Positions 1 through 64,000 of a stretch of DNA of 64,000 nucleotides are shown here, piece after piece. The stretch spans positions 2,218,152-2,282,151 of the forward strand of contig NZ_LMPM01000001.1 in NCBI RefSeq assembly GCF_001423845.1, in the 5' to 3' direction. A program made the translations under genes and the position numbers. Every line of letters starts with the position of its first letter. Within the stretch, counting starts at the first letter, position 1. Below the pieces are notes generated by a model, which worked only from the letters and a program-made list of their open reading frames with translations, was not told the origin of the DNA and made no database searches. Source of the DNA: Sphingomonas sp. Leaf357 (GTDB lineage: Bacteria > Pseudomonadota > Alphaproteobacteria > Sphingomonadales > Sphingomonadaceae).

Positions 1-1593
1 CGTCTCGTCGACCATCTGGCCGATCTCGTCGGCCTTGATCCGGCCGTTGTTGAGCGTGGCGATCATCGTGCCGGAAAGCTTGTCGAGTACGTCGCGCTGG
101 CCGGAAATGACCTGTGCGATCGCCTCGATCGCGTCGTGCGTGCTTTCCGCCGCGGTGACGAGTGCGAGCAGTTCGGGTTTGGCGTCGCTGACCACGCGAC
201 GGCTGCCGGCGATGCGGTCGTCGAGGCGGGCGAGCGCATCGGGCAGGGTCTCGTCGATCTCGCGCGCGGCCGCATCGAGCGCGACGAGCAGATGTTCGGT
301 CGTGTTGATCGTGTTGCGCGCCATGTCATCGCCGGTCTTCAGCGCCTCGGTCATCGCATCGGCCGAGCCGCCGAGCGCGCTGATCGACGCGGCAAGCGTC
401 TGCGTGCGATCGATGCCCTGGCCGTGCAGCGCGTCGAGGCGGCCCGAGACCCGGGTGATGCCGCTGTCGAGCTCGTGGATGATCGCGTCGCTGGCGGTGC
501 GCTGGTCGCTTAACCGGTCGGCGATGCGGTCGATCAGCGATTCGATCGCGGCGATGCGCGTGGACAGCGCCTCGGCGCTGTCATGGCCGACCCGGTCCAG
601 GGCGGCCTGATTGGTGCCGAGCATCGCCAGCATCGCCTCGCCCTGCGCGGCGATGCCCTTGCGCGCTTCGTCCACGGCATCGGCGGTGCGGCCGAGCAGA
701 CCGTCGACCGCATCCGACATCTGGCCGGTGACCTGTTCGAGACGTGCACCGGCCGTCTCGCCGGTCGCCTCCATGCGCGTGATGTGAGCGGCAAGGCGCT
801 GCGCCGCTCCGCTGGCGAGATTGTCCGCCTCGCGACCACGTTCGGCAAGTGCGGACAATTGTGCGTCCAGCGCGGCGGCGTGGGAGGCGGCGGACAGGCC
901 GGTCGCCTCCAGCGACTGGGCGAGGTCGCCGGTTTCCTTGTGCGCGCGCGGCAGTATGGCGGTAAGCACTTCGAGCTTGGCGTGTGCGGCGGCGGCGGCT
1001 TCCGCCAGCGTGCGGGCATGGGCGTCGGTGGCCGTGACCTGATCGGCCAGACCGGTACCGATCGTGGCGAGTCGGCCAGCAGCGCCATCCCCCAGCGCCA
1101 GCAGTGTCGTGACCTGCTCGGCGAGCCGTGCGCGGTTCGCGTCGATGGTTTCCGAAAGCATCGCCACGGTACGCTCTAGGCTGGCAGCCTCCGCGCGCAT
1201 CGCCTGGGCGGTCCTGCCGAACCGGCGCGCTTCCGCCGTGCTGGTTCGGAGCGAGAGCAGCAGCAGGATGCCGATCAGTGCCGGCGGGACGCATAAGGTG
1301 GCGATGAAGCCGGCCAACGCGATCGGCGTGCTGTTGTCGAGCGTCGGCCAGGCAAAATACAGCGCGCCACCGATCCAGCCAAACGAGACCAAGCCGCCCA
1401 GGATCGGCAGGATCAAACCGGTCCAGCTGGAGGATTCGTAGTGATCAATCATCTCGACATCGTATCTGGCGGGGGCGGGCGAGGGTGCGGCGTCTTCAGG
1501 CTCGCCAAGATGTTCCAGCAGCAGTTCGTCGTCCTCCGGCAAAGCATCCGACCGGTCGGATCTGAAATCGACGATGCGAGAACCCCCGTTCAT
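1..1593 (-). CDS. Membrane-anchored coiled-coil protein, MCP-like (3' end outside window)
   Basis: The frame is open from the ATG at 1593 to the window edge, giving 531 codons with no stop, so the gene is truncated by the window. An acidic, proline-rich N-terminal tail of about 55 residues precedes two hydrophobic segments at about residues 55-75 and 85-110. A very long Ala/Glu/Thr-rich helical region follows, with many heptad-like Leu/Ala positions. This resembles the cytoplasmic part of a chemoreceptor or an apolipoprotein-like coiled coil, but the conserved chemoreceptor signalling tip is not visible in the part present. It is divergent from the Hpt-like gene at 1691. Its function is unknown; a scaffold or envelope-spanning structural role is a guess. 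Confidence 0.75.
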   Translation of the reverse strand, partial: MNGGSRIVDFRSDRSDALPEDDELLLEHLGEPEDAAPSPAPARYDVEMIDHYESSSWTGLILPILGGLVSFGWIGGALYFAWPTLDNSTPIALAGFIATLCVPPALIGILLLLSLRTSTAEARRFGRTAQAMRAEAASLERTVAMLSETIDANRARLAEQVTTLLALGDGAAGRLATIGTGLADQVTATDAHARTLAEAAAAAHAKLEVLTAILPRAHKETGDLAQSLEATGLSAASHAAALDAQLSALAERGREADNLASGAAQRLAAHITRMEATGETAGARLEQVTGQMSDAVDGLLGRTADAVDEARKGIAAQGEAMLAMLGTNQAALDRVGHDSAEALSTRIAAIESLIDRIADRLSDQRTASDAIIHELDSGITRVSGRLDALHGQGIDRTQTLAASISALGGSADAMTEALKTGDDMARNTINTTEHLLVALDAAAREIDETLPDALARLDDRIAGSRRVVSDAKPELLALVTAAESTHDAIEAIAQVISGQRDVLDKLSGTMIATLNNGRIKADEIGQMVDET

Positions 1594-1690
1594 CCCCACC
1601 GTTTACCATGAATCGTCGGACAAGGAAGCGAATAGCGAAACTTCGAATTAAGGGATGGGGCATTAAGAGATCGGCCGTGAGGAATGTTGG

Positions 1691-1984
1691 ATGGCTTATG
1701 ATCCCGGTGCAATCGATGCGGCCCTGGCGGCGGCGGTGGGCGACGAACCCGCGCTGATCGCGGAACTGCGCGGCGCGTTTCTTGAGAGCGTGCGGCGTGG
1801 GCTCGAAGGCCTGGAGGCCGCGCAGGGTGACGATCACTGGCAGGCCGCCGCCGCGCGGCTGAAGGGGCTTGCGGCGAGTTTCGGCGCGGTCCGGCTGATG
1901 GCGCTGGCGACCGAGGCCGCGAATGCGCCGGCGCAGGATGTCGGCGTGCTGAAGAGACTGAAGCGCGCGGTGGAGCGGCTCTAG
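1691..1984 (+). CDS. Hpt-like four-helix protein lacking the phosphorylatable histidine
   Basis: A 97-residue, wholly helical protein. Residues 55-66 match the core Hpt motif (HxLKGxxxxxGA) as ARLKGLAASFGA, but the histidine position is Ala55. Histidine phosphotransfer domains relay phosphate between response regulators, and without that His this one cannot do so in the usual way. His49 lies six residues away but is off-register. A GAGG element sits about 8 bases before the ATG. The next gene starts about 65 bases downstream on the same strand. It may be a phosphate-independent binding partner of a response regulator or kinase. Confidence 0.7.
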   Translation: MAYDPGAIDAALAAAVGDEPALIAELRGAFLESVRRGLEGLEAAQGDDHWQAAAARLKGLAASFGAVRLMALATEAANAPAQDVGVLKRLKRAVERL

Positions 1985-2049
1985 CCTCCGTCCGGGGCGA
2001 TCAACCCGGCCTTTGCCAATCGCCGCACGACCGCCTAACACCCGCCGCC

Positions 2050-3231
2050 ATGCTGGCTGGACTGATTTTCGCGACCGACGATGCCGATGACCGGCCGGGC
2101 ATGCTGGCGGCGACGCTGCCGTTCGGCGGGCTGACGCTGATCGAGTTTCAGGCGCGGCTGTTGGTATCGGCAGGCGTAAGCCAGGTGATCGTGGTGGTCG
2201 CGCGGCTGACGCCCGAACTTCTCGGCGCGATCGCGCGGATCGGGCGGCGTGGAGCGTCGGTGGATGTCGTGCGAACGGCGACCGAGGCGGCGGAGAAGTT
2301 GCATCCGCTTGCGCGCGTTCTGGTGGTGGCGGACGGGTTGGTCACGACCAGCGACGTGATGGCGGTGATGGCCGAGGATGGCGGCGATGCGCTGCTCACC
2401 GTGTCCGATCGCGATGCGTCTCCCGGGTTCGAGCGGGTCGGTTCGGAAACCGCGTGGGCGGGGCTGGCGCGGCTGGAGGCGAAGCGGATCGCCGAAGTGG
2501 CGGCGATGCCGAAGGATTACGATTTCCAGTCGACCCTGTTGCGGGTTGCGGCGCAGGCGCGGGCACGGCATATCGCATTGCTGCCCGGCACGGCGGGCGG
2601 GGCGCATGGCATCGAGCGCGACTCGCGCACCCTGGCCGAGCGCGGCAACGTCATTCTCGCCGCTCTGGTCTCGAAGCCCCTGGTGTGGGCGGACCGCTAT
2701 ATCCTCGCTCCGCTGGCGCGGCTGGCGCTGCCGCTATTGATGGCGCGGGTCGTGCCGAGTTGGGCGGTGTGCGCGGCGGGCGTTGTCCTGGGGCTGGCGG
2801 CGCTGGCGGCAATCCTGTTCGGGCTGAGCTGGGGCGGCGTGCTCCTGGCGATCGTGGCGAGCCTGGCGTTCACGATCGGCTCCGCGCTGGCGTGGCTGCG
2901 CGACGAGGAACCGCTGGCGCGGTTCCAGACGGCCGCGATTCCCGGAGTGGCAGCATTGTCGGCCTTACTGATCGGGCACGTCACGAGTGTCGCGCAAGGC
3001 ACGGCGACCGGCTGGACCCTGGCGATCGCGCTGGTCGTGGCGGCTATGCTGATCGAACGGGCGGCGGGCGCGGGTGTGCGGCGACGCTGGTGGGGCAGTC
3101 CGGTCGCGTACCTGCTGACGATCCTGCCGTTCGTTGCGACCGGCCTGCCACTGATCGCCTTGGCGGCGGCAGCGCTATACGCCACCGTCACGCTATCAGC
3201 CGCGATCGAGAGCATTCGCGAAAAGCCTTAG
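2050..3231 (+). CDS. Nucleotidyltransferase-like / degenerate CDP-alcohol transferase-like membrane protein
   Basis: A 393-residue protein. Residues 1-200 look like a sugar-nucleotidyltransferase Rossmann domain, with an early Gly-rich PFGG...TLIEFQ stretch and an AGV..VIVVV strand. From about residue 209 a KP..ADR....P motif leads into five or six hydrophobic helices. That order resembles fused cytidylyltransferase/CDP-alcohol phosphotransferase enzymes such as those making di-myo-inositol phosphate. However, the CDP-alcohol transferase signature (DGxxAR...GxxxDxxxD) is absent; the first loop reads LAWLRDEEPLARF instead. The N-terminal domain also lacks a clear G-x-G-T/S-R-M signature. I infer a pseudo-enzyme or a very divergent enzyme; substrate unknown. 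Confidence 0.55.
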   Translation: MLAGLIFATDDADDRPGMLAATLPFGGLTLIEFQARLLVSAGVSQVIVVVARLTPELLGAIARIGRRGASVDVVRTATEAAEKLHPLARVLVVADGLVTTSDVMAVMAEDGGDALLTVSDRDASPGFERVGSETAWAGLARLEAKRIAEVAAMPKDYDFQSTLLRVAAQARARHIALLPGTAGGAHGIERDSRTLAERGNVILAALVSKPLVWADRYILAPLARLALPLLMARVVPSWAVCAAGVVLGLAALAAILFGLSWGGVLLAIVASLAFTIGSALAWLRDEEPLARFQTAAIPGVAALSALLIGHVTSVAQGTATGWTLAIALVVAAMLIERAAGAGVRRRWWGSPVAYLLTILPFVATGLPLIALAAAALYATVTLSAAIESIREKP

Positions 3232-3243
3232 TCTGGTTTTAAC
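3228..3243 (+). promoter_or_regulatory. Candidate CtrA box (one mismatch)
   Basis: TTAG-N7-TTAAC, one base from the CtrA consensus TTAA-N7-TTAAC. It overlaps the stop codon of the preceding gene and ends 23 bases before the DUF2336 start at 3267. That distance suits activation or repression of a promoter for the DUF2336/kinase pair. Short and AT-rich in a GC-rich genome, so chance matches are uncommon, but it is not proven. Confidence 0.4.
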
Positions 3244-3266
3244 GACAACCGCCTAGACCGGGCGTC

Positions 3267-4406
3267 ATGTCGACAGAAGTTCGCGACCCGGATGATGGAC
3301 CCCTGAAGCGGGCCGACCTGCTGATCGCGCGCGCGGCGGCGGCGGACGAGCGCGCGCATCTGCGGCTGGCGGCAGCGATCGACGATTTCTTCCTGCCCGA
3401 CGATGCTCGGCTCGACGATCGGATGCGTGGCGGTATCGCGGCGGCGCTGACGGCTCTGGTTGCGGGCGTCGAAGGTGCGCTGACCCAGCATGCCGGGCGA
3501 CTGCTCGTCGCGCGCGCCGAACCCGAACTGGCGCTTCGGCTGACCGGCAATCCGGTCTCGGTGCTCGACCGGCTGGTCGCCGCCGGGCTGTTGCGCGATA
3601 GCGAGATGATGCGCGAGTTGATCGCGCGGGTGCGTCAGGACGTGATCGGCGACGCCTTGCCCGCCGCCAGCCCGGCCGAACTGGATGCCCCCAGCCTATT
3701 GACCCGCCTCGCCAATCACGGCGATTCGGTGGTCGCCGGTGCGGCGACCGCGTTGTTCGCGGCGGAAAGTCGCCGGCGTGGCTCGATCGAAGGCGCGATG
3801 CAGACCGATCTGCCGGCCGAGCTGCACCACCGGCTCGTCTGGTGGGTGGCGGCGGCGCTGCGAGAGCGGTGCGAGACGCGGGGCGAGGATCTTGCCCAGG
3901 CCGACCCGACGATCCTAGACCGGGCGCTGGCCGAAGCCGCGGTCCGCAGCCTGGCGGCGCACGACGAAGGCGATCGACTGGAGGCGGCGGCGATGCGGCT
4001 TGCGGTCGCCTATGAGGCCAGCCCGCAGGAGTTGCCGGCCGTATTGGTCGAGGCGCTCGGCGATCGGCGGATCGCTTTGTTCATTGGCGTGTTGTCGCAT
4101 GCGGTGGGTCTGGATTACGAACAGGGGCGCGATATCGTCAGCGATGCGGATGCCGGACGTTTGTGGCTGGTACTGCGCGCGCTGGAGATCGATCGTCAGG
4201 CGATCGCGCGGATCGGACTGGCCTTGTGCGAGGCCGATCCACGTCGTGACCTGGAGGACTTTGCCGATGCGCTCGACGATATCGCCGCAATACCCGCCGA
4301 TCGTGCGCGGGCGGCGTTGGCCCCGTTGAAACTGCATCCGGATTATCGCGCCGCGCTGTCGGCGCTGACTCGCGGCCGCGCTACGGCGCGGGGTCGGCGC
4401 GGGTGA
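3267..4406 (+). CDS. DUF2336 domain protein
   Basis: A 379-residue soluble, helix-rich protein that fits the alphaproteobacterial DUF2336 family, whose members have HEAT-like helical repeats and often sit beside two-component genes. Recognisable features are the Ala/Leu/Arg-rich repeated helices and the central segment GNPVSVLDRLVAAGLL..., typical of the family. No catalytic motif is visible. It overlaps the next gene (PAS kinase-like) by 4 bases (GTGA), implying translational coupling and a shared pathway. It is preceded by a CtrA-like box. The molecular role is not established; a scaffold for the neighbouring kinase-like protein is an inference. Confidence 0.75.
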   Translation: MSTEVRDPDDGPLKRADLLIARAAAADERAHLRLAAAIDDFFLPDDARLDDRMRGGIAAALTALVAGVEGALTQHAGRLLVARAEPELALRLTGNPVSVLDRLVAAGLLRDSEMMRELIARVRQDVIGDALPAASPAELDAPSLLTRLANHGDSVVAGAATALFAAESRRRGSIEGAMQTDLPAELHHRLVWWVAAALRERCETRGEDLAQADPTILDRALAEAAVRSLAAHDEGDRLEAAAMRLAVAYEASPQELPAVLVEALGDRRIALFIGVLSHAVGLDYEQGRDIVSDADAGRLWLVLRALEIDRQAIARIGLALCEADPRRDLEDFADALDDIAAIPADRARAALAPLKLHPDYRAALSALTRGRATARGRRG

Positions 4407-5791
4407 ACGTGGTCGATCCCGGCCTGCCGCCGGTGCGTGGACTGATCGACCCGCAGGGGCGGTTGGTTGAAGCGGAGCAACGCCTGAACGAATTGAACGC
4501 ACGCGCCGGCGGAGCGATCGGCCAGGCGGTCGCGATCCCACAGATCGCGACGCTCTCACGGCTGGCGCAGCGGCTGGGCATCCTTATCTCGCGCGCCGTG
4601 GTGGCCGGAGACGGCGACGGCGATGTGGACCTGTGGGTGAAGGCCGATCCGACGGCACAGGGCGTGCGGCTGGAGATCACCGGCTGGCGGCTGCGAGCGG
4701 CCTGGCGGCCAGGCGCGTCGGACGATGAACGCGACACGGATTTCCTGCGCAGCGGCGCGGATTGGCTGTGGGAATCGGACGCATCGTTGCGTCTGACGTT
4801 CCTGTCGGCGGGCGCGGGCGCGCGTCATGGTTTCGACGTCGACGAGATGCTCGGCAAGCCGCTGACCGGCCTCTTCGCGCTCGGCGAGGACAAGGAAGGA
4901 GCGTTCCCGATCCTCGGCGGGCTCGCGATGCGACAGCGGTTCGACGACCAGCGCGCGACGCTGCGGCCGACCGGGCAGGCCGTGCGGCTCGCGGCGACGC
5001 CGCGCACCGACCGAATGGGCGTATTCGCCGGCTTTGTCGGCGCGGTGCATATGATCGCACCGCAACCGACCCGGTCCGAACCGGCGGCCGGGATCGTCGA
5101 GGCACTGTCGGGCGATTTCGCCGCACGGCTCGATGCGGCCCTGCGCTTTCCACTCGGGCGGATCATCGCCAATGCCGACAGCATCAATGCGCAGTCGGAA
5201 GGCCCGCTACGGCAGGACTATGCCGATTACGCTGCCGACATCGCCAGTGCCGGCCGGCATCTGATGGGGCTGGTCGATGATCTGGTCGATCTGCAGGCGA
5301 TCGAGCGACCCGATTTCACCGTCGCTTCCGAAGCGATCGACCTGGCCGACGTGTCGCGCCGCGCCGCCGGCCTTCTGGGGTTGCGCGCGGGCGAGGCCAG
5401 CGTGCGGATCGACAAGCCGGCACCGGAGGATGCATTGCTTGCGACCGGCGAATTCCGTCGCGCGTTGCAGGTGCTGGTCAACCTGATCGGCAACGCGGTG
5501 CGCTATTCGCCCGAGGGCGGAATGGTGTGGATCCGCACCGAACGCGAGGGCGAGGTGGCGGCGGTGATCGTCGCCGATCAGGGCAAGGGCATCGCGATCG
5601 AGGATCAGGAACGGATCTTCGAGAAGTTCGAGCGCGTCGATGCACGCGAGCCGGGCGGCAACGGGCTGGGCCTGTACATCGCCCGGCGCTTGGCGCGGGC
5701 GATGGGCGGGGACATTACCCTAGACAGCGCGCCGGGGCAGGGCGCGCGGTTCGTGTTCACGCTGCCGTACGGGGCGCCTGCTCGGGCTTAG
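4403..5791 (+). CDS. PAS sensor kinase-like protein with His-to-Ala H-box
   Basis: 462 residues with a GTG start overlapping the DUF2336 stop. Order: N-terminal region, PAS domain at about 112-225, dimerisation/H-box region at about 240-300, HATPase at about 345-460. The ATPase looks intact: N-box NLIGNAVRYSP, G1 ADQGKGI and G2 GNGLGLYIARRLA. The H-box, normally HELRTPL, reads AALRFPL, so the phosphoacceptor histidine is Ala245. No transmembrane segment is evident. It may bind ATP without autophosphorylating, or act as an allosteric partner, as DivL does with Tyr in place of His. Its 3' end overlaps the convergent permease gene by 35 bases. Confidence 0.8.
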   Translation: MNVVDPGLPPVRGLIDPQGRLVEAEQRLNELNARAGGAIGQAVAIPQIATLSRLAQRLGILISRAVVAGDGDGDVDLWVKADPTAQGVRLEITGWRLRAAWRPGASDDERDTDFLRSGADWLWESDASLRLTFLSAGAGARHGFDVDEMLGKPLTGLFALGEDKEGAFPILGGLAMRQRFDDQRATLRPTGQAVRLAATPRTDRMGVFAGFVGAVHMIAPQPTRSEPAAGIVEALSGDFAARLDAALRFPLGRIIANADSINAQSEGPLRQDYADYAADIASAGRHLMGLVDDLVDLQAIERPDFTVASEAIDLADVSRRAAGLLGLRAGEASVRIDKPAPEDALLATGEFRRALQVLVNLIGNAVRYSPEGGMVWIRTEREGEVAAVIVADQGKGIAIEDQERIFEKFERVDAREPGGNGLGLYIARRLARAMGGDITLDSAPGQGARFVFTLPYGAPARA

Positions 5792-6830
5792 CCGGTTCGA
5801 GCCATTCCTGCAGGACCAGCAGCAGGGCGGCCATGATCACCGGGCCGACGAACAGCCCGACCAATCCCAACTCGGCCAGCCCGCCGAACGCGCCGATCAT
5901 CGCCAGCAGGAACGGTAATTCGACCGCGCTGCCGATCACCGAAGGCTGCACGACATTGTCGCCGATCGTCATGACCGTCGCCCCGAACGCGAAGAGCACG
6001 GCGCCCGCGAGGACATGCCCGGTCGAGAGCAGGATCAGGCTGGCGAGGCCGAAGATCAGCCACGCGCCGAACGGGATCAGCGCGAGAATGACCGTGAAGG
6101 TGGCGAACAGCAGAGGCTGGGGCACGCCGGCGACGGCGTAGCCGATGCCGATGATGCCGCCCTCGACCACGGAGACGAGAATGGTGCCATTGACGGTGGC
6201 CCGGACCGCGCCGGTCATTCGGGACAGGAATTCTCCCCCGAAAGCGCCGAACATGCCGATGAAGATCGTGCGCGCCTTCACGGCGATCGTCCGGCCGCTG
6301 GCGAGCAGCGAAACCAAGGCGAGCAAAGTCACCAGGAACAGTGCCGATTCGCGTGCCACCTCGCCGCCGATCGAGCGGGTCCAGCCCAGGATCGATCCCG
6401 CGCTGAGCGTGCCGAGCAGGGCATTGGCCGCCTGCGGGTTGGCGACATGCTCCTGCCAATAGGTGGCCACGCGCGCGCCGATCAGCGGTATGCCGGGCAG
6501 CCATGAGGGAGCGGCGATGCCGAACTGTTGCGCGTGTTTCAGCCAGGCGATCGCGCCGTCGCTTTCCTGTGCCAGCGTGACTGCGGCGAGCGAGAGCGGC
6601 AGGACGACCAGCAATGCGGTGGCCAGGGTGAAGCCGAGCGCGATCGTGCCGGGATGTCGAGGAAAGCGCTTGATGGCGCGGCGATATAGCGGCCATTCGG
6701 CGATCGCGAGGACCGCGGCCCAGGCGATCGGGGTGAGGAATTCGAGCGCCATCCACAAGGCGAGCAAAACGATCGCAATGGTCAGCACGATCTGCCGCTG
6801 GTGAACGCCGTTGGATCGGGGATTGGACAT
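5757..6830 (-). CDS. AI-2E family (PerM-like) permease
   Basis: A 357-residue inner-membrane protein with about eight hydrophobic segments: a pair near the N-terminus, a long soluble stretch, then a C-terminal bundle. The family hallmark near the C-terminus, GDNVVQPSVIG followed by PFLLAMIGAFGGLAELGLVGLFVGPVI, is clear. Members export small molecules or ions (AI-2, Na+ in some); the substrate cannot be read from sequence. The gene is convergent with the PAS kinase-like gene and their 3' ends overlap by 35 bases. Start ATG at 6830. Confidence 0.88.
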   Translation of the reverse strand: MSNPRSNGVHQRQIVLTIAIVLLALWMALEFLTPIAWAAVLAIAEWPLYRRAIKRFPRHPGTIALGFTLATALLVVLPLSLAAVTLAQESDGAIAWLKHAQQFGIAAPSWLPGIPLIGARVATYWQEHVANPQAANALLGTLSAGSILGWTRSIGGEVARESALFLVTLLALVSLLASGRTIAVKARTIFIGMFGAFGGEFLSRMTGAVRATVNGTILVSVVEGGIIGIGYAVAGVPQPLLFATFTVILALIPFGAWLIFGLASLILLSTGHVLAGAVLFAFGATVMTIGDNVVQPSVIGSAVELPFLLAMIGAFGGLAELGLVGLFVGPVIMAALLLVLQEWLEPAKPEQAPRTAA

Positions 6831-6963
6831 GATCAGGTAGCCGCCTTCCGGTGCGGATATTGGCAGATTGTAACCTGTAGCGCACTAAATATGGTTGGCG
6901 CGCAAGGACCTGCCGGCCCGGAGCGGGCCGGGCAGGCAGCGACCGTTTGGACCTTAGTCTATC

Positions 6964-7164
6964 TCAGCGCCGGCGCGACCACCAGATCGCGATCACGCCG
7001 AGCAACGCGAGCAGGGCGCCCTTGACGGCCCATTCGCGCTGATCGAGCATGAAATTGCCCTTGGCCGGCCAGTGCACATAGCCAAGGCCTTGTCCGACCC
7101 ACAACAGTCCCATCGCCACCGCGACGACGCCGACAACCAGGACGAGGATGCGGGTGAAGGGCAT
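6964..7164 (-). CDS. Small two-helix membrane protein following gltA
   Basis: 66 residues: an N-terminal hydrophobic helix (residues 5-25), a short polar loop with HWPAKGNFMLDQREW, a second hydrophobic helix (47-61) and a basic WWSRRR tail, so an inner-membrane hairpin with a positive-inside end. It starts one base after the gltA stop, so it is almost certainly cotranscribed and coupled with citrate synthase. No known family recognised; function unknown. Confidence 0.65.
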   Translation of the reverse strand: MPFTRILVLVVGVVAVAMGLLWVGQGLGYVHWPAKGNFMLDQREWAVKGALLALLGVIAIWWSRRR

Positions 7165-7165
7165 G

Positions 7166-8449
7166 TCAGCGCTTGTCCACGGGGACGTAATCCCGCTGCG
7201 TCGGGCCGGTGTAGAGCTGGCGCGGACGACCGATCTTCTGCTCCGGATCGGCGATCATCTCGTTCCACTGAGCGACCCAGCCAACGGTGCGGGCGAGTGC
7301 GAACAGGGCCGTGAACATGGTGGTCGGGAATCCGATCGCCGAGAGGATTACGCCGGAGTAGAAATCGACGTTGGGAAACAGCTTCTTTTCAATGAAATAG
7401 GGATCGCTGAGCGCCATTTCCTCGAGCTTCAGCGCGACGTCGAACACGGGATCGGTGACACCGAGTTCGCCGAGCACCTCGCGCACGGTTTGCTGCATCA
7501 CGGTCGCGCGGGGATCGTAATTCTTATAGACGCGGTGGCCGAAGCCCATCAGGCGGAACGGATCGTTCTTGTCCTTGGCGCGGGCGATGAATTCCGGAAT
7601 CCGGTCGACCGTGCCGATCTCGCGCAGCATGTTGAGCGCGGCTTCGTTGGCGCCGCCATGCGCCGGACCCCACAGACAGGCGATACCCGCCGCGATGCAG
7701 GCGAACGGATTCGCGCCTGACGAACCGGCGAGACGCACGGTCGAGGTCGAGGCGTTCTGTTCGTGATCGGCGTGCAGGATGAAGATGCGGTCCATCGCCT
7801 TCTCGACGATCGGGTTCACCACATAGGGCTCGGCCGGGACGCCGAAGGTCATGCGCAGGAAGTTGCCGGTGTAGCTGAGCGAATTGTCCGGATAGAGGAA
7901 CGGCTGACCGGTCGAATATTTATACGCCATCGCCGCGATCGTCGGCATCTTGGCGATCAGGCGGTGGCTGGCGATCATGCGCTGCTGCGGATCGGTGATG
8001 TCGGTCGAATCGTGGTAGAAGGCCGACAGCGCGCCGACGACGCCGCACATGATCGCCATCGGATGCGCATCGCGCCGGAAGCCGCGATAGAAGGTCGCGA
8101 GTTGTTCGTGCAGCATCGTGTGGCGGCTGATCGTGTGGCTGAACGTGTCCAGCTCGTCCTTCGACGGCAGTTCGCCGTTCAAAAGGAGGTAGCTGACCTC
8201 CATGAAGCTGGAATCCTCGGCGAGCTGGCCGATCGGATAGCCGCGATGCAGCAGCACGCCTTCGTCACCGTCGATATAGGTGATCGCCGAATCGCACGAA
8301 GCGGTGGACGTGAAGCCCGGATCGTAGGTGAACTTGCCGGTCTGGGCATAGAGTTTGCGGATGTCGATCACGTCCGGCCCGACGGTGCCCGACAGGACGG
8401 CGCTTTCGATTTCCTTGCCGCCGACGCTCAGCTTTGCGGTCTCGCTCAT
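7166..8449 (-). CDS. gltA: Citrate synthase (type II)
   Basis: A 427-residue cytoplasmic enzyme condensing acetyl-CoA and oxaloacetate to citrate at the entry to the TCA cycle. The length and an N-terminal beta-rich domain fit the hexameric, NADH-sensitive type of Gram-negative bacteria. Active-site segments are visible: HADHEQNAS (His), GPAHGGANE (His), [13 protein letters not shown] and [10 protein letters not shown] (Asp). It lies 25 bases downstream of gltX on the same strand and one base upstream of a small membrane protein, so a gltX-gltA-small-protein operon is likely. Confidence 0.97.
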
Positions 8450-8474
8450 ACTACGTCCTTTTCTCGTAGCCCGT

Positions 8475-9920
8475 TCAGGCGTTCATGTGATCGGCGATCC
8501 GGCCGAGGCTTTCCTCACGCCCGAGCAATACGAGCACGTCGAAAATCCCCGGCGAGGTCTTCTTGCCCGTCAGCGCAGCCCGGAGGGGCTGTGCGACCTG
8601 GCCGAGCTTGACCCCGGATTGCTCGGCGACCTGCCGAACCGCGTCTTCGAGTTTCTCCGTATCCCAGCCGTCCAGCGCGTCAAGCGCGCTGTGTGCGGTT
8701 GCGAGAATGACGGAAGCCTCACCCTTCAGCAGATCGGCGGCGGCGGGGTCGATTTCAAGCGGCCGTACCGCAAACAGGAAGGCGGTGGCGGCGGTCAGCT
8801 CGTTGAGATTGGCCGCGCGGGGTTTCAGCGACGGCATCGCACGGACGATCAGATCGTGCTGCGCCTGCGAAGGCACGAAGCCCAACTTGCCCGCGACGAG
8901 CGCCGCGAGACGGGCGTCATCCGACTCCCGCATGTAATGGCCGTTGAGGTTTTCGAGCTTCTTGAGATCGAAGCGCGACGGCGATTTGCCGACGCCGGAA
9001 AGGTCGAACCACGCAATCGCCTGTTCGCGGCTGATGACCTCGTCGTCGCCGTGCCCCCAACCGAGCCTGAGCAGGTAGTTGTCCAATGCCTCGGGCAGGA
9101 TGCCGAGTCCGTCGCGATACGAATCGACCCCAACCGCGCCGTGGCGCTTGCTGAGCTTGGCGCCGTCGGTGCCGTGGATCAGCGGGATGTGGGCGTAGAT
9201 CGGCTCGGGCCAGCCCATGCCGCGGATCACGGCCAGTTGGCGGAAGGCGTTGTTGAGGTGATCGTCGCCGCGGATGACGTGGGTAACGCCCATGTCGTGA
9301 TCGTCGACGACGACCGCGAGCATATAGGTCGGCGTGCCATCCGACCGGAGCAAGACGAAATCGTCGAGCTCGGCATTCTGCACGGTGACCGCGCCCTGAA
9401 CCTTGTCGTCGATCGTGGTCGCGCCGTTTTTCGGTGCCTTGATGCGGACGACGAACGGCGCGCCTTGCGGGGCGTCGCTATCCGGGCGGTCGCGCCAGCG
9501 ACCGTCATAGCGCATCGGCTGTTTGGCGGCCTTCTGGGACTCGCGCAAAACGGTCAGTTCTTCGGGCGTGGCATAGCATTTGTACGCATTGCCGCTGGCG
9601 AGCAGCTGCTTGGCGACCTCGGCATGACGCGCCGCGCGGGCGAACTGATACACGGCGTCGCCGTCCCAATCGAGCCCGAGCCACATCATCGAATCGAGGA
9701 TCGCGTCGATCGCCGGCTGGGTCGAGCGCGCGCGATCGGTATCCTCGATGCGCAGCAGGAAATCGCCGCCGTGATGGCGGGCGTAGAGCCAGTTGAACAG
9801 CGCGGTGCGCGCGCCGCCGATGTGCAGGAACCCGGTCGGCGATGGCGCGAACCGGGTGACGACCTTGGTGGCCGGGGGCGTCGCCTGATCGGCCGCCCCT
9901 GCTTCGTTAGTTGCGCCCAA
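8475..9920 (-). CDS. gltX: Glutamyl-tRNA synthetase
   Basis: A class I aminoacyl-tRNA synthetase charging tRNA-Glu. The HIGH-type motif appears as HIGG at about residues 33-36 just after FAPSPTG, and the KMSKS loop appears as KLSKRHG. The frame stays open far upstream across antisense comEC, but homology begins only at [11 protein letters not shown] choose the TTG at 9920, which gives 481 residues, the usual family length, and has a GGGAG ribosome site 9 bases upstream; no ATG or GTG lies between it and the conserved start. The comEC start is only 21 bases away in the opposite direction. Confidence 0.93.
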
Positions 9921-9941
9921 CCGCGCTTGCTCCCAAACTTG

Positions 9942-12191
9942 ATGATGATGGCCAGTTCCGCCGCCGAGCCCCCTAGCACGCGTGCCGAGCCGCTTCAAAT
10001 CGGCGGGCGCGGGGCGTTCGTGCGGGCGCGGGACGGGGTGGAACGGTGGCTGGAGGCGGAGCGCGACCAGATCGCGCTGTGGCTGCCGGTGATGCTGGGG
10101 GCGGGGATTGCCGCATGGTTCGTGCTGCCGAACGAGCGGAGCTGGGTGCTGGCCTTGCTGCTGTTCGGCGCGGCGGCGTTCGGGGCGGCGGGGATCGGGC
10201 GCGGCGGACGGGCGGCGCGGGCGATCTTGATTGCCGGCCTGGCGGCGGCTTTGGGGCTGGCGTCCGTGTGGTGGCGGGCCGAGCACGCTGGCGGGGTGGT
10301 GCTGACCCGGGCGACGATCGCGACGTTCGAGGCGCGGGTGGAGAGTATCCAGCCGCTGCCGGCGCGGGAGCTGGTGCGGTTGCGGTTGGCGCCGACGCGG
10401 GTTCTGGATGTCGGAACGGGGCGGAAGGCAACGGCACTCCCCGCCTTCGTTCGGGTCAATCTGGCCGAGGCGGATGTGCCGAAGGGGCTCACGCGCGGGG
10501 CGGTGATCGCGCTCAGGGCGAGGCTGATGCCGCCACCCCAGCCCGCGGTGCCGGGCGCGTACGATTATGCGCGGGTGGCGTGGTTCGACCGGATCGGCGG
10601 GACGGGACGCGGGTTCGCGCCGGTGAAGATCGTCGCGGCGGGTGAAGCCGAGGGGGCGGCGCTCAGGCAGCGATTGTCGACGCATATCGAGAATAGCCTG
10701 GGGGGCAGTGCGGGCGGCATCGCCAGCGCTCTGGCGACCGGCGACGAGGGCGCGATATCCGAAGAGGATGCGGATGCGATGCGGCGATCGGGGCTGGCGC
10801 ATCTGCTGTCGGTCAGCGGTTTGCACATCACCGCCGTTGTCGCGGCGACGATGCTGGTGGTGGTGCGGCTGCTGGCACTGAGCCCGTGGCTGGCGCTGCG
10901 CTTCCGGTTGCCGTTGATCGCGGCGGGCGCGGGCGCGGCGGCGGCGATCGGCTACACGCTGCTGACCGGCAGCCAGGTACCGACGATCCGGTCCTGCGTT
11001 GCGGCGTTGCTCGTGCTGGTCGCGCTGGCGCTGGGGCGCGAGGCGATGACGCTCCGGCTGGTCGCGGCGGGGGCGGTGATCGTGTTGCTGCTATGGCCGG
11101 AGGCGCTGGCCGGGCCGAGCTTCCAGCTATCGTTCGCGGCGATCACCGCGATCGTGGCGTTGAACGAGCATCCCGGGATCAAGACGTTGGTGATGGCGCG
11201 CGACGAACCGCGGGTGAAACGCTTCGGGCGGGCGATCGGGGCACTGGTGCTGACCGGGCTGGCCGTGGAGATCGCGCTGCTGCCGATCGGGCTGTACCAT
11301 TTCCACAAGGCCGGGCTTTACGGCGTGGCGGCGAACATCGTCGCGATCCCGCTGACGACGTTCGTCATCATGCCCTTGGAAGCGCTGGCGCTGGCACTCG
11401 ATTTCTTCGGTCTGGGCGCGCCCTTCTGGTGGCTGACGGGCAAGGCGCTGACGATACTGCTGTGGATCGCACGGACGACGGCGCAGGCACCGGGATCGGT
11501 CGCCGCGCTGCCCGCGATGCCGGCGGGGGCGTTCGCGGCGATGGTGGTCGGCGGATTGTGGATCGCCCTGTGGCGGACGCGGTGGCGGCGGCTGGGCCTC
11601 GCGCCGCTGGGGTTCGGGATCGTCTGGGCCATGATGACGCCGGCACCGGACCTGCTGGTGACGGGCGACGGGCGGCATTTGGCGGTACGGACGGCGGATG
11701 GTGGCGTGGCGATGCTGCGCGATCGGGCGGGCGATTACATTTCCGATACGCTCGCCGAGAATGGCGGCGTGGACGGCGTGCCGATGTTGCTGTCCGAACG
11801 ACCGGAGGCGCGGTGCAGTCGTGATCTGTGCCTGATCGAGCGTCAGGCGGGCGGGCGGACGTGGCGGATTCTGGCGACGCGCAGCCTGTATCTGGTGCCG
11901 ATACAGGAATTGATCGCGGCGTGCGGGGCGGCGGACATCGTCGTGAGCGAGCGGCGGCTGCCCAGAGCGTGCCGGCCGCGCTGGTTGCGGCTCGACAGGA
12001 ATATGCTCGCGCGAACCGGTGGCGTGGCGATCACCTTGTCGCGGCAGGATGTCGACAGCGTCGTGCGGCCCGGGGATCGGCATCCGTGGCGGGTGGCGGT
12101 TGCGGATGGCAGGCCGTCCGGTTCGTTCGGGAAGGTGCGCTTTTCGGGCGGGCGCTGGCATCGACGTACGGTTCGCAGGGATGCGGAATGA
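9942..12191 (+). CDS. comEC: ComEC/Rec2 family competence membrane protein
   Basis: 749 residues. An N-terminal soluble domain follows two or three transmembrane helices (residues ~35-95). The central competence domain carries the signature [12 protein letters not shown] and many transmembrane helices (about 280-560). A metallo-beta-lactamase-like C-terminal domain (about 560-749) is divergent: the HxHxDH metal motif is not seen, so nuclease function is doubtful. ComEC forms the inner-membrane channel for single-stranded DNA uptake. Three consecutive ATG codons open the gene; I take the first. It is divergent from gltX with 21 bases between starts. Confidence 0.85.
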
Positions 12192-12223
12192 AACGGTGCT
12201 CAGGCCGTTGCTATATGTATGCC

Positions 12224-12330
12224 CGTCATCCTGAACTTGTTTCAGGATCCAGGCGCGGTCATCTGTCAAAAAGACGGTGTCTGTGGACCGGCTGACCGCG
12301 CATGGATGCTGAAACAAGTTCAGCATGACG
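12224..12330. repeat. Intergenic hairpin repeat, CCTGAA class
   Basis: Two inverted arms of about 27 bases. The left arm folds as ATCCTGAA-CTTGT-TTCAGGAT and the right as ATGCTGAA-ACAAG-TTCAGCAT, so each arm is an 8-bp hairpin and they differ by a compensated C-G to G-C swap. The element occupies the first third of the 339-base gap between comEC and lexA. The rest of the gap (12331-12530) holds no gene I can support; a weak GTCCG/CGGAC hairpin near 12512-12527 could be a lexA terminator. Confidence 0.8.
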
Positions 12331-12530
12331 ATGTATGTTTGGCGGAGGCGTTGTCGCCCAATGCCATATGCCGCCGCCCGGAATAACGGACCTGTCGAGA
12401 ACCGCGCGATGGATTCCAGATAACCCTAAGACGACGGTTTGGTTAGAACGGCATCCTACAACGATGAGCGGACCTGCCAGCCTTCGTTGGAGGGCGATGC
12501 AAGACGGCTTTCAGTCCGAAGGACCGGACG

Positions 12531-13196
12531 TCAATCGTAGCGGCGGAGCAGGCCGGCAAGTTTGCCCTGCACGCGAACCTGCTGAGGGGCATAACGCTGT
12601 GGATCGTAGGCGCGGTTGGCGGGATCGAGCCGGACCATGGCACCTTCGCGGCGGAAGTATTTGAGCGTCGCTTCGCTATCCTCGATCAGTGCCACCACGA
12701 TCTCGCCGTCGCGGGCGGTATCGGCACGGCGGATGAGGGCGTAGTCGCCGTCGAGAATACCGGCCTCGACCATCGAATCGCCCGACACTTCCAGCGCATA
12801 ATGTTCGCCGCTACCGAGCAAGGCGGCCGGGACGGCGAGCATCGCGCTACCCTCGAACGCCTCGATCGGCACACCGGCGGCGATCCGGCCGTGCAGCGGA
12901 ATCTCGATCACGTCGTTGGCCGGTTCCGGCAGAGTGCGGATATTGCTGGGGGGTGCCTTGACGATCGGCTTCGTTTCGCCGCGTTCCGGCATCTTCAAAA
13001 CTTCGAGCGCGCGGGCGCGGTTGGGCAGGCGGCGGATGAACTTGCGTTCCTCCAGCGCGCTGATCAGACGGTGGACACCCGACTTCGACTTGAGGTCGAG
13101 CGCCTCCTTCATCTCCTCGAACGAGGGGGATACGCCCGATTCCTCCAGGCGATCGTTGATGAAGCAGATAAGCTCGTGCTGCTTGCGCGTAAGCAT
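12531..13196 (-). CDS. lexA: LexA SOS repressor
   Basis: 221 residues. N-terminal winged helix (about 1-65, beginning [13 protein letters not shown]), then the peptidase S24 domain. Self-cleavage site Ala107-Gly108, catalytic Ser141 (SGDSM) and Lys179 (ATLKYF) are all present, so it is a functional autoprotease triggered by RecA filaments. It represses DNA-repair genes. Two overlapping SOS boxes lie 15 bases before the start, so it is autoregulated. It follows moeA on the same strand with a 54-base gap. Confidence 0.97.
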
Positions 13197-13211
13197 AGCG
13201 TTCCTCCGTCA

Positions 13212-13237
13212 GAACAGACGAGGAACCTTTACGGAAC
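13212..13237 (-). promoter_or_regulatory. Overlapping double SOS box (LexA operator)
   Basis: Three GAAC half-sites at 13212, 13223 and 13234 are each separated by exactly 7 bases: GAAC-N7-GAAC-N7-GAAC. The alphaproteobacterial LexA consensus is GTTC-N7-GTTC, the same site on the other strand. The middle half-site is shared, giving two overlapping operators directly upstream of lexA. Confidence 0.88.
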
Positions 13238-13250
13238 GCTTCGGGGGGTG

Positions 13251-14435
13251 TCAAGCGAGAGGGAGGATGTCCACCAACTCGCCGATTTCCGCTGCCGGCG
13301 CGTGCGCCGGACGCAGCACGAGGCAGTCGGCGCGGGCGAGCGTTCGGAGCATCGAGCTGTCCTGGATGGTCGAGGCATGGACGCGCCCGTCACGCAATTC
13401 GGCGCGCAGGTAATCGGTGCGGTGATCGTTGGCGCGCAGCGGTTCGCCGAGCGGGGCGGCAAACGTGCGGGGCAGGGGATCGGCCGCGCCGGACATGGCG
13501 GCGACTAGCGGCCGAAGAAAGATCGTCGCGGTGACGAACGCGGATACCGGATTGCCAGGCAGGCCGAGCACGACGGCGTCGCCCAGTCGCCCGGCCATCA
13601 TCGGCTTGCCGGGGCGGAGCGCGATCTTCCAGAAATCGATCGTGCCGCCGGCGGCCTCGAGCGCGGGCCGGACGAGATCGTGATCGCCGACCGACGCTCC
13701 GCCGGTGGTGACGAGGATGTCGGCGCGGACAGCCGCGAAGGCGGCGGTCATGACGGCGAGATCGTCGGGGATGATGCCGAGATCGATGATGTCGACCGGC
13801 AGATCGCGCAGCAGCGCGGCGAGCATCAGGCCGTTGGTTTCGGGAAGCTTGGCCGGATCGCCGCTGCCGGGGCGGGCGAGTTCGTCGCCGGTGGCGGCGA
13901 TCGCGACGGTTAGGCGGCGCGCGACCGGGAGCGTGGCGTGGCCACCGAGCGCGCCAAGCGCGAGCGCCGCCGGGGTCAGGCGCTCGCCTTTCGCGATCAG
14001 TATGTCGCCGGTGGAGAAGTCCAGTCCGCGCGGGCGGACGCTGCTCGCGTGGCGGGCGGGGCCTTCGCCGGTGAGGTGGATCGTGTCGCCGTCGCGCGTA
14101 GCCTCTTCCTGGACGAGGATCGTGTCGGTGCCTGGCGGCAGGGCTGCGCCGGTAAAGATGCGCACCGTTTCGCCCGCGCCGACCGCGCCGGAAAAGGCGT
14201 GGCCGGCAGCGCTTTCGCCGACCAGCGCGAACGGGCCGGGGAGGTCTTCGTACCGGATCGCATAGCCGTCCATCGCCGATAGATCGGCTTCGGGCTGGGT
14301 GCGGCGGGCCGGGATGGCATCGGTCGTCCAGCGGCCGATGGCGTGCGCGAGCGGGACGGTCTCCGACGGGATGGCGGGAGCGAGCGCGAAGAGTCGGGTC
14401 TGGGCGTCCACGACGGCGAGGAGAGCGGGGGGCAT
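13251..14435 (-). CDS. moeA: Molybdopterin molybdotransferase MoeA
   Basis: 394 residues, standard length. MoeA inserts molybdate into adenylylated molybdopterin in molybdenum cofactor synthesis. Visible motifs: SAMDGYA near residue 53, a middle MoCF-binding domain with TGDEL and TTGGASVGDHD, and PGKPMMAGRLG / LGLPGNPVSAFV near the C-terminus. In related genomes moaC is normally immediately upstream; here moaC is 6.4 kb away beyond a membrane-protein/TonB block. Likely cotranscribed with lexA in part, although lexA has its own operator. Confidence 0.95.
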   Translation of the reverse strand: MPPALLAVVDAQTRLFALAPAIPSETVPLAHAIGRWTTDAIPARRTQPEADLSAMDGYAIRYEDLPGPFALVGESAAGHAFSGAVGAGETVRIFTGAALPPGTDTILVQEEATRDGDTIHLTGEGPARHASSVRPRGLDFSTGDILIAKGERLTPAALALGALGGHATLPVARRLTVAIAATGDELARPGSGDPAKLPETNGLMLAALLRDLPVDIIDLGIIPDDLAVMTAAFAAVRADILVTTGGASVGDHDLVRPALEAAGGTIDFWKIALRPGKPMMAGRLGDAVVLGLPGNPVSAFVTATIFLRPLVAAMSGAADPLPRTFAAPLGEPLRANDHRTDYLRAELRDGRVHASTIQDSSMLRTLARADCLVLRPAHAPAAEIGELVDILPLA

Positions 14436-14546
14436 GGCGGCTCAGTGTCACGATCGCGCGCCGGAAGACAGCGGGATTGTCGTGGTGATCGAGAATAGCG
14501 TTCTCTGCGGTTCGATTTGATGGAGATTCCGGCTGTGCACCGACGG

Positions 14547-16088
14547 CTATATCCGGTCGTCCCAGTCCTCTGGCGCGACGCGTTCCGGGAAGTCCCTATA
14601 AAGAGGATTAGGCCATTTGCCGGTCCAGCATCTCGCCGGATCGTATGGCTTGATCTTCGCCGGTGTCTGGGGTGCGATCAGGCGATTGGCGTGCGACCAA
14701 GGCGTGACATAGGTATCGAAGCCGCCGGGTACGACGCCGAAATAGCTGCAGACGACTTCCGGCGCGCGTGGATAGATGACAGCGCGGACGACATCGAACG
14801 CCGGAGTCGCCGCGCCGAGCAGCAACGCGCCGATCATGATGTTGCGCCACAATTCACGGCCGGGTACGGCTGGCTTCACCAGCACATCGGCGACCGACAA
14901 TGAAAGGATGGCTAGCGCGGGAATCGAGGCGCGCATGACGAAATCGTTCGAGGTGCCGACTTGAATGAATGGCGCAACGAGCAGGACGATTGCAGTGACA
15001 GCAATCGTAGTGCCGCCAAATCGACCGTGCCGTCCGATGAACCAGAGCCCGACCAGATAGGGGCCGACCTCGATCAGTTCGAAGATGAGATATTGGGACA
15101 GGTCGATGGCCGCACTTCCGCCGCCCACCGCGCCGCTGCCCGATGCAAGATACAGCAGGCTAGGCGTCGAGAGTGCCAGCGTGAGCGCGGGCGGCCCGAT
15201 GTCGCGCGGGCGAACCTGCCCGCGCATCAGCGCTGCGATGGCGCCGAACGCTGCGAACGGCGCAATGCCCATCACAGCGAACGGCGACCAAAGAGCGAGC
15301 AGCGGGATTGGGGCCAGGAACGCCGCCAGGGAAATTTTGCCGGTCCTCCACAGCAGAAAGAGCAATGCGCCGACCCAGCCGGCCAGTCCATGTTGAGGCA
15401 CGGCGAAAGCCTGGGTCAGATGCGCGGTGAAGATGGCGACGTTCCACCGTTCGGACGTCGCCAGAAGCGATTGTCCGGCCATCAACTGACCGACGATGTC
15501 CATTCCGCTGAAGCCGAGAAAGATCGCGAGCGCAATCTTGCGGGACCGGGCGTCCTCAAACAGGTGACTGCCGAGCAGGAACAGCACGGCAAGCAACGCG
15601 CTATTCTGGACGAACAATGCCCATTCTGCGGCGTGATAGCCCGACTCTTTGCCGATCAAGGCGGGTGCCAAATACATGCCGAGCGGCGCGCGCAACAGAT
15701 CTGGCGTCGACCGGACATCGTAGACGAAAGGCCAGGGATAGATGGTGAGATCGCGCAGAACCGCGGCGCGCACCTGCCAATCGGTGTGCGCGTAGAACAG
15801 GCGTCCTTCGCCACCGAGCAGGAATATGATCGCCGCGACGGAGCCGCAGACCAGCACGGTCTTGGCACCCGGCCGGTATTCGGCGTCGATGCCAGCATGC
15901 CGGGCCAGGAGGAAAGCCGGCGCTGCCATTAAAGCAATGACGGGAAGGCCCCACAGCGGCACGAGGCCGAGAAACAGCCAGAGCAGCAATTGGTCGAGAC
16001 CCAGCGCGAAACACAGGATCGCAACCAGCATTGTCGGCGTGGCGACATCGCGCGTGCCCTTCGCCGCAGCGACGGCATTAGATATCAT
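14547..16088 (-). CDS. Polytopic membrane protein of unknown function
   Basis: 513 residues with about ten to twelve hydrophobic helices over residues 15-440, followed by a hydrophilic C-terminal tail of about 70 residues rich in Pro, Trp and Asp that includes ARCWTGKWPNPL. The topology resembles GT-C-fold glycosyltransferases or O-antigen polymerase-like proteins, but I see no Asp-rich first loop typical of active GT-C enzymes; the large loop after the third helix reads YAHTDWQVRAAVLRDL. It is divergent from the next membrane gene (starts about 175 bases apart). The pair may act on a surface glycan; this is inference. Confidence 0.6.
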   Translation of the reverse strand: MISNAVAAAKGTRDVATPTMLVAILCFALGLDQLLLWLFLGLVPLWGLPVIALMAAPAFLLARHAGIDAEYRPGAKTVLVCGSVAAIIFLLGGEGRLFYAHTDWQVRAAVLRDLTIYPWPFVYDVRSTPDLLRAPLGMYLAPALIGKESGYHAAEWALFVQNSALLAVLFLLGSHLFEDARSRKIALAIFLGFSGMDIVGQLMAGQSLLATSERWNVAIFTAHLTQAFAVPQHGLAGWVGALLFLLWRTGKISLAAFLAPIPLLALWSPFAVMGIAPFAAFGAIAALMRGQVRPRDIGPPALTLALSTPSLLYLASGSGAVGGGSAAIDLSQYLIFELIEVGPYLVGLWFIGRHGRFGGTTIAVTAIVLLVAPFIQVGTSNDFVMRASIPALAILSLSVADVLVKPAVPGRELWRNIMIGALLLGAATPAFDVVRAVIYPRAPEVVCSYFGVVPGGFDTYVTPWSHANRLIAPQTPAKIKPYDPARCWTGKWPNPLYRDFPERVAPEDWDDRI

Positions 16089-16262
16089 GATCGGCGCTCA
16101 CCGGGCCGGGATATCGGTTCGGTCTCAAAAGATGGTTAAGGGCGCAGCTGCCTCACGCAGACTCCGACCACAATTTACTGGCCGTTCGCCACGGATCCCG
16201 TAAGGTTCGAGGATATCGAGGGTGTCTTCGATGCGATGGCTGGTGGCGTGGGGGCGTCATAC

Positions 16263-17837
16263 ATGACGAAAAAGATGCGCGCGTCGCCGGAGCCGACCTA
16301 CATCGCGCGATCCATTTCCGCCATTGCATCGCGCCCGGCTTTGGCAATAACCTTGTTCATCTGTGCGATCACCGCGATCCTGTTGGTTGCGTTGCCGCGG
16401 CCGCTCAGTCCGGATATTTCGGGTCAGCTCTGGATCGCCGACCGCCTGCGCCATGGTGCGCGTCTTTATATCGACATCAGCGAGATCAATCCGCCGTTAT
16501 GGTTTTGGCTGGCGATGCCGATAGACTTGCTGGCCGATTTGATGGGCATCCGAGCGGAGGACGGTCTGATCACGGTGATGGGCGGCGCGGCGCTGGCCAG
16601 CCTGCTCGCGACGGATCGGCTGCTGATCGGATATACTCCGGCCCTGCGCACCCCGATCTTGTTATACGCCGCATGTATCCTGCTAATCATGCCGTTGCGC
16701 GATCTGGGCCAGCGCGAGCAGATGGCCCTGATCGGCGCGGTGCCTTATGCCGCGTTGATCGCTGCGCGACGCCAGGGATTGCCCGTTTCGGCCTGGTTGG
16801 CCGGGATCGTGGGTTTCGGGGCGGCGATCGGATTTGCGCTCAAGCATTATTTCGTCGGCGTGCCGCTGCTACTGGAAGTTTGGCTCTTGTTCAGCTTGCG
16901 CCGCAAATGGCGACCCTTTCGCATCGAGTTGCTGGTGCTGATGTCCGCAGGGTTGGGATATTTCGGGGCGATCCTGATCGTGACGCCTGGCTATCTGCGG
17001 GTTTCGGTGCCTGAACTTGCGCTGGCTTATGGCGCCGTCGGGGCACCCGGCTTGCAATACATGATCCGTCCAGCACAACCGGTGTGGTTGCTGATCCTGT
17101 GCGGCATGGCGGCTGAGCGTGGCGTTGCGCGACGCCCTTTGCCGCCGATCACGATGGCGCTGTTGACCGCAGCGGCCGGTTTTTTCATCGGCTGGGCGAT
17201 CCAGCATAAAGGCTGGCCGTATCAGAGCATCGCGACGACCGGAACGCTGGCGATTGCGATGGCAACTGCGCTGGCCGACCTTCTGGGCCGGCCCGGTGCG
17301 CGCCCGCGCCTGATTGCTGTCGTGGCGCTGATTGGGGCCGTCTCGCTGTTTCTGGCACCCACCCAATGGGTGCCGGTGTCGGATAGCGACATCGCAGCTG
17401 CTCTGGCCGACTTGAAATCCGGTGATGCAATCGCGATCATTTCAAACGAAGGGCGCACCGCCTGGCCGTCAACAGTGGGACGCGGCTTGCGCTTTGCCGG
17501 GCGGCGCGGATCCTTCTGGATATTTGCGGCGGTCGACGCGAACATGCAGGGGAAGAAGGATCCGCGGATCGCCGCGCTCGGTCGCAATGTGGTAGCTGAG
17601 GCGGTGCGGGATTATCGCTGCCTGCCACCCAAGCGGATCATCTTTTCGCCAGGCAAAGCAGCGAGGGGGGTCATCAGCGCATCGGACAATCCGCTGGGAT
17701 ATTTCAACCACGATCCCGATTTCATGCGCCTGATTCAGAACTACCGGCGGCTGGAGCTGCCGGGCCATTTCGATGCCTTCCAACTGGTGCGGCCGCTAAA
17801 TCCCCTGCGCGACGCCCGGTGCCCGCGCGGCATTTAA
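16263..17837 (+). CDS. GT-C-like polytopic membrane protein
   Basis: About 524 residues from the chosen ATG; an in-frame ATG at 16236 would add nine residues. After a basic N-terminus and one helix comes an acidic extracytoplasmic loop, DISGQLWIADRLRHGARLYIDISEINPPLWFWL, which fits the first loop of PMT/arabinosyltransferase-like GT-C glycosyltransferases, where acidic residues are catalytic. About nine further helices follow to residue 370, then a soluble C-terminal domain. Probably transfers a sugar from a polyprenyl-phosphate donor in the periplasm; acceptor unknown. Confidence 0.6.
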   Translation: MTKKMRASPEPTYIARSISAIASRPALAITLFICAITAILLVALPRPLSPDISGQLWIADRLRHGARLYIDISEINPPLWFWLAMPIDLLADLMGIRAEDGLITVMGGAALASLLATDRLLIGYTPALRTPILLYAACILLIMPLRDLGQREQMALIGAVPYAALIAARRQGLPVSAWLAGIVGFGAAIGFALKHYFVGVPLLLEVWLLFSLRRKWRPFRIELLVLMSAGLGYFGAILIVTPGYLRVSVPELALAYGAVGAPGLQYMIRPAQPVWLLILCGMAAERGVARRPLPPITMALLTAAAGFFIGWAIQHKGWPYQSIATTGTLAIAMATALADLLGRPGARPRLIAVVALIGAVSLFLAPTQWVPVSDSDIAAALADLKSGDAIAIISNEGRTAWPSTVGRGLRFAGRRGSFWIFAAVDANMQGKKDPRIAALGRNVVAEAVRDYRCLPPKRIIFSPGKAARGVISASDNPLGYFNHDPDFMRLIQNYRRLELPGHFDAFQLVRPLNPLRDARCPRGI

Positions 17838-17857
17838 AGGAGCCGACGGTTGCAGTG

Positions 17858-17935
17858 TCAGAAAAGGCCGGACGTCTTACTCAGAATCAAGAAGATCACG
17901 GCATAGGCCAAGGCGTCGGCGAACAGCGTTTTCAT
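17858..17935 (-). CDS. Possible 25-residue single-helix peptide
   Basis: An ATG-to-TGA frame encoding a basic Met-Lys start, the hydrophobic stretch ALAYAVIFLIL, and a short SKTSGLF tail. This is the composition of a one-pass membrane peptide. The ribosome site is weak (GAGAAA). It lies in the 447-base gap between the GT-C-like gene and the TonB receptor, antisense to both. Could equally be chance. Confidence 0.25.
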   Translation of the reverse strand: MKTLFADALAYAVIFLILSKTSGLF

Positions 17936-18046
17936 GATATTTCTCGGCAGATGGCGACAAGGTCCTGCGCCGGACTTTGCAGAGTGATGATAGTAGCACA
18001 GGGGCTGACGTTATCCTGACTTAGTTAACAAACCGTCATCGAGGCA

Positions 18047-18085
18047 CCACGTTGTCGACCTTTCTCGTGTGTCATCGCAACGTGG
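18047..18085. promoter_or_regulatory. Inverted repeat upstream of the TonB receptor
   Basis: CCACGTTG at 18047-18054 and its exact complement CAACGTGG at 18078-18085, separated by 23 bases, about 200 bases before the receptor start. It lies in an unusually AT-rich stretch (about 18000-18170) for this genome, as expected of a regulated promoter region. The regulator is unknown. Apart from this, 17838-18284 shows only the possible small peptide above. Confidence 0.35.
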
Positions 18086-18284
18086 CGAAAAAACCACATT
18101 CGTCACATTTCGACGAGGATGAGAACTGTGTCACGATTCGGTCTCAATCGTTACTTAATGCTTCCGGCAAGGCGGGGACGAGCCAAATTTTAGCGAGGGG
18201 AAGCGGTGGTCGCCTGCGTGGCGAGCGGCGTGCCTTTCTGCGCGCGAATTCAATCAAACCAATAGTTTAGAGTTCAGGGACAGA

Positions 18285-20624
18285 ATGATGTTGAACAAGA
18301 CTTTCGCCAAATCCGCCTTGCTGATCGGCACGGCCTTCGGTGCGATGATGATCCCGACCCTGGCCGCCGCGCAGGACGTTCCCGCCGCAGCGCCGGTCGC
18401 GGACGCATCCAGCGACGGCGAGATCGGCGAGATCGTGGTGACGGCCGAGCGCCGCAGCGAAAATTTGCAGAAGGTGCCGGTGTCGGTTGCCGTCGTGAGC
18501 GGCGATGCGCTGCGCACGATCCAGACCGGCGGCGAAGACATCCTGTCGCTCTCTGGCCGCGTGCCCGGCCTGTATGCCGAGACGACCACCGGCCGCATCT
18601 TCCCGCGCTTTTACATTCGTGGCCTGGGCAACGTGGATTTCTATCTCGGCGCGTCGCAGCCGGTGTCGATCATCCAGGACGATGTCGTGCTCGAGCATGT
18701 CGTGCTGAAGTCGAATCCGGTGTTCGACGTCAACCAGGTGGAAGTGCTGCGCGGTCCGCAGGGGTCGCTGTTCGGTCGCAACACGACGGCCGGCATCATC
18801 AAGTTCGACACGATCCGCCCGAGCCAAGTCTTCCAGGGCCGGGCTTCGGCGTCGTACGGCACCTACAACACGGTGACGGCGGACGTCGGCGTTGGCGGCC
18901 CGATCATCGCCGACAAGCTCGCCTTCCGCATTTCGGGCCTGTACCAGCACCGTGACGATTGGGTGAGCAACACCTTCACCGGCACCGGCGCGGACGGCAC
19001 CAAGGGCGGCAAGGACGTGATGGGCGGCTTCGACGAGAAGGACGTCCGCCTGCAGTTGCTGTTCACGCCGACCAGCGACCTGTCGATCAACGTTTCGGGC
19101 CATGCGCGCGATTATGACGGCACGGCGTCGATCTTCCATCGCGGCGCGCTCAAGAAGGGTTCGAACAACGTTCAGGCCGAGCCGCGCACCAGCTTTGCGC
19201 AGGACGAGGGCGACAACAACCCGCAGGCGTACAAGACGTACGGCGCATCGGTGAATGCGGCATGGGATTTCGGCCCGGTCACGCTGACCTCGATCACCGC
19301 CTATGAAACGAGCCATGGTTCGAGCCGTGGCGACACCGATGGCGGCGTGGCACAGAATTATGCCGGTCGCCCGTCCTATGGCCAGAGCCGCGGTAATCTG
19401 CGCAACCTCGACCAGTGGACGCAGGAAGTGCGCCTCGCCAGCAACAGCGACGGTGCGCTGAAGTGGCAGGTCGGCGGCCTGTATTTTGACAGCCGCGACG
19501 ATACCGAATTCTACCAGCGGACCTATTTCCTGACCGGCCCGGACCTGAACGGCGCGCTGCCGAACCCGAACAACTTCGTGCGGCTGCATGACATCAACAC
19601 GTCGTGGTCGGTGTTCGGCCAGGCCAGCTACCAGCTGACCCCGGCGCTGACGATCACCGCCGGCGGGCGCGTGACCGAGGACAAGAAGTCGACGGAGCTG
19701 GTGCGCAGTGTGAAGAACGCGGCGGGCACGGTGGATTCGTTCCCGGCTACGGCACCCCGTTATGTCCAGTTGAAGGACACGCAGCCGAGCTGGGATGTCT
19801 CCGCGCGCTACGAATTCACGCCCGACGTCAGCGCCTATGCCAAGGTCGCCCGTGGTTTCCGTGGCCCGACCATCCAGGGGCGTTCGGCGGTGTTCAACTC
19901 GCCCTTCACCACGGCCAATTCGGAAACGATCATGTCGTATGAGGCGGGCCTGAAGACCCGTCCGTTCAACAACATGACCTTCAACGTCACGGGCTTCACC
20001 TACAAGGTGAAGGACATCCAGCTGAACGGCAACGATGCCAACGGCAACGGCGTGCTGTTCAACGCCGATCATGCCAACGCCTACGGCTTCGAAGCCGAGC
20101 TGGAATGGAAGCCGATCCGCAACATCAGCATCTCGCTGGGTGGCAGCGCGCTGCACACCGAGATCAAGGACAAGAACGTCTATGCCCAGGTGTGTGCGCT
20201 GAACGGCGCGGTAACCTGCACGGTGCAGGACCCGACCAAGATCGCGATCATCTTCGGTGCGCCAGCCACGCTGGCACAGATCGACGGCAACCCGCTGCCG
20301 AACGCGCCGAAGTGGCAGCTCGACGCCGCCGTGCGGTACGACATTCCGCTGTGGACCGGCGGCAAGATGTTCGTTTCGACCGACTGGAACGTGCAGGGCT
20401 ACACCAACTTTGTGCTCTACAAGACGGCGGAATTCTATTCGAACGGCAATTTCGAAGGTGGCCTGAAGGTCGGCTACACCACGGCAGACAACAAGTACGA
20501 GGTCGCGGCGTTCGCCCGCAACATCACCAACGAGAAGAACCTCAAGGGTGTGATCGAGAACTACAATGCCGCGATCTTCAACGAACCGCGGATCATCGGC
20601 GTGTCGCTGAGCGGCAAGTTCTGA
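18285..20624 (+). CDS. TonB-dependent outer-membrane receptor
   Basis: 779 residues. Signal peptide (about 1-29, cleaved after AAA), a TonB-box-like EIVVTAERR at about residues 48-56, plug domain at about 60-180 with VEVLRGPQGSLFGRNTTAGIIKFDT, then a 22-strand-type barrel ending in an aromatic terminal Phe (LSGKF). Imports a bulky substrate at the outer membrane using TonB energy. The FecA/CirA-like plug does not tell the substrate; no siderophore or PQQ gene flanks it. It has its own long AT-rich upstream region and a strong terminator, so it is monocistronic. Confidence 0.92.
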   Translation: MMLNKTFAKSALLIGTAFGAMMIPTLAAAQDVPAAAPVADASSDGEIGEIVVTAERRSENLQKVPVSVAVVSGDALRTIQTGGEDILSLSGRVPGLYAETTTGRIFPRFYIRGLGNVDFYLGASQPVSIIQDDVVLEHVVLKSNPVFDVNQVEVLRGPQGSLFGRNTTAGIIKFDTIRPSQVFQGRASASYGTYNTVTADVGVGGPIIADKLAFRISGLYQHRDDWVSNTFTGTGADGTKGGKDVMGGFDEKDVRLQLLFTPTSDLSINVSGHARDYDGTASIFHRGALKKGSNNVQAEPRTSFAQDEGDNNPQAYKTYGASVNAAWDFGPVTLTSITAYETSHGSSRGDTDGGVAQNYAGRPSYGQSRGNLRNLDQWTQEVRLASNSDGALKWQVGGLYFDSRDDTEFYQRTYFLTGPDLNGALPNPNNFVRLHDINTSWSVFGQASYQLTPALTITAGGRVTEDKKSTELVRSVKNAAGTVDSFPATAPRYVQLKDTQPSWDVSARYEFTPDVSAYAKVARGFRGPTIQGRSAVFNSPFTTANSETIMSYEAGLKTRPFNNMTFNVTGFTYKVKDIQLNGNDANGNGVLFNADHANAYGFEAELEWKPIRNISISLGGSALHTEIKDKNVYAQVCALNGAVTCTVQDPTKIAIIFGAPATLAQIDGNPLPNAPKWQLDAAVRYDIPLWTGGKMFVSTDWNVQGYTNFVLYKTAEFYSNGNFEGGLKVGYTTADNKYEVAAFARNITNEKNLKGVIENYNAAIFNEPRIIGVSLSGKF

Positions 20625-20654
20625 TCGGGCGGTCTTTCGGATCGTGATCCGGGA

Positions 20655-20688
20655 GGGCGGTGCGCTTAGGGCGCGCCGCCCTTTTTTT
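20655..20688 (+). terminator. Rho-independent terminator of the TonB receptor gene
   Basis: GGGCGGTGCGC pairs with GCGCGCCGCCC (one G-T wobble) around a five-base loop, followed by seven T. It lies 30 bases after the receptor stop codon. Confidence 0.9.
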
Positions 20689-20716
20689 GGGTGCGAGGCG
20701 GCTAACGAATGCTGCT

Positions 20717-20805
20717 GTCATCTTGAACTTGGTTCAGGATCCATTTCGTCTCTCGGGCGGTCGTGTGTGCGGCACGATGGATCCTGAAACGAGTTCAGGA
20801 TGACG
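20717..20805. repeat. Intergenic hairpin repeat, CCTGAA class
   Basis: Same class as the element at 12224. Right arm is a perfect hairpin ATCCTGAA-ACGAG-TTCAGGAT; left arm is ATCTTGAA-CTTGG-TTCAGGAT with one T-G wobble. It lies between the TonB receptor terminator and the 3' end of moaC, at the edge of the block that separates moaC from moeA. Confidence 0.8.
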
Positions 20806-20846
20806 GGAATTGGGGTTGGGAATCGCACCGCAGCACCGGGTGAGAC

Positions 20847-21314
<468 letters not shown>

Positions 21315-21327
21315 ATCTGCACCCTAT

Positions 21328-21399
21328 CCGTTCGTTTCTAGCGAAGTCGAGAAGCCTGTGCGTGGCGCTTGTTTCTCGACTTCGCTCGAAACGAAGGGG
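21328..21399. repeat. Intergenic hairpin repeat, GTTTC/GAAAC class
   Basis: Inverted arms CGTTCGTTTC...GAAG and CTTGTTTCTCGACTTCGCTCGAAACGAA. The right arm pairs internally as GTTTC-N12-GAAAC. It fills the moaC-trpC gap and is closely similar to the elements at 47481 and 47888. Confidence 0.75.
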
Positions 21400-21408
21400 G
21401 AGCGCGGC

Positions 21409-22194
21409 TTACCCAACCAAAGCCCGGGTTGCCGCCTCGACATCGTCCTGCCGCATCAGAGCCTCGCCGATCAGGAAGCATTTGACGCCATGTTCGGCCA
21501 TCGCCTCGAGATCGGCGCGCACCGTCAGGCCGCTTTCGGCGACGAAGGTGCAGCCCTTGGGGGCCCTGGACACCAACTCGTACGTGCGGGCGAAATCGAC
21601 GGTGAAGTCGCGCAGATTGCGGTTGTTGACGCCGATGAGGCGCGATTTGAGCTTCATCGCGCGATCGAGTTCCTTCTGGTCGTGCACTTCCACCAGCACG
21701 TCCATGCCGCACTCGATCGCGCTCGCCTCGATCTCGGCGAGCAGGTGATCGTCCAGCGCGGACATGATCAGCAGGATCGCGTCGGCCCCGATGCTGCGCG
21801 ATTCGGGCACCTGCCATGGATCGACCATGAAATCCTTGCGCAGGACGGGCAGGTCGCAGGCGGCGCGCGCATCGATCAAATATTGGTCGGCACCTTGGAA
21901 CCAGCGTTCGTCGGTCAACACCGACAGGCAGGCGGCACCGCCGGCCTGATAGGCACGGGCGTGCGCGGGGGGATCGAAGTCCTCGCGGATCAGGCCCTTG
22001 GACGGGCTTGCCTTCTTGATCTCGGCGATCAGGGCGTGGCCGGTCAGCGCCTTGGCATCGAGCGCTGCGCGGAAACCGCGGGGCTTGGATTGCGCGGCGA
22101 TGCGGGCGTCGAGCGCGGAGAGCGGGGTGGTCGCCTTGCGTGCGGCGATATCGGCGCGCTTGGTTTCGAGGATGCGATCGAGAATGTCGGTCAT
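21409..22194 (-). CDS. trpC: Indole-3-glycerol phosphate synthase
   Basis: 261 residues, a single-function TIM barrel closing the indole ring in tryptophan synthesis. Motifs: [21 protein letters not shown] (catalytic Lys and Glu region), [37 protein letters not shown] and [13 protein letters not shown]. Its start overlaps the end of trpD by four bases, so translation is coupled. Confidence 0.97.
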
Positions 22195-23186
22195 GAATAT
22201 GCGATCCAGCAGTCCAGCAACGCGTTGGCGTGGCCGGCATCGAGCGCTTCGGCGGCGGCGGCGGCTCCATCGGTGAGGGTGGGGCTATGCCCGGCGACGA
22301 CAAGAGCGGCGGCGGCGTTGAGCAGGACGGCATCGCGATAGCCGCCGGTTTCGCCCTCGAGCAGACGGCGCAGCGCGCGGGCGTTGTACGCCGGATCGCC
22401 GCCATGGATCGCGGCTATCGGGTGGCGGGGTAGGCCGGCATCCTCGGGCGCGAGCCGGCCGGGGAGCGCTGCGGTGCCGACATTGACGATCACGCTCGGG
22501 CCGGCACCGGACAGTTCGTCCAAACCCTCTTCGCCCGAGACGACGATCGCCGCCTCGGTGCCGAGCTGTTCCAACGCCTCGGCGTAGAGCGACGTGTAAT
22601 CGGGCCGGGCGATGCCGATCAACTGCCGGGTGACGCGCGCGGGATTGGCGAGCGGACCCATCAGGTTGAAGATCGTGCGCCTGCCGATGTGGCGGCGGAT
22701 CGGGGTGATGCGCTTCATCACCGGGTGGTGATTGGCCGCGAACAGGAAGCAGATGCCGAGATCGTTGAGCGTCGCCTGGGCGAGCGTGCCGGCGCGTTCC
22801 ATGTCGAGGCCGAGCGCCTCAAGCGTATCGGCGGCACCGGCCTTGGAGGAGGCGGCGCGGTTGCCGTGCTTGGCGACGGGCACGCCGCAGGCGGCGACGA
22901 CGAGACTGACGGCGGTGGAGACGTTGAGCGTATGGTATCCGTCGCCGCCCGTGCCGCAGACGTCGATCGCGCCGACCGGCGCATCGATCGGGATCAGACG
23001 GGCACGAAGCGCACGCGCGGCTTCCGCGATCTCGATACTGGTCTCGCCGCGATCGGTGAGCGCGATGAGGAAGTCGGCGATGGCCTCTTCCGAGGTGCGC
23101 GCGTCGAGGATGTCGGCGAAGGCCTGGGCAGCGGATTCGCGGGATAGCGGGGAGGTGGGGTTGGGTAGAGAAATGAGGGTCGTCAT
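22191..23186 (-). CDS. trpD: Anthranilate phosphoribosyltransferase
   Basis: 331 residues. Transfers phosphoribose from PRPP to anthranilate. Motifs: the PRPP-binding [30 protein letters not shown], the substrate loop [27 protein letters not shown] is split over a longer region, and GEEGLDE. Trp order trpG-trpD-trpC is complete; trpG lies upstream beyond a hairpin repeat. No phosphoribosyl isomerase is fused. Confidence 0.96.
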
Positions 23187-23200
23187 GCCTTACCCTCAAC

Positions 23201-23296
23201 CGTCATTCCGGACTCGATCCGGGATCCAACGCGCCGCAAACCAACCGCGCGTTGATCACGCGGCACGTTGGATCCCGGATCAAGTCCGGGATGACG
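23201..23296. repeat. Intergenic hairpin repeat, TCCCGGA class
   Basis: Right arm is a perfect hairpin TCCCGGA-TCAAG-TCCGGGA; left arm TTCCGGA-CTCGA-TCCGGGA has one wobble. The whole element also folds end to end because GGGATCCAAC near the middle pairs with GTTGGATCCC. Lies between trpG and trpD. Confidence 0.8.
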
Positions 23297-23310
23297 ATGC
23301 TTTTGAAAAC

Positions 23311-23895
23311 TCACGCCAATGCCCCGACTGGCATTCCGGCGATGCGCAGGAAGTTCGCCAGCATCGCGTGGCCGTGTTCGGTCGCGATGCTTTCGGGGTG
23401 GAACTGCACGCCGTGGATCGGCAGGTGCGCGTGGCGGAAGCCCATCACCGAGCCATCGGTGCTGCGTGCGTTGACGATCAGGTCGGCGGGAATGTCCTCG
23501 ACGATCAGCGAGTGGTAGCGGGTGGCGGTGAACGGGCTGGGCAGGCCTTCGAACAGGCCGGTGCCGTCATGCTCGACCGGCGAGGTCTTGCCGTGCATCA
23601 GCCCGCCGCGCACGACATTGCCGCCGAAATGCTGGCCGATCGCCTGATGGCCGAGGCACACGCCGAGCAACGGCTTGCCTGCATCCGCGCAGGCGGCGAC
23701 GAGATCGAGGCTGATGCCAGCCTGCGTGGGCGTGCACGGGCCGGGCGAGATCAGAAACGCCTGGGCATTGCTCTCGATCGCCTCGCGCGCGGTGAGCGCA
23801 TCGTTTCGCACCACCTTCACCTCGGCACCCAATTCCATCAGATAGTGGACCAGGTTCCAGGTGAAGCTGTCGTAATTGTCGATCACCAATATCAT
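23311..23895 (-). CDS. trpG: Anthranilate/aminodeoxychorismate synthase component II
   Basis: 194 residues from the ATG at 23895, chosen because [11 protein letters not shown] is the family N-terminus; the frame extends 19 codons further without homology. A class I glutamine amidotransferase: nucleophile Cys in [13 protein letters not shown], and His/Glu in [14 protein letters not shown]. It gives ammonia to TrpE, and perhaps also PabB. A secreted-protein gene on the opposite strand now separates it from trpE. Confidence 0.95.
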
Positions 23896-24024
23896 GTGCG
23901 CGCCATAGCCGATGCGTGATGCAGCGCAACAGCGCCGCGCTTTCGCCCTCATTCCGCTTCATTCAGGATGGAGCAATCGCGCATGTCGGACGTTGGTTTG
24001 GCGTCACCCCCAGGAGTTCTCCCG

Positions 24025-24447
24025 ATGATCCGCCTTATCGCCGCTTCAGTGCTGCTTTCGATCGGGGCGCCCGCGTTGGCGCAGACGGCGCAGGCCGATC
24101 AGTCCGCCACCGCGGGGACCGTGCCGGTGCAACGCATCCGCAATGTGCAGTTGAAGCCGGGTGATCCCTGCCCGAAGGGCGCGGCGGACGAGATCATCGT
24201 GTGCGGCACGCTGGAGGACCCGTATCGCATCCCGAAAAACCTGCGCGAGACCAAGCCGAGCGCTGCGACTCAGAGCTGGGTGAACCGCGCGGCCACGCTC
24301 GACGATGTCGGCCGCGAGGCGGGCGGGCTGCCGAACACCTGTTCGCCGGTCGGCAGCGGCGGCCAGACCGGATGCACCACCAAGCTATTGCGCGATTACA
24401 CCGCCGAGAAGGTCGACGAGCGCCGGAAGGCGAGTTCGGTTCCCTGA
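24025..24447 (+). CDS. Small secreted protein of unknown function
   Basis: 140 residues from the ATG at 24025, which has AGGAG eight bases upstream; an earlier in-frame ATG lacks one. Signal peptide at residues 1-20 (cut after APALAQ). The mature part has four cysteines, including CPKGAADEIIVCGT and TCSPVGSGGQTGCTTK, suggesting two disulfides in the periplasm. The segment EIIVCGTLEDPYRIPK recurs in sphingomonad secreted proteins in my recollection, but no function is known. Convergent with trpE, four bases from its stop codon. Confidence 0.75.
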   Translation: MIRLIAASVLLSIGAPALAQTAQADQSATAGTVPVQRIRNVQLKPGDPCPKGAADEIIVCGTLEDPYRIPKNLRETKPSAATQSWVNRAATLDDVGREAGGLPNTCSPVGSGGQTGCTTKLLRDYTAEKVDERRKASSVP

Positions 24448-24451
24448 TCGG

Positions 24452-25966
24452 TCACTGCCCGAAGCCGGCCTCGCCCGCGCGCGCGATCGCTTCGCGTGCG
24501 GCGGCGAGCAGCGCTCCGGCCTTGGCCTCGCACTCGCGCTGTTCGTAGACCGGATCGCTGTCGGCGACGATGCCGGCACCGGCCTGGACGTGCATCACAC
24601 CGTCCTTCACCACCGCCGTCCGCAACACGATGCAGGAATCCATCGATCCGTCGGGCGAGAAATAGCCTACGCCGCCGGCATAGGCACCCCGTGTCTCGCA
24701 TTCGAGTTCGGCGATGATCCCGCAGGCACGGACCTTGGGCGCGCCGCTGACCGTGCCGGCGGGGAAGCCGGCGAGCAAAGCATCGACCGCGTCGTGCGGT
24801 TCGTCCAGTCGCCCGACCACGTTCGATACGATGTGCATGACATGGCTGTAGAATTCGACCGTGTAGCTGTCCGTGACGGTGACGGTGCCGGCGGAGGCGA
24901 TGCGGCCGACATCGTTGCGGCCGAGATCGAGCAGCATCAGATGCTCGGCGCGTTCCTTGGGATCGGCGAGGAGGCTGGTGCGGTTGGCCTCGTCTTCGGC
25001 CGGGGTCCTACCGCGCGGACGGGTGCCGGCGATCGGCCGGATCGTGACCTCCCCGTCGCGGACGCGGACGAGGATTTCGGGCGACGAGCCGGTCAGCGTG
25101 AAGCCGGGCAGATCGAGATGGTAGAGGAAGGGCGACGGGTTGATGCGGCGCAGCGCGCGGTACAGTTCGATCGGCGGGAGCGTGAACGGCACGGTGAAGC
25201 GCTGCGCGAGAACGACCTGGAAGATGTCCCCGGCGACGATATACTCCTTGGCGCGAGCGACCATCTCGCCGTAGCGGCCCTCCGGCAGGACTGGCGTTAG
25301 CGCGACCTGCGGGGCGTCGGGCAGACGCGCGGGCGCGGGCAGGCCGGCGCTGGCGAGGCGCGCGGCGACGGCGTCGATCCGCTCTTCGCCCTCGGCGACG
25401 ATCGCGGCGGGATCGCGCGTGGCATCGGGCCAGACCGGGGCGACGAGGAACAGCGCGTCGGCGAGGCGATCGAAGATCAGCACGATCGTCGGGCGGACGA
25501 AGATCATGTCGGGCAGGTCGAGCGGATTGGCCTCCGGCTGCGGCAGGGTCTCCACCAGACCGATCGTCTCGTAACCGAAATAGCCCACCAGGCAGGCGAG
25601 CGCGCGCGGCAGTTCGGACGGCACGGCCATCCGACAATCGGCGACCAGAGCGCGCAGGGCCTCGAGCGTCGGCGCCTCGCAGGACGAGAAGGCGTCGCGA
25701 TCGGTGAGCCAGTTGCGGTTGATCTCGGCGGAATTGCCCTGCGCGCGGAAAACGAGATCGGGGGCAAGGCCGATCAGGCTGTGCCGCCCACGGATCGCGC
25801 CGCCCTCGACCGATTCGAGCAGGAAGTCGCCCCGGCCCGGCTCGATCAGCTTGAGCGCGGCGGCGACCGGCGTCTCGGTATCGGCGATCTGACGCCGCCA
25901 CACGAGTGCCGGCTGGCCGGCGGCGAGCGCCGCCAGCGGGTCGATGATACCTTGCGTCGCGCTCAC
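24452..25966 (-). CDS. trpE: Anthranilate synthase component I
   Basis: 504 residues. Converts chorismate and ammonia to anthranilate. Features: N-terminal feedback region with LLESVEGG (the LLES Trp-binding element), the chorismate domain with SPEILVRV, RPIAGTRPRG, LDLGRNDVGRI, HIVSNVVG and GTVSGAPKVRA. It starts five bases after the ppiD stop, so it is expressed with that chaperone gene rather than with trpG. I looked upstream for a leader peptide or attenuator and found none. Confidence 0.96.
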   Translation of the reverse strand: MSATQGIIDPLAALAAGQPALVWRRQIADTETPVAAALKLIEPGRGDFLLESVEGGAIRGRHSLIGLAPDLVFRAQGNSAEINRNWLTDRDAFSSCEAPTLEALRALVADCRMAVPSELPRALACLVGYFGYETIGLVETLPQPEANPLDLPDMIFVRPTIVLIFDRLADALFLVAPVWPDATRDPAAIVAEGEERIDAVAARLASAGLPAPARLPDAPQVALTPVLPEGRYGEMVARAKEYIVAGDIFQVVLAQRFTVPFTLPPIELYRALRRINPSPFLYHLDLPGFTLTGSSPEILVRVRDGEVTIRPIAGTRPRGRTPAEDEANRTSLLADPKERAEHLMLLDLGRNDVGRIASAGTVTVTDSYTVEFYSHVMHIVSNVVGRLDEPHDAVDALLAGFPAGTVSGAPKVRACGIIAELECETRGAYAGGVGYFSPDGSMDSCIVLRTAVVKDGVMHVQAGAGIVADSDPVYEQRECEAKAGALLAAAREAIARAGEAGFGQ

Positions 25967-25971
25967 ATCCG

Positions 25972-27921
25972 TCAGTTCGCGGCCGTCTGGCCGAGCAATT
26001 GCGCCTTCAGCGCGGCGATCGCCGCGGCGTTCTTCTTGACGCCGACGATGTCGCGGACCGCATTGGTGAACTGCTCGGTATATTCGCGGCCGACCAGCTT
26101 GCCGAGATCGCCCTGCGTGGCGCGGATCACCGCGGCGTTGCCGGTCGCGTTGCCGCGGTCGATCTTGTCGAGCTTGATGACGTACCAGCCCTGATTGTCC
26201 GGCGCTTCGAGCAGCTTGGCGCTGTTCTCGGCCATGCTGAACATCAAAACGAGCGGCGGCGGGGCACCGCGCGGGTTGGCGGCCATCTGCGCGCGCGAGG
26301 TGTTGAGCGGCTGGACCGGCGGGGTCTTCACGCCGCTGGCCGCGAACAGCGACGCGAACGGCTGGCCCTTATTGGCCTTGGCGACGATGTCGTTGGCGAT
26401 CGTGCGCGCGGCGCGGCGGGCGCGATCGATCTGGAAGTCGCGGGCGACGACGGCGCGGATCTGCGCCACCGGCGGCGCACCGGGAGCGACGACGCGGCCC
26501 AACGCGACGACCGCGAAGCCGCCGGTCGGATCGACCTGCACCATCTGCGGCGCATCGCTGGGATTGGCGGCGAAGGCGGCGGTGACGATCGGCATGAAAT
26601 CGGGCGCGGCCTTCTTAGTCGGATCGTTCGGATCCCGGCCATCGGCGAGCAGCGGCGGGGTCGCCTGCGGCGACAGCTTCTGCTGCGTCATGATATCGTC
26701 GAAGGTGGCGTGATTGTTGCTGACCGAATCGTCGATCGCGTCATGAATGCGGCCGAGCACTTCCAGCGTCTTGGTCTTTGTCACGCTCGCGATCAGTTCC
26801 GGCTTCGCCTGTTCGAGCGTCTTGCCCGGAACCTGTTCGACCTTGTCCACACGGACCAGAGCGAAGCCGATCGCGGAGCGCACCGGGCCGACCAGCGCGC
26901 CCTTGGCGGCGGCGAACACGGCATCGGCGGCCGCCGGCGAACTCTGTGCGGCATACCCGACCTTGTCGAGCGCGGTGAGCTTGGTGGGTTCGAGTCCGGC
27001 GGCGCGCGCCGCGGCATCGAGCGGCGTGCCCGCCTTGACCTTGGCGATCAGCGCGTTGGCGGCGGCCTGATCGGCGACGATCACCTGCACCAGATCGCGC
27101 TTTTCGGTCGCGGTGAAGGTGCGGGCCTGCGCCTTGTAGGCGGCGGCGAGTTCGGCCTCGGTCGGCGTGGTCTGCGCCTTGATCTGGTCGTTGGTGACCA
27201 TCGCGTAGCGGATCACGCGGCGCTCCGGGATCGTGTAGCGCGCGAGGTTGCGGGCATACCAGGACGCGACCTCCGCATCCGTGGCGGGCGCGCCGTCGCC
27301 CATCGCCTTGGTGGGAATGAAGCCCATCTCGCCCTGGCGCTTCTCGAGCAGCAGCGAGGCGTAGGGCAGGGCGACCTTCTGCGCCACCTGCGCTGCGGGC
27401 AGGATTGGGAAGATCAGCTGCCGGCCGATAAGCTGCTTGACGAGGCCTTCGCGTACACCGCGATCCGTCAGCCCCTGTTGCGACAGCAACTGTTCGTAGG
27501 CCGCCTGGCTGAACTTGCCATCCGGGCCTTGCAGCGAGGGCACACCCGCGATCTGGCCGTCGATCAGCTTCTTGCTGATGACCATGCCTTGCTTTTGCCC
27601 GAACTCCTGCAACGCCAGTTCGACGATGCTGCGATCGAGCGTCGGCTCGAACCCGCCGCCGGCGACGAACTTGACGACGTCGAGGCCCGGCTGCTGCTGG
27701 GCGTAATTCTGCACCTGGCTCTGGATTTCCTGGGTCAGCGCCGGGACGGTCACTTCCCCCTTGCCGACCTTGGCCAGCGTTGTGGACTTCGGATCGCCGG
27801 TACCCTTCGTCAGATTGGCGAGGTCGCCGCCGGCGAAGGACAGGACCAGCATCGCCAGAAGCGCGAAGGCGATGACGAGGCCGACCTTCGAATGGATGAT
27901 ACCGCGAATGACGCTGAGCAT
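25972..27921 (-). CDS. ppiD: PpiD-like periplasmic peptidyl-prolyl isomerase
   Basis: 649 residues. A short cytoplasmic start, one transmembrane anchor (residues 13-31, LVIAFALLAMLVLSFAG), then SurA-N-like chaperone region (about 35-240), a parvulin-type PPIase domain (about 250-370) and a long C-terminal part. PpiD helps fold outer-membrane proteins near the Sec translocon. PPIase catalytic residues are poorly conserved, as in E. coli PpiD, so it may be mainly a chaperone. Divergent from tpiA; trpE follows five bases downstream. Confidence 0.88.
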   Translation of the reverse strand: MLSVIRGIIHSKVGLVIAFALLAMLVLSFAGGDLANLTKGTGDPKSTTLAKVGKGEVTVPALTQEIQSQVQNYAQQQPGLDVVKFVAGGGFEPTLDRSIVELALQEFGQKQGMVISKKLIDGQIAGVPSLQGPDGKFSQAAYEQLLSQQGLTDRGVREGLVKQLIGRQLIFPILPAAQVAQKVALPYASLLLEKRQGEMGFIPTKAMGDGAPATDAEVASWYARNLARYTIPERRVIRYAMVTNDQIKAQTTPTEAELAAAYKAQARTFTATEKRDLVQVIVADQAAANALIAKVKAGTPLDAAARAAGLEPTKLTALDKVGYAAQSSPAAADAVFAAAKGALVGPVRSAIGFALVRVDKVEQVPGKTLEQAKPELIASVTKTKTLEVLGRIHDAIDDSVSNNHATFDDIMTQQKLSPQATPPLLADGRDPNDPTKKAAPDFMPIVTAAFAANPSDAPQMVQVDPTGGFAVVALGRVVAPGAPPVAQIRAVVARDFQIDRARRAARTIANDIVAKANKGQPFASLFAASGVKTPPVQPLNTSRAQMAANPRGAPPPLVLMFSMAENSAKLLEAPDNQGWYVIKLDKIDRGNATGNAAVIRATQGDLGKLVGREYTEQFTNAVRDIVGVKKNAAAIAALKAQLLGQTAAN

Positions 27922-28060
27922 GGAGAACCGATCGTGTTGGCCCGTGCCGGGCAGAAGTTGCAGTCGCTTTACGGGCAGGACGATGCGGCTTCAAGCTTGT
28001 GTGAATCGGCGCGGGCGCTCTATCGGTCGGGCAGCGACAAAAACGGTTTCGGGGGCGGGG

Positions 28061-28807
28061 ATGACACGACGCAGGCTGATAGCGGGCAATTGGAAGATGA
28101 ACGGCGACCGCGCGGCGCTGAGCGAACTGGGTGGAATCGCCATCGCCGCGCAATGCGCGCCGGGGATCGACGTCGCGATCGCCGTACCGGCGACGCTGAT
28201 CGCGCCGGCGGTGGCTGCCGCGCCGGGCCTGAGCATCGGCGCGCAGGACGTGCACTGGTCGGCCAAGGGCGCGCATACCGGATGCATCTCGGTCGGCATG
28301 ATCGCCGAGGCCGGGGCTGGCTTCTCGATCGTCGGACATAGCGAGCGGCGGGCCGACAATGGCGAGACCGACGGGCAGGTGAAGGCCAAGGCCGAGGCGC
28401 TGCTGGCCGGCGGACTGGAGGCGATCCTGTGCGTGGGCGAGACGCTGGCCGAGCGCGATGCCGGGCAGGCCGAGGCGGTGGTGACCGGGCAGTTGGCGGC
28501 GAGCCTGCCGGATGGCGCCGCGGCGAAATGGCTGTCGATCGCCTACGAGCCGGTCTGGGCGATCGGTACGGGTCGGACACCGACGGTTGCCGACGTGGCG
28601 GCGATGCACGGCGCAATCCGGGCCAAGCTGCGCGCGTTGATCGGCACGGAAGCGGATGCGGTGCGGTTGCTCTATGGCGGGTCGGTGACCGGCGACAATG
28701 CGGCTGAGCTGCTGGGGGCCGGCGACGTGGACGGCGCGCTGGTCGGCGGCGCGAGCCTGACGGCGGCGAAGTTCGTGCCGATCGTGGAGGCTGGTGCGGG
28801 GCTTTAG
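28061..28807 (+). CDS. tpiA: Triosephosphate isomerase
   Basis: 248 residues. The frame is open earlier, but the family N-terminus MTRRRLIAGNWKMNG begins at the ATG at 28061, preceded by GGGGGCGGGG. Catalytic residues: Lys in AGNWKMNG, His in IVGHSERR, and Glu in AYEPVWAIGTG; the phosphate loop LYGGSV is present. Glycolytic interconversion of DHAP and G3P. Divergent from ppiD with 139 bases between starts. Confidence 0.97.
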   Translation: MTRRRLIAGNWKMNGDRAALSELGGIAIAAQCAPGIDVAIAVPATLIAPAVAAAPGLSIGAQDVHWSAKGAHTGCISVGMIAEAGAGFSIVGHSERRADNGETDGQVKAKAEALLAGGLEAILCVGETLAERDAGQAEAVVTGQLAASLPDGAAAKWLSIAYEPVWAIGTGRTPTVADVAAMHGAIRAKLRALIGTEADAVRLLYGGSVTGDNAAELLGAGDVDGALVGGASLTAAKFVPIVEAGAGL

Positions 28808-28840
28808 TGTCGAAAAGCTACGCTGTTGCCTAATTCATAT

Positions 28841-28938
28841 CCGTTCGTGCTGAGCTTGTCGAAGCACCGTTCTTTGATCCGCAAGCAATGAACTGGCGGC
28901 AAGAAGGGCGGTGCTTCGACAAGCTCGGCACCAACGGA
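28841..28938. repeat. Intergenic hairpin repeat, CTTGTCGAAG class
   Basis: Inverted arms; left arm pairs GTGCT-N11-AGCAC and right arm GTGCT-N11-GGCAC (one wobble). Arms read GAGCTTGTCGAAGCAC and its complement. Between tpiA and the leucyl aminopeptidase 3' end. Confidence 0.78.
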
Positions 28939-28997
28939 TCAGGGTGGTGCAAACAGATCGCAAGCCTTGACGGGAAGCAGCCGGAGTACCGAGCTTT

Positions 28998-30380
28998 CTA
29001 GCCGTAACGCGTTTTCAGGACCGCCCATGCCGCGCGCAGGCCAAGTGCGTCGCCGCCTTTCGGGCGGCCGGGCTTGGCCGACGGCCGCCAGGCGAAGGTA
29101 TCGAAGTGCGCCCAGGGTGTCTCTTTCGGCACGAAGCGACGCAGGAACAAAGCGGCGGTGGTCGCGCCGGCATATCCGCCCTCGGCCGAGTTCACCAGTT
29201 CGGCGATGTCGGATTTGAGCATGTCGTCATAACCGTCCCACAGCGGCATGCGCCATAACGGGTCGCCAACCTGCGCGCCCGCCGCGAGCAGATCGCTTGC
29301 CAGCGCGTCGTCATTGCTGAAGGTGGCGGGCAGATCCGGGCCGAGTGCGACGCGCGCGGCCCCGGTGAGGGTGGCATAGTCGATGATGAGTTCCGGCTTG
29401 TCCTCGCCCGCCTTGGTCAGCGTGTCGCCCAGCACCAGGCGGCCTTCGGCGTCGGTATTGGTGTTCTCGACCGTAAGGCCCTGCCGAGTCCTGAGCACGT
29501 CGCCGGGGCGGAACGCGCTGCCGGAGATGCTGTTCTCCACCGCCGGCACGAGCAGATGCAGGCGGACCTTCAGCCGCGCGGCCATGACGAGACTGGCGAG
29601 CGCGAGCGCATGCGCCGCGCCGCCCATATCCTTCTTCATCAGCGCCATGCCGCCGCCGGGTTTGATGTTGAGGCCGCCGGTGTCGAACGTCACGCCCTTG
29701 CCGACGATGGCGATGCGCGGATGCTTGGGATCGCCCCATTCGAGTTCGATCAGGCGCGGCGCGCGATCGGCCGCGGCGGCTTTGCCGACCGTGTGGATCA
29801 TCGGATAGCCCTTGGCGAGCGGTTCGCCCTTGGTGACGGTGAGCGTGGCCCCATGCGCCTTGGCGAGCGTGTCGGCCCGCGCCTCCAGATCGGCCGGCCC
29901 CATGTCGGACGCGGGCGTGTTGACGAGGTCGCGCACGAGCGCGGTGGCGGCGGCGAGGCGGACGGTTTCCTCGATCCGGGCGGGGTCCCCGGTGAGCAGG
30001 ACGCGCGCGCCGACCTCGTCGCCCTTGCGGTACGCATCGAAGCGATATTGCGCGAGCAGCCAGCCGAGCATCGCCGCGCCAGGGTCGCCCTCGGCCAAGC
30101 GATAGGTCCCCGCCGGCAATTGCTCGCCGAGCGAAGCGATGCGCCACGGCGAATCGAGGCTTTCGTTGCAGACCAGCAGCATCGACCAGTCGTCCGCCGC
30201 GTCGCCGGGCAGGACGGCGCGGTTGCCGGCCTTGCCGGTCAGCCGGTGCGCGGAGACGGCGGTGCGGGTGCGCTGCGGTTGTTTCGCCAGCCAAGCGTCA
30301 TAGGCATCAGGATGGACGACGTGGATCGTGCGCGCGCTCTGGCCGCGATCGGCCTGGAGCAGGGTGGAGAAATCGGTCAT
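28998..30380 (-). CDS. Leucyl aminopeptidase (M17 family)
   Basis: 460 residues from the ATG at 30380; the frame is open 30 codons further without family similarity. M17 metallopeptidases remove N-terminal residues using two metal ions. Motifs: GKGVTFDTGGLNIKPGGGM (metal/Lys), MKKDMGGAAHAL, the M17 signature NTDAEGRLVLGD, and AELVNSAEGGYAGATTAALFL. Close to the PepB-like subfamily with a short N-terminal domain. Cytoplasmic peptide turnover. Divergent from the PQQ dehydrogenase. Confidence 0.92.
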   Translation of the reverse strand: MTDFSTLLQADRGQSARTIHVVHPDAYDAWLAKQPQRTRTAVSAHRLTGKAGNRAVLPGDAADDWSMLLVCNESLDSPWRIASLGEQLPAGTYRLAEGDPGAAMLGWLLAQYRFDAYRKGDEVGARVLLTGDPARIEETVRLAAATALVRDLVNTPASDMGPADLEARADTLAKAHGATLTVTKGEPLAKGYPMIHTVGKAAAADRAPRLIELEWGDPKHPRIAIVGKGVTFDTGGLNIKPGGGMALMKKDMGGAAHALALASLVMAARLKVRLHLLVPAVENSISGSAFRPGDVLRTRQGLTVENTNTDAEGRLVLGDTLTKAGEDKPELIIDYATLTGAARVALGPDLPATFSNDDALASDLLAAGAQVGDPLWRMPLWDGYDDMLKSDIAELVNSAEGGYAGATTAALFLRRFVPKETPWAHFDTFAWRPSAKPGRPKGGDALGLRAAWAVLKTRYG

Positions 30381-30516
30381 CGCGGGGTCATTTCGGCAAT
30401 TGGGGCGGGGGACGATCCTAGAGCAGGAACCTGCCGAGATGAAATGCCCTGATTTGCGCTTGCAATCCATGCAGGCGCGATGACCCAGGTTTCAGGCAGG
30501 ATACGCTACGGCATCC

Positions 30517-30541
30517 GGAACCAATACGATGCCGTTCCGTT
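30517..30541 (+). promoter_or_regulatory. EcfG-type general stress promoter
   Basis: GGAAC at 30517-30521 and CGTT at 30538-30541 with exactly 16 bases between, an exact match to the alphaproteobacterial EcfG sigma promoter consensus. The -10 element ends 35 bases before the chosen start of the PQQ dehydrogenase. Confidence 0.75.
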
Positions 30542-30576
30542 TGCGATCCAACTCACTCAAGTCAGGACATTCCATC

Positions 30577-32958
30577 ATGCCGAAGCGCCGCAGCTGGGCC
30601 GCCACGATCCTTGGTATCGTGATCGCGGCGATCGGGCTCGTGCTGGCGATCGGTGGGGTGTGGCTCGCGGCTCTCGGCGGATCGCTTTATTATTTGGTGA
30701 CCGGCGTGGCGATGCTGGCGGCGGGCTTGCAACTGGTGCGCGGCCGGATGGCGGGCGTGTGGATCTATGTCGCAATCTTCGTGCTGACGTTCCTGTGGGC
30801 GTTGTGGGAAGTGGGGCTCGAGCCCTGGGCCCTGGTGCCGCGCGTGATCGCGCCTCTGGTGCTGCTGATCGCGGCCTTGCTGGTGATGCCCACCTTGAGC
30901 GTGGCGCGGAACCGCTGGAAGGCCGGGCTGTTCAGCGCCGGCGCGGTCCTCGTCGTAGCGGCATTGTTCTTCGGCATCCTCGGTTTCCAGGACAATGTCG
31001 CGGTTGCCGCGCTGCCGGCGCAGAATTCGCAGGGCATGGCCGATCCATCCGGTCAGGCGACGGGTGCCGACTGGCCGGCTTATGGCGGAACGACGAGTGC
31101 ACGACGCTACTCACCGCTGACGCAGATCAGTCTCAGCAATGTCGGCAAGCTGGAAAAGGTGTGGGAGACGCATACCGGTGGCCTGCCGACCGATCCGCAG
31201 TTCACCAAATTGTACGGCACCGAGAACACGCCGCTCAAGGTCGGCAACCTGCTGTACACGTGCACCGCGAAGAACGTGATCGTCGCGCTGGATCCCGCGA
31301 CGGGCAAGCAGGCGTGGCGCTTCGACCCGAAGGTACCGGACGACTGGATTCCCTACACGACCGCTTGCCGCGGCGTGGTCTATTATGCCGTGCCGAATGC
31401 GCCGCAGGGCAGCCTGTGCGCGACCCGGATCGTCGAAGGCACGCTGGATTCGCGGCTGATCGCGGTCGATGCGCTGACCGGCAAGCCGTGCACCGATTTC
31501 GGTACCAACGGTCAGACCGATACCAAGATCGGCATGGGCGACGTGTATCCGGGCTACGCCTCGATCAACTCCGCCCCGACCGTGGTACGCGGCGTCGCGG
31601 TGGTCGGGCATCAGATCCTCGACGGGCAGACCAAGTTCGCGCCGTCGGGCGTGATCCAGGGCTTCGACATGGTGACCGGCAAGCTGCGCTGGGCATGGGA
31701 CATGATGCACCCGGACTGGAACGGCTATCCGCCTGCCGGGCAATATTGGTCACGCGGCACCCCGAATTCCTGGACCGGCGCTTCGGGCGACGAGCAGCTC
31801 GGGCTGGCCTATGTGCCGATGGGCAATGCCGCGAACGATTATCTGAGCAGCCATCGCAGCCCCCAGGAAAACCAGTACGCCACCTCGCTGGTCGCTTTGG
31901 ACGTGATGACCGGCAAGCCGCGCTGGACGTTCCAGGCCGTGAAGAAGGACGTATGGGATTACGACTTCGGCAGCCAGGCGACCTTGATCGATTACAAGGG
32001 CACGCCGGCGATCGTCGTGCCGAGCAAGCAGGGCGACATGTACGTGCTGGACCGCGCGACGGGCCGGGCGCTGACCCCGATCGGCACGGTGCAGGCACCG
32101 GGCGGCGGGGCGGAACCCGCCCAGCGTGCGGCGACGCAGATCGTGTCGCTGTGGCATACGCTGCGCCGCCCGCAGCTGCTGACCGAGCGCGACATGTGGG
32201 GCATGTCCCCGATCGATCAGCTGTTCTGCCGCATCCAGTTCCGCCAGGCGGATTATCGCGGCTTCTTCACGCCACCGAGCGTGGGCAAGCGCTCGGTCGA
32301 ATATCCCGGCTATAACGGCGGCAGCGATTGGGGCGGCGTGTCGGTCGATCCGGTGCGCGGCGTGATCGTCGCCAATTACAACGACATGCCGAACTATGTG
32401 AAGCTGGTGCCGCGCGCCGAGGCGACGAAGCTCGGCGTGCTGCCGCGCTTCATGACGCCGGGCAAATCGTCCTCGACCTCGCACTCGATCGATCCACAAT
32501 GGGCATCGCCCTATGCGGTGAACGTGAATGCCGGTTGGCGCGTGCCGTGGACCGGCATGCTGTGCAAGCAGCCGCCATATGGCGGGATCCGCGCGATCGA
32601 CATCGCGACGGGCAAGACCTTGTGGGATCGGCCGTTCGGGACGGCCCGCAAGAACGGGCCGTTCGGCATCCCGTCCGGTCTGCCCTTCCACATCGGCACG
32701 CCGAACAATGGCGGCAGCGTGGTGACGGCGAGCGGACTGGTGTTCATCGCCGCCGCCACCGATGACCTGATCCGCGCGATCGATCTGCGCACCGGCAAGA
32801 CGGTATGGAGTGCGAAGCTGCCCGCTGGCGGACAGGCGACGCCGATGGTCTACGAGCAGGGCGGCCGGGAATTCCTGGTGATCTTCGCCGGTGGCCATCA
32901 CTTCATGGAGACACCGGCCGGCGACAGCGTGATCGCCTATGCCTTGCCGAGGGCGTGA
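30577..32958 (+). CDS. gcd: Membrane-bound PQQ-dependent glucose/quinate/shikimate-type dehydrogenase
   Basis: 793 residues from the ATG at 30577. Five N-terminal transmembrane helices (about 10-140), then an eight-bladed PQQ propeller in the periplasm, starting WPAYGGTTSARRYSPLTQI. PQQ-type repeats (ALDPATGKQAWRF, ALDVMTGKPRWTF, AIDIATGKTLWDRPFG, AIDLRTGKTVWSAK) mark the blades. It oxidises aldose or polyol in the periplasm, feeding ubiquinone; whether the substrate is glucose is not certain. No PQQ synthesis gene is in the window. An exact EcfG promoter precedes it, and a MAPEG gene is coupled downstream (TGATG). Confidence 0.9.
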   Translation: MPKRRSWAATILGIVIAAIGLVLAIGGVWLAALGGSLYYLVTGVAMLAAGLQLVRGRMAGVWIYVAIFVLTFLWALWEVGLEPWALVPRVIAPLVLLIAALLVMPTLSVARNRWKAGLFSAGAVLVVAALFFGILGFQDNVAVAALPAQNSQGMADPSGQATGADWPAYGGTTSARRYSPLTQISLSNVGKLEKVWETHTGGLPTDPQFTKLYGTENTPLKVGNLLYTCTAKNVIVALDPATGKQAWRFDPKVPDDWIPYTTACRGVVYYAVPNAPQGSLCATRIVEGTLDSRLIAVDALTGKPCTDFGTNGQTDTKIGMGDVYPGYASINSAPTVVRGVAVVGHQILDGQTKFAPSGVIQGFDMVTGKLRWAWDMMHPDWNGYPPAGQYWSRGTPNSWTGASGDEQLGLAYVPMGNAANDYLSSHRSPQENQYATSLVALDVMTGKPRWTFQAVKKDVWDYDFGSQATLIDYKGTPAIVVPSKQGDMYVLDRATGRALTPIGTVQAPGGGAEPAQRAATQIVSLWHTLRRPQLLTERDMWGMSPIDQLFCRIQFRQADYRGFFTPPSVGKRSVEYPGYNGGSDWGGVSVDPVRGVIVANYNDMPNYVKLVPRAEATKLGVLPRFMTPGKSSSTSHSIDPQWASPYAVNVNAGWRVPWTGMLCKQPPYGGIRAIDIATGKTLWDRPFGTARKNGPFGIPSGLPFHIGTPNNGGSVVTASGLVFIAAATDDLIRAIDLRTGKTVWSAKLPAGGQATPMVYEQGGREFLVIFAGGHHFMETPAGDSVIAYALPRA

Positions 32959-33347
32959 TGACGACCGAACTGACGATCCTCGGCCTGTCGGTCCTGTTGC
33001 TGGTCGTGCATATCGGCATCCAGGGCCAGACCGTGACCAAGGAGCGTGGGCGGGCGTGGAATGCCAGCGCGCGGGACGAACAGCAGAGGCCGTTGGGGGT
33101 CGTTGCCGGGCGGGCGCAGCGGGCGCTGGACAATTACAAGGAGACCTGGCCCGCTTTCATCGCGCTTGCGCTGGCACTTGCCGTGTCCGGGCAGAGCGGC
33201 GGGATCGGGGCGATCGGGGCGTGCGTGTGGTTCGCGGCTCGGATCGTCTACGTGCCGCTCTATCTGCTCGGCGTGGTCGGCTGGCGATCGGTGGCGTTTC
33301 TCGTATCGCTTCTGGGGCTGGGGATGATGTTGGTGCGGCTCTTTTGA
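32958..33347 (+). CDS. MAPEG family membrane protein
   Basis: 129 residues with four hydrophobic helices (about 5-22, 65-80, 85-105, 112-128). The second loop carries the MAPEG-type ER-x-W-NA and Q-R-A-LDN-x-x-ET-P-F-like pattern, here RAQRALDNYKETWPAF. MAPEG proteins include glutathione-linked membrane enzymes. Its ATG overlaps the stop of the PQQ dehydrogenase (TGATG), so the two are coupled and probably share the EcfG promoter. Substrate unknown. Confidence 0.8.
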   Translation: MTTELTILGLSVLLLVVHIGIQGQTVTKERGRAWNASARDEQQRPLGVVAGRAQRALDNYKETWPAFIALALALAVSGQSGGIGAIGACVWFAARIVYVPLYLLGVVGWRSVAFLVSLLGLGMMLVRLF

Positions 33348-33385
33348 ACCGTGTCGGTGCAGAATAAATGCCCCATAACGGTTTT

Positions 33386-33401
33386 TTAGGAACCGCTTAA
33401 C
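33386..33401 (+). promoter_or_regulatory. Candidate CtrA box (one mismatch)
   Basis: TTAG-N7-TTAAC, the same one-base variant of the CtrA consensus as at 3228, 45 bases before the hemerythrin-like start. Confidence 0.35.
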
Positions 33402-33445
33402 TGCGCCTCATCAAGTCTCCGGCTACAAGCTGGGGATTTACGCGA

Positions 33446-33910
33446 ATGATCGAACGAAGCACGTTGTCGGACGAGCATGCGGCGATCCTGGAGATCGCCG
33501 GCGCCATTCTGGACATCATCGCGCAACCGGATTTCGACGTCATCCTGGCGATCAAGATGCGCTGGCGGCTGGGCCATGCGCTGGCCGTGCATCTCGCGAA
33601 AGAGGACAAGATCATCTATCCGCGCCTGAAACAGCAGGGCAACGCGCAGGTCGCGGATCTCGCGCAGCGTTTCGAACGCGAAATGGGCGGCCTGTCGGTC
33701 GAATATCAGCGCTATATGGTGGCCTGGGCCGGCGAGAGCATCCGCGCCGACCGCGATGCGTTCCGCGCCGACACGCGCCGCATCCTGTCGCTCCTGGCGC
33801 TGCGTGTCGAGCGCGAGGAGGCGGAGTTGTATCCGATGTACGAAGCGACCGGCGAGACCGCTGCCGTAACCGGCGGACATCTGGCCCCGCCGTTCGCCAA
33901 ATCCGGCTGA
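33446..33910 (+). CDS. Hemerythrin-like protein with incomplete iron ligands
   Basis: 154 residues, four-helix bundle. Hemerythrin pattern in helix A (SDEH, His11) and helix B (HLAKEDKIIYP, His49 with Glu53) is kept. In helix C the expected EH is E-M (Met80), and in helix D the expected H-x-x-x-EE-x-x-LYP reads RVEREEAELYP (Arg120). Two of the five usual histidines are therefore missing by my alignment, so a diiron oxygen site may be absent or altered. Ends five bases before the convergent rimO stop. Confidence 0.72.
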   Translation: MIERSTLSDEHAAILEIAGAILDIIAQPDFDVILAIKMRWRLGHALAVHLAKEDKIIYPRLKQQGNAQVADLAQRFEREMGGLSVEYQRYMVAWAGESIRADRDAFRADTRRILSLLALRVEREEAELYPMYEATGETAAVTGGHLAPPFAKSG

Positions 33911-33915
33911 CGCGC

Positions 33916-35244
33916 TTAGATGGGCACGCCGTACAGATCGTGCTCGTCCGCATCCTCGATCGCGACGGGCACGATATCGCCTTGCTTGAGATGTCCGGCG
34001 TCGCGCAGGAACACCTCGCCGTCGATCTCGGGCGCATCGGCCTTCGAACGTCCGGTTGCGCCGCCCTCCTCGTCCACGGCATCGATGATGACATCCAGCG
34101 TGCGGCCGATCCTGGCCTGCAGCTTCTCCGCCGAAATGCGCGCGGTCAGCTCCATCAACCGGGCATACCGCTCCTCCTTGACCTCTTCCGGCACGTGGTT
34201 CGGCAGATCGTTGGCGGCGGCCCCCTCGACGGGCTCGAAGCGGAATGCGCCGACGCGATCGAGCCGCGCCTCTTCCAGCCAGTCCATCAGATATCTGAAA
34301 TCGTCCTCCGTCTCGCCGGGGAAGCCAACGACGAAGGTCGAGCGGATCGCGATATCCGGGGCGATCGTGCGCCAGTTCTTGATCCGCTCCAAGACCTTCG
34401 CCTCGTTGGCCGGGCGGCGCATGAGCTTCAGGACGTTACGGCTGGCATGCTGGAACGGGATGTCGAGATAGGGAAGGATCAGCCCATCGGCCATTAGCGG
34501 GATGACCTGATCGACGTGCGGATACGGGTAGACGTAGTGCAGGCGCACCCAGGCACCGAGCTTGCCGAGCTCGCGCGACAGGTCGGTCATGTGAGCGCGA
34601 ACTTCCTCGCCATGCCACATGCGGGGCTGGTGGCGGATGTCCACGCCGTACGCCGACGTGTCCTGGCTGATGACCAGCAATTCCTTTGTGCCGGCCTCGA
34701 TCAGCTTTTCCGCCTCGCGCAGGATCGCATCGGGGCGGCGGCTGACGAGATCGCCGCGTAGCGACGGGATTATGCAGAAGGAGCAGCGGTGGTTGCAGCC
34801 TTCGCTGATCTTCAGATAGCTGTAGTGGCGCGGGGTGAGTTTCAGGCCACTGTCGGGCACGAGATTGAGGAATGCGCTGGGCGGCATCGGCGCCGCGTCA
34901 TGCACCGCGCCGACGACCTCTTCATATTGATGCGCGCCGGTGACGGCGAGGATACCCGGGAACTTGGCGCGGATCATCTCCGCTTCCTTGCCCATGCAGC
35001 CGGTAACGATGACGCGGCCGTTCTCGGCGATCGCCTCGCCGATCGCCTCGAGCGATTCTTCCTTGGCGGAGTCGAGGAAGCCGCAGGTATTGACCAGCAC
35101 GACATCCGCCCCGGCATAGTCCGGCGACATCGCATATCCGTCCGAGCGGAGCTTGGTGAGGATGCGTTCGCTATCGACCAGGTTCTTCGGACAGCCGAGC
35201 GAAACCATGCCGATCTTCGGCGGGGAGGGGAGTATCGTTGCCAT
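33916..35244 (-). CDS. rimO: Ribosomal protein S12 methylthiotransferase RimO
   Basis: 442 residues. Radical-SAM methylthiotransferase acting on Asp88 of S12. N-terminal UPF0004 domain with [10 protein letters not shown] and [13 protein letters not shown] (cluster cysteines), radical-[11 protein letters not shown] with [12 protein letters not shown], and a C-terminal TRAM domain (about 375-440). The PKN in [10 protein letters not shown] and the SLRG element favour RimO over MiaB. Confidence 0.96.
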
Positions 35245-35308
35245 GGGAGGGGCGGCATGTAGGGCAAGTGGGCGGATTTTTCCAGCGGTGCGTTTCGCTT
35301 GCGCTTTT

Positions 35309-35394
35309 CCGTGTGTCCTGAGCTTGTCGAAGGACTGACTTTCCCTCTACGCTTGTTAAGAAGGGCAGTGCTTCGACAGGCTCAGCACAGACGG
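35309..35394. repeat. Intergenic hairpin repeat, CTTGTCGAAG class
   Basis: Left arm GTCCT-N11-AGGAC and right arm GTGCT-N11-AGCAC; the two arms differ by a compensated C-G to G-C change. Same class as the element at 28841. Between rimO and the DOMON-like gene. Confidence 0.78.
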
Positions 35395-35402
35395 AATTTG
35401 GG

Positions 35403-35954
35403 ATGAGCGTTTCGAGCACTTACTTGCTGGTCGCCCATCCGGACACTCCGCCGAATGCCGTGCGGGCGGTTCGGGCAGAAATCGTCGACGACAACGGCGA
35501 TGAGTTGCTGATCACCTTCATCGTCGAGGGCAGCGAATATGTCGCGCTCCCCGAATGGGTGACGTCCGCCCGCGCCGATGGCCTTTGGAAGACGACGTGT
35601 TGCGAGCTTTTCCTCGCGCCGCTCGGGTCCGACGCCTATTTCGAGTTCAATTATTCGCCGTCGACGCGGTGGGCCGCGTACCGGTTCGACGGATATCGCA
35701 CTGGGGGACGCGATTTGCTGCTGACCGTGGAGCCGCATGTCGATCGGGGTGACGACGAATCCGATTATCTGGTCGAGGTGGATCAGGATTTGTCCGATCT
35801 TGGATCGGGATTGTTGCTGATGGGCCTCTCCGCCGTCATCGAGGAAACCGACGGGACCAAATCCTATTGGGCGCTGGCCCACGCTCCCGGACCGCCGGAT
35901 TTCCACAACCGGGATTGCTTTATCGCGACCCTCCCGGCACCAGCCGTGTCATGA
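35403..35954 (+). CDS. DOMON-like domain protein
   Basis: 183 residues, beta-sandwich prediction with ADGLWKTTCCELFLAP and YFEFNYSPSTRWAAYRFDGYR, which match DOMON-like single-domain proteins of sphingomonads. DOMON domains bind heme or sugars; no signal peptide is seen, so it seems cytoplasmic. Overlaps the downstream DUF1343 gene by four bases (ATGA), so they are coupled. Ligand unknown. Confidence 0.72.
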   Translation: MSVSSTYLLVAHPDTPPNAVRAVRAEIVDDNGDELLITFIVEGSEYVALPEWVTSARADGLWKTTCCELFLAPLGSDAYFEFNYSPSTRWAAYRFDGYRTGGRDLLLTVEPHVDRGDDESDYLVEVDQDLSDLGSGLLLMGLSAVIEETDGTKSYWALAHAPGPPDFHNRDCFIATLPAPAVS

Positions 35955-37147
35955 AATTCGGTATCGATCGCCTGCTCGCCGACCCTGAACTACGCGCGCC
36001 GCTGGAGGGGAAGCGAGTGGCGCTGCTCGCGCATCCCGCTTCGGTGACGGCGGATCTCACGCACAGTCTCGATGCCCTGATCGCGGCGGGGCTGAACGTT
36101 TCGGCGATGTTCGGACCGCAGCATGGGGTGCGCGGCGACCTGCAGGACAATATGATGGAGTCGCCCGACTTCACCGACCCGCACTACAATATTCCGGTGT
36201 TCAGCCTGTACGGCGAAGTGCGGCGGCCGACCGGGCAATCGATGGGCACCTTCGATACGATGCTGATCGACCTGCAGGATGTCGGGTGCCGGATCTACAC
36301 GTTCGTCACGACCTTGCTCTATGTGCTGGAGGCGGCGGCCGCGCATGGCAAGGCGGTGTGGGTGCTGGACCGGCCCAATCCGGCGGGGCGGCCGATCGAG
36401 GGGCTGACGTTGCTGCCGGGGTGGGAGAGCTTCGTCGGGGCGGGGCCGATGCCGATGCGGCACGGCATGACGCTGGGTGAACTAGGCCATTGGTTCATCG
36501 AACACTACAAGCTCGACGTGGAGTATCGCGTCATCGCGATGGAGAATTGGGCACCCGGGGACGAGCCGGGGTTCGGCTGGCCCGAGGATCGCGTGTGGAT
36601 CAATCCCAGCCCGAATGCCGCCAACGTCAACATGGCACGGGACTATGCAGGCACGGTGATGCTGGAAGGGACCACCCTGTCCGAAGGACGCGGCACGACA
36701 CGGCCGCTGGAACTGTTCGGCGCTCCGGACATCGAGGCCAAGGCGGTGATCGCCGAGATGCGCCGGATCGCGCCGGACTGGCTGGCGGGGTGTACCTTGC
36801 GCGACTTCTGGTTCCAGCCGACGTTCCACAAGCATGTCGGGCAGCTTTGCCATGGGGTGTTCATTCACGCCGAAGGCGCCGGATACGATCATGCCGCGTT
36901 CCGGCCGTGGCGCGTGCAGGCGGCGGGGTTCAAGGCGATCCGGGCGCTGTATCCCGATTACGATCTGTGGCGCGATTTTCCGTACGAATACGAGTTCGGC
37001 AAGCTGGCGATCGACGTGATCAACGGCGGGCCTGGCCTGCGCGAATGGGTCGACGATGCGGCGGCAAGGGCCGGCGATCTCGATGCCGTGACGCGGCCGG
37101 ACGAAGCGGCGTGGGCGGAGACGATGCGACCGTTCCTGCTGTATTGA
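35951..37147 (+). CDS. DUF1343 protein, NamZ-type exo-beta-N-acetylmuramidase-like
   Basis: 398 residues from the ATG at 35951. Matches DUF1343: LLAHPASVTADLTHSLDAL, MFGPQHGVRGDLQDNM, PVFSLYG, DLQDVGCRIYTFVTTL, VLDRPNPAGR and EGTTLSEGRGTTRP. Family member NamZ removes N-acetylmuramic acid from peptidoglycan ends. No signal peptide is evident, unlike many secreted members, so a role in cytoplasmic muropeptide recycling or an unseen export route is possible. Coupled to the DOMON-like gene. Confidence 0.85.
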   Translation: MKFGIDRLLADPELRAPLEGKRVALLAHPASVTADLTHSLDALIAAGLNVSAMFGPQHGVRGDLQDNMMESPDFTDPHYNIPVFSLYGEVRRPTGQSMGTFDTMLIDLQDVGCRIYTFVTTLLYVLEAAAAHGKAVWVLDRPNPAGRPIEGLTLLPGWESFVGAGPMPMRHGMTLGELGHWFIEHYKLDVEYRVIAMENWAPGDEPGFGWPEDRVWINPSPNAANVNMARDYAGTVMLEGTTLSEGRGTTRPLELFGAPDIEAKAVIAEMRRIAPDWLAGCTLRDFWFQPTFHKHVGQLCHGVFIHAEGAGYDHAAFRPWRVQAAGFKAIRALYPDYDLWRDFPYEYEFGKLAIDVINGGPGLREWVDDAAARAGDLDAVTRPDEAAWAETMRPFLLY

Positions 37148-37203
37148 TTAACCCTTTCAAAGGGGTTTTGGGCCAGACTGTCGTTCGAACAGGAGTTTGA
37201 TCG

Positions 37204-37545
37204 ATGAGCGAGACGGTTGCTGGCGGACGGGCGAAGCGCGACAGCGTGTTTCGAACCGCCAGCATCATGCTGGACACCGGCCGACGGATCGAATGCCGGG
37301 TGCGCAACACGTCGCCGACCGGCGTCGGCGTGTCGCACAAGGGCGACCTGAGCACCGGAATGGCGATTCGCATCGCGGTCGGCAAGACGCCGGAAGTCGA
37401 AGCGATGGTCGCCTGGGCGACGGAAGATCATGCCGGAATCGCGTTCGGCGCGGCGCCCAAATCAGATGATTTCAAGGTCGGGAGCGTGTTGCCGACAGTG
37501 CAGGCGGGCTGGATGGCCGAAATCGACGATTGGTACAGGAAGTGA
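37204..37545 (+). CDS. PilZ domain protein
   Basis: 113 residues, single PilZ domain. The second c-di-GMP motif (D/N-x-S-x-x-G) appears as RNTSPTGVGV at about residues 33-42; the N-terminal RxxxR is imperfect (AKRDSVFR). Binding of c-di-GMP is therefore uncertain. AGGAG lies 6 bases before the ATG. Targets could be motility or exopolysaccharide, but nothing nearby tells. Confidence 0.78.
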   Translation: MSETVAGGRAKRDSVFRTASIMLDTGRRIECRVRNTSPTGVGVSHKGDLSTGMAIRIAVGKTPEVEAMVAWATEDHAGIAFGAAPKSDDFKVGSVLPTVQAGWMAEIDDWYRK

Positions 37546-37595
37546 CGGTAAACGACGCGACGTAAAACGACTGAGCGCGGACTCGCGTCATCCTG

Positions 37596-37611
37596 TCACA
37601 AAGCGTTGTGA
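37596..37611. promoter_or_regulatory. Perfect 6-bp palindrome, possible operator
   Basis: TCACAA-AGCG-TTGTGA, perfect arms with a four-base spacer, in the gap between the PilZ gene and the 47-residue protein gene. It lies 63 bases before the latter's start. A dimeric regulator could bind it; none is identified. Confidence 0.35.
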
Positions 37612-37674
37612 ACCGTCGTAATTTTGCAGCATGCCCCGAATCGACAGGGGAATTCGTTTGCGGGGACGACTTCG

Positions 37675-37818
37675 ATGGTATCGGATCATCACTATTACCA
37701 GCGGCGCGCGATGCAGGAGCAGGTCGCCGCGCGCAACGCGCTGACCGACGAAGCGCGCGAACGCCGGCTGGCGCTGGCGCAGATGTATCGCGCGAAGCTG
37801 GCGGCGCTGACCGCCTGA
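37675..37818 (+). CDS. Small basic helical protein, 47 residues
   Basis: From the ATG at 37675 with CGGGGA about nine bases upstream. Composition is His/Tyr-rich at the start (DHHYYQRR) and then a long charged amphipathic helix ending AQMYRAKLAAL. No transmembrane segment. No family recognised; possibly a small regulator. It ends four bases before the convergent secreted-protein stop. Confidence 0.5.
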   Translation: MVSDHHYYQRRAMQEQVAARNALTDEARERRLALAQMYRAKLAALTA

Positions 37819-37822
37819 CCGA

Positions 37823-38125
37823 CTAGCGGAGCGGCGAGAGTTTCGGCGGAGCCTTGAGCGCCGGCCGAGCATTGCCCTTGATGCCGATCCCTTCCCGCAA
37901 GACCACCGGCTGCGGGCAGCCATCCACATTTCGATATACGGCGAGGATCTGAGCGGCGGAAGGCTCCCGCCCGAGAGGCTTGGCCTTGAGCGGCTTGACC
38001 GGGTCGCCGACCAACGTCTGTTCCGAACCGCATTTCGTATCCAGAACCGTACGACGAGCTGCCGCATCGACGGCGGATGGGGCGAGCAACGGGGCGATCA
38101 GAGCCAGCGAGATCAGACGGCGCAT
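37823..38125 (-). CDS. Small secreted protein of unknown function
   Basis: 100 residues: signal peptide at 1-21 (cut near DAAA), then a mature part with two cysteines (DTKCGSEQ and VDGCPQPV), so perhaps one disulfide. No domain recognised. It lies 41 bases downstream of the VWA gene on the same strand and may be read through from it. Confidence 0.6.
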   Translation of the reverse strand: MRRLISLALIAPLLAPSAVDAAARRTVLDTKCGSEQTLVGDPVKPLKAKPLGREPSAAQILAVYRNVDGCPQPVVLREGIGIKGNARPALKAPPKLSPLR

Positions 38126-38166
38126 GATAGCGATCCTTTCACCTGCGACCTCCCCAGTTCACACCA

Positions 38167-39345
38167 TCAGCGCTTGCGCGTCAATTCCCGCATCGCGTCG
38201 TCCAGCCCGGCCAGGGTCAGCGGAAACATGCGGTCGGTCATCAGTTCGCGGATGATGCGCACGCTCTGGGAATAGCCCCATTGTTCCCTGGGCACGGGGT
38301 TGAGCCAGGCGGCCGCCGGGTAGGTCGTCGCCATGCGGTGCATCCACACCGCGCCGGATTCCTCGTTGAAATGTTCGACCGAGCCGCCGGGATGGGTGAT
38401 CTCGTACGGGCTCATCGACGCATCGCCGACGAAGATCAGCTTGTAATCGTGACCGAATTTATGGAGCACGTCCCACATCGGCGTCCGCTCGGCGAAGCGG
38501 CGCTTGTTGTCCTTCCAGACGCCTTCGTACGGGCAATTGTGGAAGTAGAAGAATTCGAGATTCTTGAACTCGGTCGTCGCGGCGGAAAACAGTTCCTCGC
38601 AAAGCTTGACCCACGGATCCATCGAACCGCCGACGTCCAGAAACAACAACAGTTTGACGGCGTTGCGGCGCTCGGCGCGCATCACGACGTCGAGCCAGCC
38701 CTGCCGCGCGGTGCCGTCGATCGTGGCGTCGATATCCAATTCGTCGGCGGCGCCTTCGCGAGCGAACTTGCGCAGGCGGCGTAGCGCCACCTTGATGTTG
38801 CGGGTGCCGAGTTCCTTGGTGTTGTCGAGATTCTTGAACTCGCGCTGGTCCCACACTTTCAGCGCGCGCTTGTGCTTGGATTCGCCGCCGATGCGCACGC
38901 CTTCGGGATTGTAGCCGCCATTGCCGTACGGGCTGGTGCCGCCGGTGCCGATCCATTTGTTGCTGCCCTGATGTCGGCCCTGCTGCTCCTCGAGCCGCTT
39001 CTTGAGCGTCTCCATGATCTCGTCCCACGAGCCGAGCGACTTGATCGCCTCCATCTCTTCGGGGGTGAGATATTTCTCGGCGACGGCTTTCAGCCAATCC
39101 TCGGGAATTTCGGCATTCTGCGTGCCGAAGGTGGTGGCGATGCCCTTGAACACCTTCCCGAAGACCTGGTCGAACTTGTCGAGCAGCCCTTCGTCCTTCA
39201 CGTATACCGCGCGAGAGAGGTAGTAGAAATCCTCCGGCGTGCGATTGATCACCTCGGCGTCGAGCGCCTCCAGCAGGATCAGATGCTCCTTCAGGCTGGC
39301 GGGAATGCCGGCGGCGCGAAGCTCGTCGAGGAAGTTCAGAAACAT
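38167..39345 (-). CDS. VWA domain (CoxE-like) protein
   Basis: 392 residues. Conserved CoxE/YehP-like layout: helical N-terminus (1-200) with a Gly/Asn-rich spacer, then a von Willebrand A domain at about 220-390. MIDAS begins FLDVGGSMD, i.e. DxGxS rather than DxSxS, as in this family; VGDASMSPYE follows. VWA proteins of this type act with MoxR AAA+ ATPases as metal-cofactor or complex-maturation chaperones. A MoxR gene lies 1.8 kb upstream on the same strand. Confidence 0.85.
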   Translation of the reverse strand: MFLNFLDELRAAGIPASLKEHLILLEALDAEVINRTPEDFYYLSRAVYVKDEGLLDKFDQVFGKVFKGIATTFGTQNAEIPEDWLKAVAEKYLTPEEMEAIKSLGSWDEIMETLKKRLEEQQGRHQGSNKWIGTGGTSPYGNGGYNPEGVRIGGESKHKRALKVWDQREFKNLDNTKELGTRNIKVALRRLRKFAREGAADELDIDATIDGTARQGWLDVVMRAERRNAVKLLLFLDVGGSMDPWVKLCEELFSAATTEFKNLEFFYFHNCPYEGVWKDNKRRFAERTPMWDVLHKFGHDYKLIFVGDASMSPYEITHPGGSVEHFNEESGAVWMHRMATTYPAAAWLNPVPREQWGYSQSVRIIRELMTDRMFPLTLAGLDDAMRELTRKR

Positions 39346-39486
39346 TGCTGCACGCCTGGAAGTTCACACAAAGTCACGCACTCCACGGGTCCGTGCGAGG
39401 TTCGCGGTGGCGACCGCAGGCACGGCGTGGCGATAGCGAGTGATGGCAGACTTGGACGGTGTAGGACAGCCCCGGCAGGCGCAATA

Positions 39487-40053
39487 TCAATATGCGTCGA
39501 TCAATGCGCCCACATAGTCCGGATTGCGGCCGGTGAGTTCGGGGGCGGTGTGGGCGCGGGCGGCGGTTCTGGTGCCGTCCGGAATGCCGTAGATGAAGCC
39601 GTAGACGGGATAGATGCTGCTGCCGAGGCCGTCGCGGTCGCGGTACCACACCTTCACCTCGGTCCAGTCGTTTTCGGGGCTGACGTCGGTGAGAGTCACG
39701 TCCTGTTCGGCATGGCCGCGTTCGCCGTTCTGGCGCGACCAGTTGGCGTGCGTGACCATCACGACCCGGCTGGTGACGACGCGGCTGACGACCGCGACAT
39801 GGCCGAGGCGCAGGCGGGCGGATTTCTCGAACACGATGACCGCGCCGACCTTCGGAACGTCGCCGCGTTGGTAGCGGCCATCGGCCTGGCCCCACCACGT
39901 CCAGGCGTCACCGTAGATCTGGATGCCGGAGGCGGCGCGGGCGAAAGGGACGCATTCGCCGACATAATCGAGCAGGGAGGCGGCACGTGCGGGGCTGGTG
40001 GCGATGCACGCCGAGGCGAGCAGCATGGATAGCGGTAAGAAATTGCGCCTCAT
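39487..40053 (-). CDS. CHAP-domain peptidoglycan amidase, secreted
   Basis: 188 residues. Signal peptide 1-25 (ARAA), then a CHAP domain with Cys34 in GECVPFAR, His85 in RLGHVAVV and Asn104 in THANW, the Cys-His-polar triad. CHAP enzymes cut peptide crosslinks or amide bonds in murein. A full CtrA box sits 53 bases upstream, so its expression is probably tied to the cell cycle, fitting a role in division or daughter separation. Confidence 0.86.
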   Translation of the reverse strand: MRRNFLPLSMLLASACIATSPARAASLLDYVGECVPFARAASGIQIYGDAWTWWGQADGRYQRGDVPKVGAVIVFEKSARLRLGHVAVVSRVVTSRVVMVTHANWSRQNGERGHAEQDVTLTDVSPENDWTEVKVWYRDRDGLGSSIYPVYGFIYGIPDGTRTAARAHTAPELTGRNPDYVGALIDAY

Positions 40054-40105
40054 TACCGAACCCCCTGACCTTGCTTTCGGCTGTCGGGAAGGTGGGGGAT
40101 AATGG

Positions 40106-40120
40106 TTAACAAGACGTTAA
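40106..40120 (-). promoter_or_regulatory. CtrA box upstream of the CHAP hydrolase
   Basis: On the minus strand the sequence reads TTAA-N7-TTAACCAT, an exact match to the full CtrA consensus (the CCAT extends to 40103). The TTAA halves are at 40117-40120 and 40106-40109. It is oriented toward the CHAP gene. Confidence 0.72.
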
Positions 40121-40156
40121 TTGGAAAGGGACTGGGTGAGGCGATGTCGTTTACTT

Positions 40157-40236
40157 CGTCACCCCGGGCTTGACCCGGGGTCCCGCTGTTCCCGCTTCCC
40201 GAAGAAGCGGGACCCCGGATCACGTCCGGGGTGACA
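40157..40236. repeat. Intergenic hairpin repeat, ACCCCGG class
   Basis: Left arm ACCCCGGG-CTTGA-CCCGGGGT, right arm ACCCCGGA-TCACG-TCCGGGGT: both perfect 8-bp hairpins, differing by a compensated G-C to A-T pair. The centre holds another palindrome, CCCGCTTC-CCGAA-GAAGCGGG. It lies between CHAP and DUF817 genes. Confidence 0.82.
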
Positions 40237-40253
40237 CGGGTGGTGGTCCGGCC

Positions 40254-41108
40254 TCACATGCTCTTGCGCGGGAGATGGGCGAGTGACACCAGCACGAACG
40301 AGATGATCATCAACAGATACCAGGCACCGAGCTTGTCCGGCGCGACGGGGGCCCAGCCGGCGGCCTGCGCGGGATAGACCCAGGCGCGCGAGAGGGTGGC
40401 GATGTTTTCCGCGAGCCAGATGAAGCCGGCGACGAGGAACCAGCCGAGCAGCAGCGGCATCCAGCGGTCGCGGCGGAACGACACGAAATGGATGCGCGTG
40501 CGCCAGAACAGCAGGGCCGTGGCCGCGAACAGGCCAATGCGGATGTCCGGCAGCCAGTGGTGGGTGAAGAAGTTGGCGTAGATCGCGACCGCCAGCACGA
40601 TCGTCGTCCAGCGCGGGGGGTAATGATCGAAACGGAAGCGAAAGATGCGCCAGACCCGCGCGATATAGCTGCCCACCGCCGCGTACATGAAGCCGGAGAA
40701 CAGAGGTACGTCGCCGATCCGCAGCAGGCTCGGCTCGGGATAGACCCATGATCCGTGCGCCGTTTTGAACACCTCCATAATGGTGCCGACGATGTGGAAG
40801 GCGAGGATCAGCTTGGCTTCGCCGAGACTTTCGAGGCGGAAGGCGAGCATGCCGAGCTGGATCGCCAGCGCGCCGATGGTGAGCACGTCGTAGCGCGCGA
40901 TCGGCGCATGTGCGGGATAGACCAGGTGGGAGGCGAACAGCATGAGCAGCAAGAGCGCGCCGAACAGGCAAGCCCAGCCCTGCTTGAAACCGAATAGCAG
41001 GAATTCATAGACCGCCGCGGTCCAGCCGCGCGTCGGCTGTTTGGCTTCCAGTGCGGCCCGCACCCGCGCGAACCGCGTTGCGCCGGGCGGTGCCGCATCC
41101 TCGGTCAA
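40254..41108 (-). CDS. DUF817 membrane protein
   Basis: 284 residues with seven or eight hydrophobic helices from residue 30 onward. The conserved DUF817 segments are seen: FLLFGFKQGWACLFGALLLLM, FHIVGTIMEVFKTAHGSWVYPE, IGDVPLFSGFMYAAVGSYI and FWLAENIATLSRAW-like. Function is unknown. Starts 12 bases after the MoxR stop, so cotranscribed. Confidence 0.86.
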   Translation of the reverse strand: MTEDAAPPGATRFARVRAALEAKQPTRGWTAAVYEFLLFGFKQGWACLFGALLLLMLFASHLVYPAHAPIARYDVLTIGALAIQLGMLAFRLESLGEAKLILAFHIVGTIMEVFKTAHGSWVYPEPSLLRIGDVPLFSGFMYAAVGSYIARVWRIFRFRFDHYPPRWTTIVLAVAIYANFFTHHWLPDIRIGLFAATALLFWRTRIHFVSFRRDRWMPLLLGWFLVAGFIWLAENIATLSRAWVYPAQAAGWAPVAPDKLGAWYLLMIISFVLVSLAHLPRKSM

Positions 41109-41120
41109 ATCGGGTGACCG

Positions 41121-41975
41121 TCAGCCCTTGTTCTGCTGCCGCTTGGCCATGAAGGCCAGCCTCTCGAACAGCATCACGTCCTGTTCGTTCTTGAGCAGCG
41201 CGCCGTGTAGCGGCGGGATCGCCTTGGTCGGATCGCGGTTCTGCAACACATCGAGCGGCATGTCCTCGTGCAGAAGCAGCTTCAGCCAGTCGAGCAGCTC
41301 GCTGGTCGAGGGTTTCTTCTTCAGCCCGGGCACGTCGCGGACGTCGTAAAAGATGTCCATCGCGCGGTTGACGAGGATCTTCTGGATGCCCGGGAAATGG
41401 ACGTCGACGATCGCCTGCATCGTCTCGCGATCGGGGAATTTGATATAGTGGAAGAAGCAGCGGCGCAGAAAGGCGTCGGGCAGCTCCTTTTCATTGTTGC
41501 TGGTGATGACGACGATCGGGCGTTCGACCGCGCGCACCGTCTCCTTCGTCTCGTAGACATGGAATTCCATGCGATCGAGTTCCTGCAACAGATCGTTGGG
41601 GAATTCGATATCGGCCTTGTCGATCTCGTCGATCAGCAGGACGGGGGGCTTGGGGCGGGTGAAGGCCTCCCACAATTTGCCCTTGCGGATGTAATTGGCG
41701 ATGTCGTGGACGCGTTCGTCGCCCAACTGGCCGTCGCGCAGGCGGGCGACGGCATCATATTCGTACAGGCCCTGCTGAGCCTTGGTGGTGGATTTGATGT
41801 TCCACTCGATCAGTTCGGCATCGACCGCCTTGGCGATCTCGTAGGCCAGCACGGTCTTGCCGGTGCCGGGCTCGCCCTTGACGAGCAACGGGCGGCGAAG
41901 CGTGACGGCGGCGTTGACCGCGACCTTCAGGTCGTCGGTCGCGACATAGCTCTGTGTGCCCTCGAAGCGCTTCAT
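41121..41975 (-). CDS. MoxR family AAA+ ATPase
   Basis: 284 residues from the ATG at 41975; a TTG at 41987 in frame would add four residues. Walker A GEPGTGKT at 34-41, Walker B VLLIDEIDKAD near 115, sensor 1 ITSNNEK, and RRCFFHYIKFPD. MoxR ATPases assist cofactor insertion or complex assembly with a VWA partner; the VWA protein at 38167 is the likely one. DUF817 follows directly, so it may be part of the same unit. Confidence 0.9.
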   Translation of the reverse strand: MKRFEGTQSYVATDDLKVAVNAAVTLRRPLLVKGEPGTGKTVLAYEIAKAVDAELIEWNIKSTTKAQQGLYEYDAVARLRDGQLGDERVHDIANYIRKGKLWEAFTRPKPPVLLIDEIDKADIEFPNDLLQELDRMEFHVYETKETVRAVERPIVVITSNNEKELPDAFLRRCFFHYIKFPDRETMQAIVDVHFPGIQKILVNRAMDIFYDVRDVPGLKKKPSTSELLDWLKLLLHEDMPLDVLQNRDPTKAIPPLHGALLKNEQDVMLFERLAFMAKRQQNKG

Positions 41976-42056
41976 GCCGGCATCCAATCCCGTTTCGACT
42001 ATCGGGTATGGCGATAGAGGGAAGTCGCGGGCGAGCGCAAGCGCGGCTTTGATATA

Positions 42057-42722
42057 TCAGAGATGGTCGCGGGCGCTGGCGCGAGCCTCGAGCAGGTCCC
42101 ACAGTCCGCGATGTTGCGCGAGCAATTGCTGTGCTCCGAACGCCATGGCGCGCTCGACGCCCGGCGTCTCGCCGAGCGTGCCGATGACGGTGGCGATCTC
42201 GTTGTCGATCGGCAGAACGCACTCGGGCGGGGTGATGCCGAAGCGGTGCGCGGCCAGATCCAGCGTAGGACGGATTGTCGCCCAATCGAGCAGCAGCGCG
42301 GTGGCGGCACCGGTGGCGCACCCCGCGCGGTCCGACTGCGCCAGCATTTCCAGCGCGTGACGCTGACCGATCACGGCGGCTTCGGATTCGGCCTGGCCGG
42401 GTGTGGAGGGGGCGTGGCCGGCGGCGACGGCGAGCTTCGCGAGGTAGTTGCGTTCCTCGGTGAACGCTTCCGAGGCGGCGTGCAGCCAATCCTGCGCGAG
42501 CGGCTGGGCATTGCGGATCGCGGCGTGTTCGATCACGCCCGGGTGGCGGCCGTGAAGCATGCACAGAGCGTGGACCGCGTCGGCCAGGTCGCGCAGCGGC
42601 GCGGTGCGCGCGGCGAGCTTGCGCATCATCGGGTGCGCCCCGCTGCCGTCGGCGGCGGACAATGCGGCGATGATGCCCCAACTGCCCTCCGCTTGCGCCA
42701 GATGTGCCGATTCGAAAACCAT
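42057..42722 (-). CDS. Uncharacterised helical protein
   Basis: 221 residues from the ATG at 42722, where the start MVFESAHLAQAEGSW suits the charge pattern; the frame is open further up. Entirely alpha-helical and Ala-rich, with several conserved-looking His (RNAQPLAQDW, ALEMLAQSD, HALCMLHGRHPGVIEHA). No transmembrane helix or known motif. It lies between MoxR and the Phd-like/PAS gene with 81 and 112 base gaps. I recall similar sphingomonad-only proteins but cannot assign a role. Confidence 0.55.
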   Translation of the reverse strand: MVFESAHLAQAEGSWGIIAALSAADGSGAHPMMRKLAARTAPLRDLADAVHALCMLHGRHPGVIEHAAIRNAQPLAQDWLHAASEAFTEERNYLAKLAVAAGHAPSTPGQAESEAAVIGQRHALEMLAQSDRAGCATGAATALLLDWATIRPTLDLAAHRFGITPPECVLPIDNEIATVIGTLGETPGVERAMAFGAQQLLAQHRGLWDLLEARASARDHL

Positions 42723-42834
42723 AGTCCCCCGGTGTGGATACTGGCGTCGCCCATATGCGCGCCCGATCTCCTGTTCGGACCAAGGGATATACCGAACCGC
42801 GTAAAGACCTGGTGTACCGGCGATTAAGGGTGTC

Positions 42835-43383
42835 TCAATCTGCGTGAACGGGCGCGGTGACATCCTCGATGCGCACCGCGACGCCGCGACGGTGCGGCTC
42901 GATCGTCAGCGTGAGCAGGCCGCCGGCGCGGCGCGGGGAGGGCAGATCGACGATCTGAGCGACTCCGGCCGCCAGGACATGGCGCAGCGTCTTGAGCAGC
43001 GTCTCGCGCGATGGGATCGGCACCAGCGTGTCGAGCGAGATACCGGGGGCGACCCGTTCGCCGAAAAAGGCGCGCGCGGTCCGGCTGGTGGCGGTGATGC
43101 GCAGATCGGCGTCGGCGATGACCACCATGTCGCGGATCAGATCCAGCAGCGCGGTGGAGTCCGGCCCCTGGATCTCGCGGTCCGGGATGTGCGGGGCGAC
43201 GAGCGCTTCCATCACCTCGATCGAGGTCAGCACGAGGCGCGGGCGCCCGCGGAACATGACATAGACCGGCGTGCGGGCGGCGCGTTCCTGCCACAGACCG
43301 AAATGACGGACGAGTTCCGATGCGGTGACGATCTCCGATCGTGTGACGTCGGTGCGCGGAGCGTGTGCTGGGGGAGCGGACAT
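42835..43383 (-). CDS. Phd-antitoxin-like domain fused to PAS domain
   Basis: 182 residues from the ATG at 43383. Residues 18-62 match the Phd/YefM antitoxin fold: TASELVRHFGLW, then RTPVYVMFRGRPRLVLTSIEVMEALV, i.e. the usual GR-x-x-x-VL-S-x-E-x-(Y)-L pattern. Residues 76-175 look like a PAS domain (LIRDMVVIADADLRITATSRTARAFFGE). No toxin gene is adjacent. Probably a sensory DNA-binding regulator; ligand and targets unknown. Confidence 0.6.
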   Translation of the reverse strand: MSAPPAHAPRTDVTRSEIVTASELVRHFGLWQERAARTPVYVMFRGRPRLVLTSIEVMEALVAPHIPDREIQGPDSTALLDLIRDMVVIADADLRITATSRTARAFFGERVAPGISLDTLVPIPSRETLLKTLRHVLAAGVAQIVDLPSPRRAGGLLTLTIEPHRRGVAVRIEDVTAPVHAD

Positions 43384-43490
43384 GGCGACAAGGCAAACAT
43401 CCGTTGCGTGGCGGATGCAATGAGGCCGGTCCGGAGCGGTGGCAATTTCGGGTCCGCGATCCCCGAACCCACGGGAAATACGCGGCAAAT

Positions 43491-43520
43491 CCGCCGTCCC
43501 CATCTGCGCGGGGACGGCGG
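43491..43520 (-). terminator. Hairpin downstream of rpoD
   Basis: A perfect 11-bp stem CCGCCGTCCCC / GGGGACGGCGG with an eight-base loop, nine bases after the rpoD stop. On the minus strand it is followed only by ATTTG, so the T tract is short. Likely a terminator or 3' stabilising structure. Confidence 0.65.
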
Positions 43521-43528
43521 CGATGCGG

Positions 43529-45555
<2,027 letters not shown>

Positions 45556-45556
<1 letters not shown>

Positions 45557-47448
45557 TAATTGCCCTCAGCACCAAAAGCCCTGGCGTCTTCGTTCGCCTG
45601 CACCAGATTTGCAAGCCGAGCGTCGAGCGCCTGTTGTTCCATCACGAGCGCCACTTGCCGCTCGAACGCTTCATCCGAGTGAAGCCTCTGCATTTCCGCC
45701 GTAGCATCGGCCAGCGCCGCATCCACTTCGGGGCGCGCCACCAGGATCGCGATCGCCTCGTCGAGGTCTTCGCGCGCCCGCCCAAGTTCCGCATCCTTCG
45801 AGGTGAAGGAGAGCGAAAGCTGGTCCGGCCGCAGCAATTCGTGCGCGATTATATCAAATCCAGATGTCGCCAATATGGTGAGAAGGCGGTCACTATCAAG
45901 CGCCTCACCGCGATTGGCGTCTTCGAGGGCCAAATCGACCACCGCTTCGAACAATCGACCGAGCGCGCCATCGGCCAGTTTCAGCGAGCCGAGCACTTCC
46001 ATGTGGCGCGCGATCTCGGCCGGATGGCGGATCAGTCCGGCGAGCACGGCCTTGGCGAGAACGCGATCGATCCCACCGGCGCGGATGCCCTTGGGGCCCT
46101 CGCCGACCGGGCCGGGCGGGGCCCTCCACGGCTGGCCCGGCTTGCGTGCTCCGCGCGGCTGGGGCGTAAATGGGCGGAAGGGTTCGCGCTTGCGGGCGTA
46201 GAGATCGTCGAAGCGGCGACGGAATTCTGCGAGATATTCGTGTTTGACGTTCTGGTCGGCGATCAAACCGGCGAGCTCGTTGAGGCGATGTTTGAAACCG
46301 GCCTTCTGTTCGGGGGTGTCGAGCGGTTCCAGCGCGAGTTCGTGCGCCCAGAGCTTGTCGACCAAGGGATCGGGGGCTTTCAACAGCGTTTCGAAGGCGG
46401 CGGCGCCCTTGGCGCGGACGAGATCGTCGGGATCCTGGCCCTGGGGGAGCGTGACGAACGCCAGGCTGCGGCCGGGCGCGAGCATCGGCAGCGCGCGGTG
46501 GGCGGCGCGGATCGCGGCCTTCTGGCCGGCGCTGTCGCCGTCGAGGCACAGGATCGGCACGTCGCTCATCCGCCACAGCCGTTCGAGCTGTGCCTCGGTA
46601 AGCGCGGTGCCGAGCGGCGCGACGGCTTCCTCGAACCCGGCCTGGGCGAGAGCGATGACGTCCATATAGCCTTCGACCACCAGCACGCGGTTCGCCTTGC
46701 GCGCGGCGGGGCCGGCGCGATCGAGATTGTAGAGCGTGCGGCCCTTGTCGAAGAGCGGGGTCTCCGGGGAATTGAGGTATTTCGGCTCGCCGTCCCCGAT
46801 GATGCGCCCGCCGAACGCGACGGTGCGTCCGCGCGGATCGCGAATCGGGATCATCAGGCGGCCGCGGAAGCGATCGTACGGGGCCTTTTGTTCGACCGAG
46901 ATGAGCAGGCCGGCTTCGACCAGCATAGGGTCGCCATAGCCTTTCAGCGCCTCCTTCAACTTGCTGCGCGAATCGGGGGCGAAGCCGAGCGCGAAGGCGC
47001 GGGCGGTCTCGGGCTTGATGCCGCGCTTTTCGAGGATGCTGCGCGCCTCGGCGCCGGCGATGCCGTTCAGCTGATCGGTGAACCACAGCGCGGCATCGGC
47101 GCACGCCTCGTGCAGGCCCTTGGCGGCTTCGGCCTTTTCAGCGGCGCGGGGGTCCATCGCGGGCATCTCCATGCCGGCGGATTGAGCGAGTTCCTTCACC
47201 GCATCCATGAACGGCAGGCCGCGCTGGTCGGTCATCCAGCGGATCGCGTCACCGTGGGCGCTGCACCCGAAGCAATGGTAGAAGCCCTTGTCGTCGTTGA
47301 CGTAGAAGCTTGGCGTCTTCTCGTTGTGGAACGGGCAGCACGCGCGATACTCGCGGCCGGCTTTCTGAAGCTTGGTGGTGCGTCCGATCAGCGCGGAGAG
47401 GAGCGTGCGGGCGCGCAGCTCGTCGAGGAACTGGGGGGAAAGGCTCAT
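45556..47448 (-). CDS. dnaG: DNA primase
   Basis: 630 residues. N-terminal CHC2 zinc finger, Cys38-x2-His41-x17-Cys59-x2-Cys62; TOPRIM fold with [13 protein letters not shown] and [12 protein letters not shown]; and a C-terminal helicase-binding domain (about 450-630). Makes RNA primers for replication. Its ATG overlaps the GIY-YIG stop by four bases (ATGA), and it overlaps rpoD by one. The usual rpsU partner is absent. Confidence 0.97.
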
Positions 47449-47864
47449 AGGCCCCCCTCTCGGGTTTCAATAATTTCCTCCCCGTTCGTTTCGAGCGTAG
47501 TCGAGAAACAAGCCCCAAGCGCTGCGCCATGTTTCTCGACTTCGCTCGAAACGAACGGGGAACGATAGGTGACATTCGAACGCTCATGCGGTGGTTTGGC
47601 AAAGTGAGACACCAGGCTCCAATTGCCCGCGATCAAAGCCTGCTTTTTTGCACGAGACCAGCCACCGACGACACGCTCCGCCTTCAAAGCCTCGATCCTG
47701 GTGGCAAAGGATTCGCTCCACACCAACTCCACCGGCAATCGCCGCGACGTGAAATCGCAATGGCTACCAGTCTGATGCTCGCTGAGGCGGCGTTCGAGAT
47801 CGTCGGTATGGCCAGTGTAGAATTTGCCATCGGCGCACGCCAAAATATATGCCCAGAACGCCAT
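47445..47864 (-). CDS. GIY-YIG nuclease-family protein with repeat-encoded C-terminus
   Basis: 139 residues. The first 85 or so are a YhbQ/URI-like GIY-YIG domain: WAYILACADGKFYTGHTDDLERRLSEHQTG, then GWSRAKKQALI. The final 45 residues are read through the intergenic repeat at 47481-47560 (SPFVSSEVEKHG...CFSTTLETNGE), so the natural C-terminus has been lengthened and now ends inside the dnaG start. Function of this nuclease family in bacteria is mostly unknown, perhaps DNA repair. Confidence 0.75.
   Translation of the reverse strand: MAFWAYILACADGKFYTGHTDDLERRLSEHQTGSHCDFTSRRLPVELVWSESFATRIEALKAERVVGGWSRAKKQALIAGNWSLVSHFAKPPHERSNVTYRSPFVSSEVEKHGAALGACFSTTLETNGEEIIETREGGL
47481..47560. repeat. 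Hairpin repeat, GTTTC/GAAAC class, inside the GIY-YIG gene
   Basis: Arms CCCGTTCGTTTCGAGC... and ...GCTCGAAACGAACGGGG; each arm also pairs as GTTTC-N12-GAAAC. Read in frame by the GIY-YIG gene on the minus strand. Closest relatives in the window are 21328 and 47888. Confidence 0.78.
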
Positions 47865-47887
47865 GTCCTCTCATGCCCCAATTGAAC

Positions 47888-47964
47888 TGTTCGTGTCGAG
47901 CGGCGCCGGGGCGCATCAGCGTAGGCGCTTGTAGCTGCTTCTCGACGTCGCTCGAAACGAACGG
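47888..47964. repeat. Hairpin repeat, GTTTC/GAAAC class
   Basis: Arms GTTCGTGTCGAGCGGCG... and ...CGACGTCGCTCGAAACGAACGG, more diverged than the other two of this class. It fills the gap between the GIY-YIG gene and yqeY, with another class member 330 bases away. Confidence 0.65.
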
Positions 47965-47983
47965 AAAGAGGGGCAACTGATTG

Positions 47984-48436
47984 TTACGAAAGCGCCGCCT
48001 TCACCAGCCCGCTCGCCTTGCTCATGTCCAGCTCGCTCGCGTGGCGGGCTTTTAGCTCGGCCATCAGGCGACCCATGTCCTTCATGCCCTCGGCACCGAT
48101 CTCGGCCTTGATCGCGGCGATCGCGGCGGTGGTCTGGGCCTCGTCCATCTGTCTGGGCAGGAAACGTTCGATCACCGCGACTTCGGCGGCTTCCTTGTCG
48201 GCGAGTTCCTGGCGGCCGCCCTTCACGAACATTTCGATCGATTCGCGGCGCTGCTTGACCATTTTCTGCAGCACCTCGATCACTAGCGCGTCGTCGCTCT
48301 CCGGAGCCTTGCCGGTGCGGGCTTCGATGTCGCGGTTCTTGATCGCCGATTGCATCAGGCCGATCGCGGCCCGTGCTTCCTTGTCGCCGGCCTTCATCGC
48401 GGTGATCTGCGCGGCCTTGATGTCGTCCCGAATCAT
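47984..48436 (-). CDS. GatB/YqeY family protein
   Basis: 150 residues from the ATG at 48436, with AAGGA eight bases upstream. YqeY proteins share the tail domain of GatB, the amidotransferase subunit; free-standing forms are thought to bind tRNA, but a role is not proven. Motifs: MIRDDIKAAQITAMKAGDKEAR, KQRRESIEMFVKGGRQELADKEAAEVAVIERFLP, and GMKDMGRLMAELKAR. Divergent from carA and upstream of dnaG-rpoD, its normal alphaproteobacterial place. Confidence 0.93.
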   Translation of the reverse strand: MIRDDIKAAQITAMKAGDKEARAAIGLMQSAIKNRDIEARTGKAPESDDALVIEVLQKMVKQRRESIEMFVKGGRQELADKEAAEVAVIERFLPRQMDEAQTTAAIAAIKAEIGAEGMKDMGRLMAELKARHASELDMSKASGLVKAALS

Positions 48437-48554
48437 TAATCGTCCTTTTTGAACCGGGCGTCTCCCTAGCGGCTTTAAGCGATTGACGCATCCGCCAAGC
48501 ACGACTAGCCCCCGCCGCTTAGCGACATCGAAACCAAATGGAGTGCCCGCCGAC

Positions 48555-49754
48555 ATGGCCGACGCCAAGCCTATTGCCGTGCCCGCCAAAGCTCCGGGGG
48601 GAGCCACCGGAGTTCTGGTGCTCGCGAATGGCGAGATGGCGTGGGGACGCGGCTTCGGCGCGGAAGGGCAGGCGGTGGGCGAGGTGTGCTTCCACACCGC
48701 GATGACCGGATATCAGGAGGTGATGACCGATCCCTCGTTCGCCGGGCAGATGGTGACGTTCACGTTTCCGCATATCGGCAATGTCGGCGCGAACCCGGAC
48801 GATATCGAGGCGAACGATCCGCATGCCCTGGGCATCATCGTGCGCGAGGACGTGACCGCCCCGAGCAATTTCCGCTCGGTCGAGCATCTGGACGGCTGGA
48901 TGGCGCGGCACGGGCGGATCGGGCTGTCGGGCATCGACACGCGCGCGCTGACGCGGCGGATCCGCACCGGCGGCGCGCCGAACGCGGTGATCGCGCATTC
49001 GGCCGCGGGCGAGTTCGATATTCCGGCGCTGCTGGAAAAGGCGCGGGCATGGCCGGGGCTGGAGGGCATGGATCTGGCGATCGATGTCACGACCGAGACG
49101 CATTACGGCTGGGACGGCGGCGTGTGGCGGTTGGGCTTCGGTTACGACGCGAACGACGAGGAGGGCGCGGACCAGGCGGCTGGCCGCCCGCACGTCGTGG
49201 CGATCGATTACGGCGCCAAGCGCAACATCTACCGCAATCTGGTGAAGGCCGGCGCGAAGGTCAGCGTGCTGCCGGCGACCGCGACGTTGGAACAGGTGAT
49301 GGCGCTGAAGCCCGACGGCATATTCCTGTCGAACGGCCCGGGCGATCCCGCCGCGACCGGCGAATATGCGGTGCCGGTGATCCGCGCGCTGCTCGAGACG
49401 CGCATTCCGCTGTTCGGCATATGCCTGGGGCACCAGTTGCTGGCGCTTGCGGTGGGGGCGGAGACGACCAAGATGTTCCAGGGCCATCGCGGTGCCAATC
49501 ACCCGGTGAAGCGCATCGCCGACGGCGTGGTCGAGATCACCAGCATGAACCACGGCTTCGCGGTGCGCAGCGAGACTTTGCCGGACACGGCGCGCGAGAC
49601 GCATGTGTCGCTGTTCGATGGGAGCAATGCCGGGTTCGAACTGACGGATCGCCCGGCGTTTTCGGTGCAATATCATCCGGAGGCGAGCCCGGGGCCGCAG
49701 GATAGTTTGTATCTGTTCGAGAAATTCGTCGGCAGCTTGAAAGTCAGTTCATGA
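48555..49754 (+). CDS. carA: Carbamoyl phosphate synthase small subunit
   Basis: 399 residues from the ATG at 48555; an earlier in-frame start at 48483 adds 24 residues with no similarity. N-terminal CPSase small domain (FGAEGQAVGEVCFHTAMTGYQEVMTDPS) and class I amidotransferase domain with catalytic Cys in FGICLGHQLLALA and His/Glu in VQYHPEASPGP. Hydrolyses glutamine, sending ammonia to CarB for arginine and pyrimidine synthesis. It overlaps the next gene by four bases. Confidence 0.97.
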   Translation: MADAKPIAVPAKAPGGATGVLVLANGEMAWGRGFGAEGQAVGEVCFHTAMTGYQEVMTDPSFAGQMVTFTFPHIGNVGANPDDIEANDPHALGIIVREDVTAPSNFRSVEHLDGWMARHGRIGLSGIDTRALTRRIRTGGAPNAVIAHSAAGEFDIPALLEKARAWPGLEGMDLAIDVTTETHYGWDGGVWRLGFGYDANDEEGADQAAGRPHVVAIDYGAKRNIYRNLVKAGAKVSVLPATATLEQVMALKPDGIFLSNGPGDPAATGEYAVPVIRALLETRIPLFGICLGHQLLALAVGAETTKMFQGHRGANHPVKRIADGVVEITSMNHGFAVRSETLPDTARETHVSLFDGSNAGFELTDRPAFSVQYHPEASPGPQDSLYLFEKFVGSLKVSS

Positions 49755-50128
49755 CCCTCCCCGAAGTCTCGCCCGAGCGCCTCGCCGAGGAATGGGCAGC
49801 CGACAAGGACGTGCTGCAAAGCCTCGCCGAGAATGGCGATGTTGCGCATCTGGTGCGGTTGATCGACGTGAGTTTTCGCGGGAGCGAGGCGGCGCTGGAT
49901 CGGCTGGAGGAAAGTGCGGAGGAACTCGGCTTCGAGGTGATCGAGCGCGAGGAGGACGAGGAGGATGGCGAGATCTCGCTGTTCCTGGGCTGCGAGCAGG
50001 CCGCCGACGCGGCCGCGATCAAGGCGCTGACGCTGAAATGCCTGCAGATCGAACTGCTGTACGACGTGGAATATGACGGCTGGGGCTGCACGGCCGAAGA
50101 CGGCACCGGCCAAAACGGACAGGATTGA
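49751..50128 (+). CDS. RraB-like ribonuclease E inhibitor family protein
   Basis: 125 residues, acidic. The segments [45 protein letters not shown] match the RraB (DUF1260) fold. RraB slows RNase E by binding its scaffold region. It is sandwiched between carA and carB with overlaps at both ends (ATGA and TGATG), so it is made with carbamoyl phosphate synthase. Whether it binds RNase E here is untested. Confidence 0.78.
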
Positions 50129-53100
50129 TGCCAAAACGTACCGACATTTCCTCCATCCTCGTCATCGGCGCGGGGCCGATCGTGATCGGGCAGGCGTGCG
50201 AGTTCGATTATTCGGGTACGCAGGCGATCAAGGCGCTGCGCGAGGAGGGCTATCGCATCGTCCTGGTCAATTCGAACCCGGCGACGATCATGACCGACCC
50301 GGAACTGGCGGACGCGACCTATGTCGAGCCGATCACGCCGGAGATCGTGGCGAAGATCATCGCCAAGGAGCGCCCCGATGCGGTGTTGCCGACGATGGGC
50401 GGGCAGACCGCGCTGAACACCGCGTTGGCGCTGTTCAACGACGGGACGCTGGAGAAATACGGCGTGCAGATGATCGGCGCGGATGCCGAGGCGATCGACA
50501 AGGCGGAGGACCGGCAGAAATTCCGCGACGCGATGGATCGCATCGGCCTGGAAAGCGCGCGATCGATGGTCGCGCATACGCTGGACGAGGCGATGGCGGG
50601 GCTGGCGCATACCGGCCTGCCCGCAATCATCCGGCCGAGCTTCACGATGGGCGGATCGGGCGGCGGCATCGCCTACAACCGCGAGGAATTCGAGGCGATC
50701 GTTCGCTCAGGGCTGGATGCCTCGCCGACGACCGAGGTGCTGATCGAAGAGTCGCTGCTCGGCTGGAAAGAATATGAGATGGAGGTCGTGCGGGATCGCA
50801 ACGACAATTGCATCATCATCTGTTCGATCGAGAACGTCGATCCGATGGGCGTGCATACCGGCGATTCCATCACCGTCGCGCCGGCACTGACGCTGACCGA
50901 CAAGGAATATCAGATCATGCGCAACGCGAGCATCGCGGTGCTGCGTGAAATCGGCGTGGAAACAGGCGGTTCCAACGTGCAATTCGCGGTCAATCCGAAG
51001 GATGGCCGGCTGATCGTGATCGAGATGAACCCGCGCGTGTCGCGCTCGTCGGCGCTCGCGTCCAAGGCGACCGGCTTCCCGATCGCCAAGGTCGCGGCGA
51101 AGCTGGCGGTAGGGTACACGCTGGACGAGATCACCAACGACATCACCGGCGCGACTCCGGCAAGCTTCGAGCCGACGATCGATTATGTCGTGACGAAGAT
51201 CCCGCGCTTCGCGTTCGAGAAGTTCAAGGGGGCCGAACCGATCCTGTCGACCGCGATGAAGAGCGTCGGCGAAGTGATGGCGATCGGGCGGAATATTCAC
51301 GAGTCGATGCAAAAGGCGCTGCGGGGCCTGGAGACCGGGCTGAGCGGCTTCAACATGGTCGAAGCGCTGGCCCGCGCGCCGCGCGAGGAGATCGAGGCGG
51401 CGCTGGCACGGGCGACGCCGGACCGGTTGCTGGTCGCGGCACAGGCGCTGCGCGAAGGCTTCACCGTCGCCGAAGTGCATGCGATCGCGAAGTTCGATCC
51501 GTGGTTCCTGGATCGCATCGCCGAGATCATCGCCGCCGAGGAGCAGGTCTGCCGCCATGGCCTGCCGATCGAGGCGGCGGGCTTACGCAAGCTGAAGGCG
51601 ATGGGCTTCAGCGACAAGCGGCTGGCCTATCTCGCGCTGAAATCGGTCAATCTGCGCGGCATGGAGCGCGGGATCGCGCGGGGCTCGGGGTTGATCCACG
51701 ATGCGGTGGTCGCGATGAGCGGCGGCGTGACCGAGGAGGAGGTGCGTGCGTTGCGCCACCGGCTCGACGTGCGCCCCGTGTTCAAGCGGATCGACACCTG
51801 CGCGGCGGAATTCGATGCCAAGACGCCGTACATGTACTCGACCTACGAGGCGCCGAGCTTCGGTGCGCCGGAGGATGAAAGTCATCCGTCCGACCGGCGC
51901 AAGATCGTGATCCTGGGCGGCGGGCCGAACCGGATCGGACAGGGGATCGAGTTCGATTACTGCTGCTGCCACGCGTGCTTCGCGCTCGGCGACGCGGGCT
52001 ATGAGACGATCATGGTCAATTGTAATCCGGAGACGGTGTCGACCGACTACGACACATCCGACCGGCTGTATTTCGAGCCGCTGACCGCCGAGGACGTGCT
52101 GGAAATCCTGCATGTCGAGCAGCAGTCCGGCACGCTGGTGGGCGTGATCGTGCAGTTCGGTGGGCAGACGCCGCTCAATCTGGCGCGCGCACTGGAGGCG
52201 GAGGGCATCCCGATTCTCGGCACGAGCCCGGACGCGATCGATCTGGCGGAGGACCGCGAGCGCTTCTCGGCGCTGGTGACGAAGCTGGGCCTGTTGCAGC
52301 CGGCCAATGGCCTTGCGCGGAGCCGCGACGAGGCGGTCGCGGCGGCGGAGCGGATCGGATATCCGGTGCTGATGCGCCCGAGCTACGTATTGGGCGGACG
52401 CGCGATGGAGGTGGTGGATTCGCTCCAGCAGCTCGATGATTACATCCAGACGGCGGTGCAGGTGTCTGGCGACTCGCCGGTTTTGATCGATCAATATCTC
52501 CGCGACGCGATCGAGGTGGATGTGGATGCGATCTGCGACGGCACGGACGTGACCGTCGCGGGGGTGCTCCAGCATATCGAAGAGGCCGGCGTGCATTCGG
52601 GCGATTCGGCCTGTTCGATCCCGCCTTATTCGTTGTCGCCCGAGATCATCGCGGAGATCGAGCGGCAGACGGTGGCATTGGCCCATGCGCTGTCGGTGGT
52701 CGGGCTGATGAACATCCAGTTCGCGGTCAAGGACGGACTGGTCTATCTGATCGAGGTGAACCCACGGGCCAGCCGGACGGTGCCGTTCGTCGCCAAGGCG
52801 ATCGGCGCGCCGATCGCCAAGATCGCGGCTCGGGTGATGGCGGGGGAAAAGCTGGCCAATCTGCCCAAGATCGACCGCCACATCGATTATTATGCCGTGA
52901 AGGAAGCGGTGTTCCCGTTCAACCGCTTCCCCGGGGTCGACCCGGTGCTGTCTCCGGAAATGAAATCCACCGGCGAAGTGATGGGGATCGATCGATCTTT
53001 CCCGGTCGCCTTCTACAAGGCGGAACTCGGGGCGGGGACGGTGCTGCCGAAATCGGGCACGGTGTTCGTATCGGTCAAGCCGAGCGACAAGCCGGTGATC

Positions 53101-53460
53101 CTGCCCGCCGTGACTTTGCTGGCCGAGCAGGGCTTCAGGATCATCGCCACCGATGGGACGGCAGCGTTCCTGACCACCAACGGCGTGGCGGTGGAGCGGA
53201 TCAACAAGGTGGGGCAGGGGCGGCCGCATATCGTCGACCGGATGAAGGACGGCGATATCGACCTGGTGTTCAACACGACGGAAGGCTGGCAGAGCCTGAA
53301 GGACTCGCAACCGATCCGCGCCGCGGCGCTGATGCAGAAGATCCCGCACTTCACCACGGCGGCCGCGAGTGTCGAGGCGGCACAGGCGATTACCGCTCTT
53401 GCAAACCACGCGCTTGAAGTAATGCCTCTGCAATCCTATTATTCGCACTCGCACACTTAA
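50128..53460 (+). CDS. carB: Carbamoyl phosphate synthase large subunit
   Basis: 1110 residues from the ATG at 50128, which overlaps the RraB-like stop. Two homologous halves with ATP-grasp domains: first half with [31 protein letters not shown] and [19 protein letters not shown]; second half with [16 protein letters not shown] and [17 protein letters not shown]; and a C-terminal MGS-like allosteric domain (about 950-1110). Makes carbamoyl phosphate. Confidence 0.98.
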
Positions 53461-53539
53461 TCCCCCACAGACGAGAAACGTGCGGGCGGGCCCAGCAAGG
53501 GCCGGCCAACAGGGGGAATTTGACGAAGGACGAAAAGGG

Positions 53540-54016
53540 ATGGCGACCGTCGAAAAGATGCCGATGCTGCAAGAAGGCTATGAAAAGCTCAATGCGGATC
53601 TGAAACGGCTGAAAGCGGAGCGCCCGACCATCGTCGACGCGATCGAGGAAGCACGCGCGCACGGCGACCTCTCGGAAAACGCGGAATATCATGCCGCCAA
53701 GGAGCGCCAGGGCCAGATCGAGGCGTCGATCAGCGACATCGAGGACAAACTGTCCCGTGCGCAGGTGATCGATCCCAAGGAATTGTCGGGGGACAAGGTG
53801 GTGTTCGGCGCCACGGTCACGCTGCTCGACGAGGACGACAAGGAAGCGACGTACCAGATCGTCGGCCAGACCGAGGCGGATGCCAAGGGTGGGCGCATCT
53901 CGTACAACTCGCCGCTCGGACGGGCGCTGATCGGCCGCAAGGTGGACGAAGAGGTCGAAGTGACCGTGCCCGCCGGCGACCGCTGGTATTCGGTCGCCAA
54001 GATCGAGTTCATCTAA
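53540..54016 (+). CDS. greA: Transcription elongation factor GreA
   Basis: 158 residues from the ATG at 53540. N-terminal antiparallel coiled coil (1-75) with the tip acidic pair in [18 protein letters not shown], and the C-terminal FKBP-like domain with [29 protein letters not shown]. Rescues backtracked RNA polymerase. It follows carB with a 79-base gap. Confidence 0.97.
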
Positions 54017-54025
54017 CTGGACGGC

Positions 54026-54655
54026 GTGCATCTTCCGCGCGGGCGCGTTACCGATGCGCTCGTCGCCTTCGCCGTCTTCGCAGCGGTGATGGTGATCGCC
54101 GTGCTGGGCAGCCAGATCGCTGCGATTCAATACGGCTTCATTCCGCAGGATTTTCTGGGCGGGGGCTGGGACGGCGATCCGGTGCGCGCGTGGCTGTCAC
54201 CGCTCGCGTCCGCGTTCATCGCGCGGGACGTGCTGTCGGCGGCATTCAACATCGTGCTGCTGCTGATTACCGGGCGCTACGTCGAAAAGGCGTTGCGGCC
54301 GGCCGGGTTGCTGATCGTGGTGGTCGTCGGGATCTATGCCAGCGCGCTGGCGCGCCTCCTACTGACGCCGGGATCCGTGCTGCCGGGTGCTGGTCTCGAT
54401 CCGGCGGTGTTCGCGCTGATCGGGGCGTATTTCATGCTGTATGGCTTGCCGGCCGCCCTGCCGATCGGGGCGGGTCAAAGCCGTGCGGTGCGGATCGCGA
54501 TGCTGGCGGGGATTTGGTTCGCGATCCAAGCGGTCTTCATGGTGATATCGCAAAGTTTCGAGATGTCGTTGACGTTCGTCGAACCGATCGGCGCGCTAGT
54601 GGCCGGAATGGCCATCGCTCAGCCGTTGCTGAAATGGCAATACCGCCGGGCTTAA
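54026..54655 (+). CDS. Rhomboid-like membrane protein lacking protease residues
   Basis: 209 residues with a GTG start ten bases after greA; six hydrophobic helices. The layout resembles rhomboid proteases: a loop helix with S-A-A-F-N where HxxxN is expected, then GRYVEKAL, and GLDPAVFALIGAYFMLYG at the position of GxSG. Gly123-Leu124-Asp125-Pro126 replaces GxSG, and the last helix has EPIGALVAG without the His. I infer an inactive rhomboid-like (pseudoprotease) protein that might bind membrane helices. The gene follows greA closely, so it may be cotranscribed. Confidence 0.55.
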   Translation: MHLPRGRVTDALVAFAVFAAVMVIAVLGSQIAAIQYGFIPQDFLGGGWDGDPVRAWLSPLASAFIARDVLSAAFNIVLLLITGRYVEKALRPAGLLIVVVVGIYASALARLLLTPGSVLPGAGLDPAVFALIGAYFMLYGLPAALPIGAGQSRAVRIAMLAGIWFAIQAVFMVISQSFEMSLTFVEPIGALVAGMAIAQPLLKWQYRRA

Positions 54656-54815
54656 CACGATCGGCCCGATCCAATTCTCTGCCGGAAAAAGCCGTCGGCC
54701 TGGTGGCATAGATCGACATTGCGTCGCGCAGCGACCGATCATTCCCGTTTCCCGACCGAGCCCGGCTTGCGCTGAGACATTGTAGACTCCGCGCGGTAAC
54801 TTTAGCCGGGACCGG

Positions 54816-55040
54816 TCAGGGCTTGGCGATGAGATCGGGCTGCACGAGACGGTGCAGATGGACGACGACATACTTCATCTCGGCATCGTCGACGGTGCGC
54901 TGAGCGGCGGCGCGCCAGGCCTTTTCGGCGCTCTTGTAATCGGGAAACATGCCAACGACGTCGATCGAATTGAGATCGTCGAAGTCGAGCGTCTGCGGGT
55001 CGCTGACGCGGCCGCCGAAAACGAGGTGGAGTTTGCTCAT
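54816..55040 (-). CDS. DUF4170 protein
   Basis: 74 residues: MSKLHLVFGGRVSDPQTLDFDDLNSIDVVGMFPDYKSAEKAWRAAAQRTVDDAEMKYVVVHLHRLV fits the alphaproteobacterial DUF4170 family in order, including the paired aromatic/charged GMFPDY and the closing YVVVHLHR strand. Soluble alpha/beta protein; function unknown. The 160-base gap before it from the rhomboid-like gene holds nothing I can identify. Confidence 0.85.
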   Translation of the reverse strand: MSKLHLVFGGRVSDPQTLDFDDLNSIDVVGMFPDYKSAEKAWRAAAQRTVDDAEMKYVVVHLHRLVQPDLIAKP

Positions 55041-55174
55041 GATCGTGAATTCCCCGGGGAAGCAGAAGTCACCGCGTCCTTAGCGCCGCGAGGCGGCGGG
55101 GGCTAGAGCGTGATAGGATATTGGACCTATCGCCCGTTCCGTATCGGGCTGGCGACATGAGGGCGGACGCTTTT

Positions 55175-55208
55175 AAAAAAAGCAGCCCCGGGTGGGTCCC
55201 GGGGCTGC
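55175..55208 (-). terminator. Rho-independent terminator of the envelope operon
   Basis: A perfect stem GCAGCCCCGGG / CCCGGGGCTGC with a five-base loop, followed on the minus strand by about six T. It lies 40 bases after the stop at 55249. Confidence 0.9.
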
Positions 55209-55248
55209 GTCAGTCGGTCGTAGCAATCGGAGGGTTAAGCGGCGATCC

Positions 55249-55746
55249 TCAGCCCACTTTCCTTGCGCCGGCGTCTTTCGATGCGGCGACCGCTGCCGTG
55301 CCGGCGGTGGCCAGGGCCTTCAGGATGTTGCCGACCAGCTTGCCGGCCTGATCGTTGAGCGCCGACTTGGACAGGCCGAGCGCGCCGAGTTCATCGAGGC
55401 CGACATCCTTGGCAGCCGAAATGGCGCCACTGGTCGTCGCGCGGATGCGTTGGCCGACGGGGGCGAGCAATTCGGTTTCACCCTTGCTGCGTGGGAGCAG
55501 TGCGCCGGCCAGCGCACCGATCGCCAGACCACCGACCAGGACTGGGATGGGGTTGGAATCGATCGCCTGGACGGTGCGGTCGGCGGCATCACGGGCGCCA
55601 TCCAACGTCCGGTCCAAGGCCTTGTTGGCGGCGGCGCGTGTCTTGGCGACGGCGGATTTCGCTGCGGGCTTGCGCGTGGACGACGTTGCGCCGGCATCAG
55701 TGCCGTCGGCATTGGAAACGGGGGCGGACGAAACGGGATCGGTCAT
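55249..55746 (-). CDS. Membrane-associated DUF883/YqjD-like protein
   Basis: 165 residues. A low-complexity N-terminus (Thr/Ala/Ser/Lys-rich), an amphipathic helix with RAAANKALDRTLDGARDAADR, a glycine-rich hydrophobic helix (IPVLVGGLAIGALAGALL, about 67-84), then an Ala-rich C-terminal part. This matches DUF883 (YqjD/ElaB-like) inner-membrane proteins which in E. coli associate with ribosomes in stationary phase. It overlaps the upstream gene by four bases and is last in the operon. Confidence 0.7.
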   Translation of the reverse strand: MTDPVSSAPVSNADGTDAGATSSTRKPAAKSAVAKTRAAANKALDRTLDGARDAADRTVQAIDSNPIPVLVGGLAIGALAGALLPRSKGETELLAPVGQRIRATTSGAISAAKDVGLDELGALGLSKSALNDQAGKLVGNILKALATAGTAAVAASKDAGARKVG

Positions 55747-56114
55747 TCTGGCTTCCTTCTGGCGGCGGCCTTGGCTGGGGTGGGATGGTGCTGTGAGTTC
55801 AAACTGTTTCGATCGGCAGGGGTTGCATGGCCGCTGCGCGTCAGAAGGCGCGACAGGGGACGGCGGGCCAATACGACGCCAGCCGCCGCCAGCGCTCCCG
55901 CGATCCTGAAGGGGTGCCTTTTGGCGGCGTCCACGCCATCGCTGGCGATCTCCTGACCCTTGGCGATCAGGTTGCTGGCGGCTTCCTGCGCCAGGGCCTT
56001 GGGGCTGAGGCGCGATTGCAGCAACGAAAGCGTGTTCGCCAGCCTTGCACGGGCCGCGGTGGAGCGCGCTTCGGCGATCTCTACGATCCGCTGGTGGACC
56101 GGGCCGTCGCTCAT
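55743..56114 (-). CDS. DUF3618-like membrane-associated protein
   Basis: 123 residues from the ATG at 56114, coupled to the upstream gene by ATGA. N-terminal amphipathic helix with VEIAEARSTAARARLANTLSLLQSRLSPKALAQEA, which has the R-x-x-L-x-x-T-x-x-x-L-x-x-R-L-x-P spacing of DUF3618, a hydrophobic helix (IAGALAAAGVVLARRP, about 75-90) and a basic tail. No catalytic motif. A structural or stress role is inferred from its operon partners. Confidence 0.65.
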   Translation of the reverse strand: MSDGPVHQRIVEIAEARSTAARARLANTLSLLQSRLSPKALAQEAASNLIAKGQEIASDGVDAAKRHPFRIAGALAAAGVVLARRPLSRLLTRSGHATPADRNSLNSQHHPTPAKAAARRKPE

Positions 56115-56452
56115 TTCGGCATCCTTTGCGAGATGAGACGCTTCACGTGGCGCGCCGCGAGCCAGCCGAAGACCGCGACGAGCGCCAACGTGCCGAGCAC
56201 GACGATGACGGTTGCCCAGATCGGCCCGAGATGATGTTGCAGGATCAACAGCAGCCCGACGAACAGCGCGATCACCGCCGAATTGAGCAACAGCAGAGCG
56301 ATGATGCCGTAGGTCGCGACGATCTTCGCCTGGGCGAGCCAGCCGAGGATCTGCGCGCGATACAAAGCGACTTCGGCCCTGGTCGATTCCCGCAGGTCCT
56401 CGACCAGCCGGCTGAGCAATTCGCCGATGCTTTCCGACGGAGGCTGATCCAA
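56111..56452 (-). CDS. Phage holin family (DUF1469/YqjE-like) membrane protein
   Basis: 113 residues from a TTG at 56452, with GGGGGT seven bases upstream; no ATG/GTG lies in the conserved part. N-terminal helix SIGELLSRLVEDLRESTRAEVALYRAQI and two hydrophobic helices (about 42-62 and 70-90). This is the YqjE/DUF1469 family; despite the 'holin' label there is no prophage here. Neighbours DUF883 and DUF3618 form the usual YqjD-YqjE-YqjK-like set, thought to be stress-induced inner-membrane proteins. ATGA overlap with the following gene. Confidence 0.75.
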   Translation of the reverse strand: MDQPPSESIGELLSRLVEDLRESTRAEVALYRAQILGWLAQAKIVATYGIIALLLLNSAVIALFVGLLLILQHHLGPIWATVIVVLGTLALVAVFGWLAARHVKRLISQRMPK

Positions 56453-56475
56453 AACTATACCCCCGGCTACGACGT

Positions 56476-57009
56476 TCAGGCCTTGCCGTCGGTATCGGCG
56501 TTGAGGCCGGACTGGACCAGGCGGACCAGTACGAAACCGATTGCGGCGGCGGTGCCAATGGCGATGGCCGGGCTCTTCTTCACGAAGCCGGTCGCGTCCG
56601 CGATCAGATCGTCGACATTCTTCGACTTGAGCGATTCCGAGAAGCCCGAGACGGCTTCGGCGGCGGTGCGGGCATATTGGCCGTATTGCACCCCGACCTT
56701 CTCGTCCACCGTGCCGGCGGCGTCGGTCATCAGCTTGGCGAGTTCGTCCAGCGCGCCGCCGGCACGCGCCTTGCCGTCCTCCACATAGGTACGGGCTTTG
56801 GCACCGGCCTCCTTGGAAAGCTGGGCCGCTCCGTCCTTCAAGGACTGGGCGGGGCCGGACGGTTTCGCGACTTCGGGGTTGTCGCCGGTCGGATTTTCGA
56901 ACGTGTCGGTACTCACGGCAGGGCCTTTCGGTTTGGCGGTTCGGGGCTTGGTCACGGTCGCGCGCGGCGTAGCGGCGGCCGTGTTCGGCTGGGGAGCGTC
57001 TTCGGCCAT
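56476..57009 (-). CDS. Phasin-like/DUF883-like membrane-associated protein
   Basis: 177 residues from the ATG at 57009 with AAGGG eight bases upstream. N-terminal low-complexity Pro/Thr/Lys region, a central long helix (KDGAAQLSKEAGAKARTYVEDGKARAGGALDELAKLMTDAAG), and a C-terminal hydrophobic helix (SPAIAIGTAAAIGFVLVRLV, about 145-165). First gene of a four-gene operon (23 bases to the next start), driven by an EcfG-like promoter. Related to DUF883 proteins; possibly binds ribosomes or membranes in stressed cells. Confidence 0.7.
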   Translation of the reverse strand: MAEDAPQPNTAAATPRATVTKPRTAKPKGPAVSTDTFENPTGDNPEVAKPSGPAQSLKDGAAQLSKEAGAKARTYVEDGKARAGGALDELAKLMTDAAGTVDEKVGVQYGQYARTAAEAVSGFSESLKSKNVDDLIADATGFVKKSPAIAIGTAAAIGFVLVRLVQSGLNADTDGKA

Positions 57010-57037
57010 CACGAACCCTTTCAAATGCTGACGCCGT

Positions 57038-57063
57038 AACCGGCCAGCGACCGTTACGGTTCC
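57038..57063 (-). promoter_or_regulatory. EcfG-like promoter (near match)
   Basis: On the minus strand: GGAAC (57059-57063), 17 bases, then GGTT (57038-57041), 28 bases from the start at 57009. One base and one spacing unit off the GGAAC-N16-CGTT consensus. Suits a stress-induced envelope operon. Confidence 0.5.
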
Positions 57064-57150
57064 ATATCCACGGGCGAATTGCAGCGTGACGTGTAAGCCG
57101 ATAGAGGCGGCGCAACATTCGCCCGACCACATTCCGACTGCCATGATTAG

Positions 57151-58443
<1,293 letters not shown>

Positions 58444-58508
58444 ACGCCAACCGAATCGTTATTAAAAAAGGCTTGATTGCGCGGACGGAGACTGACAGGA
58501 ATCGTGGA

Positions 58509-58820
58509 ATGGCAAAGCGTTCCACCTTCAACGTCATGCTCCGTCGCGCGATCGTGCCGGCGGTGGCGGTGATCGTGATCGCGGGCCTCGGCGCGTATAC
58601 GATCTTCGGACCGAACGGCGCGCGTGCCTATGGCGACGTGAAGCGCAAGCTGGCGGTGAGCGAAGTGCGGCTCGCGGCGCTTTCGGCGAAGCGCGCGGAG
58701 TGGCAGAACAAGGTCGCGCTGGTCGATCCGCGCAAGGCGGACCCGGACATGGTGGACGAGTTGACGCGCAAGAAGCTCAACGTCGTGCATCCCGACGAGA
58801 TGATCGTTCCGCTGAACTGA
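58509..58820 (+). CDS. ftsB: FtsB/DivIC family cell division protein
   Basis: 103 residues from the ATG at 58509. N-terminal helix (about 14-33, IVPAVAVIVIAGLGAYTIFG), then coiled coil (RKLAVSEVRLAALSAKRAEWQNKVALV), and a conserved DPDMVDELTRKKLNVVHPDEMIV tail. It bridges FtsQ and FtsL in the divisome. It sits right after eno, its usual alphaproteobacterial location. Confidence 0.9.
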   Translation: MAKRSTFNVMLRRAIVPAVAVIVIAGLGAYTIFGPNGARAYGDVKRKLAVSEVRLAALSAKRAEWQNKVALVDPRKADPDMVDELTRKKLNVVHPDEMIVPLN

Positions 58821-58854
58821 GTTCGGCGGTGCGGGAGCATTTCCCCTTCATTTT

Positions 58855-58936
58855 CGTCATACCGGCGCAGGCCGGGATCTCTGTGGGGAGAAGCTGCGCG
58901 CGCCTCCCAGAGATCCCGGCCTGCGCCGGGATGACG
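58855..58936. repeat. Intergenic hairpin repeat, CCGGC-GCAG class
   Basis: Left arm CCGGC-GCAG-GCCGG, right arm CCCGGC-CTGC-GCCGGG, and the two arms pair end to end (CGTCAT...ATGACG). Between ftsB and the alpha/beta hydrolase 3' end. Confidence 0.8.
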
Positions 58937-58956
58937 GTTAATGATCAGAGATAGGC

Positions 58957-59829
58957 TTAGTCCGTGATCAACTGCGCTTCGCGGTCGCTACGGACGTCAT
59001 CGCGTCCGCGTCCGAGGAACGTCAGCAGATCGTTGGTGAAGCGGTCGCTTTCGGTGATGGTCAGGCCGTGCGGCGCGCCGTCATATTCCACCAGTTGCGC
59101 GCCCGAGATACCCTTGGCCGCCTCGCGGCCGGTAGCGTCGATCGGGACCGTCTTGTCGGCGGTGCCGTGGACGACGAGTGTCGGTACGCGGAAGGCCGGC
59201 AGGTCGCCACGGAAATCCGTATGGCCGAAGGATGCGGCGCATTGAAGGATCGGCTTGAGGCCGGCCTGCATGGTCGTGCGCCACGCCCATTGCACCGCTT
59301 CCTCGCTGACCGGCGAGGAGATCATGCCGACGCCGAAGAAGTCCTTGAAGAAGCTGGTCCAGAACCCGAACCGGTCCTTCTTGATGCCGTCGGTAATGCC
59401 TTGCAGCGTTTCCTCCGGCACCCCGTTGGGATTGTCCTCGGTCTTGAGCATGTACGGAACGACCGACGAGATCAGGCCGGCGGCGATCACGCCCTTCCCC
59501 TCGTGGCGGCTCATGTAGCGGGCGACTTCGCCGCCACCCATCGAGAAGCCGACCAGTGTCGCGTCGCTGTCCGCTCCGGTTTCCTTCAGGACGTCCGCCA
59601 GATCGTCCGAGAGCGTGTCGTAATCGTAACCGCTCCACGGCTGACCGGACCGACCGAAGCCGCGCCGGTCGTAGGCGATGGCGCGGAAGCCGGCTTCGGC
59701 CAGCGCCATGGCCTGCGCATCCCAGCTGTCGGCGGAGAGCGGCCAACCGTGGATCAGCACGACCGGGCGACCGCTGCCCCAATCCTTGACGTAGAGATCG
59801 GTGCCGTCGCGCGTCTTGATGTAGGGCAT
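58957..59829 (-). CDS. Alpha/beta hydrolase, chloroperoxidase-like
   Basis: 290 residues from the ATG at 59829, where the typical MPYIKTRDGTDLYVKDWGSG start lies. Oxyanion region HGWP (27-30), nucleophile Ser96 in GFSMGGGE, and His in GAPHGL near 260. Fits the non-haem chloroperoxidase/esterase group that also includes esterases and lactonases; the true substrate is not readable. An exact EcfG promoter lies upstream, so it is probably stress-induced. Divergent from the DUF885 gene. Confidence 0.88.
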   Translation of the reverse strand: MPYIKTRDGTDLYVKDWGSGRPVVLIHGWPLSADSWDAQAMALAEAGFRAIAYDRRGFGRSGQPWSGYDYDTLSDDLADVLKETGADSDATLVGFSMGGGEVARYMSRHEGKGVIAAGLISSVVPYMLKTEDNPNGVPEETLQGITDGIKKDRFGFWTSFFKDFFGVGMISSPVSEEAVQWAWRTTMQAGLKPILQCAASFGHTDFRGDLPAFRVPTLVVHGTADKTVPIDATGREAAKGISGAQLVEYDGAPHGLTITESDRFTNDLLTFLGRGRDDVRSDREAQLITD

Positions 59830-59866
59830 GGGAAGCTCCAGTTTCCAGAATGGATTACCGGGCCTG

Positions 59867-59891
59867 AACGAGCCTTCGAAGCGGACGTTCC
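59867..59891 (-). promoter_or_regulatory. EcfG-type general stress promoter
   Basis: On the minus strand GGAAC (59887-59891), exactly 16 bases, then CGTT (59867-59870), an exact consensus match. The -10 ends 37 bases before the alpha/beta hydrolase start. Confidence 0.75.
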
Positions 59892-59957
59892 GTCGGGGTG
59901 GCGCGCTCTGCCGCAACCTGCCAGCATCCCGTCGCTGAACGACTCGAGAGGATGGAC

Positions 59958-61694
59958 ATGCGGATCAAATGGCTCGGTGGGATCGCGCTGCTGGCGCTGG
60001 CGGCGGGGGTGCCTTCGGCTTCCGGCGGGGCCGGGGCGCAGGTCGGCACGCCGGCCGATCTGCCGCTGCCGACGGCCAGTTGGGCGGGCTTCCGCGATGC
60101 CTTTATCAAGGATTGGTTCAAGCTGGATCCGGCGAACGCGGTGTATCAGGGACGGCACGATTTCGACGGCAAGCTGGCCGACTGGAGCTCGGCCGGGCTG
60201 AAGCGGCAGGGCGATTTCTTGAAGGCGGCAATCCTGAAGGCGCGCGGGTTCAAGGCCCTGTCCGGGCAGGACGCGTTCGAGCGCGATTACCTGATCAATG
60301 TCGCGGAGGGCAAACTGTTCTGGCTGGAGGATGCCGACCAGCCGCACACCAATCCGGCCTGGTATATCGGCAACGGGCTCGATCCGAACGTCTATGTCGC
60401 GCGCAACTATGCCGATGCGCCGACGCGGATGAAGGCGATGATCGCGTTTCTGCAACGTGTGCCGGGTGCCGCGGCCAACATCCGCGCCAATCTGAAGACG
60501 CCGTTGCCGCTGAGCTTCATCGCCTATGGCGTGGCCGGGTTCGGGGGCTTTGCGGATTATTATACCGGCGACGCGAAGAAGGCGTTCGCCAGCGTGGCGG
60601 ACCCCAAGCTGCAGGGCGAGTTCGATCAGGCGTCGGTTGCGGCCTCGAAGGCGATGAAGGATCTGGCGGCGTGGCTGGAAAGCCAGAGGCCGACCGCCAC
60701 GCAGGGCTTCGCGCTCGGTGCCGCGCGCTTCTCGCGGATGGTCAAGATGACCGAGGGCGTGGATGTGCCGATGGCCACGCTGGAACAGGCGGGCAAGGCC
60801 GATCTGGCGCGCAACCAGCAGGCGTTGAAGGCGGCATGCCAGCAATTCGCACCGGGTGCGACGATCCCCGTGTGCATGGACAAGATGAACGCCAACAAGC
60901 CGGAGGGCGGCCCGGTCGCCGAGGCGCGGCGGCAGATCCCCGAATTGACCGCGTTCGTGACCGCGCACGACATCGTCACGATCCCGGACAAGGAAAAGGC
61001 GCTGGTCGAGGAGAGCCCGCCCTATAACCGGCAGAACAGCGCGTATATCGATCCGCCGGGGCCGTTCGAGAAGGGCGTGCCGTCGATCTACTATATCTCC
61101 CCGCCAGATCCCGCCTGGAGCAAGGCCGAGCAGGACGGCTTCATCCCCGGCAAGATGGACCTGCTGTTCACCTTCGTCCACGAAGTGATGCCGGGGCATT
61201 TCCTGCAGTTCCGCCATGCCAACGCGTCGCCATCCTTGTTCGGGCGACTGTTCGTCGGATACGCCTTTGCCGAGGGCTGGGCGCATTATGCCGAGGAGAT
61301 GATGTGGGATGCGGGCCTGCATGCCGGCGATCCCGAAACGCATGTCGGGCAGTTGTCCAACGCCCTGCTGCGCGACTGCCGCTTCCTGTCGGCGATCGGG
61401 ATGCATTCGGGCACGATGACGCAGGAGCAATCACGCCGGATGTTCGTCGAGCAATGCTATCAGGACGAAGGCAATGCGAAGCAGCAATCGGCGCGGGGGA
61501 CGTACGACCCGGCGTATCTCAACTATACGATGGGCAAGCTGCTGATCCGCAAATTGCGCGACGACTGGACCGCGACGCGGGGCGGGCGGAAGGCGTGGAA
61601 GGCGTTCCACGACGCGTTCCTGCAATATGGCGGGCCGCCGATCCCACTGGTGCGCAAGGCGATGCTGGGCGGAGATGGGAAGGCGGTGTTTTGA
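59958..61694 (+). CDS. DUF885 family peptidase-like protein, secreted
   Basis: 578 residues from the ATG at 59958 (GAGAGG six bases upstream; the ATG at 59952 would be too close). Signal peptide at 1-28. DUF885 metallopeptidase-like proteins carry an HExxxGH-type motif, here HEVMPGH at His408, with a downstream FAEGWAHYAEEMM second ligand region. Likely a periplasmic zinc peptidase; substrate unknown. The stop codon overlaps the ribosome site of the AT-rich gene that follows. Confidence 0.88.
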   Translation: MRIKWLGGIALLALAAGVPSASGGAGAQVGTPADLPLPTASWAGFRDAFIKDWFKLDPANAVYQGRHDFDGKLADWSSAGLKRQGDFLKAAILKARGFKALSGQDAFERDYLINVAEGKLFWLEDADQPHTNPAWYIGNGLDPNVYVARNYADAPTRMKAMIAFLQRVPGAAANIRANLKTPLPLSFIAYGVAGFGGFADYYTGDAKKAFASVADPKLQGEFDQASVAASKAMKDLAAWLESQRPTATQGFALGAARFSRMVKMTEGVDVPMATLEQAGKADLARNQQALKAACQQFAPGATIPVCMDKMNANKPEGGPVAEARRQIPELTAFVTAHDIVTIPDKEKALVEESPPYNRQNSAYIDPPGPFEKGVPSIYYISPPDPAWSKAEQDGFIPGKMDLLFTFVHEVMPGHFLQFRHANASPSLFGRLFVGYAFAEGWAHYAEEMMWDAGLHAGDPETHVGQLSNALLRDCRFLSAIGMHSGTMTQEQSRRMFVEQCYQDEGNAKQQSARGTYDPAYLNYTMGKLLIRKLRDDWTATRGGRKAWKAFHDAFLQYGGPPIPLVRKAMLGGDGKAVF

Positions 61695-61706
61695 GGTGAG
61701 TTCATC

Positions 61707-62192
61707 ATGAGTTTAGAAAACTATATCGCTCTTGGCGGAGTGCTGTTGGCCTTCGGAATTGCTATTCAACAGGGCACTGCTACTCGTAGGTCTAACAGGG
61801 TGTCGAATACATTGGATCTTCTCGCGCGATATCTAGAACCGGAAGCACGTGCTGCTAGATTCAATGTGCGATCACACCTAAAGCTTGCTGCCGATGAAGG
61901 AGGAAATTTTCAAATTTTATCGGAAGCGCAACGTGCTCAATTCGCCAGCATTGCATCCCTATTTGGCTTGGCAAGTTTGCTCGATGATAAGGGAGAGATA
62001 GACTTTCAGATAATATTGGCCTCTTTTGGAGATAGCATCGTCACAAATTTCGACCGTCTGCGAGACTACAAAAAGTGGCGAGATTCCCGGCATCCTGGCG
62101 ACAACAGCCTTTGGCTTCATTTTGAGCAGGCTGCTCGTAAAGCTCGCGAAGCAGGGTACACTAGTGCAACCGAAGTGTTGAAGGTTCAATAA
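61707..62192 (+). CDS. AT-rich orphan membrane-anchored protein (likely acquired)
   Basis: 161 residues. One N-terminal hydrophobic helix (about 6-22), then a charged helical cytoplasmic domain with DLLARYLEPEARAARFN and NFDRLRDYKKWRDSRHPGDNSLWLHFE. A GAGGTGAG ribosome site overlaps the DUF885 stop. Base composition is unlike its neighbours: one 60-base stretch (61861-61920) is 23 G+C by hand count, about 38%. It uses codons such as AGG, TCT and CGT that are rare around it. I recognise no family. It seems inserted in the convergent junction of DUF885 and the MFS gene. Confidence 0.7.
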   Translation: MSLENYIALGGVLLAFGIAIQQGTATRRSNRVSNTLDLLARYLEPEARAARFNVRSHLKLAADEGGNFQILSEAQRAQFASIASLFGLASLLDDKGEIDFQIILASFGDSIVTNFDRLRDYKKWRDSRHPGDNSLWLHFEQAARKAREAGYTSATEVLKVQ

Positions 62193-62198
62193 GAAGCT

Positions 62199-63593
62199 TT
62201 AGCGCGCCTGTTTGAGCGTGGAGACCTGCTCCTCGATCTCGTCCTTCGGCGGATTGCGGATCGAGGGGCGCAGGCGGGCGAGGCTGCACAGGCCGGCGAC
62301 CAGCGCGAGACCGGCGGCGACCAGGGCCGGCACCTTGCCCGCACCGATGTTCATCGCGAGCAAGGCGGCGACCAGCGTCGCACCGGTCGTCTGGCCGACC
62401 AGCCGGACGGTCGAGACCAGACCGCCGGCCGCCGCGGCGCGCTCGCGCGGGGCGCTGCCGATAATGAGGCGGGCGTTGGGGGGCAGGAACGTGCCGAAGC
62501 CCGATCCGCACAACGCCATGCGCCACGCGACGTCGAAATAGCTCGGGTCTCCGGGCATGAAGCCCAGCAACAACAGGGCTGTGATCGAGATCGCCATGCC
62601 GATCCCGCCCAAGATGCCGGCGGGAATACGATCCGACAGCCAGCCGGCGAGTGGGGCGACGATCATGTTGGTCAGCGGCCAGGGGGCGATCGCCGCGCCG
62701 ATCTGCGCCGGCGAGAAGCCCATCTGCGCCAGTCGGAAGGGCGTGGACAGCAAGAGCGTCATCGAGGCGATGAAGGCGGTGTAGGCACCGACCACCGAGA
62801 GGGCGAGGACGGGGCGGGCGAGCAGATCGATCGGCAGGATCGGATCGCTCTCATGTTTCTCCCGGCGAACGAAGAATACGCCGATCGCCGCGCCAACCAG
62901 CACGATCGCGGCCGAGACGACGGGCGAATCGCCGTGCACCGCGCTTTCCAGCCCGCCGATCACCAGCCCGAACATCGCCGCGCACATCACCGCGCCGAGC
63001 ACGTCGAAACGCGTGTCGCGCGGTTTGGGCGCAGGCAGCGAGCGGCCGAGGAACAGCGAGAGGATCGCGAACGGCACGGCGCTGGCGAACACCCACGGCC
63101 AGGGCGCGATGCCCAGCACAAGCCCGCCGATCGTCGGGGCCGCGGCGGCAGCGCTCGAAACGATCACCGAATTGATCCCCAGGCCGCGGCCCAATTGCTT
63201 CGCCGGATAGACCTGGCGGATGAGCGCCGACGACACGCTGAGCGCCGCCGCCGCGCCCGCCGCCTGCATCACCCGGACGACCAGGAGGAAGGGCAGGCTC
63301 TTGGCGAAGAAGCACAGGATCGTCGCGACGGTGAAGACCAATTGGCCGAGCTGATACATGCGCTTCAGGCCGATGCGGTCGCCAAGGCCCGCGAACGGCA
63401 GCAGCAGCATGACGAGGGTGAGCTGATAGACGGTGACGACCGCGACGACCGCGCTCTGCCCGACATGCAGGTCGCGGGCGATGGTCGGCAGCGCGACGGT
63501 GGCGACGGCGCCGTCGATGATGATCAAAGCGGTGCCGCAACACAGGGCACCGATCGCCAGCAGGCGGCGGGGCATGGGAAGGCCGTCGTTCAT
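62199..63593 (-). CDS. MFS transporter, DHA2-type drug exporter
   Basis: 464 residues from the ATG at 63593, with 14 predicted transmembrane helices. Motif A-like GLGDRIGLKRMYQLGQLVFT near residue 70-90, motif C-like region, and WPWVFASAVPFAI. DHA2 family exporters pump drugs or metabolites by proton antiport; the substrate is unknown. It follows the cupin gene with an 11-base gap, and is convergent with the AT-rich gene (six bases between stops). Confidence 0.9.
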   Translation of the reverse strand: MNDGLPMPRRLLAIGALCCGTALIIIDGAVATVALPTIARDLHVGQSAVVAVVTVYQLTLVMLLLPFAGLGDRIGLKRMYQLGQLVFTVATILCFFAKSLPFLLVVRVMQAAGAAAALSVSSALIRQVYPAKQLGRGLGINSVIVSSAAAAAPTIGGLVLGIAPWPWVFASAVPFAILSLFLGRSLPAPKPRDTRFDVLGAVMCAAMFGLVIGGLESAVHGDSPVVSAAIVLVGAAIGVFFVRREKHESDPILPIDLLARPVLALSVVGAYTAFIASMTLLLSTPFRLAQMGFSPAQIGAAIAPWPLTNMIVAPLAGWLSDRIPAGILGGIGMAISITALLLLGFMPGDPSYFDVAWRMALCGSGFGTFLPPNARLIIGSAPRERAAAAGGLVSTVRLVGQTTGATLVAALLAMNIGAGKVPALVAAGLALVAGLCSLARLRPSIRNPPKDEIEEQVSTLKQAR

Positions 63594-63604
63594 GGCTGGT
63601 CCGA

Positions 63605-64000
63605 TTACGCTTCTGGCGTGGGATCGCAAGCCGGGGACCAGCCCGGTGCGGCGAGTTCGAAGCCGGAGAATTCGAACGCCGGGGTGACGACGCAGCCGAC
63701 CAAGGCCCAGCCGTGAAGCGCCTCGGCCGATTGCCAGGCGTGCGGCGGGACGAGCGCCTGTGGGCTGTGGCCGGCAAGGACGTCCGGGCCGAGCAGATGT
63801 TCGTGCGCCGCGCCGTCGTGAATGGCGAGCCGCAGCGGGTGGCCGGCATGCCACATCCACAATTCGGCGGCATCGACGCGGTGCCAGTGCGAGCGCCGAC
63901 CGGCCTCGAGCAGGAACAGGATCGTGGTGGCGAGGCCGCGACCACCGCCGGGGGCGGGCTGACGGAAGGTTTCGCGATACCAGCCGCCCTCAGGGTGAGG
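63605..64000 (-). CDS. DUF985 cupin protein (5' end outside window)
   Basis: 132 codons to the window edge. Matches DUF985 cupins: PEGGWYRETFR, then SHWHRVDAAELWMWHAGHPLRLAIHDG (metal-binding His and Glu), PQALVPPHAWQSAEALHGWALVGCVVTPAFEFSGFELAAPGW. The N-terminal part is cut off. Function in this family is unknown. Upstream of the MFS gene, 11 bases apart, so they may share an operon. Confidence 0.85.
   Translation of the reverse strand, partial: PHPEGGWYRETFRQPAPGGGRGLATTILFLLEAGRRSHWHRVDAAELWMWHAGHPLRLAIHDGAAHEHLLGPDVLAGHSPQALVPPHAWQSAEALHGWALVGCVVTPAFEFSGFELAAPGWSPACDPTPEA

Follow-up and report, generated by a model that had tools for sequence, protein, structure and literature searches.

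A conserved Sphingomonas locus encoding a histidine kinase homologue and an Hpt-like protein that lack their phosphorylatable histidines

Gene content and layout of the locus

Here, we focus on one end of a 64,000-nucleotide stretch of DNA from Sphingomonas sp. Leaf357 (the window), where five genes occupy positions 1-5791 in the order CC< Hpt> NTC> DUF2336> HK> (Table 1). A first-pass annotation had described this layout, and every gene was found at its place, including the divergent coiled-coil gene and the 4-base overlap between DUF2336 and HK (4403-4406). CC extends past the start of the window, with the C-terminal part of the full 775 aa protein lying before it. The Hpt domain is just over the Pfam cut-off (25.0 vs 24.6 bits) and the DUF2336 protein passes PF10098 (44.4 bits, cut-off 34.6), while the HisKA match of HK, at 20.4 bits, is under the cut-off of 26.9. 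HK also has two predicted PAS-like domains and a clear HATPase_c match. When the HK structure model was compared with whole PDB chains, it aligned poorly and gave good scores for the DHp-CA part only, because the domains of HK are free to move. The alanines that had been noted at position 55 of Hpt, and at position 245 of HK alongside an intact ATPase domain, are both present.

Table 1. Genes, domains and former phosphorylation sites at the locus (positions in the window)
Feature	Position	Strand	Basis
CC: coiled-coil protein, N-terminal hydrophobic stretches	1..1599	-	membrane anchoring read from sequence
Hpt-like protein without phosphorylatable His (pseudo-Hpt)	1691..1984	+	Pfam Hpt
Hpt codon 55, GCG = Ala, at phosphorylation site	1853..1855	+	
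NTC: membrane pseudo-enzyme, IPCT-DIPPS / CDP-alcohol phosphotransferase fold, no full catalytic signature	2050..3231	+	
DUF2336 protein, 4-base overlap with HK	3267..4406	+	Pfam PF10098
HK: PAS-PAS-DHp-CA histidine kinase homologue without phosphoacceptor His (pseudo-HK)	4403..5791	+	
HK predicted PAS-like domain 1, ~residues 10-100	4430..4702	+	model secondary structure, PAS by eye
HK predicted PAS domain 2, ~residues 107-217	4721..5053	+	model, read by eye; weak PAS_9 match, E 0.19
HK DHp helices, ~residues 231-301, degraded H-box RLDAALRFP	5093..5305	+	HisKA below cut-off; model
HK codon 245, GCG = Ala, at phosphoacceptor His position	5135..5137	+	
HK HATPase_c (CA) domain with N, G1, F and G2 residues	5456..5770	+	HATPase_c 102.1 bits

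All five genes stand in this order at 59/97 loci of the Sphingomonas family, and the 4-base overlap recurs in 28 of the 87 loci carrying both genes, a figure that depends on the rule for choosing start codons. The parts are nevertheless separable: three loci lack DUF2336 alone, three lack NTC alone and thirteen lack an adjacent Hpt alone. Hpt lies beside CC yet away from HK in seven genomes (G091, of the same genus, and G011, G042, G044, G075, G081 and G118). In the basal genomes G040 and G056, the HK/DUF2336 and Hpt/CC parts are on different contigs, and in basal G052 they are ~6 kb apart (DUF2336 to NTC). Some genomes are thus split, but with this gene order and the joint absence of HK and Hpt described below, the distribution is not independent of neighbours.

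The membrane protein NTC shares its fold with IPCT-DIPPS and the AF2299 CDP-alcohol phosphotransferases. Neither the full CDP-alcohol signature nor the GxGTRM-type nucleotide motif, searched for with strings that we take to represent them, occurs in any NTC (0/85 family members each); a loose DGxxAR string is found in 6/85, with the rest of the signature missing. NTC is therefore an old pseudo-enzyme, and its lack of a catalytic signature, correctly noted at first, is no part of the loss event discussed here. Searches of PDB sequences with the DUF2336 protein and with the CC C-terminus gave no match. The layout of CC presumably resembles that of the polar scaffold TipN, a likeness of layout only. 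Its identity was not settled by the available text of a polar-scaffold paper (PMC10127582).

The locus yielded no response regulator gene. In 4/119 family genomes, a receiver in which Asn replaces Asp persists as a neighbour; the other 115/119 are without it. For comparison, the available text of PMC9430884 describes Osp as an inhibitor resembling a receiver, with its Asp retained.

Loss of the phosphorylatable histidines

The absence of the phosphoacceptor His from HK extends far beyond this genome. It is missing in 87/89 derived orthologues and the Glu that follows it in 89/89, so that these rows retain His in 2/89, Glu+1 in 0/89 and Thr+4 in 3/89, with Asn at +4 in 0/89; in the canonical rows, His, Glu+1 and Thr+4 are each present in 20/20. 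The Thr at +4 of the H-box has a role in phosphatase action, which is less likely for the derived proteins because Thr is so seldom kept there and Asn never found. Among the best 80 of 575 relatives, some of which may share species with the family sample, 51/52 HK orthologues are without His, and all three non-canonical HKs that still have it, over both sets, are without the following Glu. These counts set aside two genomes whose His-bearing kinases, at 164-175 bits, stand in a stretch lacking the other four genes (G022, G045), three matches of 61 bits or less among the 80 relatives (L219, L277, L278), and G005, whose HK is truncated and on a long branch.

Hpt shows the same pattern. Its His is missing in 72/73 derived orthologues and present in 13/13 basal or outgroup Hpts examined; of 25 genomes from other families that gave an Hpt match, 9 were fetched. 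All 57 readable Hpts among the best 80 of 575 relatives are likewise without His. Relatives with His are thus the minority at both sites (2/89 in HK and 1/73 in Hpt among the derived), in keeping with the first-pass reading.

What did not hold is the suggestion that Ala itself is conserved. It was rejected as a conserved replacement, as 13 different residues, His included, occur at each site, with Pro commonest in HK (53/89) and Leu in Hpt. Position 245 of HK is not specially variable (entropy rank 200/447 overall and 22/70 within the DHp), and 'free drift' would therefore be too strong a description. Other positions have been newly fixed: R253 is present in 84/89 derived HKs vs Ala in 19/20 canonical rows, and F64 in 72/73 derived Hpts. 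Residues near the old Hpt site are kept (R56 72/73, K58 48/73, G59 60/73), as are several near-invariant residues of DHp helix 2. A conserved replacement His was also rejected for both proteins; the only near-invariant His of HK, H286, also occurs in 6/6 His-bearing relatives, and the only Hpt column with more than 30% His is position 65 (37/73).

A probable shared history of HK and Hpt

Six family orthologues keep the canonical HK box (G007, G012, G040, G052, G056 and G085). That these could be unrelated paralogues was rejected, with matches of 278-304 bits to the family profile and a DUF2336 gene in the same stretch. A tree of 110 family and outgroup HK rows, built without the H-box columns, places the 90 rows without a canonical box on one side of a branch (100/92, with bootstraps unsettled in this tree) and the six His-bearing orthologues with 14 class outgroups on the other; loss of the box is one change in 200/200 sampled bootstrap trees.

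A tree of the neighbouring protein CC served as a one-protein stand-in for the species tree, again with unsettled bootstraps. It omits G010, G012, G070 and G116 (CC too short) and G007 (no CC in the fetched stretch). One clade of 93 rows (100/100) holds every derived Hpt and every derived HK except that of G005, and the HK and Hpt His losses map to a single stem branch. G005 has a truncated HK without His and an Hpt that keeps its His. In the HK tree it falls within the derived rows, at the end of a very long branch, and in the CC tree beside G085; on the latter, its HK would therefore be a second, separate loss. Within the limits of these trees, HK and Hpt descend from proteins with intact sites, and both lost their His on one stem branch, that of the Sphingomonas-type clade.

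The two genes also tend to be absent together. HK is absent in 15 of the 104 CC-tree genomes, and Hpt is absent in 15/15 of those; among the 89 genomes with HK, Hpt is absent in 15. Genomes without HK and Hpt retain NTC, whose gene sits between the two at the locus, though 20 stretches were picked for having NTC, so its presence there is by choice. Hpt presence was judged from the fetched stretches and a genome-wide search, DUF2336 presence from the fetched stretches; G117, in which the contig ends inside HK, was excluded from the co-loss counts. After correction for the tree, HK-Hpt co-loss showed 0.0 opposite pairs and was not significant (median p 0.125, 6 pairs). Judged in fetched stretches, each gene was lost several times, with 7 changes on the tree for HK, 16 for Hpt and 11 for DUF2336.

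According to the available text of a published survey, 722 of 76,471 HisKA domains and 90 of 10,312 Hpt domains, 0.9% in each case, lack the phosphorylated His (PMC12632262). Set against the figures in that text, the absence of both His at one conserved locus is far from expectation, though in evolutionary terms this amounts essentially to a single event rather than ninety.

Retention of the ATP site and purifying selection

Seven ATP-site residues of HK (N364, D392, G394, F406, G419, G421 and G423) are each found in 89/89 derived orthologues, and N360 and G396 in 88/89 each. The N-terminal part is also covered in 88/89 derived HKs, with only the C-terminal part in G031. All five genes are under purifying selection, with median dN/dS of 0.043 for CC, 0.071 for NTC, 0.072 for HK, 0.077 for DUF2336 and 0.150, the highest, for Hpt. 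The expectation of values below 1 was thus confirmed, and as a group these are not dying genes.

Interpretation

With His missing in most relatives, low dN/dS and a distribution linked to neighbours, there is good support for a conserved protein set that lacks the usual phosphorylation sites. This much of the phosphorylation-free module first proposed for the locus stands, but not the conservation of Ala or NTC as part of the same event; a scaffolding role for the set may be suggested.

On balance, we consider it probable that the locus encodes a decatalysed phosphorelay, retained since the losses as an ATP-gated, phosphotransfer-free docking module. A signal to the PAS domains, together with ATP binding by the intact CA domain, would determine the conformation of the HK dimer. 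Depending on this shape, the DHp bundle and the pseudo-Hpt, in which the folds and many residues near the old site are kept, would then bind a partner and presumably give rise to an output. This partner could be a response regulator belonging to a different pathway; alternatively, pseudo-Hpt and DHp bundle might bind each other. Tethering of the complex would fall to DUF2336, often translationally overlapping HK, together with NTC and CC as membrane proteins. More tentatively, a fuller sequence of events can be envisaged as a stepwise shedding, in which the receiver would have exchanged Asp for Asn and then been lost, HK and Hpt would have lost their His on one branch, and the remnant would have been rebuilt as an ATP-gated, phosphate-free signalling complex at the membrane, still present in the majority of the sampled family. 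If true, the locus would provide a bacterial case of a pseudo-kinase and a pseudo-Hpt acting jointly.

It seems unlikely that the two proteins are instead decoys, binding the response regulators of working phosphorelays without phosphate transfer and thereby damping them. The largely preserved Hpt fold and surroundings of the old site, the near-invariant DHp helix-2 residues and the existence of pseudo-Hpts in plants would all suit such a role; however, an ATP site would be superfluous for a decoy, yet seven of its residues are invariant, and the locus yielded no response regulator gene, with even the ancestral neighbouring receiver missing in nearly all of the family. We regard as improbable a kinase in another guise, with the CA domain using ATP on a different residue or on the His of another kinase in a mixed dimer: the CA motifs are complete and near-invariant, but no conserved replacement His was found in the His columns of HK or Hpt. 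Quite improbable, too, is a chance association of two distinct signalling remnants, HK with DUF2336 on the one hand and Hpt with CC on the other. The three basal genomes and seven derived genomes in which they are apart would fit this, whereas the mapping of both His losses to one branch and the joint absence of Hpt and HK around a retained NTC argue against it. Decay, with the genes on their way out, was already unlikely as a general account after the dN/dS result and, despite the several losses on the tree and the reduced HKs of G031 and G005, is hardly credible beside invariant ATP-site residues, newly fixed residues and, for each of the five genes, a median dN/dS well under 1.

To return to the docking module, pseudo-kinases such as DivL and plant pseudo-Hpts are known singly, while here the sites of HK and Hpt were lost on what is apparently one stem branch. 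With intact-site versions still found in living relatives and the ATP-site residues of the kinase invariant, the role of a two-component protein without phosphotransfer is directly testable, derived vs basal. No description of this locus, and no mention of DUF2336, was found in the open-licence literature, which omits most subscription papers; the papers found there in searches for pseudo-kinases and pseudo-Hpts were DivL-type, plant or unrelated.

Comparison with known systems

The closest precedent considered is DivL of Caulobacter, like HK a PAS kinase homologue with a kinase fold and no phosphoacceptor His (PMC4211667, available text). HK matches DivL both in profile (4q20, 7.2e-28) and in fold (TMt 0.72-0.74 over ~230 columns). 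The available text of PMC4211667 cites one Ala case at the DivL site and makes no mention of a paired pseudo-Hpt, such as is encoded near HK here. DivL itself has Tyr at the site (PMC4211667, same text), whereas HK orthologues have many residues and no Tyr. None was found in the 110 family and outgroup rows, nor in the 52 orthologues among the best 80 of 575 relatives. Elsewhere in this genome (G000:C1:2078198), a separate 770-residue frame with MSYELRTPLTSI (MSYELRTP) is encoded, which we take from this motif to be DivL-like, and HK as this genome's DivL was rejected. As a precedent, then, DivL shows the same type of protein, but HK is not itself a DivL.

The Hpt protein has its parallel in plants. 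AHP6, a pseudo-Hpt of cytokinin signalling, damps phosphorelays without passing phosphate, and plant pseudo-Hpts of this kind have an Hpt fold without His, as does Hpt here. Unlike AHP6, however, the present Hpt comes from bacteria, where its gene lies close to that of a pseudo-kinase. Possible relatives also considered were HmrX and HmrB of Caulobacter, as described in the available text of PMC11481889. Finally, in other Alphaproteobacteria, 6 of the 14 best class-level loci have DUF2336 directly upstream of a PAS kinase that bears His, and in that pair the phosphoacceptor box is intact, in contrast to the derived HK of the Sphingomonas family.

Organization of the locus

The locus comprises genes for a coiled-coil protein (CC), an Hpt-like protein (Hpt), a membrane pseudo-enzyme of the IPCT-DIPPS fold (NTC), a DUF2336 protein, and a PAS kinase homologue (HK). 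The HisKA domain of HK falls under the Pfam cut-off (20.4 vs. 26.9 bits), and CC matches no Pfam family above cut-off, its C-terminus being without a PDB relative. HK was searched in 119 genomes of the Sphingomonadaceae, 97 of which gave matches with E-values no higher than 1e-30. Profiles were built from the 96 fetched loci and the window's own locus, and searching with them recovered the order CC< Hpt> NTC> DUF2336> HK> in 59 of the 97; Hpt alone was absent from 13, DUF2336 alone from three, NTC alone from three, and 19 had fewer genes. The 4-base overlap of DUF2336 and HK described in the first-pass annotation is real and present in 28 of the 87 loci carrying both genes, with start codons picked by our own rule. 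Two of the 97 matches (genomes G022 and G045) are to kinases that bear His, and their fetched stretches contain none of the other four genes; the remaining 95 and the truncated HK at the NTC locus of genome G005 form our set of 96 HK orthologues.

HK also overlaps a convergent gene at its 3' end by 35 bases. Upstream of CC in one locus lie complex I genes and those for biotin ligase, type III pantothenate kinase, RNase J, and DUF1467. The CC profile matched 56 of 289 genomes of the class, four of the 56 from the same family (window 1-1599, L289-L308).

Coordinates of the features discussed (window positions unless a locus handle is given)
Feature	Position	Strand	Remarks
CC	1-1599	divergent from the other four genes	775 aa in full; window begins within gene
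Hpt	1691-1984	opposite CC	Pfam Hpt above cut-off
NTC	2050-3231	opposite CC	no Pfam match above cut-off
DUF2336	3267-4406	opposite CC	Pfam above cut-off
HK	4403-5791	opposite CC	HATPase_c above Pfam cut-off
AI-2E family transporter	5757-6830	-	convergent with HK
Genes upstream of CC	L038:44-9070
Hpt codon 46	1826-1828
Asn receiver	L327:5970-6518
Asn receiver	L322:6054-6602
Asn receiver	L324:5939-6487
Asn receiver	L323:4886-5434
Asn receiver	L195:3358-3903

Loss of the phosphorylated histidines

The canonical SHELRTP box is found in six of the 96 HK orthologues (G007, G012, G040, G052, G056, and G085) and is degraded in 89, while G005 has Thr at the site. The window carries Ala245 in HK and Ala55 in Hpt, and the first-pass annotation proposed testing whether Ala is conserved at both positions. 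It is conserved at neither. Among the 89 degraded HKs the residue is most often Pro (53), followed by Ala (9), Arg (9), Gln (4), Lys (3), Glu (2), His (2), Asp (2), and five singletons; among the 73 Hpts on the derived side of the tree it is Leu (20), Met (15), Gln (14), Trp (12), Ala (3), Arg (2), or one of seven singletons, including a single His (G034). The absence of His from most relatives was borne out. In the named records, of which the best 80 of 575 relatives were used, 52 stretches contain an HK orthologue, with Lys (18), Arg (16), Gln (9), Thr (5), Gly (2), Ser (1), or His (1, L210) at the site, and His occurs in none of the 57 readable Hpts. Both degraded-box HKs with His (G024 and G109, from one genus) lack the Glu that follows, as do all 89, and Thr at +4 is retained in three of the 89. 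The L210 HK and the G034 Hpt (locus L048) are each a lone orthologue with His inside an otherwise degraded context.

The HK site is not unusually variable (entropy rank 200 of 447 columns), and N364, D392, G394, F406, G419, G421, and G423 of the ATP site are each present in 89 of 89 degraded-box HKs. Judged from residue conservation, the HK acceptor has been let go while the ATP-site residues stayed fixed.

Weaker Hpt matches occur in 25 genomes from other families of the Sphingomonadales. In the nine that were fetched, representing three families, Hpt adjoins CC in eight, and its His is kept in all 13 canonical proteins (these nine and family members G005, G040, G056, and G085). Phe64 is newly fixed in 72 of the 73 derived Hpts, as opposed to Ile or Val in canonical ones. 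Codon 46 encodes Cys in 56 of the 73 and Gly in the window. The G007 genome is 7% contaminated, and its Hpt (L333/L334) is apparently split across two reading frames.

Descent, linkage, and selection

In an HK tree computed without the H-box columns, the 90 box-less sequences lie on one side of a branch with support 100/92, and box loss is one change in 200 of 200 sampled bootstrap trees. The CC tree has a 93-row clade (100/100) that includes all derived Hpts and, with the sole exception of G005, all derived HKs; G040, G052, G056, G085, and G005 fall outside it. Since G005, whose Hpt retains His, pairs with G085 on this tree, its HK loss looks like a separate event. The loss of His from HK and Hpt is one evolutionary event plus G005, not ninety.

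HK is absent from 15 of 104 genomes in the CC tree. All 15 also lack Hpt, both in the fetched stretch and genome-wide, and none shows DUF2336 in the fetched stretch, compared with 15 lacking Hpt and seven lacking DUF2336 among the 89 with HK. A plain Fisher test of HK-Hpt co-absence gives p = 3e-10 on rows related by descent; across independent pairs the sign never reverses, yet the median p is 0.125. HK had no match in the source genomes of 17 of the 20 NTC stretches, and 15 of these 17 keep CC and NTC with no Hpt, DUF2336, or HK (one of them, L199, ends shortly past NTC). To lose Hpt and DUF2336-HK but retain NTC takes losses on either side of it. The expectation of dN/dS below 1 was confirmed for all five genes, with medians of 0.043 (CC), 0.071 (NTC), 0.072 (HK), 0.077 (DUF2336), and 0.150 (Hpt), calculated for each gene from its 45 closest named pairs (44 could be used for Hpt), which share rows and are not independent.

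A neighboring receiver

A receiver gene adjoins Hpt in the nine outgroup loci and is also present in G040 and G056; in G052 it lies beside CC, with Hpt undetected. In all 12 of these loci, Asn occupies the position of the phosphorylated Asp, which aligns with Asp57 of CheY. Within the family the gene occurs in four of 119 genomes (G007, G040, G052, and G056), the first-branching group on the HK tree. This suggests that a receiver already without its Asp was lost before the His of HK and Hpt. The receiver, near Hpt and CC, is well conserved (62-66% identity between G056 and four genomes of other families). A wider set of 35 loci, five from the family, has Asn in 17 and Asp in 10 of 27 readable sites.

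Proposed function and known systems

We favor a reading in which the HK/Hpt locus would act as a docking module, gated by a PAS signal and ATP and tethered at the membrane. Its output, contacts, and ATP binding are putative; what the analysis shows is limited to the descent of its genes, the pattern of loss, their conservation, and their linkage.

In six of the best 14 class-level loci (L169, L171, L172, L174, L176, and L181), the gene immediately upstream of a PAS kinase with His is DUF2336, and four of the six have a second match to DUF2336 further along, in most cases a weak one.

In a published survey, the phosphorylated His is reported lost in 0.9% of HisKA and 0.9% of Hpt domains (PMC12632262). 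Its loss from both HK and Hpt at one conserved locus is not a chance expectation. HK is not the DivL of this genome, which carries a separate frame with MSYELRTPLTSI elsewhere. DivL is the best precedent for how HK might work: it is reported to bind an ATP analogue weakly and to be able to act without kinase activity (PMC4211667).
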